A DNA stretch of 64,000 nucleotides from Streptomyces atratus. GTDB lineage: Bacteria; Actinomycetota; Actinomycetes; Streptomycetales; Streptomycetaceae. This document shows, in pieces, positions 1 through 64,000 of the stretch. The stretch covers positions 62,001 through 126,000 of the forward strand of contig NZ_BMRN01000007.1 of assembly GCF_014648655.1 (NCBI RefSeq), read 5' to 3'. Each line of letters begins with the position of its first letter. The stretch's first letter is position 1. The notes beneath the pieces are model-generated. The model had not been told where the DNA came from. It saw nothing but the letters and a program-made list of their open reading frames with translations, and made no database searches. The translations under genes and the position numbers were made by a program.

Positions 1-35
1 GAATCCACCCATTGCGATGTCGAGGAGCACGTCGG

Positions 36-1312
<1,277 letters not shown>

Positions 1313-1316
<4 letters not shown>

Positions 1317-2125
1317 GCGGCAATGTGGAGTTGTTGAGTTCGTCCCTCGCACAGGCGAAGGCGGAGAACAGGGCCGCGCTCATCGCGTACCTCCCGGCCG
1401 GCTTCCCGACCGTCGACGGCGCGATCGCCGCCGTGAAGGCGGTCGTGGCGGGCGGTGCGGACATCGTCGAGGTGGGGCTGCCGCACAGCGACCCGGTGCT
1501 CGACGGCCCGGTCATCCAGACCGCCGACGACATCGCCCTGCGCGGCGGTGTGAAGATCGCTGACGTGATGCGCACGGTCCGCGAGGCGCACGAGGCGACC
1601 GGTGTCCCGATCCTCGTCATGACGTACTGGAACCCGATCGACCGGTACGGCGTCGAGCGCTTCACGGCCGAGCTCGCCGAGGCGGGCGGCGCCGGGTGCA
1701 TCCTGCCCGACCTGCCGGTCCAGGAGTCCGAACTGTGGCGCGAACACGCTGACAAGCACGGTCTCGCGACCGTCTTCGTCGTCGCGCCGAGCAGCAAGGA
1801 CGAGCGCCTCGCCACCATCACCGCGGTCGGCTCCGGCTTCGTGTACGCGGCCTCGCTGATGGGTGTCACAGGCACCCGCGAGTCCGTCGGCGAGCAGGCC
1901 CAGGACCTGGTCGCGCGCACCCGCGCCACCACGTCCCTCCCGGTCTGCGTCGGACTCGGCGTCTCCAACGCCCGACAGGCCGCCGAGGTCGCGGGCTTCG
2001 CCGACGGGGTGATCGTCGGCTCGGCCTTCGTCAAGGGCATGCTCGACGCCCCCGACGAGGAGGCGGGCCTGGCCGCGGTCCGCTCCCTGGCGGGCGAACT
2101 CGCCGAAGGCGTTCGAAAGCGCTGA
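1313..2125 (+). CDS. trpA: Tryptophan synthase alpha chain
   Basis: Cleaves indole-3-glycerol phosphate to indole and glyceraldehyde 3-phosphate and passes indole to TrpB. 270 residues, a single TIM barrel. The catalytic Glu53 lies in [12 protein letters not shown] and the catalytic Asp64 in LDGPVIQ, matching Glu49 and Asp60 of the E. coli enzyme; the phosphate-binding loop near the C-terminus (VIVGSAFVK) is present. It starts at a GTG inside the trpB stop region and is followed 30 bases later by a strong hairpin, so it closes the trp operon. Confidence 0.98.
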
Positions 2126-2154
2126 AACAGGTGTAATCCAAATGGGTGGACCTG

Positions 2155-2188
2155 GACCCGGGGAGGCACGCACGTGCCTCCCCGGGTC
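2155..2188 (+). terminator. Hairpin terminator after trpA
   Basis: Perfect 15-bp stem with arms gacccggggaggcac (2155-2169) and gtgcctccccgggtc (2174-2188) around a 4-base loop. There is no U-run, as is common in Streptomyces. It separates the trp operon from the next gene and shows that a GTG at 2174, inside the right arm, is unlikely to be the next start. Confidence 0.8.
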
Positions 2189-2200
2189 GTTGCTGCGGGT

Positions 2201-3037
2201 GTGAGCGAGAAGAACGAACAGGGAAAAAGGGCCGCGCGAGACCGGCTCGTCCAGCAGCGGGAGCGCCAGAAGGCGCGCGAGCGCCGCAGGCGCACGCTGA
2301 TCGTCGGCGCCGGCCTGGTGGGTGTGCTGGCGCTGGCCGCCGTCGTCGGCGTGATCGCCGCGAACACGGGCGACAACGGCAGCAAGAGCAAGACGGCGGG
2401 CCCCGCCGTCGCGCCGTCCGGTGCGACCGGCAAGGACAGCCTGGCCATCCAGGTCGGCGCGGACGACGCCCCGTCCACACTCACCATCTGGGAAGACTTC
2501 CGCTGCCCGGTCTGCGCCCAGTTCGAGAACGCGTTCCGGGACACCATCCACCAGTTGGAGAGCACCGGACAGATCAAGGTCGAGTACCGCCTCGCCACGA
2601 TCATCGACGGCAATCTCGGCGGCAGCGGCTCGCTGCGGGCGGCCAACGCCGCGGCCTGCGCACAGGACGTCGGCAAGTTCTCCGCCTACCACGACATCCT
2701 CTACCGCAACCAGCCGCAGGAGTCCGTCGACGCCTTCGCCGACAACGCCAAGCTGATCAAGCTCGCCGGGAAGGTCCCGGGACTCGACACCGCGGCCTTC
2801 CGTAGCTGTGTGGAGGACGGCAAGCACGACAGCTGGGTCCGGAAGTCCAACACGGCGTTCCTGAAGGGCGCATTCGAGGGCACGCCGACCGCGTTGCTCA
2901 ACGGCGAGCCGATCTTCCCGAAGAAGGGGAGCGAACCGATCACCTCGGCCAACCTGAAGAAGTGGGTCGCCGAGGCCAACAAGGTCAACAAGGGCAAGAA
3001 GCCGGGTACGGCCACCCCGGCACCGTCGGGATCCTGA
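2201..3037 (+). CDS. Membrane-anchored thioredoxin-fold (DsbA-like) protein
   Basis: 278 residues: a basic cytoplasmic N-terminus (about 1-31), one membrane anchor (about 32-54), a Ser/Gly/Lys linker, then an extracytoplasmic thioredoxin_4/DsbA-type domain with the redox pair CPVC at residues 102-105. Known relatives introduce, reduce or shuffle disulfides in exported proteins; the actual partner here cannot be told. I place the start at GTG 2201 (VSEKNEQGKR), which is past the trpA terminator, although the frame is open from GTG 2174. The Ala/Pro-rich tail is a probable disordered end. It stands next to lgt, another envelope-protein maturation gene. Confidence 0.85.
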   Translation: MSEKNEQGKRAARDRLVQQRERQKARERRRRTLIVGAGLVGVLALAAVVGVIAANTGDNGSKSKTAGPAVAPSGATGKDSLAIQVGADDAPSTLTIWEDFRCPVCAQFENAFRDTIHQLESTGQIKVEYRLATIIDGNLGGSGSLRAANAAACAQDVGKFSAYHDILYRNQPQESVDAFADNAKLIKLAGKVPGLDTAAFRSCVEDGKHDSWVRKSNTAFLKGAFEGTPTALLNGEPIFPKKGSEPITSANLKKWVAEANKVNKGKKPGTATPAPSGS

Positions 3038-3095
3038 GCGGTGTCCGACAGGGGGAACAGATGACCTGCCCGTTACCCAGAAGTTGTCGGGTGAG

Positions 3096-3126
3096 TTGCC
3101 GTACGCCCCACCCGGCAAGGTAGCGT
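3096..3126 (+). promoter_or_regulatory. Possible promoter of lgt, perhaps leaderless
   Basis: TTGCCG (3096-3101) and TAGCGT (3121-3126) have a 19-base spacer. TAGCGT ends only 10 bases before the lgt ATG and no Shine-Dalgarno sequence is present, so a leaderless transcript beginning at or near the ATG is plausible. This rests on sequence only. Confidence 0.35.
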
Positions 3127-3136
3127 CGACCCTGCC

Positions 3137-4123
3137 ATGGACCTTGCCTACATTCCCAGTCCGTCGACCGGCGTGATCGATCTCGGCCCGATCCCGCTCC
3201 GCGGCTACGCGTTCTGCATCATCATCGGTGTCTTCGTCGCCGTCTGGTTCGGCAACAAGCGCTGGATCGCCCGGGGCGGCAGAGCCGGCACTGTTGCCGA
3301 CATCGCCGTCTGGGCCGTGCCCTTCGGCCTTGTCGGCGGCCGGCTCTACCACGTCATCACCGACTACCAGCTGTACTTCAGCGACGGTGAGAACTGGGTC
3401 GACGCCTTCAAGATCTGGCAGGGCGGCCTCGGTATCTGGGGTGCGATCGCGCTCGGCGCCGTCGGTGCCTGGATCGGCTGCCGCCGCCGAGGGATCCCGC
3501 TGCCGGCCTGGGCCGACGCGCTCGCCCCCGGTATCGCCCTGGCCCAGGCCTGCGGCCGCTGGGGCAACTGGTTCAACCAGGAGCTCTACGGCAAGCCGAC
3601 CGATGTGCCGTGGGCGCTGAAGATCAGCGAGGGCCCCAACCGGGTCGCCGGTACGTACCACCCGACGTTCCTGTACGAGTCGCTGTGGTGCATCGGCGTC
3701 GCCCTGCTGGTGATCTGGGCGGACCGGCGCTTCAGGCTCGGGCACGGCCGGGCGTTCGCGCTGTACGTCGCCGCGTACTGCGCGGGGCGGGGCTGGATCG
3801 AGTACATGCGGGTCGACGAGGCCCACCACATCCTGGGCGTACGGCTCAATGTGTGGACCGCGGGCATCGTGTTCGTGCTGGCAGTGGCGTACATCGTGAT
3901 CTCGGCGAAGGTACGGCCGGGGCGCGAGGAGATCGTGGAACCGGACGCGGTGGACGCCGAAGGCGGTGACGTCGCGGGTGACGCGGACGGCGCCGGCGAC
4001 GCGGACCGCGACGCCGTGTCCGACGCCGCCCCGGACACGGACGGTGACACCGGGCACGCCGAGGACAGTGCCGCGGAGGCGCCGGAGAAGAACGGCACCG
4101 CGGAGGCGGCGAAGAACGGCTGA
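3137..4123 (+). CDS. lgt: Prolipoprotein diacylglyceryl transferase
   Basis: Integral membrane enzyme that moves a diacylglyceryl group from phosphatidylglycerol to the lipobox cysteine of prolipoproteins, the first step of lipoprotein maturation. The Lgt signature GRWGNWFNQELYG begins near residue 140, and several membrane segments are visible (for example RGYAFCIIIGVFVAVWF near the start and VWTAGIVFVLAVAYIVI near residue 240). At 328 residues it is longer than enterobacterial Lgt because of an acidic, Ala/Asp/Glu-rich C-terminal tail from about residue 265, typical of actinobacterial homologues and probably cytoplasmic and disordered. No SD precedes the ATG. Confidence 0.95.
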   Translation: MDLAYIPSPSTGVIDLGPIPLRGYAFCIIIGVFVAVWFGNKRWIARGGRAGTVADIAVWAVPFGLVGGRLYHVITDYQLYFSDGENWVDAFKIWQGGLGIWGAIALGAVGAWIGCRRRGIPLPAWADALAPGIALAQACGRWGNWFNQELYGKPTDVPWALKISEGPNRVAGTYHPTFLYESLWCIGVALLVIWADRRFRLGHGRAFALYVAAYCAGRGWIEYMRVDEAHHILGVRLNVWTAGIVFVLAVAYIVISAKVRPGREEIVEPDAVDAEGGDVAGDADGAGDADRDAVSDAAPDTDGDTGHAEDSAAEAPEKNGTAEAAKNG

Positions 4124-4140
4124 GCCGTGTGCGCTTGCAG

Positions 4141-4174
4141 GTGGGGCCCTGAACCGTCTGGTTCGGGGCCCCAC
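4141..4174 (+). terminator. Hairpin terminator after lgt
   Basis: Arms gtggggccctgaac (4141-4154) and gttcggggccccac (4161-4174) pair over 14 positions (one G-U) around a 6-base loop, followed by a short gcttta tract. It lies 17 bases after the lgt stop. The following 240 bases up to the convergent CitE-like gene hold a REP-like element at 4350-4369 and otherwise nothing I recognise. Confidence 0.75.
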
Positions 4175-4414
4175 GCTTTATGCCGGCCTGCGGCCGAGAG
4201 CGCGTCCTCGATCCCCATAGCCTCAAGGGCAGGGGAGGGGCCCCTCGACGGGCTTGATTCTTTTCGGCCTGGCGCCGTCGGTGTTCTCGGTCGCCGGACG
4301 GATGGACCGGACCCGCGCCCGTACTCGAACGCCGGGTGGGCAAAATCAGGCCCGTCCGGTGATCGAGGACGGAACCGTCGGGCGGCCGGCCCGCGCCGGA
4401 ATCCGTCCAGCACC

Positions 4415-5233
4415 TCACCCGTCACCCGGCCGCTGTGCCAGCGCCAGCGTGCGGCGGGCCGATGCCACTACCGCCGCGTCGACGAACCGGCCGTCGGGGA
4501 GAGCCAGCGCGCCCTCGTCCGTCACGGCCGCTGCCACGATCTCCTTCGCCGCCTCGACCTCCTGTGCCGTCGGGCGGAACGCCCGCTCGATGACCGGGAG
4601 CTGGCGGGGATGGATCGCCGCCCGGCCCAGGAAACCCAGCGCCCGGCCACGCGCGCAGGACGCCCGAAGGCCGTCCAGGTCCCGAACGTCCGGGAACACC
4701 GACTGGGTGGGCGGTGCGAGCCCGGCCGCACGGGCGGCGACCACGAGCCGGCTGCGCGACCAGTCGAGCCCGGCGTCCTCCCGTACCCCCAGATCGGCCC
4801 GGAGGTCCGCCTCGCCCAGGGCGATGGAGCGGACCTGGGGATGGGAGGCGGCGACCGTGTACGCGTGCTCGATGCCGAGCGCCGATTCCAGCAGCGGACA
4901 GAGCGCGACCCCCGGTGCCACAGCCGCGATGTGATGGACGGACGCCGCATGCGTGATCTTCGGCAGCCGGAGTTCGGCGAGTCCCGGCAGCCCGGCCAGG
5001 GCGAGGACGTCCGCCTCGGTGTGGACCCGGACATGGATCGGCACTGCCGTCTCCTCGACCGCCTCGGACAGGAGCTCGGCGGTGGCGGACCGTGCGTACT
5101 CCTTACGGTCCGGCGCGACCGCGTCCTCCAGATCGACGATCACCGCATCCGCTCCCGAGTCGCGCGCTTTGCGTACCACCTCGGGCCGGTCCCCGGGGAC
5201 GTACAGCAAGGTGAGGGGGACCGTCGCCGTCAC
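4415..5233 (-). CDS. CitE-like HpcH/HpaI-family acyl-CoA lyase
   Basis: 272-residue TIM-barrel protein of the citrate lyase beta / malyl-CoA lyase family. Visible landmarks are LLYVPGDRPE at the N-terminus, the metal/substrate motif IVDLEDAVAPDRK, ALGEADLRADLG in the middle (the usual position of the metal-binding Glu/Asp pair), and the C-terminal GRAAIHPRQL. Family members cleave or condense (hydroxy)acyl-CoA thioesters; the substrate here is unknown. The GTG start overlaps the stop of the CoA-transferase gene upstream by four bases, and it is the last gene of the seven-gene minus-strand operon. Pairing with a CaiB/BaiF transferase suggests sequential activation and cleavage of an organic acid. 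Confidence 0.85.
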   Translation of the reverse strand: MTATVPLTLLYVPGDRPEVVRKARDSGADAVIVDLEDAVAPDRKEYARSATAELLSEAVEETAVPIHVRVHTEADVLALAGLPGLAELRLPKITHAASVHHIAAVAPGVALCPLLESALGIEHAYTVAASHPQVRSIALGEADLRADLGVREDAGLDWSRSRLVVAARAAGLAPPTQSVFPDVRDLDGLRASCARGRALGFLGRAAIHPRQLPVIERAFRPTAQEVEAAKEIVAAAVTDEGALALPDGRFVDAAVVASARRTLALAQRPGDG

Positions 5234-6429
5234 AGGACGTGCTCCGCCCGCAGCGCGGCGATCTCCGCGCCCGACAGGCCCAGCCCGGTGAGAATCTCGT
5301 CGGTGTCCGCACCGTGCGGCCGGCCCGCCCAGCGGATCGCGCCCGGTGTCCCGGAGAGACGGAACAGGACGTTCTGCATCCGCAGTGGCCCCAGCTCCGG
5401 GTCGTCGACCTCGGTGATGGAGTCCAGGGCCCGGTACTGCGGGTCCTCCATCACGTCCCGGATGTCGTGGATGGGCGCGATCGCCGCCTCCGCCTTCTCG
5501 AACGCGGAGACAGCGTCCTCACGGGTGTGCCGGGCGATCCAGTTGCCGACCGCCTCGTCGAGCTCGTCGGAGTGCTCGGCGCGGGTGGTGCCGGAGCCGA
5601 ACCAGGGTTCGTCGATCAGCTCGGCCCGGCCGACCAGACGCATGACGCGTTCGGCGATCGACTGCGCGGAGGTGGAGACGGCCACCCAGTGGCCGTCCGA
5701 TGTGCGGTACGTATTGCGCGGGGCGTTGTTCCGGGAGCGATTGCCGGTACGCGGTTGGACGTAGCCGAGCTGGTCGTACCAGACCGGCTGCGGGCCGAGC
5801 ACCGTCAGGATCGGCTCGATGATCGCCATGTCGACGATCTGCCCCTCCCCGCTCCTGTCGCGTCCGGCGAGTGCGGCCATCACGGCGTACGCGGTGGCCA
5901 GCGCCGCGATCGAGTCGGCGAGCCCGAACGGCGGCAGCGTGGGCGGCCCGTCCGGTTCCCCGGTGATCGCGGCGAATCCGCTCATCGCCTCGGCCAGTGT
6001 GCCGAAACCGGGGCGGTGCGCGTACGGGCCGAACTGGCCGAAGCCGGTGACCCTGGCCAGCACCAGCCGCGGGTTGACGGAGTGCAGCTCCGCCCAGCCG
6101 AGGCCCCAGCGCTCCAGCGTCCCGGGCCGGAAGTTCTCGATGATCACATCGGTCCCGGCGGCCAGCCGGAGCAGGATGTCGCGCCCGCCGGGGCTGGACA
6201 GATCGAGCGTCAGATTGCGCTTGTTGCGGCCGAGAAGCTTCCACCACAGACCGACACCGTCCTTCGTGGGGCCGTGCCCGCGCGACGGATCGGGCTTGCG
6301 CGGATGCTCGACCTTGATCACCTCGGCGCCGAAGTCGCCGAGCATGGTGGCGGAGAGGGGGCCTGCGAAGAGCGTGGCGAGGTCGATGACCCGCAGCCCG
6401 GTCAGAGGTGCCTGCGCAGTCGCGTTCAT
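5230..6429 (-). CDS. CaiB/BaiF family (class III) CoA-transferase
   Basis: 399 residues with the class III CoA-transferase fold: N-terminal GLRVIDLATLFAGPLSATML, GAEVIKVEHP, then NKRNLTLDLSSPGGR and the region around ENFRPGTLERWGLG with conserved FGQFGPYAHRPGFG. Such enzymes move CoA between carboxylic acids through an aspartyl-CoA intermediate. The catalytic Asp of the family would correspond to one near residue 180 (the stretch FGLADSIAA fits, but I cannot align it). Start ATG 6429 overlaps the ribokinase stop (ATGA) and its own stop overlaps the lyase start. Substrate unknown; the neighbour lyase suggests the acyl-CoA made is then cleaved. Confidence 0.9.
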   Translation of the reverse strand: MNATAQAPLTGLRVIDLATLFAGPLSATMLGDFGAEVIKVEHPRKPDPSRGHGPTKDGVGLWWKLLGRNKRNLTLDLSSPGGRDILLRLAAGTDVIIENFRPGTLERWGLGWAELHSVNPRLVLARVTGFGQFGPYAHRPGFGTLAEAMSGFAAITGEPDGPPTLPPFGLADSIAALATAYAVMAALAGRDRSGEGQIVDMAIIEPILTVLGPQPVWYDQLGYVQPRTGNRSRNNAPRNTYRTSDGHWVAVSTSAQSIAERVMRLVGRAELIDEPWFGSGTTRAEHSDELDEAVGNWIARHTREDAVSAFEKAEAAIAPIHDIRDVMEDPQYRALDSITEVDDPELGPLRMQNVLFRLSGTPGAIRWAGRPHGADTDEILTGLGLSGAEIAALRAEHVL

Positions 6430-7310
6430 GCGGCGTCGATCTCGCTGCGGTACGGCATGGAGGTCGAGGCGCCCGGCCTCTGTACGCAGAGCGCGGCGGC
6501 GGACGACGCCCAGGCCATCGACTCCGGTACGGGCCGTCGCTCGCCGAGCGCCACGGCGAGCGTGCCGACGAAGGTGTCCCCGGCCCCGGTGGTGTCGACG
6601 GCGGTGACCTCGGGGGCGGGGAAGAGGATGGGTTCGCCGCCCCGGGCCGCGTAGAGGCAGCCCTTCGAGCCGAGTGTGACGACGACCGCCGGGACCTGGC
6701 TGAGCAGGATCTGCGCTGCCGCATGGGGATCCGCGGAGCCGGTGAGCTCGGCCGCCTCGTGCTCGTTGGGGATCAGCAGATCGATGCAGTCGAGGAGTTC
6801 GGAAGGCAGAGGCTGTACGGGGGACGGGGTGAGGATGGTCCGTACGCCCTGGGTATGGGCCACTCGCGCGCCCTCCATCACGGCGGGCAGCGGCAGCTCC
6901 AACTGGAGGAGCAGCAGATCGGCTCCGGCGATGGCGGCCGATTCACCGGGGCCGAGAGCAGTGACAGTGCCGTTGGCGCCGGGGATCACCACGATGGAGT
7001 TGGAGCCCATGTCGTCGACGACGATGTGCGCGGTGCCGCTGGGGCCTTTTGCGGTGTGCAGCAGATCGGTGTCGACGCCGGCGTGCTCCAGGTTGGACCG
7101 CAGCAGGGTGCCGTACTCGTCGTCGCCGACCGCGCCGATCATCATCACCTCGCCGCCCGCACGGGCGGCGGCGACGGCCTGGTTGGCGCCCTTGCCGCCG
7201 GGGATGGTGCGCAGCTCCCGCCCGGTGACGGTCTCTCCGCGCTCCGGAGCCCGTGCGACGTATGCGACAAGGTTCATATTGGTGCTGCCGAGCACCGCGA
7301 TGCCGGTCAT
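6426..7310 (-). CDS. rbsK: Ribokinase (PfkB family)
   Basis: 294-residue PfkB-family sugar kinase of normal ribokinase length. It has the N-terminal GSTNMNLVAYVARAPERGE, the ribokinase signature PGGKGANQAVAAARAGG, and the C-terminal anion hole and catalytic base in DTTGAGDTFVG. These fit ribose or a close pentose as substrate: ATP plus D-ribose to ribose 5-phosphate. The ATG at 7310 is 10 bases after AAGGAGG-like sequence in the end of the upstream gene; the frame is open further but the additional residues are Arg/Pro-rich and lie inside the upstream ADP-ribosylglycohydrolase gene. It overlaps genes on both sides by four bases. Linkage to four glycohydrolase homologues suggests it captures ribose they free. 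Confidence 0.88.
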   Translation of the reverse strand: MTGIAVLGSTNMNLVAYVARAPERGETVTGRELRTIPGGKGANQAVAAARAGGEVMMIGAVGDDEYGTLLRSNLEHAGVDTDLLHTAKGPSGTAHIVVDDMGSNSIVVIPGANGTVTALGPGESAAIAGADLLLLQLELPLPAVMEGARVAHTQGVRTILTPSPVQPLPSELLDCIDLLIPNEHEAAELTGSADPHAAAQILLSQVPAVVVTLGSKGCLYAARGGEPILFPAPEVTAVDTTGAGDTFVGTLAVALGERRPVPESMAWASSAAALCVQRPGASTSMPYRSEIDAA

Positions 7311-8680
7311 GGGCGGAGTGCCTCCTTGTGGGTGAGCCGGTGGGTCTGTCCGGCGAGTGCGTCGAAGCCGATGGAGTCGAAACCGGGGACGGACGTGGCG
7401 AGGCGGTTCTTCAGTGGGGTGGTCCAGCGGTCTGGCAGCGCGTTGGGGCTCCCGGCCAGCAGACCGGCGAGCGAACCGGCAGTCGCGCCGTTCGAGTCGG
7501 TATCCCAACCACCCGACACGGCACGGCAGATGGAGTCGGAGAAGTCGCCGTCGGCGTGCGTGAGTGCGGCGGCGAGCAGTGCGGCATTGGGCAGCACATG
7601 GACCCAGTGGTAGTCGCCGTACTCGGCGTGCAGCCGGTCGGCCACCGCGTCGAAGCCGTTCTCGCCGCGGGCCGCCCCGACGCCGAAACGCACCGCGTGC
7701 GCGAACCGTGAACGCGCCGGGACCACACGCAGCCCGGCGGCCAGAGCGCCGTGCACATCGCTCTCACCGCCGGCCGCCTCGGCGAGCGCCGCGGCGGTGA
7801 ACATCGCCCCGTACACCCCGTTGGCGGTGTGGGTGAGGACGGCGTCCCGGTGTGCCTGCTCCGCCGCGGCCGACGGGTCGCCCGGATGCGTCCAGCCGTG
7901 CACATCGGCCCGGATCAGGGCACCGATCCACTCCCGGAACGGGTTGCGATACCTGGCCGTGTGCGGGGGCTCGATCCCGTCGAGCAGGTTGCGGTACGCG
8001 ACCCGCTCGGCGGTGAACGTCCGGCCGGCCGGGAGTTCGTCGAGCCAGAGCCGGGCGAGATCGCAGGTGGTGAACGATGGGCCGTACCGCTGGAGCAACA
8101 GGACAGTGAGAAGAGGGTGGTTGAGGTCGTCGTCCTCCGGCATGCCGTCGATGTTCTCGGCCAGGGAGGTGTGTGCGGAGCGTCGGTTCCAGGGGTAGGT
8201 GGCGGCCAGTTCGGCGGGCAGTCCCTTGGCGGTGAACCAGGTGGCCAGTGGCCAGTTGCCGGTGGCGCGCGCCAGTGCGCGGATGCCGGCGAGCGGCAGT
8301 TTCTCGACGGGTTTGCCGAGCAGACAGCCGGCGGCCCGGCCCAGCCAGGCGGCGTGCAGGCGGTCCTGACTCACCGGCGGCGGGTCCGTGCGGGGGGCCG
8401 GCCAGTCCGGGCAGGCGGCCCGGATCGCGGTCAGCTCCGTCGGCTCCTCGGCCTCCAACGGTGATTCCAGCAGCGCGAGTTCGTCGAGCAGCCGTTCGGC
8501 GAGCGCGCGCAGCTCGGGTGCCGCAGGGGTCGACGCGCCCGCGCGCTCCGGGGCGGGGGCGCCGCCCGCCTCGTACCACCGGCGCGCGATGGCCCGCGCG
8601 TCCCGTCCGTCCTCGGCCGCCTGGCGCAGCTCGTGTCCGACCAGGTCCTCGGGCTGCACCCACGTCACCCGTACCTTCAT
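7307..8680 (-). CDS. ADP-ribosylglycohydrolase family protein (copy D, long form)
   Basis: 457 residues. An N-terminal extension of about 105 residues (KVRVTWVQPEDLVGHELRQA..., acidic/Ala-rich) precedes the all-helical glycohydrolase domain, which starts at LHAAWLGRAAGCLLGKP. Metal-site candidates are EDDDLNHPLL and the C-terminal GWDTDSNGATAGSLAG. The family hydrolyses N- or O-linked ADP-ribose or related glycosides with two Mg ions; this subtype (GWDTDSNGA) is the least DraG-like of the four here. Overlaps the neighbouring genes by four bases at each end (ATGA). Substrate unknown. Confidence 0.85.
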   Translation of the reverse strand: MKVRVTWVQPEDLVGHELRQAAEDGRDARAIARRWYEAGGAPAPERAGASTPAAPELRALAERLLDELALLESPLEAEEPTELTAIRAACPDWPAPRTDPPPVSQDRLHAAWLGRAAGCLLGKPVEKLPLAGIRALARATGNWPLATWFTAKGLPAELAATYPWNRRSAHTSLAENIDGMPEDDDLNHPLLTVLLLQRYGPSFTTCDLARLWLDELPAGRTFTAERVAYRNLLDGIEPPHTARYRNPFREWIGALIRADVHGWTHPGDPSAAAEQAHRDAVLTHTANGVYGAMFTAAALAEAAGGESDVHGALAAGLRVVPARSRFAHAVRFGVGAARGENGFDAVADRLHAEYGDYHWVHVLPNAALLAAALTHADGDFSDSICRAVSGGWDTDSNGATAGSLAGLLAGSPNALPDRWTTPLKNRLATSVPGFDSIGFDALAGQTHRLTHKEALRP

Positions 8681-9864
8681 GGTGTACCCACCAGCGCGGC
8701 GAACGCCGACTCGTGCGCGCGGCGCCGGGCCGTGTCCCGTACGAACACGTCGCGGGAGACGTCGGCCAGGGTCCGCGCGGGGGCGTGCAGATCGAGCCGG
8801 CTGGCCTCAGCGACTGTTGTCACCCAGGTGGCGGGGATCGCCCGCTCCCCGTGGAGCGCACCCGCGATCGCGCCGCTCATCGTGGCGATCGAGTCGCAGT
8901 CCCGGCCGTAGTTGACCGAGCCGAGGACGGCGTGCCGGTAGTCGCCGTCGGCGACCAGCAGCATGCCGAGCGCGATCGGGAGCTCCTCGATGGAGTGCAG
9001 CCGGGACGGCCGGCGGGCGCCGAGGGACGGGGCGCGGTAGTCGGGGCCGACGGTGTCGAAGGGGGTGACGGCGGTACGCAGCGGGGTCAGCGCCGACTCG
9101 AAGTCGTGGTGCCGTACAGCCACTTCGCACACCGCCTCGATGGCGGCACGCGTCCCGTCCTTGGCGAGCGACAGACAGGTGTCGACGACGGTGGCGGGCG
9201 TCGCGTCCGGGGCGCAGGCGGCGGCGACGGCCGCCGCGAAGACTCCGGCCGCCTCCCTGCCGTACGAGGACTGATGGGCACCGGCGACATCCAGCGCCTC
9301 GGCGTACGCGGCCTGCGGGTGGGTGGCGTTGACCAGCCCGACCGGTGCCATGTACATCGCCGCACCGCAGTTGACGATGTTTCCGGAGCCCGCCTCGCGC
9401 GGATCGACATGCCCGTAGTGCAGCCGCGCGACGATCCACTTCTCGGCGAGGAAGATCCGCTGGAGCGGCAGCGCGTCGGCCTCCAGCTCGGGGATCCAGC
9501 GGGGGGTGGAGATCAGCTCCGGCACGAGATGGTCGGCGACCGCGTACGCGTCGAGATGGTCGCGCACGGCGCCGTACACCCGTACCAGCGCATGGGTCAT
9601 CAAGGTGTCGTCGGTGACGTGTCCGTCGCCCTTGTGGTAGGGGGCGATGGGGCGGGCGGTACGCCAGTCGTCGCCGTCCCACGGGCCGACGATGCCGCTG
9701 ATCCGCCCGCCGTGGCGTGCCACGATCTGCTCGGGGGGCCGGCCCTCGACCGGACCGCCGAGCGCGTCGCCGACCGCGGCGCCGACGAGCGCTCCCGTGA
9801 TCCGTTCATCAAGTGTGAGTGCCGTGGTCTTCGCCTCGGACCGCATGGGCGTCGTGGATGTCAT
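8677..9864 (-). CDS. ADP-ribosylglycohydrolase family protein (copy C)
   Basis: 395 residues with a canonical family core: ITGALVGAAVGDALGGP at the N-terminus, the metal-binding HVTDDTLM, and the C-terminal GRDCDSIATMSGAIAGALHG, so all expected acidic metal ligands are in place and the protein should be catalytically competent. I chose ATG 9864, which has GGTGGA about 10 bases upstream; GTG 9879 is possible but lacks an SD and ATG 9846 has none. It overlaps the 3' end of copy B by about 56 bases and copy D by four bases. Confidence 0.85.
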   Translation of the reverse strand: MTSTTPMRSEAKTTALTLDERITGALVGAAVGDALGGPVEGRPPEQIVARHGGRISGIVGPWDGDDWRTARPIAPYHKGDGHVTDDTLMTHALVRVYGAVRDHLDAYAVADHLVPELISTPRWIPELEADALPLQRIFLAEKWIVARLHYGHVDPREAGSGNIVNCGAAMYMAPVGLVNATHPQAAYAEALDVAGAHQSSYGREAAGVFAAAVAAACAPDATPATVVDTCLSLAKDGTRAAIEAVCEVAVRHHDFESALTPLRTAVTPFDTVGPDYRAPSLGARRPSRLHSIEELPIALGMLLVADGDYRHAVLGSVNYGRDCDSIATMSGAIAGALHGERAIPATWVTTVAEASRLDLHAPARTLADVSRDVFVRDTARRRAHESAFAALVGTP

Positions 9865-11083
9865 GTCCGAATTGTCCACCCGTGGGCTTCGGTTCCGTGT
9901 CTGCCAGCAGCCCGGCGAGTTCGACGAGATCGGTCCCCGCGAGTCGGGGCAGCGCGCACCCCGCCAGGGTGCGGCAGGCCTCGCGCCAGCCGCCCGGGAG
10001 GGCGCCGATCCCGCCGAGCGCGCCGGTCAGGGCGCCGGCCAGTGCGGGTGCCGAGTCGGCCACCCGCGACAGGCATGCCGCCGCGGGAATGGCCTGGGCG
10101 ATCTGGCCGCGGGCCGCGGTGGCCAGGGCGAGGGCGACCGGGACGGTCTCTGCGGCGGCGATCCCGTAGCTGTAGACGTGGTCCACGATCTGATGCTCCA
10201 GCACCGGTACGAGGGCGAACGCGCCGGCTGCCTCGCCGACGAAGTCGCGGGCGATCCGGACGGCGTGGGCGGCGTTGCGGGCGATCTCCGTGCCGTCGGG
10301 GAGCTGGGCGAGCGCGGCGTTCACCGCGGTGTCCACGTCCGCACCGCCCAGGGCCCCGGCGATCGCGGCCGCCATCGCGCGGGCACCGTGCACACCGTCG
10401 CCGTCCTGGGTGTAGCGGGCGTCGAACTCGGCGAGGTCGGCGGCTGCGGCGGGGTCCGCAGGGTGGACGACGGCGAGCACGGCGGCCCGTACGCAGGCCG
10501 CGTCGTCGAAGTAGTGCGGATTGTCGTGCCCGGTGGCGGGCGGGCGCAATCCGGCGGCGAGATTGCCGAGCCCGGCCCGCACCGAGATCCGGGCGCGCAG
10601 GGGGAGCACCGCGGACTCGACCTCGGGGGCACGGGCGGCAGCCGCGGCGACCTCGGCCGCCAGAGCGTTCCAGGCGACGTCGATGGCGGCCCGCATCCGG
10701 CGTTCGGGGGACAGTCCGTGCAGCGGACCGGCCGCCGAGGTGAGCACGGTCCCGGCGGCGAACGCCGCCCATTCGGCGTCGTCGGAGGGCCCGAGGCGCA
10801 GGGGTTCGGGCGGCTGGTTGAGCGCGATGGGTACGGGCAGCGTGGTCGTGGCGTTCTGCTCGGCGAAGGTGTCGAGCTCCCGGGTGAGGCGCCGGGTCCA
10901 CTCGGGCATCCTGGCCGCCCGGTGCCGCGCGGCCGGCCACCCGGCGGCGTCCCCGGAGGCGAGCCCGAGCAACAGCCCCTCGATCCGGGCCCTGTGCCCG
11001 GGGGCGGGACGGGTGGGGATACGGGAGGCGTCGTGCGGGGCGTCCCGGTGGGGGTCCTGCTGGGTGCCGCGTGCGGTGGTCAT
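9809..11083 (-). CDS. ADP-ribosylglycohydrolase-like protein (copy B, degenerate metal site)
   Basis: 424 residues. The core is recognisable from IEGLLLGLASGDAAGWP to VADSAPALAGALTGALGG, but the metal motifs differ from copies A and C: the TDDT motif reads PSDDAEWA, and the C-terminal GRDxDT is replaced by LSRVADSAPAL, so only part of the acidic site remains. It may have altered specificity or serve as a non-catalytic partner. The frame is open 411 bases further upstream, but those residues are Arg/Gly-rich read-through of copy A; ATG 11083 overlaps the copy A stop by one base (TGATG). The long 3' overlap with copy C is unusual in this operon. Confidence 0.8.
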   Translation of the reverse strand: MTTARGTQQDPHRDAPHDASRIPTRPAPGHRARIEGLLLGLASGDAAGWPAARHRAARMPEWTRRLTRELDTFAEQNATTTLPVPIALNQPPEPLRLGPSDDAEWAAFAAGTVLTSAAGPLHGLSPERRMRAAIDVAWNALAAEVAAAAARAPEVESAVLPLRARISVRAGLGNLAAGLRPPATGHDNPHYFDDAACVRAAVLAVVHPADPAAAADLAEFDARYTQDGDGVHGARAMAAAIAGALGGADVDTAVNAALAQLPDGTEIARNAAHAVRIARDFVGEAAGAFALVPVLEHQIVDHVYSYGIAAAETVPVALALATAARGQIAQAIPAAACLSRVADSAPALAGALTGALGGIGALPGGWREACRTLAGCALPRLAGTDLVELAGLLADTEPKPTGGQFGHDIHDAHAVRGEDHGTHT

Positions 11084-12279
11084 CACTCCACCACCGTTCC
11101 GCCCGTGATGGGGGAGGCGGGCGGCCGCCCGGGCAATGCGCCGGTGCCGGTGTCCCGCGCCGGGTCGCCCTCCGGCGCACCGGCGTCGTCCCGCGCGCCC
11201 TTGTACACCTCGTCCGCGTCGTCCGGGGTGAGCAACTCCGCGATGTCCAGGACGTGGTAGCCCCGCATCGACGGCAGGCAGCTGCCCCGGACCGGGCCGA
11301 TCGCCTCCCCCCAGTGCCGCGGAATCGCGGACGCCCCGTGCAGGGCGCCGGCCAGGGCCCCCGCCACCGCGGCCGTCGTGTCCGCGTCGCGGCCCATGTT
11401 GACCGCGGTCAGCACCGCCGTACGGAAGTCGCCGCGCGCCGCCGCGAACGCGCCGAAGGCCAGACCGACCGCCTCGGGCGCCAGGTCCGTCCACGGATAG
11501 CCGCCGACGACGACCGCGGAGCGCACCGCGCGTTCCCTGGTCAGCCGGTCGGGGTACGTGCGCTGTGCGGCCGCCACCGCGCGTCGCAGCGAGCGTGCTG
11601 TCCAGGAGTCCATGGGAACGACGGACAGCGCGGCGGCGATCACCGACGCGACCCCGGCACCCACCATCGCAGCGGCCACCCCGGCCGCCACCGCCTGGCC
11701 GCCGTAGATGCCTTCCCCGTCATGGCTGACCCGCCCGTCCACCGCGACCAGCCGCGCCGCCTCGTCCGGCCGGCCCGCAGCGAAGACGCCGAACGGCGCC
11801 GCCCGCATCGCCAGGCCGTCGCTCCAGGCATGCCGGTGCTGGGCGGAGATCGGGGCGGCGAGGCCCCGGCGCAGATTCTCCAGGGTGCCCCGCTCACTGA
11901 ACCCGGCGCCGCGGAACGGCCCCTCGTCCAGGTCGGCGATCCACAGATGCCAGGCCCGCTCCACATGGGTGACGGTCAGCGCGGAACCGTGCCGGGCGAG
12001 CAGCAGCCCGGAGAAGATCGCGTACTCCGTGTCGTCCGTACCCGCGGGGTCGTCGCTGACGAAGCCCTCGATCCGGCCCCAGCGACGACGGATCTCGGAC
12101 GGCCGCAGATTCTCCGCCGGTGCGCCCAGCGCGTCACCGACCGCGAGACCGAGCAGGGAGCCCCGGGCCCGGTCGCCCAGGTCTCCCCGCGACACCTCGC
12201 CCCGGCCCGTGCCGCCCCGCCCCGCCGCCTCCGTACCGCCCGTCCGCGGCTCTGCCGGATTTCCTGCAATCAACTCCAC
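11083..12279 (-). CDS. ADP-ribosylglycohydrolase family protein (copy A)
   Basis: 398 residues if begun at GTG 12279 (AAGGG 8 bases upstream); an alternative in-frame GTG lies at 12336 without a clear SD. The core has GSLLGLAVGDALGAP, the metal motif GTDDTEYAI and GRDADTTAAVAGALAGALHG, all intact, so it should be an active two-metal hydrolase. The roughly 45 residues after the core (Asp/Gly/Ala-rich) are not conserved in the family. First gene of the operon that runs to the CitE-like lyase; its promoter should lie between 12280 and 12543, where a perfect inverted repeat is found. Confidence 0.82.
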   Translation of the reverse strand: MELIAGNPAEPRTGGTEAAGRGGTGRGEVSRGDLGDRARGSLLGLAVGDALGAPAENLRPSEIRRRWGRIEGFVSDDPAGTDDTEYAIFSGLLLARHGSALTVTHVERAWHLWIADLDEGPFRGAGFSERGTLENLRRGLAAPISAQHRHAWSDGLAMRAAPFGVFAAGRPDEAARLVAVDGRVSHDGEGIYGGQAVAAGVAAAMVGAGVASVIAAALSVVPMDSWTARSLRRAVAAAQRTYPDRLTRERAVRSAVVVGGYPWTDLAPEAVGLAFGAFAAARGDFRTAVLTAVNMGRDADTTAAVAGALAGALHGASAIPRHWGEAIGPVRGSCLPSMRGYHVLDIAELLTPDDADEVYKGARDDAGAPEGDPARDTGTGALPGRPPASPITGGTVVE

Positions 12280-12406
12280 CGCGTCGACCCTTCGCTCACA
12301 CCGAGCCAGTTCTCGTACCTGCTCGATCTGTGCCACGCGGAGCCCCGACAGAGGCCGATAATCGCAACAAAAGGGCCAGTCGGATGACGGCTCAGAGGCG
12401 GTAAGC

Positions 12407-12450
12407 CAGGCCGTACTTACCTGGTCACAGGGGCAGGTAAGTACGGCCTG
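12407..12450. promoter_or_regulatory. 17-bp perfect inverted repeat in a divergent intergenic region
   Basis: Arms caggccgtacttacctg (12407-12423) and caggtaagtacggcctg (12434-12450), 10-base spacer. It lies between two divergently transcribed genes, so it is not a normal 3' terminator; an operator, an attenuator or a cruciform-type element for either the glycohydrolase operon or the metal transporter is more likely. The left arm also forms part of a shorter repeat (gtaag 12401-12405 with cttac 12416-12420). Confidence 0.6.
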
Positions 12451-12543
12451 CCTTGCTGGCGGGGGACCTTTTTCGTGCGTACTTTCGATGGTGTTGAGCG
12501 GGGGCGGAGCGCGTGAAACCCGCTGCCGGAGAAGGGGAGAGCT

Positions 12544-13278
12544 GTGTCCATCATCGAGACCGACGCCGTACTGCACGAGGCGCACCGCGACAACCACAGC
12601 CACCGCGATGTGAACGGCGGCTGGCTGCGCCCGGCGGTGTTCGGTGCCATGGACGGGCTGGTCTCCAACCTTGCGCTGATGACCGGCGTCGCGGGCGGTG
12701 CCGTCTCCCAGCAGACGATTGTGATCACCGGTCTGGCGGGCCTGGCCGCCGGTGCGTTCTCCATGGCGGCCGGCGAATACACCTCCGTCGCCTCGCAGCG
12801 CGAGCTCGTCGAGGCCGAACTCGACGTCGAGCGGCGCGAGTTGCGTAAGCATCCCAAGGACGAGGAACGGGAGCTCGCCGAGCTCTACGAGTCCCGTGGC
12901 GTCGAGCCCGAGCTCGCCCGCGAGGTCGCACGGCAGCTGTCGCGCGACCCGGAGCAGGCCCTGGAGATCCACGCCCGCGAGGAGCTCGGCATCGACCCGG
13001 GCGATCTGCCCTCGCCGCTCGTCGCCGCCGTGTCGTCGTTCGGCGCGTTCGCGCTGGGGGCCCTGCTGCCCGTGCTGCCGTACCTGCTCGGTGCGAGTGC
13101 GCTGTGGCCGGCCGTGCTGCTCGCGCTGGTCGGGCTGTTCGCCTGCGGCGCGGTGGTGGCCAGGGTGACGGCGCGCAGCTGGCTGTACAGCGGGCTGCGT
13201 CAGCTGGTGCTGGGCGGGGCCGCGGCGGCGATCACCTACGGTCTGGGCACGCTGTTCGGTGTGGCCGTCGGAAGCTAG
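12544..13278 (+). CDS. VIT1/CCC1 family metal (Fe/Mn) transporter
   Basis: 244-residue membrane protein of the VIT1/CCC1 family, which export ferrous iron or manganese from the cytoplasm (or into vacuoles in eukaryotes). The N-terminus has the family pattern LRPAVFGAMDGLVSNLALM, then AGAFSMAAGEYTSVASQREL, where the Met/Glu cluster binds metal; a charged cytoplasmic region rich in Glu (about residues 83-145) follows, and three further membrane segments end the protein. GTG start with GGGGAG 4-9 bases upstream. It is transcribed away from the glycohydrolase operon and shares the inverted-repeat intergenic region with it. Confidence 0.9.
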   Translation: MSIIETDAVLHEAHRDNHSHRDVNGGWLRPAVFGAMDGLVSNLALMTGVAGGAVSQQTIVITGLAGLAAGAFSMAAGEYTSVASQRELVEAELDVERRELRKHPKDEERELAELYESRGVEPELAREVARQLSRDPEQALEIHAREELGIDPGDLPSPLVAAVSSFGAFALGALLPVLPYLLGASALWPAVLLALVGLFACGAVVARVTARSWLYSGLRQLVLGGAAAAITYGLGTLFGVAVGS

Positions 13279-13304
13279 GGCTCCTGGGCGAGAGCATGAC
13301 ATCG

Positions 13305-13349
13305 GGCCCGTCCGGCTGAAGGCTCTGTCCTCCAGATGCCGGACGGGCC
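13305..13349 (+). terminator. Hairpin terminator after the VIT gene
   Basis: Arms ggcccgtccggc (13305-13316) and gccggacgggcc (13338-13349), 12 bp, with a 21-base loop and atttcc after it. The arm sequence resembles a REP-like intergenic element seen elsewhere in the window (cccgtccgg core). Confidence 0.65.
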
Positions 13350-13722
13350 TATTTCCGTAACGCGTCCGCCATCCGTGTGATGTACGTCTTGGCATCCGCC
13401 TCTGGGCTGATGGCTTCACCCGGCGTAAAATGAGTCTCTATACAAGGCTGCACATAATTAGCCGTTACCTGGCGGTTTCGTTTCCTTTGCCGCTGGGCAT
13501 GAGCCGTAGACACCGCAGGCAACGACGCCTGCTCTCTGCGGTCCCCCTGGGCGCCGATCCTCCGACTGCGACCCACCCTCACCGCCTCACACGGTGTCCG
13601 CATGTTGGAACGGGCTATCCGCTTCTTGAGAAGCCGCCCATCATGTAACCCGCACGAAATTTCGCAGAGGGCCAACGTCGTCCCTCGGCACTGCATATGC
13701 CACGACGACGACGGGAGAGCCG
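13350..13722. other. Gene-free region upstream of gltB
   Basis: 373 bases of distinctly lower GC than the neighbours. It should hold the gltB promoter, but I see no convincing -35/-10 pair or regulator site; the only clear elements are a short palindrome cgaaatttcg near 13656 and the gltB SD GGGAGA just before 13723. A minus-strand reading frame spans most of it but has no family resemblance. Confidence 0.5.
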
Positions 13723-16700
13723 ATGCGTACCGACGCCTGGTCGCCCATGGACGGTCGCCCCGCCCAGCAGGGGATGTACGACCCCCGTAACGAGCACGAC
13801 GCCTGTGGCGTCGGGTTCGTGGCCACTCTGACCGGTGTGGCCAGCCATGAGCTGGTCGAGCAGGCGCTGACCGTACTGCGCAACCTCGAACACCGCGGTG
13901 CCACCGGATCCGAGCCCGACTCCGGCGACGGCGCCGGAATCCTCCTCCAGGTCCCCGACGCCTTCCTCCGCGACGAGGTCGCCTTCGACCTCCCCGAGGC
14001 CGGTGCCTACGCCGTCGGAATCGCCTTCCTGCCCGCGGACGACTCCACCGAGGCCGTGCGGAAGCTGGAGAAGATCTCCGCCGAGGAGGGCCTCAAGGTC
14101 CTCGGCTGGCGCGAGGTCCCGGTCACCCCGGACATCCTCGGCAACGGCGCCCGCGCCACCATGCCCGAGTTCCGCCAACTCTTCGTCGCGGACGGCGAGA
14201 GCACCGGCATCGCGCTCGACCGCAAGGCCTTCGTACTGCGCAAGCGCGCCGAGCGGGAGGCCGGGGTGTACTTCCCCTCGCTGTCCGCCCGCACGATCGT
14301 CTACAAGGGCATGCTCACCACAGGGCAGCTGGAGCCGTTCTTCCCGGACCTCTCCGACCGCCGCTTCGCCACCGCCGTCGCACTGGTCCACTCGCGCTTC
14401 TCCACGAACACCTTCCCGAGCTGGCCGCTCGCCCACCCGTACCGCTTCGTCGCCCACAACGGCGAGATCAACACGGTCAAGGGCAACCGCAACTGGATGA
14501 AGGCCCGCGAGTCCCAGCTCGCCTCCAGCCTCTTCGGGGCTGCGCAGCTGGACCGGATCTTCCCCGTCTGCACCCCGGACGCCTCCGACTCCGCCTCCTT
14601 CGACGAGGTCCTGGAGCTGCTCCACCTCGGCGGCCGCTCGCTGCCGCACTCGGTGCTGATGATGGTCCCCGAGGCGTGGGAGAACCACGACTCCATGGAC
14701 CCGTCCCGCCGCGCCTTCTACCAGTACCACTCCACGATGATGGAGCCCTGGGACGGCCCGGCCTGCGTCACCTTCACCGACGGCACCCAGGTCGGTGCGG
14801 TCCTGGACCGCAACGGTCTGCGCCCCGGCCGCTACTGGGTCACCGACGACGGCCTCGTCGTGCTCTCCTCCGAGGTCGGCGTCCTGGACATCGACCCCGC
14901 GAAGGTCGTCCGCAAGGGCCGCCTCCAGCCCGGCAGGATGTTCCTCGTCGACACGGCCGAGGGCCGCATCATCGAGGACGACGAGATCAAGGCCGGCCTC
15001 GCCGCCGAGCAGCCGTACCAGGAGTGGCTGGAGGCCGGCGAGATCGAGCTGGAGGACCTCCCCGAGCGCGAGCACATCGTGCACACGCACGCCTCCGTCA
15101 CCCGCCGCCAGCAGACCTTCGGCTACACCGAGGAAGAGCTCCGCGTCATCCTCGCGCCGATGGCCCGCACCGCCGGCGAGCCGCTCGGCTCCATGGGTAC
15201 GGACTCGCCGATCGCCGCCCTCTCCGAGCGTCCGCGGCTGCTCTTCGACTACTTCACCCAGCTGTTCGCGCAGGTCACCAACCCGCCGCTGGACGCCATC
15301 CGCGAGGAGCTCGTCACCTCGCTGCGCTCCACGCTCGGCCCGCAGGGCAACCTGCTGGAGCCGACCGCCGCGTCGTGCCGCAGCGTCACGCTGCCGTTCC
15401 CGGTGATCGACAACGACGAGCTGGCCAAGCTGATACACATCAATGCCGACGGCGACATGCCGGGCATGAAGGCCGCCACGCTCTCCGGTCTCTACCGGGT
15501 CGGCGGTGGCGGCGATGCCCTCGCGGCGCGGATAGAGCGGATCTGTACCGAGGTCGACGCCGCCATAGAGGACGGCGCCCGCCTGATCGTCCTGTCCGAC
15601 CGGCACTCCGACGCCGAGCACGCACCGATCCCGTCGCTGCTGCTCACCTCGGCCGTCCACCACCACCTCATCCGTACCAAGCAGCGCACCCAGGTGGGTC
15701 TGCTGGTCGAGGCCGGGGACGTCCGCGAGGTCCACCACGTCGCGCTGCTGATCGGCTACGGCGCCGCCGCGGTCAACCCGTACCTGGCGATGGAGTCCGT
15801 CGAGGACCTGGTCCGCGCCGGTACGTTCATCGAGGGCATCGAGCCCGAGAAGGCCATCCGGAACCTGATCTACGCGCTCGGCAAGGGCGTCCTGAAGGTC
15901 ATGTCCAAGATGGGCATCTCGACCGTCGCCTCCTACCGCGGTGCCCAGGTCTTCGAGGCCGTCGGCCTGGACGAGGACTTCGTCGCGAAGTACTTCAACG
16001 GCACCGCGACCAAGATCGGCGGCGCCGGACTCGACGTCGTCGCCAAGGAGGTCGCCACCCGGCACGCCAAGGGCTACCCCGCCTCCGGTATCTCCGCCTC
16101 GCACCGCGCGCTGGAGATCGGCGGCGAGTACCAGTGGCGCCGCGAGGGCGAGCCGCACCTGTTCGACCCGGAGACGGTCTTCCGCCTCCAGCACGCCACG
16201 CGCAACAAGCGGTACGACATCTTCAAGAAGTACACGGACCGGGTGAACGAGCAGTCCGAGCGTCTGATGACGCTGCGTGGTCTGTTCGCCCTGAAGACCA
16301 ATGAGAACGGCAAGAGCGACCGCGAGGCGATCTCGATCGACGAGGTCGAGTCCGTCTGCGACATCGTCAAGCGGTTCTCCACCGGCGCCATGTCGTACGG
16401 CTCGATCTCCCGTGAGGCGCACGAGACCCTCGCCATCGCCATGAACCAGCTGGGCGGCAAGTCCAACACCGGTGAGGGCGGCGAGGACGCCGACCGGCTG
16501 TACGACCCGGCGCGCCGCTCGTCCATCAAGCAGGTCGCCTCCGGCCGCTTCGGTGTGACCAGCGAGTACCTGGTCAACGCGGACGACATCCAGATCAAGA
16601 TGGCGCAGGGTGCCAAGCCCGGCGAGGGCGGCCAGCTGCCCGGCCACAAGGTCTACCCGTGGGTCGCCAAGACCCGGCACTCCACCCCGGGTGTCGGTCT

Positions 16701-18309
16701 GATCTCCCCGCCGCCGCACCACGACATCTACTCCATCGAGGACCTGGCTCAGCTGATCCACGACCTCAAGAACGCCAACCCGGCGGCCCGCATCCACGTG
16801 AAGCTGGTCTCCGAGGTCGGCGTCGGCACGGTCGCCGCGGGTGTCTCCAAGGCGCACGCGGACGTCGTCCTGATCTCCGGTCACGACGGCGGAACGGGTG
16901 CCTCCCCGCTCACCTCGCTGAAGCACGCGGGCGGCCCCTGGGAGCTCGGCCTCGCCGAGACTCAGCAGACCCTGCTGCTCAACGGCCTGCGCGACCGCAT
17001 CGTCGTGCAGACCGACGGACAGCTGAAGACCGGCCGCGACGTCGTCATCGCCGCACTGCTGGGCGCCGAGGAGTTCGGTTTCGCGACCGCGCCGCTCGTC
17101 GTCTCCGGCTGCGTCATGATGCGCGTCTGCCACCTGGACACCTGCCCGGTCGGCATCGCCACCCAGAACCCGGTCCTGCGGAGTCGGTTCGCAGGCAAGG
17201 CCGAGTACGTCGTCAACTTCTTCGAGTTCATCGCTGAGGAAGTCCGTGAGCTCCTCGCCGAGCTGGGCTTCCGTACGATCGAAGAGGCCGTCGGCCACGC
17301 CGAGCTGCTCGACACCGACCGTGCGATCACGCACTGGAAGGCGCAGGGCCTCGACCTGGAGCCGCTGTTCTACGTTCCCGAGCTGCCCGAAGGTGCCGTC
17401 CGGCACCAGCTGGTCGAGCAGGACCACGGTCTCGCCAAGGCCCTCGACAACGAGCTGATCAAGCTCGCCGCCGACGCCCTGAACGCCCAGAGCGCCGAGG
17501 CCGCCCAGCCGGTCCGGGCCCAGATCGCGATCCGGAACATCAACCGGACCGTCGGCACCATGCTCGGCCACGAGGTGACGAAGAAGTTCGGCGGCGCCGG
17601 TCTGCCGCAGGACACCATCGACGTCACCTTCACCGGCTCCGCCGGCCAGTCGTTCGGCGCGTTCCTGCCGAGCGGTGTGACGCTGCGCCTGGAGGGCGAC
17701 GCCAACGACTACGTCGGCAAGGGCCTCTCCGGCGGCCGCGTCATCGTCCGCCCGGACCGTGGCGCCGACCACCTCGCCGAGTACTCCACCATCGCGGGCA
17801 ACACCATCGCCTACGGTGCCACCGGCGGCGAGCTGTTCCTCCGCGGCCGGACCGGCGAGCGGTTCTGCGTCCGCAACTCCGGCGCGACGGTCGTCTCGGA
17901 AGGCGTGGGCGACCACGGCTGCGAGTACATGACCGGCGGTCACGCCGTCGTGCTCGGCGAGACCGGACGCAACTTCGCCGCAGGTATGTCGGGCGGTGTC
18001 GCGTACGTCATCGATCTGGACCGCGACAACGTCAACGTCGGCAACCTCGGTGCGATCGAGGAACTCTCCGACACCGACAAGCAGTGGCTGCACGATGTGG
18101 TGCGCCGCCACCAGGAGGAGACCGGCTCCACGGTCGCCGAGAAGCTGCTTGCCGAGTGGGACGGCGCCGACGGCGGTGTCTCCCGCTTCAGCAAGATCAT
18201 CCCGTCCACCTACAAGGCAGTGCTCGCCGCCAAGGACGCCGCTGAGCTCGCCGGTCTCTCCGAACAGGAGACCACCGAGAAGATGATGGAGGCGGCGACC
18301 AATGGCTGA
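13723..18309 (+). CDS. gltB: Glutamate synthase (NADPH) large subunit
   Basis: 1528 residues, normal for GltB. The order is a class II glutamine amidotransferase domain, a central domain, the FMN-binding synthase barrel and the C-terminal beta-helix (GXGXG) domain. The nucleophile is Cys28 in EHDACGVGF, so the first 27 residues are presumably removed. The 3Fe-4S cysteines are in [12 protein letters not shown] (about 1130-1142); the C-terminal repeats include GKGLSGGRV and [11 protein letters not shown]. It converts glutamine and 2-oxoglutarate to two glutamates using electrons from GltD. GGGAGA precedes the ATG. The gene overlaps gltD by eight bases. Confidence 0.98.
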
Positions 18310-19780
18310 CCCCAAGGGCTTCCTGACCACCGGGCGCGAGGTCGCCAAGACCCGCCCCGTGGGAGAGCGCGTCAAGGACTGGAACGAGGTCTACGTTCCG
18401 GGCTCGCTGCTCCCGATCATCAGCAAGCAGGCCGGCCGCTGCATGGACTGCGGCATCCCGTTCTGCCACAACGGCTGCCCGCTCGGAAACCTCATCCCCG
18501 AGTGGAACGACTACGCCTACCGTGAGGACTGGACTGCGGCGTCCGAACGCCTGCACGCCACGAACAACTTCCCGGAGTTCACCGGGCGGCTCTGCCCGGC
18601 CCCGTGCGAGTCGGCGTGTGTGCTCGGCATCAACCAGCCGGCCGTCACCATCAAGAACGTCGAAGTCTCCATCATCGACAAGGCGTGGGACAGCGGCGAC
18701 GTCACCCCGCAGCCGCCCGAGCGGCTCTCCGGCAAGACCGTCGCCGTCATCGGCTCGGGCCCGGCGGGTCTCGCCGCGGCCCAGCAGCTGACCCGGGCCG
18801 GGCACACGGTCGCCGTCTTCGAGCGCGCGGACCGCATCGGAGGTCTTCTCCGGTACGGCATCCCCGAGTTCAAGATGGAGAAGTCGCACATCAACCGCCG
18901 CATCGAGCAGATGCGCGCGGAAGGCACCAAGTTCCGTACGGAGGTGGAGATCGGCAAGGACATCGACGCCGCCAAGCTCCGCCGCCGGTACGACGCGGTC
19001 GTCATCGCCGCCGGTGCCACCGTCTCCCGAGATCTGCCCGTCCCGGGCCGTGAGCTGAACGGCGTGCACTTCGCCATGGAGTACCTGCCGCTCGCCAACA
19101 AGGTGCAGGAGGGCGATCTGACGGTCTCCCCGATCACCGCCGAGGGCAAGCATGTCGTCGTCATCGGCGGCGGCGACACCGGCGCCGACTGCGTCGGCAC
19201 CGCCCACCGCCAGGGCGCGCTCTCCGTCACCCAGCTGGAGATCATGCCGCGGCCGGGCGAGGACCGGAACGCCGACCAGCCCTGGCCGACCTTCCCGATG
19301 CTCTACAAGGTCACCTCCGCGCACGAGGAGGGCGGCGAGCGGGTCTACTCCGTCTCCACCACCCACTTCGAGGGCTCCGCCCCCGAAGAGGGACAGACCG
19401 TCGGCAACGTCCAGGCCCTGCACCTCGTCGAGGTGGAGTTCAAGGACGGTAAGCTGGAGCAGAAGCCCGGCACCGAGCGGCGGATCCCGGCGCAGCTGGT
19501 CACGCTCGCCATGGGCTTCACCGGCACCGACCAGACCAACGGTCTGGTCCAGCAGTTCGGCCTGGAGCTCGACGGACGTGGCAACGTCGCGCGCGACGCG
19601 GACTTCGCCACCAACGTCGACGGTGTGTTCGTCGCCGGTGACGCGGGCCGCGGCCAGTCCCTCATCGTGTGGGCCATCGCCGAGGGCCGCTCCGCGGCGC
19701 GTGGCGTGGACCGTTTCCTGACCGGGGCCAGCGCACTGCCGGCCCCGATCCGCCCGACGGACCGTTCCCTGATGGTCTGA
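18302..19780 (+). CDS. gltD: Glutamate synthase (NADPH) small subunit
   Basis: 492 residues. N-terminal iron-sulfur domain with two cysteine sets ([18 protein letters not shown] near residues 46-63 and [10 protein letters not shown] near 98-107) for two 4Fe-4S clusters, then the FAD motif [11 protein letters not shown] (about 151) and the NADPH motif [11 protein letters not shown] (about 288). It oxidises NADPH and feeds electrons to GltB for ammonia assimilation. Starts inside gltB (eight-base overlap), so the subunits are coupled, and is followed by a terminator. Confidence 0.98.
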
Positions 19781-19826
19781 TCACGGCACACAAGACGTCC
19801 CGTACAACGGCGTACGGAACTGAACG

Positions 19827-19868
19827 CGGCGCCTGCCCGTCCCCGACCGGACGATTCGGCAGGCGCCG
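19827..19868. terminator. Bidirectional hairpin terminator between gltD and the rhomboid gene
   Basis: Arms cggcgcctgcc (19827-19837) and ggcaggcgccg (19858-19868), 11 bp perfect, 20-base loop. The sequence gcctgcccgtccccg (19831-19845) can alternatively pair with cggggacgggcgcaggc just downstream, giving a competing hairpin. It lies between two convergent genes. Confidence 0.7.
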
Positions 19869-19897
19869 TGGCGCGTTCCGGGGACGGGCGCAGGCTC

Positions 19898-20836
19898 TCA
19901 GCCCGTCAGCGCGGACGTCTTGAGCACCACCAGCAGCACCAGTACGGCGAGCAGTACCACACCCGCGGCGGCCTGGATCGTCGTACGCTGCTTCGCCGGG
20001 GCGTACGCGTACGCGACCGTGACGATGCCACCCGTCAGCAGCCCGCCCAAGTGGCCCTGCCATGAGGTGAATCCGGCCGAGATCAGCATCCAGATCAGGA
20101 ACCCGGCCATGAACCGGTTCACCGCCTGCATGTCGCGTCCCAGGCGCCGGTTGATGACGTAGAACGCCGCGCCGAGACCGAAGATCGCACCCGAGGCACC
20201 CACCGTGTCGTCGAACGGCGCGATCAGATACACCAGGACCGAACCGCCCAGCGCGGACAGCAGATACAGCGCGAGGTAGCGGGCCCGGCCCAGCTGCTCC
20301 TCGACGACCCGGCCCAGATTCCACAGCGCGTACATGTTGAAGAGGATGTGCAGTACCCCGAACGGCAGCGAGCCGAAGGACGACCCGTCCGGCGGGAGAT
20401 GCAGGAAGGCCCCGGTCAGCAGCCGGTACCACTCGCCGTCCACCACACCGATCACATCGAAGCCGGGGAAGCCCCCGGCTTCGTAGACGTACCGGCCTCC
20501 GTCCGGGCCGTTCACCCCCGCGCCGAGCATCGCGAACCGGTCGACGATCCCCGGACGGACCAACTCACCCAGATACGCCAGGATGTTCAGGCCCATCAGC
20601 ACGTACGTGACGAGCGGCACCGCGGTCCTCGACACGGCACCGCCGAACACCGTGCGCGCCTGCCGGACCGAACGCTGCCCCTCCTTCACGCACTCCACGC
20701 AGTGGTGACCGACAGCGGCCTCACGCATGCAGTCGGGGCAGATGAACCGTTCACAGCGGGTGCAGCTCACATACGTCTCGTACGACGGATGGCGATAACA
20801 AGTGGTGATCGCGGCCTCCACGGCAGGCTCCTTCAC
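19898..20836 (-). CDS. Rhomboid-family intramembrane serine protease with zinc-finger N-terminus
   Basis: 312 residues. The N-terminus (about 11-50) has a B-box-like zinc-binding cysteine/histidine pattern (CYRHPSYETYVSCTRC, then CPDC and HHCVEC), followed by six or more membrane helices. The catalytic dyad is Ser215 in VGASGAIFG and His262 in SWQGHLGG, with the conserved HxxxN (HILFN) earlier. Rhomboids cut transmembrane segments of membrane proteins; the substrate is unknown. Start is a GTG at 20836; I see no strong SD. It converges with gltD and diverges from the vWA gene. Confidence 0.9.
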   Translation of the reverse strand: MKEPAVEAAITTCYRHPSYETYVSCTRCERFICPDCMREAAVGHHCVECVKEGQRSVRQARTVFGGAVSRTAVPLVTYVLMGLNILAYLGELVRPGIVDRFAMLGAGVNGPDGGRYVYEAGGFPGFDVIGVVDGEWYRLLTGAFLHLPPDGSSFGSLPFGVLHILFNMYALWNLGRVVEEQLGRARYLALYLLSALGGSVLVYLIAPFDDTVGASGAIFGLGAAFYVINRRLGRDMQAVNRFMAGFLIWMLISAGFTSWQGHLGGLLTGGIVTVAYAYAPAKQRTTIQAAAGVVLLAVLVLLVVLKTSALTG

Positions 20837-20959
20837 GGGTGGGCGGACACGAGCGGCCGGTGGGGACGGCGGCGATCAAGATAGCGAACACCGCCGACCC
20901 GGGTATATCCGGGTGCCTTACGCTCAGGGTTCCGACATGTCGAGGACCGGAGAATCCGT

Positions 20960-21703
20960 ATGGCCGACCCGTCCGCCGCAACACGTCCGGCCATCAGCCT
21001 CCGCAAGATCGAGGAGACAGCACCCGCGCTGGTCAGCCTCTACAAGAGCGCCTCCGCCCCGCTGACGAAGCACGGCATGAGCGGGGAGCGCGCGGCGGTC
21101 TACCTGGTGCTCGACTACTCCGGCTCCATGAAGGAGTACTACAAGGACGGCAGCGTCCAGGCCCTGGCCGACCGGGTGCTGGGACTTTCGGCACATCTGG
21201 ACGACGACGGCCGCGTACCGGTCGTCTTCTTCTCCACCGATGTCGACGCCGTCACCGACATCACCCTGGACAACCACCGCGGCCGGGTCGACGCGATCGT
21301 GGCAGGCCTGGGGCACATGGGGAAGACCAGCTACCACCTGGCCATGGACGCCGTCATCGACCACTACATCGACAGCGGCTCGACCGCCCCCGCGCTCGTC
21401 GTCTTCCAGACGGACGGCGGCCCGATCAGCAAGCACGCGGCGGAACGCTATTTGTGCAAGGCGGCGAAACTGCCACTGTTCTGGCAGTTCATCGGCTTCG
21501 GCAACAAGCGGAGTACGCAGTTCGACTTCCTGCACAAGCTCGACGAACTGGCCGTACCCGCCAAGCGCCCCATAGACAACGCCGGCTTCTTCCACGCCGG
21601 ACCCGACCCGCGCAAGGTCCCGGACGCCGAACTGTACGACCGGCTGGTCGCCGAATTCCCGCGGTGGCTGGCCGCCGCCCGGGCGCAGAGGATCGTCGAA
21701 TGA
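20960..21703 (+). CDS. TerF-like von Willebrand factor A domain protein
   Basis: 247 residues, essentially a single vWA domain of the TerF-like class. The MIDAS metal site is visible as VLDYSGSMKEYYKDG, with the conserved threonine in GHMGKTSYH and FQTDGGP later. TerF-like proteins are soluble and are often found with tellurite/stress-response TerD proteins, but no TerD gene is in the window, so its role is unknown. ATG 20960 with GGAG about 8 bases upstream. The stop overlaps the start of the HutD-like gene (ATGA). Confidence 0.85.
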   Translation: MADPSAATRPAISLRKIEETAPALVSLYKSASAPLTKHGMSGERAAVYLVLDYSGSMKEYYKDGSVQALADRVLGLSAHLDDDGRVPVVFFSTDVDAVTDITLDNHRGRVDAIVAGLGHMGKTSYHLAMDAVIDHYIDSGSTAPALVVFQTDGGPISKHAAERYLCKAAKLPLFWQFIGFGNKRSTQFDFLHKLDELAVPAKRPIDNAGFFHAGPDPRKVPDAELYDRLVAEFPRWLAAARAQRIVE

Positions 21704-22263
21704 CCGCCCGGGTGCTGCGGGCGGCCGACCGCACGGCCACGCCCTGGAAGAACGGCGGGGGAGTCACCCGGGAGATCGCGGCGTACCCTGAGGGTGCGCC
21801 GCTGGACGCCTTCGACTGGCGGGTCAGCCTCGCCGATGTGTCCCGGGACGGGCCGTTCTCCTCGTTCCCCGGGGTCGACCGCACGCTGACCGTGGTCGAG
21901 GGCGCCGGGATGGACCTCATGGTGGGCGGCGAGCACCACATCGTCGACGAGCAGTACTGGCCGCACGACTTCCCCGGTGACCTGGAGACGGAGGGCCGGC
22001 TGCTCGGCGGCCCGGTCGTGAACTTCAATGTGATGTACCGCAGGGAGCGTACGAGCGCGGAGGTCGCGGTGGTGCGCGGCACCGTCCGGCTGTCGGTGCC
22101 CGAGGGCGGGGCGGTTCTGGCGGTCGCGCTGGAGGACGGTGCGGTGGTCGACGGCCAGGACATCGAACTCGACCGCTACGACGCGTTGTTGGCGCAAGGG
22201 GAATCGCCGGGGGTGCTGCGGACGCAGGGGTGGGCGCTGGTGGTCACCCTGTCGGACGGATGA
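21700..22263 (+). CDS. HutD/Ves family cupin protein
   Basis: 187 residues matching the HutD/Ves family: the N-terminal RTATPWKNGGGVTREIA is the family hallmark, followed by DWRVSLADVSRDGPFSSFPGVDRTLTV and VNFNVMYRR. Members are bicupins linked to histidine utilisation or cold-related functions, but no hut genes are adjacent, so the function is unassigned. It begins at the ATG that overlaps the vWA stop by four bases; the frame is open further upstream only as a shadow of the vWA gene. Confidence 0.85.
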   Translation: MTARVLRAADRTATPWKNGGGVTREIAAYPEGAPLDAFDWRVSLADVSRDGPFSSFPGVDRTLTVVEGAGMDLMVGGEHHIVDEQYWPHDFPGDLETEGRLLGGPVVNFNVMYRRERTSAEVAVVRGTVRLSVPEGGAVLAVALEDGAVVDGQDIELDRYDALLAQGESPGVLRTQGWALVVTLSDG

Positions 22264-22366
22264 CGGGCACCCGGCGGATGGAGGGAGCCCGGACGTTGTG
22301 CGGCCGATCGGGTACGGCCGGGAAAAGCGGACAGAAGATGTCGGGATTCCAGGGTTCCATGGACGC

Positions 22367-22873
22367 ATGACATCGAGTTCCTGGGAAGAGTTCCAGTCGG
22401 CGGAGCCGGCCTTCGCCGACACCGTCCGGACCCGCTTCCAGCAGTACAAGCACCACGTCCTGGCGACCCTGCGCAAGGACGGATCGCCGCGCGTGACCGG
22501 CCTCGAAGTGGATTTCCGGCTGGGTGAGCCGTTCCTCGGCATGATGCCGAACTCGCGCAAGGCGCTGGACCTGCAGCGCGATCCGCGGTTCGCGGTGCAG
22601 GCCAATCCGGGACCGGACGCCGAGATGGCCGACGGGGACGTCCGGCTCTCCGGCCGCGCGGCGGAGGTGACCGACCCCGCCGTGCTGGCCCGCTTCATCG
22701 AGGAGGTGAAGCCGCCGGAACCTTTCCATCTCTTCCGGGTGGAGCTCACCGAGGTGGTACGCACCGGTCTCGAGGGCGGCGACACCCTGGTCATCCAGGT
22801 ATGGCGCCCCGGTCACCCGCTGCGCACCTTCCGAAGGGGCAACGACGACGGCTCACTGAGCGAAATCCTCTGA
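22367..22873 (+). CDS. Pyridoxamine 5'-phosphate oxidase-like FMN-binding split-barrel protein
   Basis: 168 residues, split-barrel flavin-binding family (PNPOx-like). FADTVRTRFQQYKHHVLATLRKDGSP and LGMMPNSRKALDLQRDP are the typical N-terminal strand and FMN-phosphate region. Such proteins are flavin or F420-dependent oxidoreductases or haem-related proteins; the substrate cannot be inferred. ATG 22367 was taken because the similarity begins there. The last 21 bases overlap, tail to tail, the end of the convergent acyl-CoA dehydrogenase gene. Confidence 0.82.
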   Translation: MTSSSWEEFQSAEPAFADTVRTRFQQYKHHVLATLRKDGSPRVTGLEVDFRLGEPFLGMMPNSRKALDLQRDPRFAVQANPGPDAEMADGDVRLSGRAAEVTDPAVLARFIEEVKPPEPFHLFRVELTEVVRTGLEGGDTLVIQVWRPGHPLRTFRRGNDDGSLSEIL

Positions 22874-23890
22874 CACAGGGGGCCGGGCGGCAGACACGGC
22901 CGGCCCGTCGGCGAGCACCCGCGCCCGGCAGGCCCCCGGCGTCCCCCACGCGTCCCGCAGCGGCCGGGCCTTGCGCAGCCACAGCGACAGGTCCAGCTCC
23001 TGCGTGTACCCCACCGCACCGTGCAACTGCAGTGCCGCCCGCGCCGCCGCGTACCCCGCCTCGCCCGCCGTCACCTTGGCCGCCGCCACCTCGGCACCGG
23101 CGTCCGGCGCCTCCCCGGCGAGCGCGAGCGCCGCCCCGTACAGCAGCGGGCGGGCGAACTCCAGCCCGATCAACGTGTCCGAGAGCCGGTGCTTGACCGC
23201 CTGGAAGGAGCCGATCGCCGTACCGAACTGGGTGCGCTGCTTCACATACGCGACCGTGGCCCGCAGCAGCGCCTCGCCCGTGCCGAGCGCCTGCGCGGCC
23301 GTGGCGAACGCCGCCCACCGAGCGGCCCGCCCCGCGGCCCGCGCCACCCGGGGCCCGGATGCGAGCAGCTCCCCGCCCGGCCCGGGGCGCCACAGCCGCC
23401 GGGCCGGGTCGCACGACACACTGAGCGCACCGGGCCCGGGTGCGAGCCGAAGCTCGTCGCCGGTCACAGTGAACACGGCGTCCACGGCATCCGCGTCCAG
23501 CGCATACGGCCCGTACCCGTCCATCCGGAGCGTCGCCGATGCCGCACCGGACGCCAGCCGCGGCAGCCACTCCTTGGCCGCAGCGCCGCCCACACCCCCC
23601 AGCAGCACCCCGGCCGCAACCGTCTCCACAACCGGCCCCGGCACCGCATGTCGCCCCAACTCGGTGAATGCGACCGCGAGTTCGACAGGCAGCGGTCCGA
23701 CGCCCTCGTACGCCTCCGGTATCGCCAGGGCGAACACCCCCGCCTGTGCCAGCCGCGCCCACAGGCCCCTGCCCGGTCCGTGGTTCCCGGCAGCCCAGGC
23801 GCGTACCACCGCAGGGGTGTCCGAGGCGGTCAGCATCGCGTCCAGCGAGCGGGCGAACTCCCGCTGCTCGTCGTCGAGGAGGAAACGCAT
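22853..23890 (-). CDS. Acyl-CoA dehydrogenase, short subunit type
   Basis: 345 residues of the acyl-CoA dehydrogenase fold. Recognisable stretches are MRFLLDDEQREFARSLDAML at the N-terminus, the C-terminal VKQRTQFGTAIGSFQAVKH and LQLHGAVGYTQELDLSLWLR. It lacks the middle-domain motif seen in classical enzymes (WAxTEP-like), as found in the weakly catalytic partner subunits of alpha2beta2 steroid acyl-CoA dehydrogenases. The ATG at 23890 overlaps the stop of the partner gene (TGATG). Being adjacent to a full-length FadE, an enoyl-CoA hydratase and a KstR2-like operator, it is probably half of a heteromeric dehydrogenase for a ring-derived CoA ester. Confidence 0.8.
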   Translation of the reverse strand: MRFLLDDEQREFARSLDAMLTASDTPAVVRAWAAGNHGPGRGLWARLAQAGVFALAIPEAYEGVGPLPVELAVAFTELGRHAVPGPVVETVAAGVLLGGVGGAAAKEWLPRLASGAASATLRMDGYGPYALDADAVDAVFTVTGDELRLAPGPGALSVSCDPARRLWRPGPGGELLASGPRVARAAGRAARWAAFATAAQALGTGEALLRATVAYVKQRTQFGTAIGSFQAVKHRLSDTLIGLEFARPLLYGAALALAGEAPDAGAEVAAAKVTAGEAGYAAARAALQLHGAVGYTQELDLSLWLRKARPLRDAWGTPGACRARVLADGPAVSAARPPVSEDFAQ

Positions 23891-25035
23891 CAGCGCCGTC
23901 CCTTCGGCAGGCCGAGCAGCCGCTCGGCGATGATGTCGCGCTGGATCTCGTTCGTACCGGCGTAGATGGGGCCCGCGAGGGAGAAGACGTACCCCTCGGC
24001 CCACTCGGACTCAGCCAGCTCCGCGTCCGGGCCCAGCAGATCGAGCGCGCTCTCGTGCAGAGCGATGTCGTACTCGGACCAGAACACCTTGTTCAGGCTG
24101 GACTCCGCGCCGATGTCCGCCCCCGCCGCGAAGCGTGAGGCGTTGGCGCAGGTGAAGAGCTGATACGCGCGCGCCCCGATCACCGCGTCCGCCACCCGGT
24201 CCCGCAGCGCCGTGTCGGACGGGTCGCCGTGAGTGCGCCACAGCCCGGCCAGCCGGTCCGCGACGGCCAGGAAGCGGCCGGGGGAGCGGAGCGTCAGCCC
24301 GCGCTCGTTGCCCGTTGTCGACATGGCGATACGCCAGCCCTGTCCGGGCTCCCCGATGATGTCCTCGTCCGGTACGAACACCCCGTCCAGGAACAGCTCG
24401 GCGAAGGCGGGCTTGCCGTCGAGCCGCCCGATCGGCCGGACCGAAACCCCGGGCGCCGACAGGTCGAACATCAGATACGTCAGCCCGTGGTGCGGCTTCG
24501 CGGCCTCGGAATCCGTACGGAAGATGCCGAACGCCCGGTCCGCGAACGCGGCCCGCGAAGACCAGGTCTTCTGCCCCGAGAGCAGCCAGCCGCCGTCCGT
24601 GCGCACCGCCCGCGAGCGCAGTGACGCCAAGTCCGAGCCCGACTCCGGCTCGGACCAGGCCTGCGCCCAGATCACCTCCCCGCTCGCCATCGACGGCAGG
24701 ACCCGGGCCCGTTGCTCGTCCGTGGCGTGGTCGAAGAGCGTCGGGGCGAGAAGGCTGATGCCGTTCTGCGAGACCCGGCCGGGGCCGCCCGCCGCGTAGT
24801 ACTCCTCCTCGAATGCCAGCCACCGGAAGATGTCGACGCCCCGGCCGCCGTACTCGGCCGGCCAGGAGACGACCGACCAGCGGTCCGCGTACAGCCGTGC
24901 CTCCCACTCCCGGTGTGCGGCGAAGCCCTCGGCGGTCTCCAGGGACGGCAGCGGCTCGGCGGGTACGTTGGCCCGCAGCCACTGCCGCGCCTCGGCCCGG
25001 AACGCCTCCTCCTCGGCCGTGTACGACAGATCCAT
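23890..25035 (-). CDS. Acyl-CoA dehydrogenase, full-length subunit
   Basis: 381 residues: MDLSYTAEEEAFRAEARQWL, the FAD/substrate motif WAQAWSEPESGSDLAS, LSGQKTWSSRAAFAD, and the C-terminal YAGTNEIQRDIIAERLLGLP. These fit an FAD-dependent alpha,beta-desaturase of CoA esters. ATG 25035 forms TGATG with the upstream hydratase stop; a GTG three bases earlier is also possible. Together with the shorter gene behind it, it resembles the paired FadE subunits of steroid degradation. Which FadE (30-33 type) it matches cannot be decided without alignment. Confidence 0.85.
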   Translation of the reverse strand: MDLSYTAEEEAFRAEARQWLRANVPAEPLPSLETAEGFAAHREWEARLYADRWSVVSWPAEYGGRGVDIFRWLAFEEEYYAAGGPGRVSQNGISLLAPTLFDHATDEQRARVLPSMASGEVIWAQAWSEPESGSDLASLRSRAVRTDGGWLLSGQKTWSSRAAFADRAFGIFRTDSEAAKPHHGLTYLMFDLSAPGVSVRPIGRLDGKPAFAELFLDGVFVPDEDIIGEPGQGWRIAMSTTGNERGLTLRSPGRFLAVADRLAGLWRTHGDPSDTALRDRVADAVIGARAYQLFTCANASRFAAGADIGAESSLNKVFWSEYDIALHESALDLLGPDAELAESEWAEGYVFSLAGPIYAGTNEIQRDIIAERLLGLPKGRR

Positions 25036-25916
25036 CACGCACCCGCCTTCTTCATCGAGGCGATGTCCATGCCGCCGAGCGGGTCCGCCGCCGTCTCCGC
25101 GTTGTGCGCATGGGCGAGATGGTGCAGCCCGAAGACCGAGTCCATACCGGTGTGCAGCCCCTGAAGGTCCTCGGCCTGGTTGACCGCACGCTTGGTGAGG
25201 GCCAGCCCCAGACGCGGCATCCCGGCGATCCGCAACGCCAATTCATGGGTGAGCCCGGCGAGTTCGCCGCGCTCCACCACCTTGTTCACCATGCCGACCT
25301 CGTACGCCCGGCGGGCGCTCATCCGGTCGCCGGTGAACAGGAACTCCTTCGCGATCCGGGGCGGCATCACCCAGGGGTGTGCGAAGTACTCGACACCGGG
25401 GATACCCATCCGCACCACCGGATCGGCGAAGAAGGCGTCCTCGCTCGCCACGATCAGATCGCAGATCCAGGCGAGCATCAGCCCGCCGGCCACACACGCG
25501 CCCTGGACGGAGGCGACAACCGGCTTCGGCAGCTCGCGCCAGCGCCTGCACATGCCGAGATAGACCTCCGACTCACGGGCGAAGCGGCTCTCCGCGCCGG
25601 TCTTGTCGGTGTGGTCCCACCACAGGCCGGCCCTGCGCTCGAAGGAGAGATGCGCATCGCGCCCGGGCGTGCCGATGTCATGGCCCGCCGAGAAGTGCTC
25701 ACCGGCGCCCGCCAGCACGACCACCTTGACCTCGGAGTCCTCGGCGGCCCGGTAGAACGCGGCGTCCAGGGCGTAGGTCATCGCCGAGTTCTGGGCGTTG
25801 CGGTAGCGCGGGCGGTTCAGCGTCACGTACGCGACCGGGCCCCGGCGCTCGTACAGCACGGGACCGGACGGGAGGTCACCGGCGTCACCGGCGGATGTGT
25901 CGTGGGCATCGAGCAT
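25035..25916 (-). CDS. Enoyl-CoA hydratase/isomerase (crotonase) family protein
   Basis: 293 residues with the crotonase fold: VAYVTLNRPRYRNAQNSAM, oxyanion-hole segments HFSAGHDIGTPGRD and VQGACVAGGLMLAWICDLIVASEDAFF, and VRMGIPGVEYFAHPWVM. ATG 25916 is used because an AAGGAT SD lies about 8 bases upstream and because the longer reading would start inside the operator at 25933. First gene of the minus-strand hydratase-fadE-fadE operon. A hydratase for a HIP-pathway CoA ester is inferred from the neighbours. Confidence 0.87.
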   Translation of the reverse strand: MLDAHDTSAGDAGDLPSGPVLYERRGPVAYVTLNRPRYRNAQNSAMTYALDAAFYRAAEDSEVKVVVLAGAGEHFSAGHDIGTPGRDAHLSFERRAGLWWDHTDKTGAESRFARESEVYLGMCRRWRELPKPVVASVQGACVAGGLMLAWICDLIVASEDAFFADPVVRMGIPGVEYFAHPWVMPPRIAKEFLFTGDRMSARRAYEVGMVNKVVERGELAGLTHELALRIAGMPRLGLALTKRAVNQAEDLQGLHTGMDSVFGLHHLAHAHNAETAADPLGGMDIASMKKAGA

Positions 25917-25932
25917 CGGCTCATCCTTCCCT

Positions 25933-25946
25933 AACAAGTGTTTGGT
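25933..25946. promoter_or_regulatory. KstR2-like operator, site 1
   Basis: AACAAGTGTTTGGT, a near-palindrome that matches the KstR2 consensus AnCAAGnnCTTGnT at nine of ten defined positions. It lies 16 bases before the hydratase start and 63 before the SDR start, in the divergent promoter region. Thirteen of its 14 bases are repeated (opposite orientation) at 34663-34676 in the other divergent promoter of this cluster. Confidence 0.7.
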
Positions 25947-26009
25947 AGGTTAACGTACGAGCACGAGGACCGTCGAGGATCCGCGGGCCGAGACCGAGGA
26001 GGCGCGGGC

Positions 26010-26792
26010 GTGAGCGCACCGCAGTACGTACCCGGACACGGCCTGCTGGCCGGCCGCGGCGCCGTCGTCACCGCAGCCGCGGGCGCCGGAATCGGCGGCG
26101 CCACCGCCCGTAAATTCCTTGAGGAGGGCGCCCGCGTCGTCATCGGCGACGCGCACGCGCGCCGGCTGAAGGAGACCGAGCAGGCGTTCGCCGAGGAGTT
26201 CGGCGCGGACCAAGTCGCGTCACTGCCCTGCGACGTCACCGACGAGACCCAGGTCCAGGCACTCTTCGCGCTCGCCGAACAGACCCACGGCGGCCTCGAC
26301 ATCGTCGTCAACAACGCCGGCCTCGGCGGCACCGCCGAACTCACCGAGATGACCGACGAACAGTGGACCAAGGTCCTCGACGTCACCCTGAACGGCACCT
26401 TCCGCTGCACCCGGGCCGCCCTGCGCTCGCTCAAGGCGGCGGGCCGCGGCGGCATCGTCGTCAACAACGCCTCTGTCGTCGGCTGGCGCGCCCAGAGCGG
26501 CCAGGCCCACTACGCCGCCGCCAAGGCGGGCGTCATGGCGCTCACCCGGTGCGCCGCGATCGAGGCCGCCGAGTACGGCGTACGCGTCAACGCCGTCGCC
26601 CCCAGCCTCGCCATGCACCCGCACCTGGTGAAGGTCACCTCCGCCGAACTCCTCGACGAACTGACCGAGAAGGAGGCATTCGGCCGCTATGCCGAGCCGT
26701 GGGAGATCGCCAACGTCATCGTCTTCCTCGCCAGCGGCTACTCCTCATACATGACGGGCGAAGTCGTCTCCGTCAGCAACCGGCATGCCTGA
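26010..26792 (+). CDS. Short-chain dehydrogenase/reductase of the steroid-ring cluster
   Basis: 260-residue SDR. N-terminal nucleotide motif AVVTAAAGAGIGGATARKF (a variant TGxxxGIG), NNAGLGG near residue 94, and the catalytic YxxxK in HYAAAKAGVMAL preceded by the catalytic serine in NNASVVGW. GTG 26010 has GAGGAGG seven bases upstream. The gene starts the operon that continues with the KstR2-like regulator and the FadA6-like thiolase, as the SDR Rv3559c sits near kstR2 in M. tuberculosis. A hydroxyacyl-CoA dehydrogenase role in HIP breakdown is inferred. Confidence 0.87.
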   Translation: MSAPQYVPGHGLLAGRGAVVTAAAGAGIGGATARKFLEEGARVVIGDAHARRLKETEQAFAEEFGADQVASLPCDVTDETQVQALFALAEQTHGGLDIVVNNAGLGGTAELTEMTDEQWTKVLDVTLNGTFRCTRAALRSLKAAGRGGIVVNNASVVGWRAQSGQAHYAAAKAGVMALTRCAAIEAAEYGVRVNAVAPSLAMHPHLVKVTSAELLDELTEKEAFGRYAEPWEIANVIVFLASGYSSYMTGEVVSVSNRHA

Positions 26793-26822
26793 CGGGAGGA
26801 CGGCCGGGCGGAGAATGGGCGG

Positions 26823-27434
26823 GTGCCTACCAAGAAGAAGCCCCAGGTGACCCCCTCGCCCGAGCGTCGCCGCGAACTGCTCGCCACCGCCGCCGAGGTG
26901 TTCGCCGCGCAGGGTTACAACGCCACCACCGTCCGCAAGATCGCGGACGCGGCCGGGATGCTCGCGGGCAGCCTCTACTACCACTTCGATTCCAAGGAAT
27001 CGATGATCGACGAGATCCTCTCGACCTTCCTCACCGAACTCTGGGACGGGTACGACGCGGTGCTGGCCGCCGGACTCGGTCCCCGGGAGACCATCGAGGC
27101 CCTCGTCACCGAGTCCTTCCGGGAGATCGACCGGCACCGCGCCGCCGTCGCGATCTACCAGAAGGAGTCCAGGCACCTGGCCACCCAGCCGCGCTTCCAG
27201 TACCTCGCCGACTCCCAGCAGAAGTTCGAGAAGGCCTGGCTCGGCACGCTGGAACGCGGCGTCGCCGACAAGACCTTCCGCGCCGACCTCGACATCCGCC
27301 TCACCTACCGCTTCGTCCGCGACACCGTCTGGGTCGCGGCGTCCTGGTACCGGCCGGGCGGACAGCACAGCCCCGAGGAGATCGCCCGCCAGTACCTCTC
27401 GATGGTTCTGGACGGCATCGCCCTCGACACCTGA
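26823..27434 (+). CDS. kstR2: TetR-family repressor, KstR2-like
   Basis: 203 residues. The N-terminal helix-turn-helix runs from RRRELLATAAEVFAAQGY through TTVRKIADAAGMLAGSLYYHF, followed by SKESMIDEIL. The ligand domain shares with KstR2 of M. tuberculosis the stretches YQKESRHLATQPRFQYL and YRFVRDTVWVAASWYRPGG. KstR2 releases DNA on binding HIP-CoA and controls the HIP genes; the neighbours here are that pathway's genes, and operator-like sites flank the cluster, which together make the identification strong. GTG start; the gene lies 30 bases behind the SDR and 31 before the thiolase. Confidence 0.88.
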   Translation: MPTKKKPQVTPSPERRRELLATAAEVFAAQGYNATTVRKIADAAGMLAGSLYYHFDSKESMIDEILSTFLTELWDGYDAVLAAGLGPRETIEALVTESFREIDRHRAAVAIYQKESRHLATQPRFQYLADSQQKFEKAWLGTLERGVADKTFRADLDIRLTYRFVRDTVWVAASWYRPGGQHSPEEIARQYLSMVLDGIALDT

Positions 27435-27465
27435 CCCCACCCGAGCTCACCGAGGAGCAGAAGTC

Positions 27466-28623
27466 ATGGCCGAGGCATACATCGTCGAAGCGGTACGCAC
27501 TCCGGTCGGCCGGCGCAAGGGAGGACTCGGCTCGGTCCACCCCGCCGACCTCGGCGCCCATGTCATCAAGGCCCTCGTCGAGCGGACCGGAATCGACCCG
27601 GCGGCCGTCGAGGACGTGGTCTTCGGCTGCCTCGACACCGTCGGACCGCAGGCCGGTGACATCGCCCGCACCTGCTGGCTGGCGGCCGGACTGCCCGAGG
27701 AGGTCCCCGGCGTCACTGTCGACCGCCAGTGCGGCTCCTCCCAGCAGGCCGTGCACTTCGCCGCCCAGGGCGTCCTCTCCGGCACCCAGGACCTCGTCGT
27801 CGCGGGCGGCACGCAGAACATGACGCAGATCCCGATCGCCTTCGCCTCCCGTCAGGCCGCCGAGCCCCTCGGCCTGACGGGAGGCCCGTACGCGGGCAGC
27901 GAGGGCTGGCGTGCCCGGTACGGCGACGCACCGGTCAACCAGTTCCACGGCGCCCAGCTGATCGCCGAGAAGTGGGGCATCAGCCGCCGCGACATGGAGG
28001 AGTTCGCCCTCCGCTCCCACCGGCGTGCGATCCGCGCCATCGACGAGGGCCGCTTCGTGCGCGAGATCGTCGCCTACGGCGACGTCACCATCGACGAGGG
28101 GCCGCGTCGCGACACCACCCTGGAGAAGATGGCGGGCCTCAAGCCGGTCCTGGAGGGCGGCACGATCACCGCCGCCTGCTCCTCGCAGGTCTCCGACGGG
28201 GCCGCCGCCATGCTCATCGCCTCCGAGCGTGCCGTGGCCGAGCACGGTCTCACCCCGCGCGCCCGCATCCACCACCTGTCGGTGCGCGGCGAGGACCCGA
28301 TCCGCATGCTTTCGGCGCCGATCCCGGCCACCGCGCACGCGCTCAAAAAGAGCGGAATGACCATCGACGACATCGACCTGGTCGAGATCAACGAGGCATT
28401 CGCCCCGGTCGTCCTGGCCTGGCTGAAAGAAACCGGAGCCGACCCGGACAAGGTCAACGTCAACGGCGGCGCGATCGCCCTTGGCCACCCGCTCGGCGCA
28501 ACCGGTACAAAATTGATGACGACGCTGCTGCACGAGCTGGAGCGCACCGGCGGCCGCTACGGGCTGCAGACCATGTGCGAGGGCGGCGGCCAGGCGAACG
28601 TGACGATCATCGAACGGCTCTGA
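27466..28623 (+). CDS. fadA6: Acetyl-CoA acyltransferase (thiolase), FadA6-like
   Basis: 385 residues. The nucleophile is Cys89 in VDRQCGSSQQA, the second site His lies in GGAIALGHPLGATG and the second Cys in QTMCEGGGQAN, so all thiolase catalytic residues are present. The N-terminal MAEAYIVEAVRTPVGRR and the stretch GDIARTCWLAAGLPEEVPG match FadA6 of the mycobacterial HIP cluster closely, in my recollection. It should release acetyl-CoA from a beta-ketoacyl-CoA late in ring catabolism. ATG with GAGGAG about 9 bases upstream; the last gene of the SDR-kstR2-fadA6 operon. Confidence 0.88.
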   Translation: MAEAYIVEAVRTPVGRRKGGLGSVHPADLGAHVIKALVERTGIDPAAVEDVVFGCLDTVGPQAGDIARTCWLAAGLPEEVPGVTVDRQCGSSQQAVHFAAQGVLSGTQDLVVAGGTQNMTQIPIAFASRQAAEPLGLTGGPYAGSEGWRARYGDAPVNQFHGAQLIAEKWGISRRDMEEFALRSHRRAIRAIDEGRFVREIVAYGDVTIDEGPRRDTTLEKMAGLKPVLEGGTITAACSSQVSDGAAAMLIASERAVAEHGLTPRARIHHLSVRGEDPIRMLSAPIPATAHALKKSGMTIDDIDLVEINEAFAPVVLAWLKETGADPDKVNVNGGAIALGHPLGATGTKLMTTLLHELERTGGRYGLQTMCEGGGQANVTIIERL

Positions 28624-28971
28624 CCCCCGCCACGGCCCCTGGCCGGCCCACTGACCAGGTCACCGAACCGCTCCGACAGGGCCCGGGAACAAGTTTCGGC
28701 AGAGTTCCGAGCTCGCTCCGGGCCAGTTACCCCAAGGGCCCGGGCAAAAATCCGCCGGCCGGCGGCGCGGCGTGTTCCACCGCCGGTCGGCAGAACGTGC
28801 TACGGTTGCCGAGTTGCAGTTTTGGTACCCATGAACTTTATGTGCGCCTGACGGGAATGCTTCCTCAGGCGCATTATTGTTTTCCGGCTTTCTCCGGATG
28901 GGGCTCAATGCGGCGACTTGGAATTCGTAAAGTGCGGATTTCCGGCACTGCACCTCTTTTAGGAGATTGAC
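28624..28971 (+). promoter_or_regulatory. Long 5' leader and promoter region of the cold-shock gene
   Basis: 348 bases without a gene. TACGGT at 28801-28806 is a possible -10, which would give a leader of about 160 bases. The leader is AT-richer than its surroundings and can form a hairpin (tgcgcctga 28843-28851 with tcaggcgca 28865-28873) plus a second hairpin close to the SD (agtgc and gcact near 28931-28950). The SD is AGGAG just before the ATG at 28972. Long structured leaders are typical of cspA-type mRNAs, where they control temperature-dependent translation. Confidence 0.55.
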
Positions 28972-29175
28972 ATGGCTACTGGAACCGTGAAGTGGTTCAA
29001 CTCGGAAAAGGGCTTCGGCTTCATCGAGCAGGACGGCGGCGGCGCCGACGTCTTCGCCCACTACTCCAACATCGCCACCTCGGGCTTCCGTGAGCTCCAG
29101 GAGGGCCAGAAGGTCTCCTTCGACGTCACGCAGGGCCAGAAGGGCCCGCAGGCGGAGAACATCGTCCCGGCCTAA
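28972..29175 (+). CDS. Cold-shock protein (CspA family)
   Basis: 67 residues, one cold-shock domain and nothing more: [20 protein letters not shown] with the RNP-1 motif KGFGFI and the RNP-2 motif VFAHYS. It is a cytoplasmic single-stranded RNA/DNA-binding chaperone. SD AGGAG is 7 bases upstream. A terminator hairpin follows and then a DEAD-box helicase, a pairing that is functionally sensible for cold adaptation. Confidence 0.95.
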
Positions 29176-29199
29176 TTGCCGGACGCGTACCTCGCAGCC

Positions 29200-29228
29200 G
29201 GGGCCCGCACCGTGAAGGTGCGGGTCCC
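29200..29228 (+). terminator. Hairpin terminator after the cold-shock gene
   Basis: Arms ggggcccgcacc (29200-29211) and ggtgcgggtccc (29217-29228) pair over 12 positions (one G-U) with a 5-base loop, 25 bases after the stop. Confidence 0.75.
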
Positions 29229-29305
29229 GGCTTGTGCTGTCCCGGGACATGACGAAGAAGCATCCGCTGTCCCGCAGTACTCCCCAGCAGTCCCACGCAG
29301 TTCCC

Positions 29306-29333
29306 AGGAATCCCTAGGAATCCTCAGGAATCC
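29306..29333 (+). repeat. Three tandem AGGAATCC units
   Basis: aggaatcc at 29306-29313, 29316-29323 and 29326-29333, period 10 bases, with an imperfect further unit before them (gcagttccc). It lies in the leader of the DEAD-box helicase, 20 bases before its start. The AGGA core resembles a Shine-Dalgarno, so ribosome binding or a 10-base helical-phase protein site is possible. Confidence 0.7.
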
Positions 29334-29352
29334 CCCAGGAGGGCAATTCCGT

Positions 29353-31026
29353 ATGACCCGCTCCGAACGCCAGGACCGACCCGCCCGCAACCGCCCGTCG
29401 AGGGGGCGCGGCACGGCCCCGGCAAAGGCAACCGCTAAGGGTTCCGGCAAGGGATCCGGCAAGGCGTCGCCCCGTCGCAGGGCCACGCCGCCGCAGGGCG
29501 AATTCGCCCTGCCCGAAACCATGACCCCCGCACTGCCCGCCGTCGAGGCGTTCGCCGAGCTGGACATGCCCGCAGCCCTGCTGAAAACCCTTGCCGCGCA
29601 GGGCGTCACCGATCCGTTCCCGATCCAGGGCGCCACCCTGCCGAACTCGCTCGCCGGCCGCGACATCCTCGGCCGCGGCCGCACCGGGTCCGGCAAGACC
29701 CTCGCCTTCGGCCTCGCGCTGCTGGCCCGCACCGGCGGACGGCGCGCGGAGCCGCGCGCCCCGCTCGCACTGGTCCTCGTCCCGACCCGTGAGCTCGCCC
29801 AGCAGGTCACCGACGCGCTGACGCCGTACGCGACGTCCGTGAACCTGCGCCTGGCCACCGTCGTCGGTGGCATGTCGATCAGCAAGCAGTCCGGCACGCT
29901 GCGCCGCGGCGCCGAGGTGCTCGTCGCCACGCCCGGACGGCTGAAGGACCTCATCGAGCGCGGCGACTGCCGCCTCGACCAGGTCGCCATCACCGTCCTC
30001 GACGAGGCCGACCAGATGGCGGACATGGGCTTCATGCCGCAGGTCGTCGCGCTGCTCAAGCAGGTCGAGCCGGACGGTCAGCGGATGCTCTTCTCCGCGA
30101 CCCTGGACAAGAACATCGACCGGCTGGTCAAGATGTTCCTGACCGACCCGGTCGTGCACTCGGTCGACCCGTCCGCGGGCGCGGTCACCACCATGGAGCA
30201 CCATGTGCTGCACGTGGCCGACGAGACCGACAAAAAGGCCGTCGCCACCAGGATCGCCGCCCGCGACGGCCGGGTGATCATGTTCGTGGACACCAAGCGT
30301 GCCGCCGACCGCTTCGCCAAGCGGCTGCTCGCCAGCGGTGTACGGGCTGCCGCCCTGCACGGCGGGCGTTCGCAGCCGCAGCGCAACCGGACGCTGGACC
30401 AGTTCAAGAACGGCCAGGTCACCGCACTCGTCGCGACGAATGTGGCGGCGCGCGGCATTCATGTCGACGACCTGGACCTGGTCGTGAACGTGGACCCGCC
30501 GACCGATCACAAGGACTATCTCCACCGTGGCGGGCGCACGGCGCGTGCCGGGGAGTCCGGCAGCGTCGTCACCCTGGTACTGCCCGAGGAGAAGCGGGAG
30601 ATGACCCGGCTGATGGCCGATGCGGGCATCGCTCCGCGGACCACCCGGATCAAGTCCAGCGACGAGGAACTCACCCGGATCACCGGGGCCCGTGAGCCGT
30701 CCGGCGTCGCGATCGTCATCGAGGTCCCCCAGCCGACCCCGCCGAAGCCGCGCACGCGGTCGGGCGGGGCCGCGGCCGGTGGCGCGGGCTTCCGCTCGGG
30801 CAGCCGCGGCCGGGGCCGGCGCGGTGGTGCCGGGCAGGGCGGTGCCGGTGAAGGCCGGGGCGCGGGGGGTTCCTCCGCCCGTGGCGGCGGTGCGGGCGGC
30901 TCGGCTCGTGGCGCTGGTTCCGGTGCCGCTGGTGGCCGTGGCGAGGCGCGCGGCGCCGGGTCCGGGCGTTCCGCGGCCGGGGCCGGACGTGGTGCGGCGG
31001 CGGGGCGTGGCCGCAGGGCCGCGTAG
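29353..31026 (+). CDS. DEAD-box ATP-dependent RNA helicase
   Basis: 557 residues. A basic Gly/Lys/Arg N-terminus (1-50) is followed by motif I RGRTGSGKT, motif Ia PTRELAQQ, GG at SVNLRLATVVGG, motif Ib TPGRL, DEAD box as DEAD in LDEADQMAD, motif III SAT, and in the second domain the helicase motifs TNVAARGIHV and HRGGRTARAG. The last 85 or so residues are an Arg/Gly/Ala/Ser tail of low complexity, which would be disordered and RNA-binding. The ATG at 29353 has GGAGGG 10 bases upstream; the frame is open further but without protein-like composition. Confidence 0.93.
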   Translation: MTRSERQDRPARNRPSRGRGTAPAKATAKGSGKGSGKASPRRRATPPQGEFALPETMTPALPAVEAFAELDMPAALLKTLAAQGVTDPFPIQGATLPNSLAGRDILGRGRTGSGKTLAFGLALLARTGGRRAEPRAPLALVLVPTRELAQQVTDALTPYATSVNLRLATVVGGMSISKQSGTLRRGAEVLVATPGRLKDLIERGDCRLDQVAITVLDEADQMADMGFMPQVVALLKQVEPDGQRMLFSATLDKNIDRLVKMFLTDPVVHSVDPSAGAVTTMEHHVLHVADETDKKAVATRIAARDGRVIMFVDTKRAADRFAKRLLASGVRAAALHGGRSQPQRNRTLDQFKNGQVTALVATNVAARGIHVDDLDLVVNVDPPTDHKDYLHRGGRTARAGESGSVVTLVLPEEKREMTRLMADAGIAPRTTRIKSSDEELTRITGAREPSGVAIVIEVPQPTPPKPRTRSGGAAAGGAGFRSGSRGRGRRGGAGQGGAGEGRGAGGSSARGGGAGGSARGAGSGAAGGRGEARGAGSGRSAAGAGRGAAAGRGRRAA

Positions 31027-31041
31027 CGGTACGGATGACAT

Positions 31042-31069
31042 GCGGTGACCGGATGTGTCCGGTCACCGC
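31042..31069. terminator. Hairpin terminator between helicase and ipdC
   Basis: Arms gcggtgaccgga (31042-31053) and tccggtcaccgc (31058-31069), 12 bp perfect with a 4-base loop, 16 bases after the helicase stop. The next 130 bases up to ipdC contain REP-like sequence and no gene. Confidence 0.75.
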
Positions 31070-31200
31070 TCCGTCCTCGATCGCTGGCGATTTCGAGCCC
31101 GTCGAGCGGGTCTCTCCCATGCCCTTCGGACCATGGGTGAGATGGAGGACGGGACGGCAACCGGACGGACCCGGGCTTGCACTGCGCCACACCCTGCTCC

Positions 31201-32265
31201 TCAATCACCGGACGGGCTCATGGCGCCCGACACCGCGCCCAGCGCCGTGTAGGCCTCCTCCATCACCCGCTCCACCAGCTCCGCGCAGCTGGGCAGATCC
31301 TCGATCAGGCCCGCCACCTGGCCCGATGCCATCACGCCCAGATCCGTGCGGCCGTCGACCATGGACGCCTTCAGGAGCATCGGGGTGTTGGCGGCCAGCA
31401 GGACCTGGCTCCAGGACAGGTCCTTGCCGTGCTTCATCGCGAGACCGTCGCGCACCATCCGGGACCAGCCGATTTTGGAGATCCGCCTGAATCCCGCCGC
31501 CCGGCGCACCGCCTGGGCCAACGCCCGGATCCGGCCCGCGTTCTCCAGCGCGGCGACCATCTCCGTACGCAGCATCCGGTGCGGGAGCCCGTCCACCGCC
31601 GTGGTGACCGTTACGTCCTTGACGCCCGCCGCCAAATAGCAGGCCTTCACCGCGTCCGGCACGGTCGAGTCCGACGTCAGCAGGAACCGCGTACCCATCG
31701 CGATGCCCGCCGCCCCGTACGCCAGCGCAGCGACCAGGCCCCGGCCGTCGTGGAAGCCGCCCGCCGCGATCACCGGGATGTCCACCGCGTCGGCAACCTG
31801 GGGCAGCAGCACGGTGGTTGCCACATCACCGGTGTGGCCGCCGCCCTCGCCGCCCTGCACGATCACCGCGTCCGCGCCCCACGCCGCGACCTTCTCGGCA
31901 TGGCGCCGGGCACCTATCGACGGGATCACGACCACGCCTGAGTCCTTCAGCTCGGCGATGAGATCCTTCGAAGGGGCCAGCGCGAAGGACGCCACCTTCA
32001 CGCCCTCGTCGACGATGATCCGTACCCGCTCGCGCGCATCACCGGCGTCTGCGCGCAGATTGACGCCGAACGGCTCGTCCGTGCGGGACTTGACCTCCCG
32101 TACCGCTGTCCGCAGCTGCTCCGCGGTCATCGTCGCGGAGGCCAGGATGCCGAGCGCGCCCGCGCGGGCCGTGGCGGAGACCAGGCGGGGGCCCGCGACC
32201 CAGCCCATGCCGGTCTGGACCACGGGGTGGCGGACGCCGACGAGATCGGTGAGTGCGGTCCGCAT
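31201..32265 (-). CDS. ipdC: IpdC: nitronate monooxygenase-like flavoprotein of HIP catabolism
   Basis: 354 residues of the NMO/enoyl-reductase TIM-barrel family: VVQTGMGWVAGPRLVSATARAG near the N-terminus, VASFALAP, then VIVQGGEGGGHTG and PVIAAGGFHDGRGLVAALAYGA with the FMN-phosphate loop MGTRFLLT. IpdC of mycobacteria and rhodococci is an unusual reductase in the HIP pathway, not a nitronate oxygenase, and this gene has the same neighbours (ipdB, ipdA, echA20). The ATG at 32265 overlaps the ipdB stop (TGATG). The C-terminus SPSGD is encoded by a copy of a REP-like intergenic element. Confidence 0.88.
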   Translation of the reverse strand: MRTALTDLVGVRHPVVQTGMGWVAGPRLVSATARAGALGILASATMTAEQLRTAVREVKSRTDEPFGVNLRADAGDARERVRIIVDEGVKVASFALAPSKDLIAELKDSGVVVIPSIGARRHAEKVAAWGADAVIVQGGEGGGHTGDVATTVLLPQVADAVDIPVIAAGGFHDGRGLVAALAYGAAGIAMGTRFLLTSDSTVPDAVKACYLAAGVKDVTVTTAVDGLPHRMLRTEMVAALENAGRIRALAQAVRRAAGFRRISKIGWSRMVRDGLAMKHGKDLSWSQVLLAANTPMLLKASMVDGRTDLGVMASGQVAGLIEDLPSCAELVERVMEEAYTALGAVSGAMSPSGD

Positions 32266-33005
32266 CAGACCCTGACCTCGCGGTTCCGGGTGCCCTTCGG
32301 GTCGATGACCTCGCGGATCAGGCCCAGCTCCTCGGCGGTCGGCTCCCGGGTGTACGGGACGTCGTCCTCGATCGTGAGCGCGAAGCCGGTGGCCTCGCGG
32401 ACCTCGTCGGCGGTGACGCCGGGGTGCAGTGAGGCGAGGCGCATCGAACGGTCCGGGGTCGCGAAGTCGAGGACGCCGAGATCGGTGACGACGCGCGGGA
32501 TGCGGTGGTAGCGGGTCGCCGACGGACCGGCCGCCGCGGCACTGTCGTGACCGACCCCGCAGATCATGTCGACGCGCTCGACGAAGACCCGGGTGGAGTG
32601 CTTGGGCACCCAGTAACTGACCGGGTTGTTCAGGGTGTTGACGGGCGCGCCGCGTACGCCGAGGAGCTGGCGGGTGGGCTGTTCCCAGTCGCCGATGCAG
32701 GAGATGTTCTGGTTGCCGAACCGGTCGATCTGGCTCGCCCCCATCATCACGTGACGCCTGCCGCCCGTGACCATGGTGAGGTGTTGGCGGTACGGCAGCC
32801 AGCCCTCCGTCGTGCCGTCCGGGCCGACGATCAGCGCCTCGCCGTCGGTGAGCAGGAGATCGGGCGAGAAGGTTCGTCCGGCGAGCCGGGCGCCGACGGA
32901 CGGGACGAGTCCCATCGGGCTGGCGAGCACCTCCCCGTTGCCGCGCCAGGCATCGGCGCAGGCGATCACGCAGTACTCGGCCCGGGTCACGCTCCGGTTG
33001 CTCAC
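32265..33005 (-). CDS. ipdB: IpdB: beta subunit of the COCHEA-CoA hydrolase
   Basis: 246 residues of the CoA-transferase beta fold. Matching stretches to IpdB of M. tuberculosis are SPMGLVPSVGARLA, LLLTDGEA, GRRHVMMGASQIDRFGNQNIS and SLHPGVTADEVREATGF, ending IREVIDPKGTRNREVRV. IpdAB is known to open the last steroid ring by a retro-Claisen reaction. GTG start overlaps the ipdA stop (GTGA). The ipdC, ipdB, ipdA and echA20 genes form one coupled minus-strand operon. Confidence 0.92.
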   Translation of the reverse strand: MSNRSVTRAEYCVIACADAWRGNGEVLASPMGLVPSVGARLAGRTFSPDLLLTDGEALIVGPDGTTEGWLPYRQHLTMVTGGRRHVMMGASQIDRFGNQNISCIGDWEQPTRQLLGVRGAPVNTLNNPVSYWVPKHSTRVFVERVDMICGVGHDSAAAAGPSATRYHRIPRVVTDLGVLDFATPDRSMRLASLHPGVTADEVREATGFALTIEDDVPYTREPTAEELGLIREVIDPKGTRNREVRV

Positions 33006-33895
33006 TTCTGCTCCTCGTGCCAGGTCTGGACGGCCGACTGATAGCTCTTCTCGTCGCCCTGTGCGGGCAGGAAGCGGTCACTGAAGGCCGCCCAGGCGTC
33101 GGGGTCGGCGGCCGCGGTCGCGTACGCCTTCTGGAACGCCTCGTCGCGCGGGTGGTCGGGGACGCAGGAGGTGAAGTGCGCGCCGTTCGGGGTCTCGACG
33201 ACGCCGGTGACGGAGTGCCGCTTGACGAGAAGGGTCTGCGGGGCCGCCTTCTCGGTCAACTCGGCGGTTTCCACCAGGCGTTCGCAGGAGACGTACGCGT
33301 TGTCGGCGGCCTCGCAGAACAGGTCGTCGAAGTACGGGTCGGGGCCGAGGTACTGGCCGTTGCCGAACCGGTCGGCGCGGTTCATGTGGACCAGCGCCGC
33401 GTCCATCCGCAGGGCGGGCATCGCGACGAACTCCTCGCCGTCCGCGTACGGCGAAGTGACCGTACGCAGGCCCGGGTTGACCCGCATCACGTCCGAACCG
33501 ATACCGGCGCGGACGGGGAGGAACGGCAGCCGGTTCGCGGCGGCGTGCAGCCCCCACATGAACATGGCCTCGTCGACCTCCATCAGCTCGAACGCGCCGC
33601 GCTGGCGGGCCGCCCTGAAGTGGGGTTCGAGCGGGATCGAGTCGAGTGTGGCGAAGGCGGCGACCAGTTTGCGGATCTTGCCGGCGGCGGCGAGCAGGCC
33701 GACGTCGGGGCCGCCGTACGAGACCACGGTGAGATCGGTGATCCCGGAGCGGAGCAGCGCCCGGACCAGTGCCATCGGCTTCCGGCGGGAGCCCCAGCCG
33801 CCGATGCCGATCGTCATCCCGCTGCTGAGGCGGGAGACGACGTCCTGCGCTGTCATGGTCTTGTCGGTCCTCATGCCGGTATCGATTCCGGTCAC
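33002..33895 (-). CDS. ipdA: IpdA: alpha subunit of the COCHEA-CoA hydrolase
   Basis: 297 residues, CoA-transferase alpha fold. The N-terminal MTIGIGGWGSRRKPMALVRA, VSYGGPDVGLLAAAGK, LPFLPVRAGIGSDV and ALVHMNRADRFGNGQY are characteristic of IpdA rather than of ordinary acetoacetate CoA-transferases, and GPDPYFDDLFCEAA is also shared. I chose GTG 33895 because AAGGAGG lies seven bases before it; the ATG at 33901, which overlaps the echA20 stop, would have only one base of spacing. Both readings differ by two codons. With IpdB it would cleave COCHEA-CoA. Confidence 0.9.
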   Translation of the reverse strand: MTGIDTGMRTDKTMTAQDVVSRLSSGMTIGIGGWGSRRKPMALVRALLRSGITDLTVVSYGGPDVGLLAAAGKIRKLVAAFATLDSIPLEPHFRAARQRGAFELMEVDEAMFMWGLHAAANRLPFLPVRAGIGSDVMRVNPGLRTVTSPYADGEEFVAMPALRMDAALVHMNRADRFGNGQYLGPDPYFDDLFCEAADNAYVSCERLVETAELTEKAAPQTLLVKRHSVTGVVETPNGAHFTSCVPDHPRDEAFQKAYATAAADPDAWAAFSDRFLPAQGDEKSYQSAVQTWHEEQK

Positions 33896-33897
33896 GG

Positions 33898-34641
33898 TCA
33901 TGCCTCCTTGCCGAAGGTGTCGCGGACGCGGTCGGCGACACCGCTGAGATTGGCCTCGAAGGTGAAGCCCTGCTCGAAGCGGTAGCTGCGGTGTACGTCC
34001 ACCGGGTCGATGCCGTTGATGGCGGCCTTGGCCAGCCGGATCAGATATCCGTCCTTACGGGCGATCTCGCCCGCCAACTCGACTGCTGTATCCAGGAGTT
34101 CATCGCGCGGTACAACTCTCCAGACCGAGCCGTGGGCGTGCAGTTCCGCGGCGGTGGCGGTGCGTGAGGTGTAGTACAGCGCGCGCATCAGGTGCTGCGG
34201 CACGAGCCGGGCGAGATGGGTGGCGGCGCCGAGCGCGCCCCGGTCCAGCTCGGGCAGGCCGAATGTCGCATCGTCGCTCGCCACGATCGCGTCCGCGTTG
34301 CCGATGAGGCCGATGCCGCCGCCGAGGCAGAAGCCGTTCACCGCGGCGACGACCGGGACCTCGCACTCGTACACGGCCGAAAACGCCTCGTAGCAGCCGC
34401 GGTTGGCGCCGATGAGGGCGGCGTGACCGGTGTCGCGCTGCATCTCCTTGATGTCGACGCCCGCGTTGAATCCACGCCCGGCGGCGGCCAGCACGACACA
34501 GCGGACCTCGGGATCGCGGCCCGCGGCACGGAGGGCGTCGGCGAGGTCGTACCAGCCCTGTACGGGCAGCGCGTTGACTGGCGGGTAGTCGACCGTGACG
34601 AGGCAGATGCCCTTGCCGGGACTTGCGGTGGAGACACCCAT
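33898..34641 (-). CDS. echA20: EchA20: enoyl-CoA hydratase family ring hydrolase
   Basis: 247 residues, the same length as EchA20 of M. tuberculosis. Crotonase-fold landmarks: GRGFNAGVDIKEMQRD, NGFCLGGGIGLIGNADAIVASDDATFGLPE and RLVPQHLMRALYY. EchA20 is known to hydrolyse a ring of a HIP-derived CoA thioester rather than hydrate a double bond. ATG 34641 is preferred; the upstream ATG at 34671 lies inside the operator at 34663-34676. First gene of the operon leading to ipdABC. Confidence 0.88.
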   Translation of the reverse strand: MGVSTASPGKGICLVTVDYPPVNALPVQGWYDLADALRAAGRDPEVRCVVLAAAGRGFNAGVDIKEMQRDTGHAALIGANRGCYEAFSAVYECEVPVVAAVNGFCLGGGIGLIGNADAIVASDDATFGLPELDRGALGAATHLARLVPQHLMRALYYTSRTATAAELHAHGSVWRVVPRDELLDTAVELAGEIARKDGYLIRLAKAAINGIDPVDVHRSYRFEQGFTFEANLSGVADRVRDTFGKEA

Positions 34642-34662
34642 GGGCGAATCAGCTACCTTTCC

Positions 34663-34676
34663 ACCAAACATTTGTT
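34663..34676. promoter_or_regulatory. KstR2-like operator, site 2
   Basis: ACCAAACATTTGTT, which on the minus strand reads AACAAATGTTTGGT, 13 of 14 identical to site 1 at 25933. Both sites share the longer core ACCAAACAYTTGTTAGG. It lies between echA20 and the divergent SDR, so one repressor could control both directions. Compared with the KstR2 consensus AnCAAGnnCTTGnT it has two differences. Confidence 0.68.
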
Positions 34677-34727
34677 AGGTGTGGAAGGTAGCAGCCTGCC
34701 CCCGCATCGCCAACAAGGAGATGTGTG

Positions 34728-35717
34728 ATGACCGCAAGCAGCGACGGACAGGACAGGGGAAGCGAAGGGGGAGACGGCGGAGGAAGCGTTGGTGGGCTGT
34801 GCGACGGACGCGTCGTGATCGTGACGGGTGCCGGGCGCGGGCTCGGCCGCGCCCACGCGCTCGCCTTCGCCGCCGAGGGGGCAAAGGTCGTGGTCAACGA
34901 TCTCGGCGTCGGTCCGGGCGGGGACGGGGGCTCGGCCGGTCCGGCCCGGCAGGTGGTCGACGAGATCGTGGCGGCGGGCGGCGAAGCGGTCGCCCACGGG
35001 GGCGACATCGCCACGACGGAGGGGGCGGCGTCGCTGGTCGCTGCCGCGCTGGAGACCTTCGGGCGGCTGGACACGCTGGTCAACAACGCCGGATTCCTGC
35101 GCGACCGGATGCTGGTGAATCTGGACGAGGACGACTGGGACGCGGTGATGCGGGTCCATCTGAAGGGCCACTTCCTGCCACTGAAGCATGCCGCCGCGCA
35201 CTGGCGGGCCGAGGCGAAGGCGGGCCGCGCGCCGGTGGCCCGGGTGGTCAACACAAGCTCCGGCGCGGGGCTGCTCGGGAGCGTCGGACAGGGCAATTAC
35301 TCCGCTGCGAAGGCGGGCGTCGTGGGCCTGACGCTCGTCGCGGCCGCCGAGATGGGGCGGTACGGGGTCCAGGTCAACGCGATCGCCCCGGCGGCACGGA
35401 CCCGGATGACCGAGCAGACGTTCGCGCAGACGATGGCGGCGCCGGGGGAGGGGGAGTTCGACGCGATGGCCCCCGAGAACGTGTCCCCGCTGGTGGTGTG
35501 GCTCGGCTCGGCCGCGAGCGACGGGGTGACCGGGCGGGTCTTCGAGGCGGAGGCCGGCCGGATCACGGTCATGGAGGGCTGGCGCCCCGGTCCCACCGCG
35601 GACCGGGGGGCGCGGTGGGCACCGGCCGAGGCGGGGGAAGCGGCACGGAAGCTCCTGTCGGAGGCGGAGCCGGCGCAGCCGGTGTACGGGGCGAAATCCA
35701 GCCGCCGGCGAGGCTGA
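34728..35717 (+). CDS. Short-chain dehydrogenase/reductase of the HIP operon region
   Basis: 329 residues, longer than a minimal SDR because of an N-terminal Gly/Asp-rich stretch (about 1-25) and a C-terminal extension after residue 270. TGAGRGLGRAHALAF binds the cofactor, VVNDLG and VNNAGFLRDRM follow, and the catalytic residues are NTSSGAG and YSAAKAG. This fits the SDRs next to echA20 in mycobacterial HIP clusters. ATG 34728 with AAGGAG seven bases before it; an earlier GTG at 34725 is out of the SD range. The promoter region carries operator site 2. Confidence 0.85.
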   Translation: MTASSDGQDRGSEGGDGGGSVGGLCDGRVVIVTGAGRGLGRAHALAFAAEGAKVVVNDLGVGPGGDGGSAGPARQVVDEIVAAGGEAVAHGGDIATTEGAASLVAAALETFGRLDTLVNNAGFLRDRMLVNLDEDDWDAVMRVHLKGHFLPLKHAAAHWRAEAKAGRAPVARVVNTSSGAGLLGSVGQGNYSAAKAGVVGLTLVAAAEMGRYGVQVNAIAPAARTRMTEQTFAQTMAAPGEGEFDAMAPENVSPLVVWLGSAASDGVTGRVFEAEAGRITVMEGWRPGPTADRGARWAPAEAGEAARKLLSEAEPAQPVYGAKSSRRRG

Positions 35718-35810
35718 CCATTCATTCCCTCCGGCGTTCGGGGTGCGGGGTTCCGGGGGCGGGCGCCTGCTGCGGGCTTTCCCCCGCCCCTTCCCGCAGT
35801 CCCGGTTGCT

Positions 35811-36749
35811 TCAGGTGCTGCAGTCCAGGACCGTCCGGCACAACCCGCACCGGGCCCGTACCCGGCCGCGTACCGGAACGCGGATGCGCTGGTGGCAGGT
35901 GGGGCAGGCGAAGGAGACCCGGAGTCCTTGCGGGCCGTTCTCGAAGGTGTACGGGGCGTCGGGGCCCGGGGCCGCCCTCGCACCCGGATGGTCCTGGGCG
36001 TACCGCCGGTCCTTGGCGTAGCGGTGCCGGCCCGCCCAGCCGGCCGCCGCGAGGGGCGGCTGCCGGGTGTCACGGAGGGCCTGGGCCCGCCCCTTCGTGT
36101 ACGCCGTGTAGGCCTGCGGACTCGTGAACCACGGGGAGGGATCCTCGTCGAAGGCGAACGCCCGCTTGGCGAGGACGTATCCGAACTCCTCCGGGGTGAG
36201 ATAGCCGAGCTTCTGGCTGGAGACGGCGTCCTCGCGGAAGGCGTCCAGCAGCAGCCAGCCCGCGCCCAGATACGTCGTCGCGGTGTCGGTGAGGATCTCG
36301 TTGTCGCGCGTACCGGGGAACTCCAGGTCGAGGCGGTGCAGCAGCACATGCATGACCTCGTGCGAGAGCGCGGCGCCGATGTCCCTGCGATGGGTGCGGA
36401 AGCGGTCGTTGAGTTCGATGAAGTACTCGGGCCCCGCGGCGAGTTCGACACCGGCGGCGTGTTCCATCGCCCGGAAGCCGACGATCATGCGGGCGTCCGG
36501 CAGGTGCAGATGCTGGACCATGGCCCGCGCCACCCGCTGGGCGCCGAGGTACAGATCGTCCTGGTCGGAGAAGGCGGCGTCGGCGGGGGCGAGGCTCGTG
36601 GCGTAGCCGCGGACACCGTCGTACGACAGCCTCCGGTACAGCGCCGTGATCGCGGACCGGACGGTGTCGAGATGAGGGAAGCCGTGGACGACCGGACTTC
36701 CGCCGCCCCGGCCGTGGTCCTGGCTGTTGTCCCGGCTGCTGTCCGTCAC
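35811..36749 (-). CDS. Putative zinc metallopeptidase with C-terminal zinc ribbon
   Basis: 312 residues of unknown family. A helical N-terminal part is followed by the zincin motif HEVMH (in GAALSHEVMHVLLHRLD), preceded by FIELNDRFRTHRRD; the next conserved acid for a third zinc ligand might be in EILTDTATTYLG. The C-terminus has a probable four-cysteine zinc ribbon, CPTC then CGLC, about 20 residues apart. It could be a SprT-like or unrelated housekeeping metallopeptidase; no substrate is evident. GTG 36749 follows a GGGGGCGGGA tract. The gene is divergent from the trypsin gene. Confidence 0.7.
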   Translation of the reverse strand: MTDSSRDNSQDHGRGGGSPVVHGFPHLDTVRSAITALYRRLSYDGVRGYATSLAPADAAFSDQDDLYLGAQRVARAMVQHLHLPDARMIVGFRAMEHAAGVELAAGPEYFIELNDRFRTHRRDIGAALSHEVMHVLLHRLDLEFPGTRDNEILTDTATTYLGAGWLLLDAFREDAVSSQKLGYLTPEEFGYVLAKRAFAFDEDPSPWFTSPQAYTAYTKGRAQALRDTRQPPLAAAGWAGRHRYAKDRRYAQDHPGARAAPGPDAPYTFENGPQGLRVSFACPTCHQRIRVPVRGRVRARCGLCRTVLDCST

Positions 36750-36829
36750 GTCCCGCCCCCATTCGCGACGATCGACCGGTCTCCACTGTAGCCGCAACGA
36801 CGTGAGTGATCTTGGCCGAAAAGTGAACC

Positions 36830-36859
36830 TTGTGGGGGTCGTGATCACTTCCCGATAAT
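36830..36859 (+). promoter_or_regulatory. Possible promoter of the trypsin gene
   Basis: TTGTGG (36830-36835) and GATAAT (36854-36859) with an 18-base spacer, 127 bases before the trypsin start. The segment is AT-richer than its surroundings. Sequence-only inference. Confidence 0.4.
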
Positions 36860-36887
36860 CCGAATCATGTCTTTGTCGGGGGCATGA

Positions 36888-37763
<876 letters not shown>

Positions 37764-37785
37764 CGCCCCGGCCGGCCCCACCGCA

Positions 37786-39600
37786 TCAGCTCTGAGCACC
37801 CCCGGGTGTGCCCGTCCGGACGGGCACACCCGGACCCAGCTCCACCCACGGATCCCCGGCGCCCTCCATCTCCAGCACCCACACCTCGTTGGCGCCCTCC
37901 CGCAGCACCGGACCCGGCACATACAGTGTCCGCTGCGGACCCGCCGACCAGTACCGGCCCAGACAGAAACCGTTCACCCACACGAACCCGCGCGTCCAGC
38001 CCGGCAGTTCGAGCCCCGCGTGATCCGGAAGACCCGCGAGTCCCGACTCCGCCGAATCGAACGAACCCCGGTACAGCCCCGCACGGCCCCGCTCGGCGAC
38101 CCCTCCGAAAGGCACCGCGTCCACCGCACCCGGCTCCTCGAAGGCGGCCAGCCGCAGTCCCCGCGCCCGTACCCCGTGCAGATACTGCCGTTCGTGCCGG
38201 ACGCCGCCCGTGATGCCCTTCGGCTCACCCAGCCGCGGCCCGTAATTGACCCGGCCCAGCGACTCCACCCACAGCTCGACCTCCGCGGGCCCGGCCACCG
38301 GCTCGTCGAGGGTGGCGTTCTCGCCGCTCAGCACACCTTGCCGGACGCCGTTCACATACACCACCGCACGGTCCCGGAGCCCGGACACACCCAGCGCGTA
38401 CGGGCGTCGCAAACCCGGAACGGTGACCTCGTACCGCACCAGACCCCGGTCCACGCCCAGTTCCTCGAACGTCGGCGGAACACCGGATTCCGCCCGTTCC
38501 GGGTCGCCCAGCACCTCCAGGGCCACCGACAGGGGCGCCCACTCGGTCAGCTCCGCCCGCACCGGCGCCGGGGGCCCGACCGGCTCCGGCGGCAGCTGGG
38601 GAAGCGGACCGTCCGCAAACTCCGCCAGGACCTTCCGGAACAGCCAGAACTTCTCCGTCGGCCGCCCGTACTCGTCGATCGGCGCATCGTAGTCGTACGA
38701 CGTCACCGTCGGCTGAAGATCCTGGTCCTGCACCGGACCCGAGCGGTTCGCCCCCGCCCAGCCCGCAAAATTCGTCCCCCCGTGCGCCATGTAGACATTC
38801 ACCGACGCCCCGCACTCCAGAATCTCCCGCAGGGCCTTTGCGGCCTCCGCCGGATCCCGTACCGCCGGCGCAGCACCCCAGTGCTCGAACCACCCGCACC
38901 AGAACTCCATGCACATCAGCGGCCCCTTCGGCTGATGGCGGCGCAGCACCTCGAACGCCTCCCGCGCACCCGACCCGAAGTTCACCGTGGCGAGCAGCCC
39001 CGGCACGGAGCCGCCGGTGAGCATGTGGTCCTCCGGCCCGTCGGAGGTGAACAGCGGCACGGTCACCCCGCGCTCCCGCAGCATCCCGGCCACCCGCTGC
39101 AGATAGACCCGATCAGTGCCGTAGCTCCCGTACTCGTTCTCCGCCTGAACCATGATCACCGGGCCGCCGCGTCCGATCTGCCGCTGCACCACCTGCGGCA
39201 GCAGCGCCGTGAACCACCGCTCCACGGCGCCCAGATACTCCTCGTCACGGGTCCGTACCCGTCGCCCGAACCGCCCTGTCACCCAGGCCGGCAGACCACC
39301 GTTCTCCCACTCGGCACAGATGTACGGACCCGGGCGGACGATCGCCCACAGCCCGGCCCGCTGCGCCGCGTCCAGGAACCGGCCCAGCGCCGCCACGTCC
39401 CGGAAGCGGCCGGGCTGCGGCTCATGGAGATTCCACGGCACATATGTCTCGACACAGTTGAGACCCATGGCGCGCAGCATCGACAGCCGGTGGTCCCACT
39501 GCGCCTCGTGGACCCGGAAATAGTGCAGGGCCCCCGACAGCAGCCGTACGGGCTTCCCGTCGAGCCGGAAGTGGTCGTCCCCCACGGTGAAGTCAGCCAT
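37786..39600 (-). CDS. Beta-galactosidase, glycoside hydrolase family 35
   Basis: 604 residues. N-terminal TIM barrel with GALHYFRV and ETYVPWNLHEPQPG, the acid/base Glu in AENEYGSYG (about 154-159) and the nucleophile Glu in LMCMEFWCGWFEHWG. The C-terminal part carries beta-sandwich domains ending in GFVWVNGFCLGRYWSAGPQ, typical of the family. No signal peptide is apparent, so it is probably cytoplasmic. It is divergent from an AraC-type regulator, which likely controls it. The start is the ATG at 39600. Confidence 0.92.
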   Translation of the reverse strand: MADFTVGDDHFRLDGKPVRLLSGALHYFRVHEAQWDHRLSMLRAMGLNCVETYVPWNLHEPQPGRFRDVAALGRFLDAAQRAGLWAIVRPGPYICAEWENGGLPAWVTGRFGRRVRTRDEEYLGAVERWFTALLPQVVQRQIGRGGPVIMVQAENEYGSYGTDRVYLQRVAGMLRERGVTVPLFTSDGPEDHMLTGGSVPGLLATVNFGSGAREAFEVLRRHQPKGPLMCMEFWCGWFEHWGAAPAVRDPAEAAKALREILECGASVNVYMAHGGTNFAGWAGANRSGPVQDQDLQPTVTSYDYDAPIDEYGRPTEKFWLFRKVLAEFADGPLPQLPPEPVGPPAPVRAELTEWAPLSVALEVLGDPERAESGVPPTFEELGVDRGLVRYEVTVPGLRRPYALGVSGLRDRAVVYVNGVRQGVLSGENATLDEPVAGPAEVELWVESLGRVNYGPRLGEPKGITGGVRHERQYLHGVRARGLRLAAFEEPGAVDAVPFGGVAERGRAGLYRGSFDSAESGLAGLPDHAGLELPGWTRGFVWVNGFCLGRYWSAGPQRTLYVPGPVLREGANEVWVLEMEGAGDPWVELGPGVPVRTGTPGGAQS

Positions 39601-39755
39601 CGTGCTCGTACTCTCCTGTGCGTGCGGTCCCACGGGGCCGCCCCGCCCAGGGGTCGCACGACGGCACGCACCACGGAGCGGGCGAACCCGGGAGGAATGT
39701 TGCAACCAACCTTTGCCCCCTGGCGTGCGGCCGGTCCATGGACAAAGATCACTGC

Positions 39756-39794
39756 TGTTTGGACACAATTGTTCGGACGCGAACTGTTTCGGAC
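39756..39794. promoter_or_regulatory. Three direct repeats in the GH35/AraC intergenic region
   Basis: tgtttggac (39756-39764), tgttcggac (39770-39778) and tgtttcggac (39785-39794), spaced about 14-15 bases. AraC-family proteins often bind direct repeats of this kind. A 10-bp palindrome gtccatggac lies nearby at 39734-39743. Confidence 0.55.
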
Positions 39795-39830
39795 CAACAC
39801 CGAAGAAAAAAGGGGGAGGAAGGAAGGCCG

Positions 39831-40724
39831 ATGTACCACACCTGGATGCGCTTCTTCACTCCCAGCCCGCTCCACCACCGGCTGGGCCTCGTCTGTCTGG
39901 GCGTGGGGCTGCAGCACGGCGCCCTGCCGACGGTCGGCCCGCGCACCCTGGACCACCACGTGGCCGTCGTCATCAACTCCGGCAGCGGCTGGTTCATCGG
40001 AGCCGACGGCCGCCGGGTGCCGGTCATCGCACCCAGCCTGATCTGGCTGACCCCCGGCACCCCGCACCACTACGGCGCCGATCCGGGCACCGGCTGGGAC
40101 GAGAGCTTCGTCGACTTCACCGGCCCCGCCACCGCCACGTACACCGAGCTCGGCTACATCGAACCGGACCGCCCGCTCGTCCCGCTCGCCGACACGGCGG
40201 GTCCCCGCGCCGCGGTGGGGCGGATGGTGCGCGCGGCACGGCGCGGCAACCCGTTGCTGGAGGTCGAGACCGGCGCCGCCGTGCACGAACTCCTCGTCGC
40301 CCTGCGCCGGGCCCGCGCCGATGTCAGCCCCGACGGCGACCCGGTCCTGCAGGCCCTCGCCCGCGACGCCTTCCAGCCGCTCTCCGTCGCCGAGCACGCG
40401 GCCCGGCACGGAATGACACCCGCCGAACTGCGCACGGCGGTGCGGCGGGGCGCGGGCTGCAGCCCGAAGGACTACCTCCTCGGCATCCGGCTCGGCCGCG
40501 CCAAGGAGCTCCTCGCCGCCACCGACCTGCCGGTCGCCGCGGTCGCCCGACGCGTCGGCTACGACGACCCGGCGTACTTCTCCCGCCTTTTCGCCCGCCG
40601 GGTCGGCACCGCCCCGGTCCGGTTCCGCGATCAGCAGGGCCGCAGCGTCCCGGGCGGCTGGAGCGACCAGGTCCCGGACCCGGAACACCCACCGACGATC
40701 ACCCCCCTGGGCCCGGCCCTCTGA
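39831..40724 (+). CDS. AraC-family transcriptional regulator
   Basis: 297 residues. The N-terminal cupin-like domain (VAVVINSGSGWFIGADG, LIWLTPGTPHHYGA) senses a ligand, probably a sugar; the C-terminal AraC domain has two helix-turn-helices, seen in LSVAEHAARHGMTPAELRTA and the signature LLAATDLPVAAVARRVGYDD followed by YFSRLFARRVGTAPVRFR. The ATG has AGGAAGG five bases upstream. The beta-galactosidase gene is divergent and shares the intergenic repeats, so it is the most likely target. Confidence 0.9.
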   Translation: MYHTWMRFFTPSPLHHRLGLVCLGVGLQHGALPTVGPRTLDHHVAVVINSGSGWFIGADGRRVPVIAPSLIWLTPGTPHHYGADPGTGWDESFVDFTGPATATYTELGYIEPDRPLVPLADTAGPRAAVGRMVRAARRGNPLLEVETGAAVHELLVALRRARADVSPDGDPVLQALARDAFQPLSVAEHAARHGMTPAELRTAVRRGAGCSPKDYLLGIRLGRAKELLAATDLPVAAVARRVGYDDPAYFSRLFARRVGTAPVRFRDQQGRSVPGGWSDQVPDPEHPPTITPLGPAL

Positions 40725-40776
40725 GACCGACCGGCAAATGGAGGGCGGCGTCCGCCCCGCCTTTGCCGGTCGGTCT
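40724..40776 (+). terminator. Strong hairpin overlapping the AraC stop
   Basis: Arms agaccgaccggcaaa (40724-40738) and tttgccggtcggtct (40762-40776), 15 bp perfect, with an inner six-base stem (gggcgg and ccgccc) in the 23-base loop. The left arm starts at the last base of the AraC stop codon and the right arm ends 13 bases before the chorismate mutase ATG. Confidence 0.75.
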
Positions 40777-40780
40777 AAGC
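40775..40780 (+). promoter_or_regulatory. Possible -10 element, leaderless start of chorismate mutase
   Basis: TAAGCT ends nine bases before the ATG at 40790 and no SD is visible, consistent with transcription beginning at or near the ATG. No suitable -35 is apparent because the preceding bases are the terminator arm. Confidence 0.3.
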
Positions 40781-40789
40781 TCGCTGACC

Positions 40790-41128
40790 ATGACCACGAG
40801 GGACATCGACGAGTCCGTGAGCGCGGAACTGAACCGGCTGCGCGAGAGCATCGACAACATTGACGCCGCTGTTGTCCATATGCTCGCCGAGCGCTTCAAG
40901 TGCACTCAGCAGGTCGGCCACCTCAAGGCCGCCCACCAGCTCCCCCCGGCCGACCCGGCCCGCGAGAGCCGGCAGATCGCCCGGCTGAGGCAGCTGGCGG
41001 AGAGCGCGCATCTGGATCCGGCCTTCGCGGAGAAGCTGCTGAACTTCATCGTGGCGGAGGTCATCCGCCACCATGAACGGATCGCGGAGGAGTCGGCGAC
41101 GAACGGGGAGACCGGCGCCGGGTCGTGA
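40790..41128 (+). CDS. Chorismate mutase (AroQ class), stand-alone
   Basis: 112 residues, all-helical AroQ fold. The catalytic pattern is visible: LNRLRESIDNIDAAVVHMLAERF with the catalytic Arg, then VGHLKAAHQLPPADPARE with the second Arg/Lys residues and the C-terminal helix FIVAEVIRHHERIAEE with the catalytic Glu/Gln zone. It converts chorismate to prephenate for Phe/Tyr synthesis. No fusion to prephenate dehydratase or DAHP synthase and no other aro gene adjacent. The preceding AraC gene is separated by a terminator. Confidence 0.9.
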   Translation: MTTRDIDESVSAELNRLRESIDNIDAAVVHMLAERFKCTQQVGHLKAAHQLPPADPARESRQIARLRQLAESAHLDPAFAEKLLNFIVAEVIRHHERIAEESATNGETGAGS

Positions 41129-41244
41129 ACGGGGCCGGAGGCTGATCCCTGCGGGCCGACAGCCGAGGCGGTCACCACCGGGGGCGCTCCCGGTGGTCGG
41201 GGGAGTGGGGGACTGGCGGTAATCGCTCTCCACTTCTCGTTCTC

Positions 41245-42060
41245 TCATTGAGCCGAGGGCGGTTCGCCTTGAGCCGAGGGCGGTTCGCCCGCCCGGTGCG
41301 ACGGATACGGGCCGGACCGCCCGGCCGGCCGCTTGCGCCTCGACCACGCCACCCAGGCACTCACCAGCAGACCGAGTCCCGTTGCCAGGACGACGAGCCC
41401 GGCCGAGGCCGACTCGTTGACATGGTCCCCGTTGCCCTCCGGCGTGGGCAGCCCGGCGGCCGCGTAGTGCGGCAGGAGCAGCAGTCCCGCTCCCACCAGG
41501 GCGGGCACCGCCCAGCCGACGCTTTCGCGGCGCGAGGACCGGGCGGACACCAGAGCACCCACCGTCAGAAGCACCGCGCAGCCCAGTGCCGGCAGCACCG
41601 TGTAGGTCAGCCATTCGGACAGCAATGGCCGCCAGTACCACTCCGATTCGGGCCTCGGCCCGTCGAAGTAGTACAGGGTCCGCGGCTGTGGCGCACCCAT
41701 GAAGTCCCGGACCGACCCGGGGACCAGCCCGCCCAGCAGCCCGCCGCCGAAGACCAGCCCGGCGAAACGCGCAGCCCCGCTGTCCTCCGTCCGGTAGGAC
41801 GCCCGGCCGATCCGGAGGCTCGACACGGCACACCAGCCGGCCAGCAGCCCCAGGAACACACCCTTGACCGCGCCATAACCGATCGGAGTCCACACGTTCC
41901 AGGGGTAGTTCTCCATGTGCGCGGCGCGCCGGCTCCCCGCGATACACCAGGCAACCGCACCCGCCGCCACTCCCCATGGCACGACCCCCACGGCCCGCCG
42001 CCGTGCGACGTCCGCGCCCGTCCCCGCCTCGCGCACCGCTTCGGACACTGTCTGCCCCAT
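41245..42060 (-). CDS. Uncharacterised membrane protein
   Basis: 271 residues with about six hydrophobic segments (for example GVVPWGVAAGAVAWCIAGS, GLVFGGGLLGGLVPG, LTYTVLPALGCAVLLTVGALV, AVPALVGAGLLLLPHYAAAG). I do not recognise the family. The C-terminus ends in a repeated GEPPSAQ created by a 21-bp tandem duplication. ATG 42060 has AGGTGG five bases before it; the GTG at 42069 overlaps that SD. It stands alone between chorismate mutase and the TetR/hydrolase pair. Confidence 0.65.
   Translation of the reverse strand: MGQTVSEAVREAGTGADVARRRAVGVVPWGVAAGAVAWCIAGSRRAAHMENYPWNVWTPIGYGAVKGVFLGLLAGWCAVSSLRIGRASYRTEDSGAARFAGLVFGGGLLGGLVPGSVRDFMGAPQPRTLYYFDGPRPESEWYWRPLLSEWLTYTVLPALGCAVLLTVGALVSARSSRRESVGWAVPALVGAGLLLLPHYAAAGLPTPEGNGDHVNESASAGLVVLATGLGLLVSAWVAWSRRKRPAGRSGPYPSHRAGEPPSAQGEPPSAQ
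41248..41289. repeat. Perfect 21-bp tandem duplication
   Basis: Two exact copies of a 21-base unit beginning ttgagccgagggcggttcgc at 41248-41268 and 41269-41289. It is in frame (seven codons) and lengthens the C-terminus of the membrane protein by one GEPPSAQ unit. A recent slippage duplication is likely. Confidence 0.85.
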
Positions 42061-42156
42061 ATGGTCCACCTGCCCCGATACTCCCGCCGAGCCCGGTTGT
42101 CGTTGATGATGCGGCTCTGTGATGCGTTCGGTCAGAGCTCTCTCGTCTTGGCCTGA

Positions 42157-42711
42157 TCAGCGAGGTGCGTGCAGGCCTGTGATCATCATGTGGATCAACA
42201 GGTCGTAACTCTCGTCCAGCTTCTCCGGGAGCCCGAACGCGCCCTCGGTCTCCAGAACTGCGAAGCCGTGGACGGCCGCGCGCAGGCAGCGGGCTGCGTG
42301 GATCGCGGCGGAGTCCGCCATTCCATACGCGCGGAAAGTGGCGAGCAAGATGTTGATCAGCCGTGTTCCGGCCTCGACCGTGCGTGGCTCGGGCGTCTGG
42401 ATCAGCGCCGAGTAGCGGTGCGGGTGCCGCAGCGCATAGTGCCGCCAGGCCATCATGACCGCGCGGATCGCCTCGTCGGCAGAGCGGCCCAGCACGGCCT
42501 CACCGACCTGGTCCGCGATCTCGTTCATGATCCGCGCCGACACGAGGCTGCGCAGCTCGGCCAGATTGCGCACGTGCTTGTAGAGGGACGGGGTGGCGAC
42601 GCCTGCCCGGCCGGCCACCGCCGACAAGGTCAGGGCGGCGGGGCCTTTTTCGTCGATGATCAGCAGCGCGACATCGACGACGGCATCCGTGGTGAGCGCT
42701 GCCCTAGCCAC
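42157..42711 (-). CDS. TetR-family regulator (WHG-domain type)
   Basis: 184 residues. HTH region LTLSAVAGRAGVATPSLYKHVRN near residues 27-49 and a C-terminal domain with HAARCLRAAVHGFAVLETEGAFG, the WHG/TetR_C_33 pattern. GTG start; its first eight bases overlap the end of the hydrolase gene, so the two are co-transcribed with the hydrolase first. It probably represses the hydrolase operon through the repeats at 43554-43590. Confidence 0.85.
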   Translation of the reverse strand: MARAALTTDAVVDVALLIIDEKGPAALTLSAVAGRAGVATPSLYKHVRNLAELRSLVSARIMNEIADQVGEAVLGRSADEAIRAVMMAWRHYALRHPHRYSALIQTPEPRTVEAGTRLINILLATFRAYGMADSAAIHAARCLRAAVHGFAVLETEGAFGLPEKLDESYDLLIHMMITGLHAPR

Positions 42712-43540
42712 GCGCGCCGACCTTGAGGAAGGCCAGGATGGCCGTGGCGACTTCGTCCGGGAACTGGACGTGCGCGTAGTGGCCGGCTCCCTCGATCATC
42801 TCGAGCCGGCCGAGCCCTGCGGGCATGTCGGCCACGATGCCCTCTCCCTCGGCCCTGGGGTCGGCCCAGTCGGGGTCGAGCGTGCCCTCGATGACCAGGG
42901 CGGGGCACTGGATGGCGTCGAGACAGGCACCGGCGTCCGTGGGCGCGGACATGCCCATCTTGCTGACGACGGCCATCCGGCCGGGCCTGCGCAGGTCGGC
43001 GTCGAGGGTGGCGACATGGCCGGCGTAGCCGGCGGGCTTGACGCCCGGGTAGGCATGGTCGAGGTAGCGCTTCCACAGTCCGACGCTGCGCAGCAGGCCG
43101 GCGCCCATGAGCAGGCTCATGCCCTTGCGGTAGCGGGCGTGGGACATCAGAGCGCTCGGGCTGATCTTCTGTGCGCGGGTGAACGGGCTGATCTCGACGA
43201 TGGCGCTGACCAGTTCGGGCTCCTGGGCCGCGGCGATGGTGGCGGCGCCGCCGGCGAAGGAGTGGCCCACGACGACGGCGGGGCCGCCCAGGTGCCTGAT
43301 CAGGGCGAGGATGTCGGCCGCTGCGTCGGTGCGGGTGTAGGACGCCCAGCCGGTGCTGGACTCACCGTGGCCGCGCTGGTCCATGACGGCGACCCGCAGT
43401 CCGGCCGCCGCGAGCCGGGAGGCCACATCTCGGTAGGCCGCCCTGTTGTCGCCCATGCCGTGGGCCAGCACGATCAGCGGGCCCTCGCCGGTCACTTCGT
43501 ACGCGAGCTGTCCGCTGCCGATCGTCAAGAACTCGGTCAT
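42704..43540 (-). CDS. Alpha/beta hydrolase
   Basis: 278 residues with the alpha/beta-hydrolase fold. LIVLAHGMGDNRAAYRD holds the oxyanion hole, the nucleophile Ser is in VVGHSFAGGAATIA, the acid is probably Asp in IEGTLDPDWADP and the His in EGAGHYAHVQFPDE. The substrate is unknown; a detoxifying or ester-cleaving role is usual for TetR-linked hydrolases. ATG 43540 has GGAGGG five bases upstream. It is the first gene of a two-gene operon with the TetR regulator. Confidence 0.87.
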   Translation of the reverse strand: MTEFLTIGSGQLAYEVTGEGPLIVLAHGMGDNRAAYRDVASRLAAAGLRVAVMDQRGHGESSTGWASYTRTDAAADILALIRHLGGPAVVVGHSFAGGAATIAAAQEPELVSAIVEISPFTRAQKISPSALMSHARYRKGMSLLMGAGLLRSVGLWKRYLDHAYPGVKPAGYAGHVATLDADLRRPGRMAVVSKMGMSAPTDAGACLDAIQCPALVIEGTLDPDWADPRAEGEGIVADMPAGLGRLEMIEGAGHYAHVQFPDEVATAILAFLKVGARG

Positions 43541-43553
43541 GTCCACCCTCCGG

Positions 43554-43590
43554 GGCTAATGTCTATAGCCATAAAGCTAATGTGATTAGC
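43554..43590. promoter_or_regulatory. Probable TetR operator with two inverted repeats
   Basis: ggcta atgtcta tagcc (43554-43570) and gctaat gtg attagc (43576-43590), both sharing the direct unit gctaatgt. They lie 14 bases before the hydrolase ATG in an otherwise AT-rich patch, where a co-transcribed TetR repressor would act on its own promoter. Confidence 0.65.
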
Positions 43591-43716
43591 CGTGTTCGTC
43601 AACACCTCGTGGACGGCACCCAGGGAGATCGGAACCCCGACTCCGATCCGGAGAGCCGACACCCCGCTCCTGCGCTGACGGCAACCCCACTCACGGGGTG
43701 ATCCGAACGAAACTGC

Positions 43717-44457
43717 CTAGTGGCCGGTCGCGGTCGCAGCGGGCGCGGCCGGTGCGACGGGGATGAGCAGCGCGGTGATGTTGTCGTGCCCGCCTGCATC
43801 AAGGGCGCACCGGACCATCGACCGCGTGTCCTCCAGCAGGTCACTGCCGGCCGGCGACGCGGTCGGGCGGCGGGGGAGCACGCCCCGCAGTGCGGCGACA
43901 TCGGGCAGATGACGCCACAGTCCATCGGTGCACAGCAGCAGCCGACCGGGCACCGAGGGCCGGTAGCTCCGGATGCGCGGTGCTGGTTCACCGGCGTCGG
44001 CTCCCAGCCACGCGGAGAGTGCCTCGTGCCGGCCCGTGTCGTCCTCGGTCAGCGCCATCCCTGGCCCTTCGTCCGGCAGCCAGTAGGCACGGCTGTCGCC
44101 GATCCAGGCACTCCAGATGCCTTCCGGGTCCGCGATACCGGCGACATACGTGCAGGCGGGTGCGGCATGCGCCGACGCCGCCAGGCCGACAACAGCGCGC
44201 GCCGCACGCCTGGCGGAGTCACCGAGCGCGATCTCCGGCAGAACACCTTCCCGCAGTCGCGCCGCCAGAACCGTCACGCCGACCTCGGCCGCGACCTGGG
44301 CCGCTCGCTCCGACCGTGGCGACATGGACACACCGTCGCAGACGACCCCGACCGTCCAACTGCCGACCGTGGACAGTGCCATCGCGTCCGCATTGATGCC
44401 GCGGTGCCGGCCGCGGTCGCTGATCCCTGCCGCACCGCCGTCCGTCGTGATCTCCAC
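43717..44457 (-). CDS. PP2C-type Ser/Thr phosphatase, apparently 5'-truncated
   Basis: 246 residues. A PP2C catalytic domain with ISDRGRHRGINADAM, VVCDGVSMS, AWIGDSRAYWL, LLCTDGLW and GGHDNITALLI, which carry the metal-binding Asp residues. In frame upstream of GTG 44457 the codons spell CGGTVAPDGHCWDCG, a zinc-ribbon-like stretch followed by AQPSFRSR as in longer actinobacterial homologues, but there is no ATG, GTG or TTG before the TAG that ends the MarR gene in the same frame. So the coding region seems to have lost its original start. GTG 44457 has no SD. Confidence 0.75.
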   Translation of the reverse strand: MEITTDGGAAGISDRGRHRGINADAMALSTVGSWTVGVVCDGVSMSPRSERAAQVAAEVGVTVLAARLREGVLPEIALGDSARRAARAVVGLAASAHAAPACTYVAGIADPEGIWSAWIGDSRAYWLPDEGPGMALTEDDTGRHEALSAWLGADAGEPAPRIRSYRPSVPGRLLLCTDGLWRHLPDVAALRGVLPRRPTASPAGSDLLEDTRSMVRCALDAGGHDNITALLIPVAPAAPAATATGH

Positions 44458-44556
44458 GCGCGAGCGAAACGACGGCTGGGCCGCACCGCAGTCCCAGCAG
44501 TGCCCATCGGGAGCGACCGTCCCGCCGCACAGGGCCCGTCCGGCGATCAGGGACGA

Positions 44557-45093
44557 CTACGCATCCTCCTGCGCCGCCAGCACCGACCGTTCCAGCTTCT
44601 CCAGCAGCCGGGCCAGCTGCCGGCACTCCGCGGGAGTCAGCCCCGCCAGCATCCGCCGCTCGTTGTCCAAGTGCTCCGCGAACAACTTGTCGATCGTCGA
44701 CAGACCCTCGTCCGTGAGCCGCGAGTGCACCACCCGACGGTCCTGAGCATCACGCTCCCGCAGGATCAACCCGTCCTTCTCCAGACGGTCGATCCGCAGC
44801 GTGACCCCCGCCGAACTGATCAAACCGGAATCGGCCAGCTCACCCGCCGTACGACGGAACGGCGCCCCTGCCCTGCGCAGCGCCGTCAGCACATCGAACC
44901 CGGCCATCGACAGGCCCTCGCGTTCCACCGGCCGGGAGATCGCCGCGCTGTACCGCAAAAACGCCCGGTGCAGCCGGCCGAAAACCTCCAGCGGAGCCGT
45001 ATCCAGATCCGGTCGCTCCCGCCGCCAGTCCTCGACGATCGACGCCACCGCGTCCTGCCGCTTCGCGGAAGCGGAAGCCGCGTTCTTCGCCAT
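44557..45093 (-). CDS. MarR-family transcriptional regulator
   Basis: 178 residues, winged-helix MarR fold. LSMAGFDVLTALRRAG and GELADSGLISSAGVTLRIDRLEKDGLI form the recognition helix region, followed by the wing RERDAQDRRVVHSRLTDEG. ATG 45093 has GGAGGAG eight bases upstream; the open frame upstream (MGLSGL...) is not protein-like. Its TAG stop lies directly before the in-frame PP2C remnant. The PepN gene is divergent. Its target is unknown. Confidence 0.88.
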   Translation of the reverse strand: MAKNAASASAKRQDAVASIVEDWRRERPDLDTAPLEVFGRLHRAFLRYSAAISRPVEREGLSMAGFDVLTALRRAGAPFRRTAGELADSGLISSAGVTLRIDRLEKDGLILRERDAQDRRVVHSRLTDEGLSTIDKLFAEHLDNERRMLAGLTPAECRQLARLLEKLERSVLAAQEDA

Positions 45094-45245
45094 TCCGGGC
45101 ACTCCTCCGTACAAGAACACAAGGGGTAAGAATCTTAGCCCTGAAAGACCCACCGATCCTTTCCGCCCAGCCTTCCCGCCGAGCCCTCGATCGCCTTGGG
45201 AGAACCCGCCTGCGCCCCGCCCGGGCCGTACGGCAGCATGGGTGC

Positions 45246-47750
45246 ATGTCCGTACTGACGCGCGACGAAGCGCAGACCCGAGCCCAGTTCCTCGACGTAC
45301 ACCGGTACACGATCGACCTCGATCTGACCGGAGGGGAGGAGACCTTCGACTCCCGCACCGTCATCCAGTTCACCGCAGCCGCGGCCGGAGACACGTTCGT
45401 CGAGCTCAAGCCGGCCACCCTGCACTCGATCAGCCTCGACGGACAGCCCCTGGACCCCGCCGACCTCACCGAGAACCGCTTCCCGCTCACCGCACTCACC
45501 GCCGGCGCACACGAACTCCGCATCGACGCCGCCATGCGCTACTCCCGCACCGGCGAAGGCATGCACCGCTTCACCGACCCGACCGACAGCGAAACTTACG
45601 TCTACACCCAACTGTTCATGGAGGACGTCCAGCGCGTCTTCGCCGCGTTCGACCAGCCCGACCTCAAATCCGTCTTCGAGCTCACCGTCACCGCCCCCGA
45701 AGGCTGGACCGTCCTCGGCAACGGCATCGCCGAGCACCGGGGCGACGGCCGGTGGACCCTGGCCGCCACCCCGCTGATCTCCACCTACCTCGTCGCCGTC
45801 GCCGCAGGCCCCTGGCACTCCGTGACCACCGAACACGCCGGACTGCCCTTCGGCATCCACTGCCGCCGCTCACTGGCCCCGTACCTCGACTCGGACGCCG
45901 ACGAGATCCTCGACATCACCCGCGCCTGCTTCGACCGCTTCCACGAGAAGTTCGACGAGCCCTACCCCTTCGACTCCTACGACCAGGCATTCGTCCCCGA
46001 GTTCAACGCGGGCGCCATGGAGAACCCCGGACTCGTCACCTTCCGCGACGAGTTCATCTACCGCTCCGCCGTCACCGACACCGAGCGCCAGACCCGCGGC
46101 ATGGTCATCGCCCACGAGATGGCCCACATGTGGTTCGGCGACCTCGTCACCCTCGCCTGGTGGGACGACATCTGGCTCAACGAGTCCTTCGCCGAGTACA
46201 TGGGCTACCAGACCCTCGCCGAGGCCACCCGATTCACGGACACCTGGGTCGACTTCGGCGTCGCCCGCAAGGGCTGGGGATACGACGCCGACCAGCGCCC
46301 CTCCACCCACCCCGTCGCCCCCGACCCGGCCGCCGTCCCCGACACCGCGTCCGCGATGCTCAACTTCGACGGCATCTCCTACGCCAAGGGCGCATCCGCC
46401 CTGCGCCAACTCGTCGCCTGGCTCGGCGAGAAGGACTTCCTGGCCGGCATCAACACCCACTTCGCCCGCCACAAGTTCGCCAACGCCACCCTCGCCGACT
46501 TCATCGACAACCTCGCATCGGCCACCGACCGCGACGTCCACGCCTGGGCCGACGCCTGGCTGCGCACCACCGGAGTCGACACCCTCACCCCCCGGGTCGA
46601 GGAGTCCGACGGCATGTGGTCCCTCACCGTCGACCACGACGGCACCCGCCCCCACCGCATCGCCGTCGGCGCATACGACCACGCCCCGGACGCCCACCCC
46701 GGCCCCGACCGCCTCGTCCTGCGCGACCGGTTCGAGATCGACGTCCCCCAGAACGACACGGTCAAGGCACTGTCCGGCCGACGCCCCGCCCTCGTCGTCC
46801 TCAACGACGGCGACCTCAGCTACGCCAAGGTCCGCCTCGACGCCAAGTCCTGGGACACCGTCGTACGCGACCTGTCCGGCATCCCCGACGCGCTGACCCG
46901 CGCCGTCATCTGGAACACCGCCCGCGACATGGTCCGCGACGGCGAACTCGCCCCCACCACCTACCTCGAAGCGGCCCGCGCACACCTCCCGCACGAGACC
47001 GACCTCGCCCTCGCCCAGGGCGTACTCGCCTTCGCCGACACCCAGATCGCCGGCCGCTACCTCGCCCCCGAGAACCGCCCCGCTGCCCTCGCCACCCTCA
47101 CCGCCCTGTGCCGCGACCTCATCCGCCGCACCGAGGACGGCCACAACCCCGGCCTGCGCCTCGTCGCCGTACGCCACCTCATCGACGCCGCCACCCAGCC
47201 CGACACCATCCAGGACTGGCTCACCAACGGCACCGTGCCCGGCGGACCCGAACTCGACCCCGAGCTGCGCTGGCGCATCCTCACCCGCCTCGCCGTCCTC
47301 GGCGCCACCGACGAAACCGCCATCACCGCCGAACTCGAACAGGACCCCAGCGCCACCGGACAGGAAGGCGCCGCCCGCTGCCGGGCCGCCCTCCCCACCC
47401 CCGAGGCCAAGGCCGCCGCCTGGCACGCCCTGTTCAACGACGACAGCCTCTCCAACTACCTCTTCACCGCCACCGCCCAGGGCTTCTGGCAACCCGAACA
47501 GGCCGACCTCGTACGGGACTACGTGCCCCGCTACTACCCCGAGGCGACCCGGCTCGCCGCCCGCCGCGGCCCCGCCATCGCCGAAGCCGCCGGCCGCTAC
47601 GCCTTCCCCGCGTACGCCGTCGATGCCGACAGCCTCCACCTCGGCGAACAGGCCCTGAACAACAAGGACCTCATCCCGGCCCTGCGCCGCAAGCTCATCG
47701 ACCAGATCGACGACCTGCGCCGCGCCCTCAACGTGCGAACTGGCAGCTGA
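45246..47750 (+). CDS. pepN: Aminopeptidase N (M1 family)
   Basis: 834 residues, typical of actinobacterial M1 aminopeptidase N. The exopeptidase motif GAMEN (in FNAGAMENPG, about residue 256) binds the free N-terminus, and the zinc site is HEMAH (about 290) with the third ligand Glu in NESFAEYMG. The C-terminal part is the helical ERAP1-like domain. It trims N-terminal residues from peptides in the cytoplasm. The codon usage is unusually C-rich, like the following genes. The ATG is followed by VLTRDEAQTRAQFLD, as in homologues. Confidence 0.95.
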   Translation: MSVLTRDEAQTRAQFLDVHRYTIDLDLTGGEETFDSRTVIQFTAAAAGDTFVELKPATLHSISLDGQPLDPADLTENRFPLTALTAGAHELRIDAAMRYSRTGEGMHRFTDPTDSETYVYTQLFMEDVQRVFAAFDQPDLKSVFELTVTAPEGWTVLGNGIAEHRGDGRWTLAATPLISTYLVAVAAGPWHSVTTEHAGLPFGIHCRRSLAPYLDSDADEILDITRACFDRFHEKFDEPYPFDSYDQAFVPEFNAGAMENPGLVTFRDEFIYRSAVTDTERQTRGMVIAHEMAHMWFGDLVTLAWWDDIWLNESFAEYMGYQTLAEATRFTDTWVDFGVARKGWGYDADQRPSTHPVAPDPAAVPDTASAMLNFDGISYAKGASALRQLVAWLGEKDFLAGINTHFARHKFANATLADFIDNLASATDRDVHAWADAWLRTTGVDTLTPRVEESDGMWSLTVDHDGTRPHRIAVGAYDHAPDAHPGPDRLVLRDRFEIDVPQNDTVKALSGRRPALVVLNDGDLSYAKVRLDAKSWDTVVRDLSGIPDALTRAVIWNTARDMVRDGELAPTTYLEAARAHLPHETDLALAQGVLAFADTQIAGRYLAPENRPAALATLTALCRDLIRRTEDGHNPGLRLVAVRHLIDAATQPDTIQDWLTNGTVPGGPELDPELRWRILTRLAVLGATDETAITAELEQDPSATGQEGAARCRAALPTPEAKAAAWHALFNDDSLSNYLFTATAQGFWQPEQADLVRDYVPRYYPEATRLAARRGPAIAEAAGRYAFPAYAVDADSLHLGEQALNNKDLIPALRRKLIDQIDDLRRALNVRTGS

Positions 47751-48132
47751 CCAGCGGGTTGCGCCAACTCGGGCCTCCCGCAGCGTGATTCCGGCCGCGG
47801 GAGGTCAACAGGGTTAAAAAAAATGAGAATTGACGGTGTGAAAGATGCCGAGTTAACCTTGACGCGTTACGAGCCATTCGGCTGAGCGTGACACGGTGCC
47901 CGGCATATGGCTGGGTGCTCCTGCCAGGAGCCTTGAGCTGACGTTTCCGACCAGAATCATGGGCGGAGACGGGCGAGCGAGAGTCCGTCGAGTGCTTCTC
48001 CGGATCGACGCAGCGCGTATCGCACGAATCCGTACCCCGGGTCAAGCGGTGCAGCCGCAAGACATCTGAGTTCAGGTCGGATTCGAGCGAGAGGATGGCG
48101 CCGCCATCAACGCGAATTTTCCTGTCGACCGT
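47751..48132 (+). promoter_or_regulatory. AT-rich intergenic region before the DUF3800 gene, with a possible promoter
   Basis: 382 bases without a gene, distinctly lower in GC (for example ggttaaaaaaaatgag near 47815). TTGACG at 47830-47835 and TAACCT at 47854-47859 make a plausible promoter with an 18-base spacer, giving a long leader of about 265 bases. The start of foreign-looking composition here suggests an inserted segment. Otherwise I see nothing. Confidence 0.45.
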
Positions 48133-48768
48133 GTGATCCACATCGACGACTCCGGTATCCCCGGAGAAGGCCTCGCTGTGTACGCGGCCGTCAGCGCATC
48201 GGTGCACCAGGCAGCCGCGTTTGAGCGTGACTGGTTTGGCCTCCGCGCCGAATGGCTCGCCGAACACGGAGTCCCTGTCGACTACGAACTCCACGCCACC
48301 CGCTTCATCCCCGGACGGGGACGGCCCGGCGGTTACAACCCCGCCCGTCTTGACCGGTACCGCATGGCGCAGAGCGCCCTTGACCTGATCGGGAGCCACT
48401 CGGGAGTGACCGTCACCGCTGTGCATTCCTCGGTGAGTGGCGACTGGCGCAGGGCGAGGGCGGCATCGTACGAGGGGCTTCTGCGGCAGCTCGACCGGGA
48501 GCTTGCCGCCGGTGGTGAGCACGCCGCGCTCGTCGTGGACGGTGACGGGACCGAAGCTCTCTACGGGCAGGTCCATACCGACGTTCAGCCCGCTCGCGTC
48601 GTCCGGCCCGCGCAGCAGCGACCGGCGCACGAGTCTCTTTGGCTGCAGGCAGCCGACCTGGTCGCATATGCCGCCTTCCAGTCCGTTGCCCAGCAGGAGA
48701 ACCGGCGCTTCATGTGGCACTGGTACAGCCGTTACCTGCCCAAGGCAAAGACGCCGCTGCGATATTGA
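48133..48768 (+). CDS. DUF3800-domain protein
   Basis: 211 residues. The N-terminus IHIDDSGIPGEG is the DUF3800 motif (a DxxG-type acidic site as in RNase H-like folds), ALVVDGDGTEALYG supplies a second acidic cluster, and LWLQAADLVAYAAFQSVAQQ is the family's C-terminal Q-A-D-L-x-A-Y motif. Function is unproven; DUF3800 genes often sit in defence-associated and mobile regions. The start is GTG 48133 without a good SD; codons upstream (DGAAINANFPVDRV) are open for another 20 residues, so a non-standard start is possible. The next gene begins 190 bases later on the same strand. Confidence 0.75.
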   Translation: MIHIDDSGIPGEGLAVYAAVSASVHQAAAFERDWFGLRAEWLAEHGVPVDYELHATRFIPGRGRPGGYNPARLDRYRMAQSALDLIGSHSGVTVTAVHSSVSGDWRRARAASYEGLLRQLDRELAAGGEHAALVVDGDGTEALYGQVHTDVQPARVVRPAQQRPAHESLWLQAADLVAYAAFQSVAQQENRRFMWHWYSRYLPKAKTPLRY

Positions 48769-48800
48769 GCCGCTGTGGAATCGAACCGCGAAACGACGAA

Positions 48801-48822
48801 ACCCCGGCCTGGCAGCCGGGGT
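48801..48822 (+). terminator. Hairpin after the DUF3800 gene
   Basis: Arms accccggc (48801-48808) and gccggggt (48815-48822) with a 6-base loop, 33 bases after the stop. A second small hairpin (ctggt...accag near 48838-48853) follows. Confidence 0.6.
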
Positions 48823-48958
48823 CCGTGAAAGCAGACCTGGTGCACATACCAGTGGCACCCGGACCGCCCTCGCAGTCTAGCGCCATATACCACGGGAGGC
48901 CAGCTGGAGGAAAAGCTGATCTCCATGGAGGGGCAACACAAGCAGATGAAGGAGACAG

Positions 48959-51151
48959 ATGAATATCCCCACCGGATTCCAGGAACCGACCGACCACGAA
49001 GGCGCGGGCCTGGATGACAGGGGCCAGGGCCCGCAGACCATCACCTTCTTCTACGGAGACGAAGAATTCACCGTCTCCGGCTTCGAGCGAAGCCTTCCCG
49101 AGCTGTCCTCCGTCACCGACCGGACAGCCCTGGTCAGAGCGGGCCACGACTCCGTGGGCACCGCCATCGACATGGATTCCTGGCATGCCGTTGCCCGGGG
49201 CATGGTCGCCCCCGCCTCCGCCGCCGCCCAGCTCCGCTCCCAGAAGGGCCAGACCTCGGCCCTGATTGAGGAGCACGTCGAAGGCGCCACCCTGCGCTCG
49301 CTGCACACCCGTGTCTGGCTCACCGAACTCTTCCCTGGTCTCCAGCCACGCACCGGCCAGGAGGCCCTCCCGATCGGTGATCCCGAAGTCCACGGCGATG
49401 TCGGCCCCGACGGGGAGCCGCACGCCTGTGTCGTCTACACCTACCGCGACCTCACCCACCTTCGGGACCACCTCCGGCAGACATTCACCGCCACACGCCG
49501 CGCGAACCCGAATCCGTACGACCAGTCGATCCTGTCCCGACGGATCACCCGAGCCGTCATCGCCCACCCCGGCCGCCTGGAATTCGCCGACGGCACCGAA
49601 TCCATCGACGTGCTCGTCGTACGCGACGGCATTACGCGCCTCACCAGCGCCTGGGCCCTGCTTACCGATCAGGAAACCCCGGATCCCGAACGCATCGCCG
49701 AGACCGCCACCCGCCTGCTTCTCGCAGAGAAGCCCCAGCGGCGCGGCGCGACGGAAAAACCGCTCAGCCAGCGCATGGCACTCGGCAGGCAGGAAGCGCT
49801 GGCCGGACTGCGCGCAGAGTTCTACAAGGGACTGGGCCCACAGCAGCCGGCCGACCGGTCGGTGCGTCTTGGTCAGACCCTCGTGGTCCCCGCCCAGATC
49901 GCCGTCGGCCTACGACGCCACGGAAACACGGGACTGCCCCCCGGAGAAATCTTCGACGACGCGATCCGCTCCATCCTCGCCGCCGTCCACGTCGAATTCA
50001 GAGCCTGGGAATCCGCCGCCCAGAACGTCGAAGTCGGATCGCGTGCCCTGAGACGCGTACACCTGGGTGGCAAAGCCGGACCGAACCTCCTCGACGGCAT
50101 CGTCGCCCTGGCACTGGGGCACCGGCCCCCCGAAGACCTGCGCGAGATCTATCACGACCAGCGGATTCCGGGCACGGCACTGTGGCGCGCCGTCTACCTC
50201 ACCCATAGCCTGACCCGACCGGAAATCTTCGACCAGGTCAAGCGGCATGCCAAGGACATCAAGGGCACCCGCCTCATGAAGACTGTCGGGTACGCGGAGA
50301 TCCTTGGGCCGATCATTGATTTGCCCTGGCGAGGCACGAAGTCGGACTCCCTCAAGCAGGCCCGCAACGCCTGGGCCAACGGCGGCGTGCTGACCAAACG
50401 AGTCATGGACAGCTGGTCACCCGTGCCGTGCGACGACTTCACCACCCTCATCCCCTTGGCACTCGCCGGTGACAGGGACGCGCAGCAAACCCTCGCGGTG
50501 GCCGGCGGCAACGCCCTGGTCGCCGACAAAATGATCACACGCAACGTAGGGTCCGCAGTCGGTAGAACAGTGCCCTGGCGGTCCGACGTCAACCAAGTCG
50601 TCGCCGGACTCGCTGAGCACGAAGAAGGACTGTGGCAGCTCGCCTTCGCTGCCAACGCATTCGACCCCGATAGTGAATGCGCCAACTCATTCACCACCGC
50701 ACAGACACTCGGCCGCGACCAGTCCGGCATGTACACCGTCCCTGATGTCGACCTCGAACAGCCTGACAGAATACGCAGAGACCGAGGCGGCGTTGCCGTC
50801 CAGCCACTCACACAGATGCGCCTGGTACTGACCTCCGACCCGGTCAGAGCGCGAGAACGAGAAGCAAGCAACGAGCAGCCCGAGAATGAGGAACTGTCAC
50901 TCGGTGAACGCTTCGCCATCCAGAGAAGGGCACTCGTCCAGGCCGTCGTTGACGCCAGGACCACCCTCAACGCACTCCTGACCCTCGCGGACGAACCCGC
51001 GTCCCGGGCCACAACTCTCCATCCCTTCGGCTCATATGAGGAATGGCAAACCCTGGACGAGAGCGTGCGTGCGCTCGAAAGCCTGATCTACAATCGCCGC
51101 CCCGCTCAACGCCCCACCGATGAAGAGGAATCGGAAGAAGAGGACTACTGA
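48959..51151 (+). CDS. Unrecognised 730-residue protein with ParB/DndB-like DGxTR motif
   Basis: I do not recognise this family. The only suggestive motif is SIDVLVVRDGITRLTSAWAL (about 215-234), which resembles the DGxxR loop of ParB-type and DndB-type proteins, with a preceding RRITRAV and LEFADGT. The rest is a mostly helical, soluble protein with no signal peptide or membrane segment, and the C-terminus is acidic (TDEEESEEEDY). ATG 48959 has AAGGAGA five bases before it. Base composition is lower in GC than the genes on both sides, and it shares this with the DUF3800 gene upstream, which suggests the two entered together. It ends at a strong perfect terminator. Confidence 0.75.
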   Translation: MNIPTGFQEPTDHEGAGLDDRGQGPQTITFFYGDEEFTVSGFERSLPELSSVTDRTALVRAGHDSVGTAIDMDSWHAVARGMVAPASAAAQLRSQKGQTSALIEEHVEGATLRSLHTRVWLTELFPGLQPRTGQEALPIGDPEVHGDVGPDGEPHACVVYTYRDLTHLRDHLRQTFTATRRANPNPYDQSILSRRITRAVIAHPGRLEFADGTESIDVLVVRDGITRLTSAWALLTDQETPDPERIAETATRLLLAEKPQRRGATEKPLSQRMALGRQEALAGLRAEFYKGLGPQQPADRSVRLGQTLVVPAQIAVGLRRHGNTGLPPGEIFDDAIRSILAAVHVEFRAWESAAQNVEVGSRALRRVHLGGKAGPNLLDGIVALALGHRPPEDLREIYHDQRIPGTALWRAVYLTHSLTRPEIFDQVKRHAKDIKGTRLMKTVGYAEILGPIIDLPWRGTKSDSLKQARNAWANGGVLTKRVMDSWSPVPCDDFTTLIPLALAGDRDAQQTLAVAGGNALVADKMITRNVGSAVGRTVPWRSDVNQVVAGLAEHEEGLWQLAFAANAFDPDSECANSFTTAQTLGRDQSGMYTVPDVDLEQPDRIRRDRGGVAVQPLTQMRLVLTSDPVRAREREASNEQPENEELSLGERFAIQRRALVQAVVDARTTLNALLTLADEPASRATTLHPFGSYEEWQTLDESVRALESLIYNRRPAQRPTDEEESEEEDY

Positions 51152-51169
51152 CACGACGAGCAGTCGTCC

Positions 51170-51205
51170 GATCGGGAGGCCCCGGACCACCGGGGCCTCC
51201 CGATC
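51170..51205 (+). terminator. Perfect 16-bp hairpin terminator
   Basis: Arms gatcgggaggccccgg (51170-51185) and ccggggcctcccgatc (51190-51205) with a 4-base loop, 19 bases after the stop of the 730-residue gene. It isolates the accessory pair from the decarboxylase operon. Between 51206 and 51357 I see no iron-box or other operator. Confidence 0.85.
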
Positions 51206-51357
51206 TCGCTATCAGCAGCAGACAGCCGACCTGTCCTTCTCAGCGTATCCGTCCCACTTTCGAGTTGAGATCTCCACACCCCCGAGGCACACCACAAGGA
51301 GTCCGTACAGGCTGAGGTGACCGCACGCCGAGCGCACCCTCAGAAGGACACCGAGCC

Positions 51358-52755
51358 ATGCCCACCCCGCCCCTCGCCGGCTCGACCACCGGCCCAGCCG
51401 CCCTGCGCCCCCTCATCGACACCGTCCTCACCGCACTGCACGACGGCGCCCACCGCCGCGACGGCCCCCTCCCCGCAGGCGGACCCGACGCCGTCACCCC
51501 CCGCATGCGCACCGCCACCCACCCCGTCATCCCCGACCACGGCACCGGCCCCCACGACGCACTGCGCACCCTCGTCAGCGCCCTCGCCGAAGGCGCCGCA
51601 GACCCCGCAGACCCACTCTGCGCGGCCCACCTCCACACCCCACCCCTCGCCCTCGCCGCCGCCGCGGACCTCGCCGCCTGTGCCCTCAACCCCTCCATGG
51701 ACTCCTGGGACCAGGCCCCCGCAGCCTCCGCCCTCGAAGCCGACATCACCGCCGCACTCGCCACCGAGATCTACCCCCACCAGCCCTCACCCGACGCACT
51801 CGTCACCACCGGCGGCACCGAAGCCAACCAACTCGCCCTGCTCCTCGCCCGCGAACGCAACGGCCCCGTACAGACCATCTGCGCCGCCAACGCCCACCAC
51901 AGCATCACCCGCGCCGCCTGGCTCCTGGGCCTCCCCGCACCCCTCGTCATCCCCGCCCCCACAGGCGTCATGGACCTCGCCGCACTCGACGAAGCCCTCA
52001 CCGAACTCCACCGCCCCCTGCTCGTCACCGCCACCGCAGGCACCACCGACACCGGCCAGATCGACCCGCTCGCCGACATCGCCGACCTCTGCACCACCCA
52101 CGGCGCCGAACTCCACATCGACGCCGCCTACGGCGGACCCCTCCTCTTCAGCCCCACCCACCGAGGCAAGGTCCACGGCCTCGACCGCGCCCACAGCGTC
52201 ACCCTCGACCTGCACAAACTCGGCTGGCAACCCGCATCCGCAGGCATCCTCGCCACCCCCGACCGCACCCACCTCGACGCACTCCACCACCGCGCCTCCT
52301 ACCTCAGCGCCGACGACGACACCGAAGCCGGCCTCCCCGACCTCCTCGGCCGCTCCCTGCGCACCACCCGCCGCCCCGACGCCCTCAAGATCGCCGTCAC
52401 CCTCAAGGCCCTCGGCCGCACCGGACTCGCCGACCTCATCGACCACACCGTCGCCACCGCCCACCACCTCGCCGACCTCATCGCCAAAACCCCCACCCTC
52501 GACCTCTACGACCGCCCCACCATCAGCACCGTCCTCTTCCGCCCCACCGACGCCGACGACAACACCGTCGCCACCATCCGCCGCACCCTCCTCATCCGGG
52601 GCCACGCCGTACTCGGCCGCGCCCACACAAACAACCGCCTCTGGCTCAAAGCCACCCTCCTCAACCCCCACACCACCCCCGACGACCTCAACACACTCCT
52701 CGACCTCGTCAACCACCTCGCCCACGACCTCACAGAAGGCAGCACCCCCCGATGA
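51358..52755 (+). CDS. PLP-dependent group II decarboxylase, DesA-like
   Basis: 465 residues of the aspartate aminotransferase-fold group II decarboxylases (lysine, ornithine or diaminobutyrate decarboxylase). Landmarks are MDSWDQAPAASALEADI, VTTGGTEANQLALLLARER, the PLP-anchoring HIDAAYGGPLLFSP and the Schiff-base lysine in VTLDLHKLGWQP. The neighbouring N-hydroxylase is coupled by an ATGA overlap, as desA-desB. The substrate is probably lysine or ornithine but could be another basic amino acid. ATG with AGAAGGA nine bases upstream. The codons are extremely C-ending. Confidence 0.85.
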   Translation: MPTPPLAGSTTGPAALRPLIDTVLTALHDGAHRRDGPLPAGGPDAVTPRMRTATHPVIPDHGTGPHDALRTLVSALAEGAADPADPLCAAHLHTPPLALAAAADLAACALNPSMDSWDQAPAASALEADITAALATEIYPHQPSPDALVTTGGTEANQLALLLARERNGPVQTICAANAHHSITRAAWLLGLPAPLVIPAPTGVMDLAALDEALTELHRPLLVTATAGTTDTGQIDPLADIADLCTTHGAELHIDAAYGGPLLFSPTHRGKVHGLDRAHSVTLDLHKLGWQPASAGILATPDRTHLDALHHRASYLSADDDTEAGLPDLLGRSLRTTRRPDALKIAVTLKALGRTGLADLIDHTVATAHHLADLIAKTPTLDLYDRPTISTVLFRPTDADDNTVATIRRTLLIRGHAVLGRAHTNNRLWLKATLLNPHTTPDDLNTLLDLVNHLAHDLTEGSTPR

Positions 52756-54170
52756 CCGACCTGCCCACCCCCGAGACCGACCGGCCACACGACCTCGTCG
52801 GCATCGGCATCGGCCCCTTCAACCTCTCCCTCGCCGCTCTCGCCCACGGCATCCCCGGCAACCCCCACCCCCTCACCGCCACCTTCTACGAACAGCGCCC
52901 CGCCTTCCACTGGCACCCCGGCCTCCTCATCGACGGAGCCAGCCTCCAAGTCCCCTTCCTAGCCGACCTCGTCACCCTCGCCGACCCCGCAAGCCCCTGG
53001 ACCTTCCTCAACTACCTGCGCAGCCGCGACCGACTCTTCCCCTTCTACTTCGCCGAGCGCTTCCACATCCAGCGCGCCGAATACGACGCCTACTGCCGCT
53101 GGGTCAGCGACCAGCTCCCCGGCCTCCACTTCAACCACCAGGTCGACGCCGTCCGCTGGAACAACGAACGCGGCCTCTTCGAAGTCGACTTCACCCAACT
53201 CGACACCGACGGCGAAGCCGAAGCACTCGGCCGCGCATACACCCGCCACATCGCCCTCGGAATCGGCACCGAGCCCTACATCCCCGACCCGATCAAACCC
53301 CTCGCCGAAGCCGAATCCGCCCCCGTCATCCACTCCGCCGACTACCTCCACCACCGCGAAACACTCCTCGACGCCGAACACATCACCGTCATCGGATCAG
53401 GACAGTCCGGCGCCGAAATCTTCCTCGACCTCCTGCGCTCCCGCCCCGCAGGCCGAGAAAAGCTCCACTGGCTCGCCCGCACCCAAGCCTTCGCACCCAT
53501 GGAGTACTCCAAACTCGGCCTGGAACACTTCACCCCCGACTACAGCCGCTACTTCCACGCCCTGCCCGAATCCGTACGCGACGAACTCGTCCCCCACCAA
53601 TGGCAGCTCCACAAAGGCATCGACGCCGACACCATCGCCGCCATCCACGACGAGCTCTACCGCCGCACCCTCCACGGCGGCTGGCCCGACGCCACCCTCA
53701 CCCCCGGAGTCTCCCTGCACGCCGCAGGACACGTCGCCAACACCCGCGTCGAACTCCACCTCGAACACACCCAGCAGAACACCCGCTCCCGCCTCACCAC
53801 CGACGCCGTCATCCTCGCCACCGGCTACCGCGAACGCTCCCTCGACCGCATCCTCACCGGCCTCGACCCCTACATGCGCCGCGACACCTCCGCACGCCCC
53901 CGCATCGACGACCGGTTCCGCCTCGTCCTCGACCCCACCGTCACCGGCAACGTCTACGTACAGAACGCCGAACGCCACACCCACGGCGTCGGCGCCCCCG
54001 ACCTCGGACTCGCCGCCTGGCGCAGCGCCACCATCCTCAACAACCTCACCGGCACCAACGCCTACCCCCTCCCGAAACGCACCGCCTTCACCACCTTCGG
54101 CCTCACCCCCCAGACCCCGCCCACCCCCACCCATGACCCCGACCGCATCCCCCTCGCCCAAAGCAACTGA
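52752..54170 (+). CDS. Lysine/ornithine N-monooxygenase (DesB-like)
   Basis: 472 residues of the IucD/SidA/DesB flavin N-hydroxylase family: FAD motif GIGIGPFNLSLAAL, the hallmark FHWHPGLLIDGASLQVPFLA, LVTLADPASPWTFLNYLR, the NADPH motif VIGSGQSGAEIFLDLL and the C-terminal ATGYRE. It hydroxylates the terminal amine of a diamine or basic amino acid with NADPH and O2. It overlaps the decarboxylase stop by four bases. There is no DesC acyltransferase or DesD NIS synthetase in the following 10 kb, so the end product is unknown. Confidence 0.9.
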   Translation: MTDLPTPETDRPHDLVGIGIGPFNLSLAALAHGIPGNPHPLTATFYEQRPAFHWHPGLLIDGASLQVPFLADLVTLADPASPWTFLNYLRSRDRLFPFYFAERFHIQRAEYDAYCRWVSDQLPGLHFNHQVDAVRWNNERGLFEVDFTQLDTDGEAEALGRAYTRHIALGIGTEPYIPDPIKPLAEAESAPVIHSADYLHHRETLLDAEHITVIGSGQSGAEIFLDLLRSRPAGREKLHWLARTQAFAPMEYSKLGLEHFTPDYSRYFHALPESVRDELVPHQWQLHKGIDADTIAAIHDELYRRTLHGGWPDATLTPGVSLHAAGHVANTRVELHLEHTQQNTRSRLTTDAVILATGYRERSLDRILTGLDPYMRRDTSARPRIDDRFRLVLDPTVTGNVYVQNAERHTHGVGAPDLGLAAWRSATILNNLTGTNAYPLPKRTAFTTFGLTPQTPPTPTHDPDRIPLAQSN

Positions 54171-54197
54171 AACCCGCCCCCACACACACAGACAGAA

Positions 54198-54233
54198 GGC
54201 GGCCGCCCGCTCCGGAAAGAGAGGACGGCCGCC
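54198..54233. terminator. Bidirectional hairpin between N-hydroxylase and 5'-nucleotidase
   Basis: Arms ggcggccg (54198-54205) and cggccgcc (54226-54233), 8 bp perfect, 20-base loop, in the 94 bases between the convergent genes. Confidence 0.6.
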
Positions 54234-54264
54234 GACCCACACCAGTACACCCAGGCGCGAACGC

Positions 54265-56076
54265 CTAGAACACCGGCGTACCCTCCCGCGTCAGACGCCA
54301 GTCCACCGAAGCGAACTGCGCACCGTCCACCGAACCCTTCGCCTGCACCCAGGCAATGATCGTGTTACGGATCTCCTCCGAGTTCGCCCACAACTGCTTG
54401 GCACCCGGCACATGCGGGAAATTGCCACCACCGCTCGCCCGATAGTTGTTCACCGCCAGCACGAACTGCGCCGCCGGATCGATCGGCTTCCCCTCGAACG
54501 ACAGATTCACGATCCGCGAACCATTCGGCTTCGCAATGTCGATCTCGTACGTCAGACCCGACACCGCGTCGTAGTTGTAGTCCGGAGTGTTGTCCGCGTT
54601 CGTCAGCTTCGCCGTGTCCACCGGAGCGCCGACCGCCGTCTGCACGTAGTACCGGGCAGAGAACTCCAGATAGTCCTTGATCTGCGCACCGGTCAGCAGC
54701 CGCGCCTCAAGGGTGTTCTCGAACGGGTACAGACCCGCCGCATCCTTGATCGTCACATTCCCGGCCGGGATCTGCGCCGTACGTGAGAAACAGGACGCCT
54801 GCGAGAGAACGGGAAGCGCCGCGTACTCACCACCCGCCAGCGCCGCCTTCACCGTCTCCGCCTGGACGACATTGATCAGATCGATGATCGGCTCGTCCTT
54901 CCAGGCCGCCTCCGCCGTCGTCATCGCCGCCGTGGACGTGCCGATGACCTGATTGACGTACGCCACGACCTTCTCGTGCTCGTCCATCAGCAGCTTCGTG
55001 ATCTCCGGGTCCTCGGCCACGGTGTTGGAGTTCAACACCCGCGAACCCGCCTTCTCCACCACCCAGCGGCCCTTCTCCCACACCAGATCGAAGTCGAACA
55101 GCGTCAGCCGCTGCCCCCACTTCAATGGCTCCGAGAGCACCACCTTCTTGCCGGTCTGCTTGTTCTCCACGAAGTACTCGGGGATCTCCAGATGCGCATG
55201 CCCGACCAGGATCGCGTCGATACCCGGAACCTGCTCGGCCACCAGACCCGCCGCGTTCTCGACATACGGGATCTGATCACCGTACGACGACGTACCGCTG
55301 CTGCCCGAGTGCGCCGAGACGATCACGACATCCGCACCCATGGAACGCAGCCGCGGCACGAACTTCGCCGCCTGCTCCTCCAGACCGGGAAACACCATCT
55401 TCCCGCTGACATTCGCCTTGTCCCAGATGGCGATGCCAGGGTTGGTCAGACCCAGGATCGCGACCTTCACATCCCGACCGTGCGGAGTACGCATCCTCTT
55501 GATGACATACGGGGCGAACGCCGGCCGCAACGTCTTCGCGTCCAGCGCGTTCGCACCCAGCAGCGGGAAGTCGCACTGCTCCTCGAACTTCCGCAGCACC
55601 GGGATGCCGTAGTTGAACTCGTGATTGCCGAGCGCCGCGGCGTCATAGCCGATCGCATTCATCGCCTGCGCCATCGGATGCACCGGGCCGTGCTTCGCCG
55701 TGATCGGATCGACCTTGGCGTAGTAGTACGACAACTGGGTGCCCTGGATCGTGTCACCCGCATCGATCATCAGGGTGTTGTGACGGCCCTTCTCCCGGCG
55801 CACCTGGTCCACCAGCGTGGAGATCTTCGCCAGACCGACGTCGTTGTGGGCCTTGTCGTCGAACTCCTTGTCGGTGAAGTAGTCCCAGTTGAAGACGTTC
55901 CCGTGCAGATCGGTGGTGCCCATCACGGTGAACGAGTACCGCTTCGGCGGACGCCCGTGGCCGTGCCCATCGCCATGACCGTGGGCCGCGGCAGGAACGG
56001 CGGAACCACCCACGATCGCCACACCGGCACCGGCGGCCGCCGATGTGCCCAGGAACGTCCTACGGTTCAGCGGCAT
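54265..56076 (-). CDS. Exported 5'-nucleotidase / 2',3'-cyclic-nucleotide phosphodiesterase (Tat substrate)
   Basis: 603 residues. A twin-arginine signal (NRRTFLGTSAAAGAG...) leads to export in folded form, then the UshA-like metallophosphatase domain with TTDLHGN (metal ligands), IDAGDTIQG, LGNHEFNYG and AHLE (GHAHLE), and the C-terminal nucleotide-binding domain with FVLAVNNYRASGGGNFP. A His/Gly-rich linker (HGHGDGHGHG) after the signal is probably disordered. It should hydrolyse extracellular nucleotides to salvage phosphate or nucleosides. ATG 56076 has GGGAGA four bases upstream. Three 16-base repeats lie upstream. Confidence 0.9.
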   Translation of the reverse strand: MPLNRRTFLGTSAAAGAGVAIVGGSAVPAAAHGHGDGHGHGRPPKRYSFTVMGTTDLHGNVFNWDYFTDKEFDDKAHNDVGLAKISTLVDQVRREKGRHNTLMIDAGDTIQGTQLSYYYAKVDPITAKHGPVHPMAQAMNAIGYDAAALGNHEFNYGIPVLRKFEEQCDFPLLGANALDAKTLRPAFAPYVIKRMRTPHGRDVKVAILGLTNPGIAIWDKANVSGKMVFPGLEEQAAKFVPRLRSMGADVVIVSAHSGSSGTSSYGDQIPYVENAAGLVAEQVPGIDAILVGHAHLEIPEYFVENKQTGKKVVLSEPLKWGQRLTLFDFDLVWEKGRWVVEKAGSRVLNSNTVAEDPEITKLLMDEHEKVVAYVNQVIGTSTAAMTTAEAAWKDEPIIDLINVVQAETVKAALAGGEYAALPVLSQASCFSRTAQIPAGNVTIKDAAGLYPFENTLEARLLTGAQIKDYLEFSARYYVQTAVGAPVDTAKLTNADNTPDYNYDAVSGLTYEIDIAKPNGSRIVNLSFEGKPIDPAAQFVLAVNNYRASGGGNFPHVPGAKQLWANSEEIRNTIIAWVQAKGSVDGAQFASVDWRLTREGTPVF

Positions 56077-56090
56077 TTCGTCTCCCACAT

Positions 56091-56138
56091 CTCAGTTCTC
56101 ATACAGCTCAGTACTCGTACAGCTCAGTTCTCGCAGTG
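56091..56138 (-). repeat. Three tandem 16-bp repeats upstream of the 5'-nucleotidase gene
   Basis: ctcagttctcatacag (56091-56106), ctcagtactcgtacag (56107-56122) and ctcagttctcgcagtg (56123-56138), the first two differing by two bases. They lie 15 bases before the start of the nucleotidase gene, so in its 5' leader or promoter. No known operator of 16-base period comes to mind. Confidence 0.8.
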
Positions 56139-56243
56139 CACAACGCGCGTAGATAATGACCCAGGAGCCACACCCGGCAACACCCCTGGCGGGTTTCGAT
56201 CTGATGACCACCCGCTGTCGTACCCGGATGCGAGAGTGGACCC

Positions 56244-56948
56244 ATGACCGAAACCCCACCGCCCTACGGCACCCCCGACCACCCCCGCGTCGCCGTCCGA
56301 GGCGAAGCCCGCCTCGAAGTCGACCCCGAGACCGCCCACATCGGCATCACGGTCAGCGCCCGCGGAAAAGACCGCCGCGCCGCCCTCGAAGACCTCACCC
56401 GACGCAACAACCACGTCCTCGAACTCGCACGGTCCTACGGACAAGCGGTCGAAAAACTCGAAACCGGCGCATTCTCCATCACCCCCGAACTCACCCAACG
56501 CGGCCGCGACGAAAAAATCCGCGCCTACCACGGACGCGTCCATGTCACCGCCGTCCTCAACGACTTCACCGCACTGGGCGAATTCACCACCCGCGTCGCC
56601 GACCTCGACATGATCCGCGTCAACGGCCCCTGGTGGGCCCTGCGCCCTGACTCACCCGCCCACGCGAACGCCCGCCGCCAGGCCGTACGCGAAGCCGTCC
56701 AGCGCGCCCGCGAATACGCCGACGCCCTCGGCGCCCACCTCACCGCCCTGGTCGAACTCGCCGACCTCGGCGCGGAGAACGCCGCCCCGGCCATAGCCAT
56801 GCCCGTCGCACCCGGCGGCGTCCGGAGACGCGCGGCATACGGCGGAGCAGCCGCCGAACCCGCCCCGGCCCTCGACCTCGAACCACAACGCCAGACGGTC
56901 TACGCCCAGGTGAACGCTCGCTTCACCATGTCACCGCCAAAACTATAA
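56244..56948 (+). CDS. SIMPL-domain (DUF541) protein
   Basis: 234 residues. RVAVRGEARLEVDPETAHIGITV and VKLETG-like SITPELT with the helical region ANARRQAVREAVQRAREYADALG give the SIMPL/DUF541 fold, which forms oligomers and often lies in the cell envelope. No signal peptide is evident here. Its role is unknown. Divergent from the 5'-nucleotidase and followed 125 bases later by pyk. Confidence 0.82.
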   Translation: MTETPPPYGTPDHPRVAVRGEARLEVDPETAHIGITVSARGKDRRAALEDLTRRNNHVLELARSYGQAVEKLETGAFSITPELTQRGRDEKIRAYHGRVHVTAVLNDFTALGEFTTRVADLDMIRVNGPWWALRPDSPAHANARRQAVREAVQRAREYADALGAHLTALVELADLGAENAAPAIAMPVAPGGVRRRAAYGGAAAEPAPALDLEPQRQTVYAQVNARFTMSPPKL

Positions 56949-57061
56949 AGAGAACGCTCATCCGAGCGCCCCGCCGCACAATTCAACACTTGTCAATAAC
57001 CCTTCACCCAAAGGTTGTTGGGTCGTCATGCACGGCCAAATAACTACCCGTAGGTAAGGTC

Positions 57062-57067
57062 TAGGCT
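57062..57067 (+). promoter_or_regulatory. Possible -10 of pyk, leaderless
   Basis: TAGGCT ends six bases before the pyk ATG and no SD is present, a pattern consistent with leaderless transcription. A -35 is not clear. Confidence 0.4.
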
Positions 57068-57073
57068 CAAACC

Positions 57074-58507
57074 ATGCGCCGAGCAAAAATCGTTTGCACC
57101 CTGGGCCCCGCCACCGACACATACGACCAGATCAAGGCACTGGTCGAAGCGGGAATGGACATCGCCCGCCTCAACCTCAGCCACGGCACCTACGCCGAAC
57201 ACGAAGAGCGGTACCACCACGTACGCAAGGCCTCCGACGAGAGCGGACACAGCGTCGGCATCCTCGCCGACCTTCAAGGCCCGAAGATCCGCCTCGGACG
57301 CTTCCGCGAAGGCCCCGTACTCCTTGAACGCGGCGACAGCTTCACCATCACCGTCGAACCCATGGAAGGCGACCGCCACACCTGCGGCACCACCTACGAC
57401 GGCCTCGCCACCGACGTCACCACCGGCGAACGCATCCTCGTCGACGACGGCCGAGTCACCCTCGAAGTCACCGAGGTCGACGGCCCCCGCGTCCACACCA
57501 CCGTCATCGAGGGCGGCATGGTCTCCGACCACAAGGGCCTCAACCTCCCCGGCGTCGCCGTCTCCGTCCCCGCCCTCTCCGAGAAGGACATCGAAGACCT
57601 CCGCTGGGCCCTGCGCATCGGCGCCGACGTCATCGCCCTCTCCTTCGTACGCAGCGGGCGCGACATCGAGGACGTCCACCGCATCATGGACGAGGAGGGC
57701 CGCCGCCTCCCCGTCATCGCCAAGGTGGAGAAGCCCCAGGCCGTCGAGAACATCGACGGCATCGTCGCCGCCTTCGACGGCATCATGGTCGCCCGCGGCG
57801 ACCTCGGCGTCGAAATGCCCCTGGAGCAGGTGCCGATCGTCCAGAAGCGCGCGATCAAACTCGCCAAGCGCAACGCCAAGCCGGTCATCGTCGCCACCCA
57901 GATGCTCGACTCGATGATCGACAACTCCCGCCCCACCCGCGCCGAAGCCTCCGACGTCGCCAACGCGGTCATCGACGGCACGGACGCGGTGATGCTCTCC
58001 GGCGAGACCAGCGTGGGCAAGTACCCCATCGAGACGGTCCGCACGATGTCCCGCATCGTCGAGGCCGCCGAGGAGGACATCCTCGCCAAGGGCCTCCCGC
58101 CCCTGAACGACCGCAACAAGCCCCGCACCCAGGGCGGCGCGGTGGCCCGCGCGGCGGCCGAGATGGGCGACTTCCTGGGCGCCAAGTTCCTGGTCGCCTT
58201 CACCCAGAGCGGCGACACGGTCAGGCGCCTCTCCCGCTACCGCTCACCCATCCCGCTCCTGGCCTTCACCCCGGACCCGGCCACCCGCTCCCAGCTGAAC
58301 CTGACCTGGGGCGTCGAGACCTTCCTCGGCCCGCACGTGGAATCGACGGACGCGATGGTGGCCCAGGTCGACGAGGAACTGCTGAAGATCGGCCGCTGCG
58401 AGAAGGGCGACATCGTGGTCATCACGGCCGGCTCCCCGCCGGGAGTCCCGGGATCGACGAACCTGGTCCGGGTGCACCACATCGGTGAGGACGACAGCCC
58501 GAAGTAG
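57074..58507 (+). CDS. pyk: Pyruvate kinase
   Basis: 477 residues, cytoplasmic glycolytic enzyme that turns phosphoenolpyruvate and ADP into pyruvate and ATP. N-terminal RRAKIVCTLGPATDT, ARLNLSHG, the catalytic Lys in VIAKVEKPQAVENIDG and the signature IMVARGDLGVEMP followed by MLDSMIDNSRPTRAEASDVANAV, all of the normal family. The C-terminal allosteric domain is complete, ending in VHHIGEDDSPK. No SD before the ATG. Confidence 0.98.
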   Translation: MRRAKIVCTLGPATDTYDQIKALVEAGMDIARLNLSHGTYAEHEERYHHVRKASDESGHSVGILADLQGPKIRLGRFREGPVLLERGDSFTITVEPMEGDRHTCGTTYDGLATDVTTGERILVDDGRVTLEVTEVDGPRVHTTVIEGGMVSDHKGLNLPGVAVSVPALSEKDIEDLRWALRIGADVIALSFVRSGRDIEDVHRIMDEEGRRLPVIAKVEKPQAVENIDGIVAAFDGIMVARGDLGVEMPLEQVPIVQKRAIKLAKRNAKPVIVATQMLDSMIDNSRPTRAEASDVANAVIDGTDAVMLSGETSVGKYPIETVRTMSRIVEAAEEDILAKGLPPLNDRNKPRTQGGAVARAAAEMGDFLGAKFLVAFTQSGDTVRRLSRYRSPIPLLAFTPDPATRSQLNLTWGVETFLGPHVESTDAMVAQVDEELLKIGRCEKGDIVVITAGSPPGVPGSTNLVRVHHIGEDDSPK

Positions 58508-58515
58508 ATCGGTCG

Positions 58516-59295
58516 TCAGTACTTCGGCCCGACGTGGGCGTCCATGAGAGCGACGGACGCCCGTCGGGCGACGGAGATGTTGTACTTCTTGCCCGCGCGC
58601 GTGCAGTGCGTCCACTCGATGCCGAGCTTGTCAAGGGTGTCGGTGTAGAGCTGCCGGATGTCGTCCGAGACGTTCGTGAACCAGTACCGCGGATACTCGT
58701 ACCGCTTTCGCACGCCACCGACCATCCGAGTCGTCCAGTTCATGTTCCGGCAGCCGTCAGAGTGGATGAGTCCGCGGATGAAGTCCCAGGGGTGGGCGTC
58801 GACGATCTCCTGCTGCCAGGGTTCGAGGGTGATGGGGCGCTCGTGCTTCCTGCCGGGGCCGTGCTGCGGGAATACGCATGTCCAGTGCTTCGTATAGGAC
58901 TTGACCTCGACGCAGCCGTTTCTCTGGCGGCGTCCGGTGCGTGGCATGGGCATCACCCTGCGCATTGCCGATTCTGCTTCTCCGATCAGGCCGGGCCATG
59001 TGTCGCCGCAGAAGATCGACAGGTGGTGCTGCTTGGGCTTGGAGATGATGTGGCCGTCGCCGAGGTAGAGCCCCAGTAGATACGCGTACGCAACGCGATC
59101 GATGCCCCGACCCGTACATGCAGGGCAGTCGGTGGGCTGCTCATATTGCACGCCGCGGTGCTTGCGGTCCTGGTGCAGCCACCAGCCGATTGTTCCACGA
59201 GGAACGTTGAGGAGTTCTGCAACCGCTCGATTGGTGGAGCCACTCCGCAAGAGGGCGAGTGCTTCGTCACGTATCGATGGATTGTGCTGTTCCAT
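58516..59295 (-). CDS. LAGLIDADG-type homing endonuclease-like protein
   Basis: 259 residues. An N-terminal helix-turn-helix (RDEALALLRSGSTNRAVAELLNVPRGTIGWWL) is followed by a zinc-knuckle-like CPAC and two LAGLIDADG-like helices, YLLGLYLGDGHI and FIRGLIHSDGC, about 110 residues apart, each with the metal Asp. These fit a free-standing homing endonuclease or a derived DNA-binding protein. It lies convergent with pyk, eight bases after its stop, and next to a tRNA gene. ATG 59295 was chosen over an earlier frame opening. Confidence 0.75.
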   Translation of the reverse strand: MEQHNPSIRDEALALLRSGSTNRAVAELLNVPRGTIGWWLHQDRKHRGVQYEQPTDCPACTGRGIDRVAYAYLLGLYLGDGHIISKPKQHHLSIFCGDTWPGLIGEAESAMRRVMPMPRTGRRQRNGCVEVKSYTKHWTCVFPQHGPGRKHERPITLEPWQQEIVDAHPWDFIRGLIHSDGCRNMNWTTRMVGGVRKRYEYPRYWFTNVSDDIRQLYTDTLDKLGIEWTHCTRAGKKYNISVARRASVALMDAHVGPKY

Positions 59296-59406
59296 ACGAT
59301 GGAGTCTTGTGCGACCTTCGCTGGCGTGCGCCAGGATCGAAGGCGCGTTCACCGACAAGGGTGAAGATCGCAAACAGGCGTCTTAACCTTGGAATCGAAG
59401 GAGGAG

Positions 59407-59479
59407 TGCCCCGAGTCGGATTCGAACCGACGCTGTATGGGTTTTGAATCCATGGCCTCTACCGCTGGGCTACCGGGGC
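59407..59479 (-). tRNA. tRNA with CAA anticodon and short variable loop (nominally Leu)
   Basis: A 73-nt cloverleaf is visible on the minus strand: acceptor GCCCCGG with TCGGGGC, T arm GTCGG TTCGAAT CCGAC, anticodon loop TTCAAAA with anticodon CAA, discriminator A73, and no encoded CCA. CAA would read UUG (Leu), but real Leu tRNAs carry a long variable arm and this one has only five variable bases (ACAGC). The anticodon stem (31-39 A-C) and D stem (13-22 C-A) each have one mismatch. It could be a degenerate or specialised tRNA; identity as Leu is uncertain. Confidence 0.75.
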
Positions 59480-59536
59480 CCCTTCGAAACGAAGGAACCC
59501 GAAGGACCTCCGTGCCTCAAACATACCGTAACTAGG

Positions 59537-59542
59537 TAGGCT
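59537..59542 (+). promoter_or_regulatory. Possible -10 of pdtaR
   Basis: TAGGCT, identical to the pyk element, 40 bases before the GTG start. No convincing -35. Confidence 0.35.
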
Positions 59543-59581
59543 CTTGGCAGCAGTACCCCTGTCTTGAACAAGGAGCCCCCA

Positions 59582-60244
59582 GTGACCGCCCCCGAGTCGC
59601 CCCAGCCCGCAGCCGACGACGACAAGTCGCACGTTCCGCCGCTGACGACCCGCGTCGTCATCGCCGAGGACGAGGCGCTCATCCGTCTCGACCTCAAAGA
59701 GATGCTGGAGGAAGAGGGCTACGCGGTCGTCGGCGAGGCGGGCGACGGTCAGAAGGCCGTCGAGCTCGCCCGGGAGCACCGGCCGGACCTGGTCATCCTC
59801 GACGTGAAGATGCCGATCCTCGACGGGATCTCTGCCGCGGAGAAGATCGCCGAGGAGTCCATCGCGCCGGTCCTGATGCTCACCGCGTTCTCGCAGCGCG
59901 ATCTCGTCGAGCGGGCGCGGGACGCCGGAGCGATGGCGTATCTGGTGAAGCCGTTCAGCAAGAGCGACGTGGTGCCGGCCATCGAGATGGCGGTGTCGCG
60001 GTTCGCGGAGCTGAAGGCGCTGGAGACCGAGGTCGCCGACCTCGCGCAGCGGCTGGAGACGCGGAAGCTGGTGGACCGCGCGAAGAGCATTCTGCAGACG
60101 GATTACGGTCTGTCGGAGCCGGCCGCGTTCCGTTGGATCCAGAAGACGTCGATGGACCGTCGGCTGTCGATGCAGCAGCTTGCCGAGGCGTTGATCGAGG
60201 ATGCCGAGGAGAAGAAGCGGGCGGCGAAGGACGGCGACCAGTAG
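59582..60244 (+). CDS. pdtaR: Response regulator with ANTAR RNA-binding output domain (PdtaR-like)
   Basis: 220 residues. Receiver domain with the acidic triad TTRVVIAEDEALI, phosphorylation Asp74 in LVILDVKMP and Lys in AYLVKPF, then the ANTAR domain at the C-terminus (RKLVDRAKSILQTDYGL through SMDRRLSMQQLAEAL). ANTAR proteins bind paired RNA hairpins and prevent transcription termination. PdtaR is the mycobacterial name; its partner sensor PdtaS is not in the window. GTG 59582 has AAGGAG six bases upstream; the TTG at 59564 is too early. Confidence 0.93.
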   Translation: MTAPESPQPAADDDKSHVPPLTTRVVIAEDEALIRLDLKEMLEEEGYAVVGEAGDGQKAVELAREHRPDLVILDVKMPILDGISAAEKIAEESIAPVLMLTAFSQRDLVERARDAGAMAYLVKPFSKSDVVPAIEMAVSRFAELKALETEVADLAQRLETRKLVDRAKSILQTDYGLSEPAAFRWIQKTSMDRRLSMQQLAEALIEDAEEKKRAAKDGDQ

Positions 60245-60255
60245 GCGCGCGTATC

Positions 60256-60302
60256 CGAGTAAGGCCCGCACCCCGGATCGATCGGGGTGCGGGCCTTACT
60301 CG
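60256..60302. terminator. 20-bp perfect bidirectional terminator
   Basis: Arms cgagtaaggcccgcaccccg (60256-60275) and cggggtgcgggccttactcg (60283-60302) with a 7-base loop, between the convergent pdtaR and livF genes. The longest perfect stem in the window. Confidence 0.9.
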
Positions 60303-60318
60303 TACGGTCGGGCGGGGT

Positions 60319-61031
60319 TCAGTCCTCGCCGAGGTAGGCCTTGCGGACGGACTCGTCGTGGAGGAGGTCCGCGCCGGTGCCGGAGAGGACGATCTTGCCG
60401 ACCTCCATGACGTGGCCGTGGTCGGCGAGGGAGAGCGCGGCCTGGGCGTTCTGCTCGACGAGCAGGATGGTGGTGCCCTGTGCCTTGAGTTCGACGATGG
60501 TCTCCATGATCTTCTGCATCATGATCGGGGAGAGGCCCATGGAGGGTTCGTCGAGCATCAGGAGCTTGGGCTGGCACATCAGGGCCCTGCCCATGGCGAG
60601 CATCTGCTGTTCGCCGCCCGAGAGGGTTCCGGCGGCCTGCTTGCGGCGTTCCCCGAGGATGGGGAAGAGGTCGTAGGCGCGCTGGATGTCCTTTTCGATG
60701 CCTGCCTTGTCGTTGCGGAGGTAGGCGCCGAGCTGGAGGTTCTCGGTGATCGTCAGCCGGGGGAAGATGTGTCGTCCCTCGGGGGAGTGGGCGAGGCCGA
60801 GGGAGACGATCTTGTGGGCCGGGATGTTGTTGAGGGGTTTGCCGTCGAAGAGGATGTTGCCGCCGACGGGCTTGAGGAGTCCGGAGAGGGTGCGCAGGGT
60901 GGTGGTCTTGCCCGCGCCGTTGGTGCCGATGAGGGTGACGACCTGGCCGGCTTCGACGGTGAAGGAGATGCCCTTGACGGCTTCGATCTTGCCGTAGGCG
61001 ACGCGGAGGTCCTCGACCTCTAGCAGTGCGG

Positions 61032-61035
<4 letters not shown>
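60319..61035 (-). CDS. livF: Branched-chain amino acid ABC transporter ATP-binding protein LivF
   Basis: 238 residues. Walker A GTNGAGKTT, the ABC signature LSGGEQQMLAMGRAL, Walker B LLMLDEP and H-loop region ILLVEQNA, with LivF-specific LAHSPEGRHIFPRLT. It powers import of leucine, isoleucine and valine (or related substrates) together with LivG. The start overlaps the livG stop (ATGA); last gene of the liv operon. Confidence 0.96.
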
Positions 61036-61933
<898 letters not shown>

Positions 61934-61937
<4 letters not shown>

Positions 61938-63730
61938 GCCCCCGCCTTGGCGATGCCGGCGTCGGTCTCTTCGGACTGCCGTGGCTCCGGTAGGTCGAGC
62001 TGGTCGGTCTCGTGGAATTCGAGCTGCTTCCTGCGGTCGGCGACCAGGCCCTCGGGGCGCAGGCGCATCAAAAGGATGAGTGCGACGCCGAAGAGGAAGA
62101 GCTGGTAGTCCTGCATGAACTGCAGTTTGGCCGGGATGAGGTAGAGCAGTGCGGCGCCGACGAGGGGTCCGCTGAGGGTTCCCATGCCGCCGAGGATGAC
62201 GGCGGCGAGGAGGAATGCGGAGTTGGGTGGTACGGAGCCGGCGAACTGGTACTGCTCGGGCGTCACGGTGTAGTTGACGTGTGCCTGGACGGTTCCGGCG
62301 AGGCCGGCGAGGGTGGCGCCGAGGGCGAAGGCCAGCAGCTTGAGGCGGAAGGCGTTGATGCCCATGGCGGTGGCTGCGGTCTCGTCCTCGCGGATGGCGA
62401 CCCAGGCGCGGCCGATGCGGGATTCTCCGGAGCGGCGGAAGACGAGGACGACTACGGCGGTGAAGACGAGCATCAGCAGGTAGTAGTTGGCGGACCTGCC
62501 GAGGGTGAAGCCGAGGATGTCGTGCTTGAGCCCGAAGTCGAATCCGAAGAAGTTGAGGTCGGGGATGCTCGGGATGCCCTGGGAGCCGTTGGTGAGGTCG
62601 GGGCCGCTGTTGCCGTTGAGGTTGTTGACGGTGAGGCGGAAGATTTCACCGAAGCCGAGGGTGACGATGGCGAGGTAGTCGCCGCGTAGTCGGAGTGTGG
62701 GTGCGCCGATGAGTACGCCGAAGACGAGCGAGGCGGCGGCGCCGGTGAGGACGGCGGCCCAGAAGGGGAATTCGACGCCGATGGCCGACATGGTGGAGCC
62801 GGAGACCAGGGCGGCGGCGTAGGCGCCGACGCCGAGGAAGGCGACGTATCCGAGGTCGAGGAGGCCGGCGAGGCCGACGACGACGTTGAGGCCGAGTGCC
62901 ACGGTGCCGAAGATGAGGATGTTGGCGCCGATGAGCGCGTATTCCTCCTTCTGCTGTGTGAACGGGAAGCAGACGGCGGCGACGAGGGCGGCGGCGAGGG
63001 TGATGTTGCGGTGCTTCGTGGTCAGCGTGGTGAGGCGGGAGACGAGTCCGGCCCGGTGGAGTGCGGTGAAGCCGAAGCCGACGGTGATGAGGAAGCCGAT
63101 GAAGAGTTCGGTGTAGTCGGTGTCGATGCCGTAGGCGAAGATCTGGAGGCCGATGCCGAACGACACGACGATGATGAGGATCTCGGCCCAGTCGGGGAGC
63201 GCTTTGGCGCGGGGGGCCGACGGGGCGCCGAGGCTGTTGCGGAAGCGCTGCCAGGCGCCTGCCGCTGTGGTGTTGGGGAGTGGCTGGTCGCCGGGGAGTC
63301 CGAGTGCGGCGGCGGCGGCGATGAGTGCGCCGATGCCGCTGACCCAGGCGCCGGGTTCCAGGTTGACGACGCCGCCGAGGTCGTACGCGATGGCGCCGAT
63401 GGTGTAGCCGGTGGTGCCGAAGGTGCCGAGCGCCAGGAGGCGGACGGGGCTGTTGGTGCCGCCGGGGGTGAGCCAGCCGAGGCCTCGGATGCCGTATCCG
63501 GACAGCGCGAAGAGCAGGGTGAGTGCGGCGCTGATGAGGGTGAGGACCTGGAGGCCGCCGGGGTAGCCGGTGACGGTGAGGTCGCCGGGGAATTCGCTGG
63601 TCCAGGTCCAGGCGAGGAAGGTGCCGACGAGTGCGACGGCGGCGCCTGCGAGGGTGCCGATGCGGGCCGCGGCTGCGGGGATCGCGAGGAAGGGGGCGGC
63701 CCCGGGTGCGGTGGTGTGGTTGGTGGTCAT
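61934..63730 (-). CDS. livM: Branched-chain amino acid ABC transporter permease LivM, extended
   Basis: 598 residues. The C-terminal 340 residues are the LivM permease (ANILIFGTVALGLNVVVGLAG, YVAFLGVGAYAAAL, GAPTLRLRGDYLAIVTLGFGEI, AIREDETAATAMGIN). The N-terminal 260 residues are an additional membrane region with several helices (for example LAGAAVALVGTFLAWTW, VLTLISAALTLLFALSG, EILIIVVSFGIGLQIFA) that short LivM proteins lack. ATG 63730, six bases before livH ends. Confidence 0.93.
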
Positions 63731-63735
63731 CGGTA

Positions 63736-64000
63736 TCACGCCCGATCCGCGACGCGTTCGCCGAGCAGGCCCTGGGGGCGGAGCAGCAGGACGATGATGA
63801 GGAGGACGAAGGCCCATACGTCCTTCCAGGCGCCGCCGCCGAAGAGTTCCATGCCGGGGACGTTGCTCATGTAGCCGGTGGCGAGGGATTCGGCGATGCC
63901 GAGTACGACGCCGCCGAGCATGGCGCCGTAGATGTTGCCGATGCCGCCGAGTACGGCTGCGGTGAAGGCCTTGAGGCCCATGATGAAGCCCATTTTGAAG
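63736..64000 (-). CDS. livH: Branched-chain amino acid ABC transporter permease LivH (partial)
   Basis: Only the last 88 or so codons are inside the window; the start lies beyond the right edge. Visible is the end of a LivH permease: MGLKAFTAAVLGGIGNIYGAMLGG, GIAESLATGYMS and a last membrane segment WAFVLLIIVLLLRPQGLLGERV. It forms the transmembrane pore with LivM. The binding protein LivK would be expected further upstream. Confidence 0.92.
   Translation of the reverse strand, partial: FKMGFIMGLKAFTAAVLGGIGNIYGAMLGGVVLGIAESLATGYMSNVPGMELFGGGAWKDVWAFVLLIIVLLLRPQGLLGERVADRA

Follow-up and report, generated by a model that had tools for sequence, protein, structure and literature searches.

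Organization of the Cassette and Its Insertion Site

The window analyzed here is a stretch of 64,000 nucleotides from the soil bacterium Streptomyces atratus, and all positions given below are those of the window unless another locus is named. A 3.4-kb cassette is found in this Streptomyces chromosome between pepN, which ends at position 47750, and the gene for a pyridoxal-dependent decarboxylase, which starts at position 51358. The cassette contains two open reading frames (ORFs) on one strand, the first for a DUF3800 protein and the second for a protein of 730 residues. In each of seven relatives lacking the cassette, pepN is the immediate neighbor of the decarboxylase gene, at a distance of a few hundred bases, and thus the cassette is an insertion. 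The same site is occupied by the cassette in two further relatives (L021 and L022), and in most others the cassette lies elsewhere. No integrase or transposase was found within it. The GC content is ~0.72–0.73 in the late part of pepN, 0.62–0.69 in the cassette, and 0.74 past the cassette, in agreement with the change of base composition after pepN that was described in the initial annotation. The cassette ends with an inverted repeat (51170–51205) whose arms, 51170–51185 and 51190–51205, form a perfect 16-bp palindrome. This element had been read as a perfect terminator; the palindrome is indeed perfect and terminator-like, but the T tract is absent.

The Predicted DUF3800 Nuclease and the Adjoining Structured Elements

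The assignment of the first gene to DUF3800 was confirmed. The product of the conventional ORF (48133–48768, with a GTG start at 48133) matches Pfam family PF12686 at 23.6 bits, above the cut-off of 21. The structure model has a mean pLDDT of 95.3, and its best solved relatives were found to be RNases H2, HII, and HIII, with Z scores of 10.3–8.2 over ~125–155 residues and a Foldseek E value of 4e-4. The likeness to RNase H2 (RNase HII) in fold extends over residues 1–192 (Z 10.3, rmsd 3.2) and includes a double acid on the first strand, whereas the sequence identity is ~13% and the cassette protein is accompanied by a paired RNA and a partner gene. On the basis of the model, we confidently assign to the DUF3800 protein an RNase H2-like fold, which is a nuclease fold. 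The acidic motifs DDSG, VDGDG, and QAAD were identified in the alignment of homologs (A8); the corresponding DD/DE-SG, DGDG, and QAAD motifs are kept in the intact members and lost in four others (L043, L048, L057, and L061). One match with a single in-frame stop (L059) was scored as intact since the motif residues and the downstream R1 element, described below, are kept. The model and the acidic motifs agree with the published view of DUF3800 as an RNase H-fold nuclease (PMC10910872, PMC12669027). Putative noncoding RNAs have been reported to accompany DUF3800, which also occurs near Cas12a2 (PMC10910872) and in the V-A2 and VI-F loci (PMC12669027).

The GTG at 48133 is probably not the start of translation. 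In the DUF3800 genes of L021, L022, L023, and L055, there is no ATG, GTG, TTG, or CTG between the in-frame stop and the catalytic DxSG. These genes have in common with the window an in-frame ATCA(A/G)C (L021:4376, L022:7160, L023:7136, L055:7075, and window 48106–48108), which is located approximately where the other groups have the DUF3800 start codon. The simplest reading is that the window gene and those of its subgroup probably start at AUC, at 48106 in the window, so that the DUF3800 gene would extend from 48106 to 48768 on the plus strand. The same pattern suggests that AUC initiation is conserved among the DUF3800 ORFs of the subgroup.

A conserved noncoding stretch of ~240 bases lies directly 5' of the DUF3800 gene (47867–48105, plus strand). 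It carries the conserved blocks ACGAGCC, GACGCAGCGCGTATCGC, and AGCGGTGCAGCCGC and can be aligned across groups. Covariation was determined twice, in an alignment of 14 relatives and in a separate one of 7 sequences that include the window. Cells in which both sides of a pair had changed numbered 58 in the first alignment (shuffled mean, 23.1) and 32 in the second (shuffled mean, 13.1); none of 500 shuffles reached the observed number in either alignment, with the relatedness of the sequences as a caveat for the shuffles. The slid controls were far below the observed values, a comparison that is biased toward the structures, as these were predicted from the tested alignments. Since cells with G-U pairs outnumber those with A-C mismatches (118 versus 16 and 44 versus 15 in the two alignments), the RNA is assigned to the gene (plus) strand. 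Judging from this covariation, the ~240-nt leader is a newly recognized structured, sense-strand RNA. It is preceded by the promoter-like pair TTGACG-N18-TAACCT (47830–47859, plus strand), which is retained in three relatives (L022, L055, and L014); the pair was not called by a generic sigma-70 scan. The identity between close pairs of loci jumps at this position, and the leader is conserved between them to the same extent as the coding sequence. A perfect 13-nt complementarity between the 5' end of the leader (47870–47882) and the DUF3800 ORF (48247–48259) beat all 60 shuffles in the window and was rejected as window-specific, as it is missing from six relatives.

A second element, R1, is located shortly 3' of the DUF3800 stop codon (48795–48881) and consists of 87 nt with two hairpins, P1 and P2. 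The terminator that had been placed between the two genes is actually one of these hairpins. The conserved core of R1 is GGACCTGG...CCxGGACCGC, and P2 carries GACCTGG...CCCGGACCGC and AGTCT. A covariance model built from 24 copies recovers, by construction, these 24 among 49 loci with E values below 2e-7 and has no match in the other 25. Further copies outside the building set were all found beside DUF3800; weaker matches in G069 and G613, which lie away from DUF3800, were not considered further. In the realigned set (n = 28), which was fitted to the structure and leans toward it, 90.9% of cells pair and both sides changed in 53 cells against a shuffled mean of 13.0 (0 of 500 shuffles). A plain MAFFT alignment gave a similar outcome (41 cells against 13.3). 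In R1, the A-C cells outnumber the G-U cells (24 versus 13), so that the element may be transcribed from the opposite strand, function at the DNA level, or be active on both strands. No DUF3800 family in Rfam, e.g., RF02969 (DUF3800-I) or RF02968 (DUF3800-IX), was matched by either the leader or R1 at E values up to 5–10, and no Rfam family of any kind was matched by the leader.

Among the 41 loci of the large gene described below, R1 is present in 21 of the 24 with an intact DUF3800 gene and in none of the 15 in which this gene is degenerate or missing. In L136, L145, and, weakly, L147, DUF3800 is followed by R1 where the large gene is absent. R1 therefore belongs to the nuclease, and the RNA and the nuclease together form the core of the cassette; the idea that R1 does no more than control the large gene was rejected as the sole explanation. 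In one of these loci (L136, a 14001-base region of G562), DUF3800 and R1 adjoin ORFs that resemble, by eye, DUF2075-type helicases.

The 730-Residue Protein and Its Distribution

The second gene (48959–51151, plus strand) is preceded by the ribosome binding site AAGGAG (48949–48954, plus strand). Its product had been described as an unrecognized 730-residue protein with the stretch VRDGITRL, which was located at residues 221–228. No match to it was found in Pfam, NCBIfam, or PADLOC, a sequence search of the PDB returned nothing useful, and the cassette proteins had no match among the PADLOC models at E values up to 1. The protein thus belongs to an undescribed family. The AlphaFold model has a mean pLDDT of 83.9. 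Foldseek alone gave no significant match with this model. With VIA-align, residues 112–350 were matched to ParB with a Z of 6.2 and an rmsd of 2.7 over 95 residues, and to sulfiredoxin with a Z of 4.7. The first seven rows are all ParB or sulfiredoxin (Z 6.2–4.4), and the next, unrelated row has a Z of 3.4; weaker matches include SspE (Z 2.9) and BrxU of the GmrSD family (Z 2.2). The protein therefore models with a ParB/sulfiredoxin-fold domain (residues ~112–350; 49292–50008, plus strand), where the moderate Z scores limit the claim to the fold and do not extend it to the family.

Two invariant motifs lie within this domain, QPR at residues 129–131 (49343–49351) and DGITR, of the form DGxTR, at residues 223–227 (49625–49639). 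They resemble the QPR and GERR motifs in the ParB proteins of the relatives, and from the sequences we infer that the residues correspond. The fold and the QPR and DGxxR motifs are shared with the ParB CTPases, sulfiredoxin, SspE, and GmrSD/BrxU, whereas no sequence-profile relation to these proteins was found. A comparison with alignments of Streptomyces DndB and ParB proteins gave probabilities of 0.1–0.3%, hhalign against ParB (PF02195) gave 0.2%, and none of the 35 members of the large-protein family has a DndB or ParB match in Pfam. The large protein also differs from these ParB/sulfiredoxin-fold proteins in that Pfam recognizes no HNH nuclease domain in it and in its large helical C-terminal part. 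The DndB/DGQHR proteins (PF14072) also have a DGxxR motif in a ParB-like fold, but the consensus of the large protein contains DGITR and no FxxxN motif, and there are no dnd genes in the cassette. The likeness to ParB and DndB that had been suspected thus holds for the fold, and membership of either sequence family is not supported. Elsewhere in the same genome, two genes with DndB domains (DGQQR) were found ~1.5 kb apart (G000:C10:178940-182183; L088 and L099), and this arrangement is common to G000, G005, G037, and G050.

The C-terminal part of the large protein (50009–51151, plus strand) is helical in the model, with a long helix at residues 648–677, and ends in an acidic tail, a feature also of its homologs. 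In G035 (L018:8231-10422), the protein is divided between two overlapping ORFs, a ParB-like half and a helical half, which suggests that the domains are separable.

The large-protein alignment was scanned against 84,980 species genomes, and 41 loci were obtained. Nearly all are from Streptomyces, together with Streptosporangium and Herbidospora. DUF3800 is immediately upstream of the large gene on the same strand in 30 of the 39 loci that could be checked; the other two, L039 and L041, are truncated by the end of the contig and carry the label no_DUF in the large-protein tree. The initial annotation had proposed a two-gene unit, and the pairing is real and not a chance arrangement; the leader RNA and R1 had been missed, and both accompany the nuclease more consistently than the large gene does. 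The large gene was found in 6 of 150 sampled Streptomyces, and DUF3800 relatives of the cassette type in 17 of 298 sampled genomes of the family, where most are followed by the large gene.

According to the large-protein tree, R1 and the nuclease were lost together in a single clade of 17 rows, which is well supported, and in L040; by this topology the losses are a few events and not fifteen. One clade has neither the nuclease nor R1 and retains the large gene at a stable position in the chromosome, and thus the large protein serves some purpose independent of them. In the nuclease-bearing lineages, the cassette is inserted at different sites with varied neighborhoods. A gene for a protein of 113 residues, from a family without a Pfam match, is upstream of the large gene in 18 loci (e.g., L017:11737-12078, minus strand), mainly in the clade that lacks DUF3800 and R1, and may be a replacement partner. 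Distant homologs of the large protein are encoded on plasmids, from Tsukamurella and, as linear plasmids, from Streptomyces and Kutzneria. Two of the plasmid genes are followed by a small overlapping ORF (L019:9961-10377, 138 residues; L020:4388-4753, 121 residues) without a Pfam match, and DUF3800 is absent there. A second possible association of DUF3800 was noticed in L150:5423-9351, L151, and L152, where a distant DUF3800 gene is close to a conserved opposite-strand gene for a protein of ~910 residues with a GVGGIGKT/S P-loop.

Possible Function of the Cassette

Like the known DUF3800-associated RNAs, the cassette combines a structured RNA with an adjacent DUF3800 protein of RNase H fold (PMC10910872, PMC11701678, PMC12669027). 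From its sequence, with a conserved structured RNA adjoining the DUF3800 gene, it fits the DUF3800–RNA systems generally. It differs from these and from the DUF3800 loci near Cas12a2 in that it is actinobacterial and its partner is a ParB-fold protein and not Cas12 or a TPR protein. The cassette is thus better described as a DUF3800 nuclease–RNA module with a ParB-fold partner, of a kind that is known and unexplained, than as the two-gene nucleic-acid defense or modification system first proposed. From that proposal, the conserved pair and the suspected fold of the large protein stand, and the DNA-modification role is not supported. Antiviral defense is plausible, given the patchy distribution and the presence of some defense-gene neighbors. 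Shedu is beside L014, PglW is near L026, a type II cytosine methylase is near L037, and a PsyrT/DpdF-like helicase is near L055. These neighborhoods are no more than suggestive of defense.

The reading that we prefer, with a probability of roughly 0.45, is that the cassette is a ribonucleoprotein nuclease system acting against phages or plasmids. The leader RNA, perhaps together with R1, would be bound and/or processed by the DUF3800 protein and would either set the specificity of this putative nuclease or keep it inactive. The ParB-fold protein would be a partner that responds to NTP, binds nucleic acid, and senses or positions the target, and the whole set would act against the invading phage or plasmid. 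Because of its weak AUC start, the nuclease would be made in small amounts. Against this reading stand the lack of phage-encoded homologs among viral contigs and phage records, the lack of a PADLOC match for most of the tested neighbors of the cassette loci, the excess of A-C over G-U cells in R1, and the clade that retains the large gene without the nuclease or R1. A more specific form, rather unlikely as it stands, is an immune ribonucleoprotein composed of the RNase H2-like nuclease and the long structured RNA of its own operon, with a ParB-fold NTP-dependent clamp that directs or triggers the nuclease and an AUC start that restrains its translation. If true, this would be a new class.

It is also possible, if doubtful, that the structured RNA holds DUF3800 inactive until infection frees it and growth stops, as in abortive infection by type III toxin-antitoxin systems. 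The nuclease and the RNA are encoded together with a promoter-like pair before the RNA, R1 is lost where the active site of DUF3800 is lost, and the weak AUC start would suit a toxic protein. The antitoxin RNAs of the classic ToxIN systems have tandem repeats, however, and none were found in the leader or elsewhere in 47700–49000; in addition, the RNase H fold is unlike that of ToxN, and the ParB-fold partner is left unexplained.

The positions of the leader, directly before the start codon, and of R1, between the genes and ~80–165 bases before the large gene, would suit elements that are only cis-acting controls of the mRNA, with the proteins working alone. We consider this unlikely, as R1 keeps its place immediately behind DUF3800 in loci that lack the large gene and vanishes together with the nuclease active site, and the leader is conserved like coding sequence between close pairs. 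A host or plasmid-maintenance role unrelated to defense is quite unlikely. The ParB-like fold, the distant plasmid homologs, and the clade at a fixed chromosomal site would be consistent with such a role, but the cassette is rare and patchy, and its insertion sites differ in the nuclease-bearing lineages. An OMEGA-like nuclease guided by a segment of the RNA, as the RNase H fold and the adjacent structured RNA might suggest, is highly improbable, since four close pairs contain no hypervariable, guide-like segment of 20–30 nt, the single long complementarity to the ORF is specific to the window, and the cassette is without a transposase.

Many orphan RNAs and some CRISPR loci are linked to DUF3800, for which a literature search found no established role. 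The cassettes described here are compact examples with a defined RNA, a putative nuclease, and a ParB-fold partner, and their natural losses delimit the working unit. With the ready genetics of Streptomyces and so compact a cassette, the function of DUF3800 and its RNA becomes testable.
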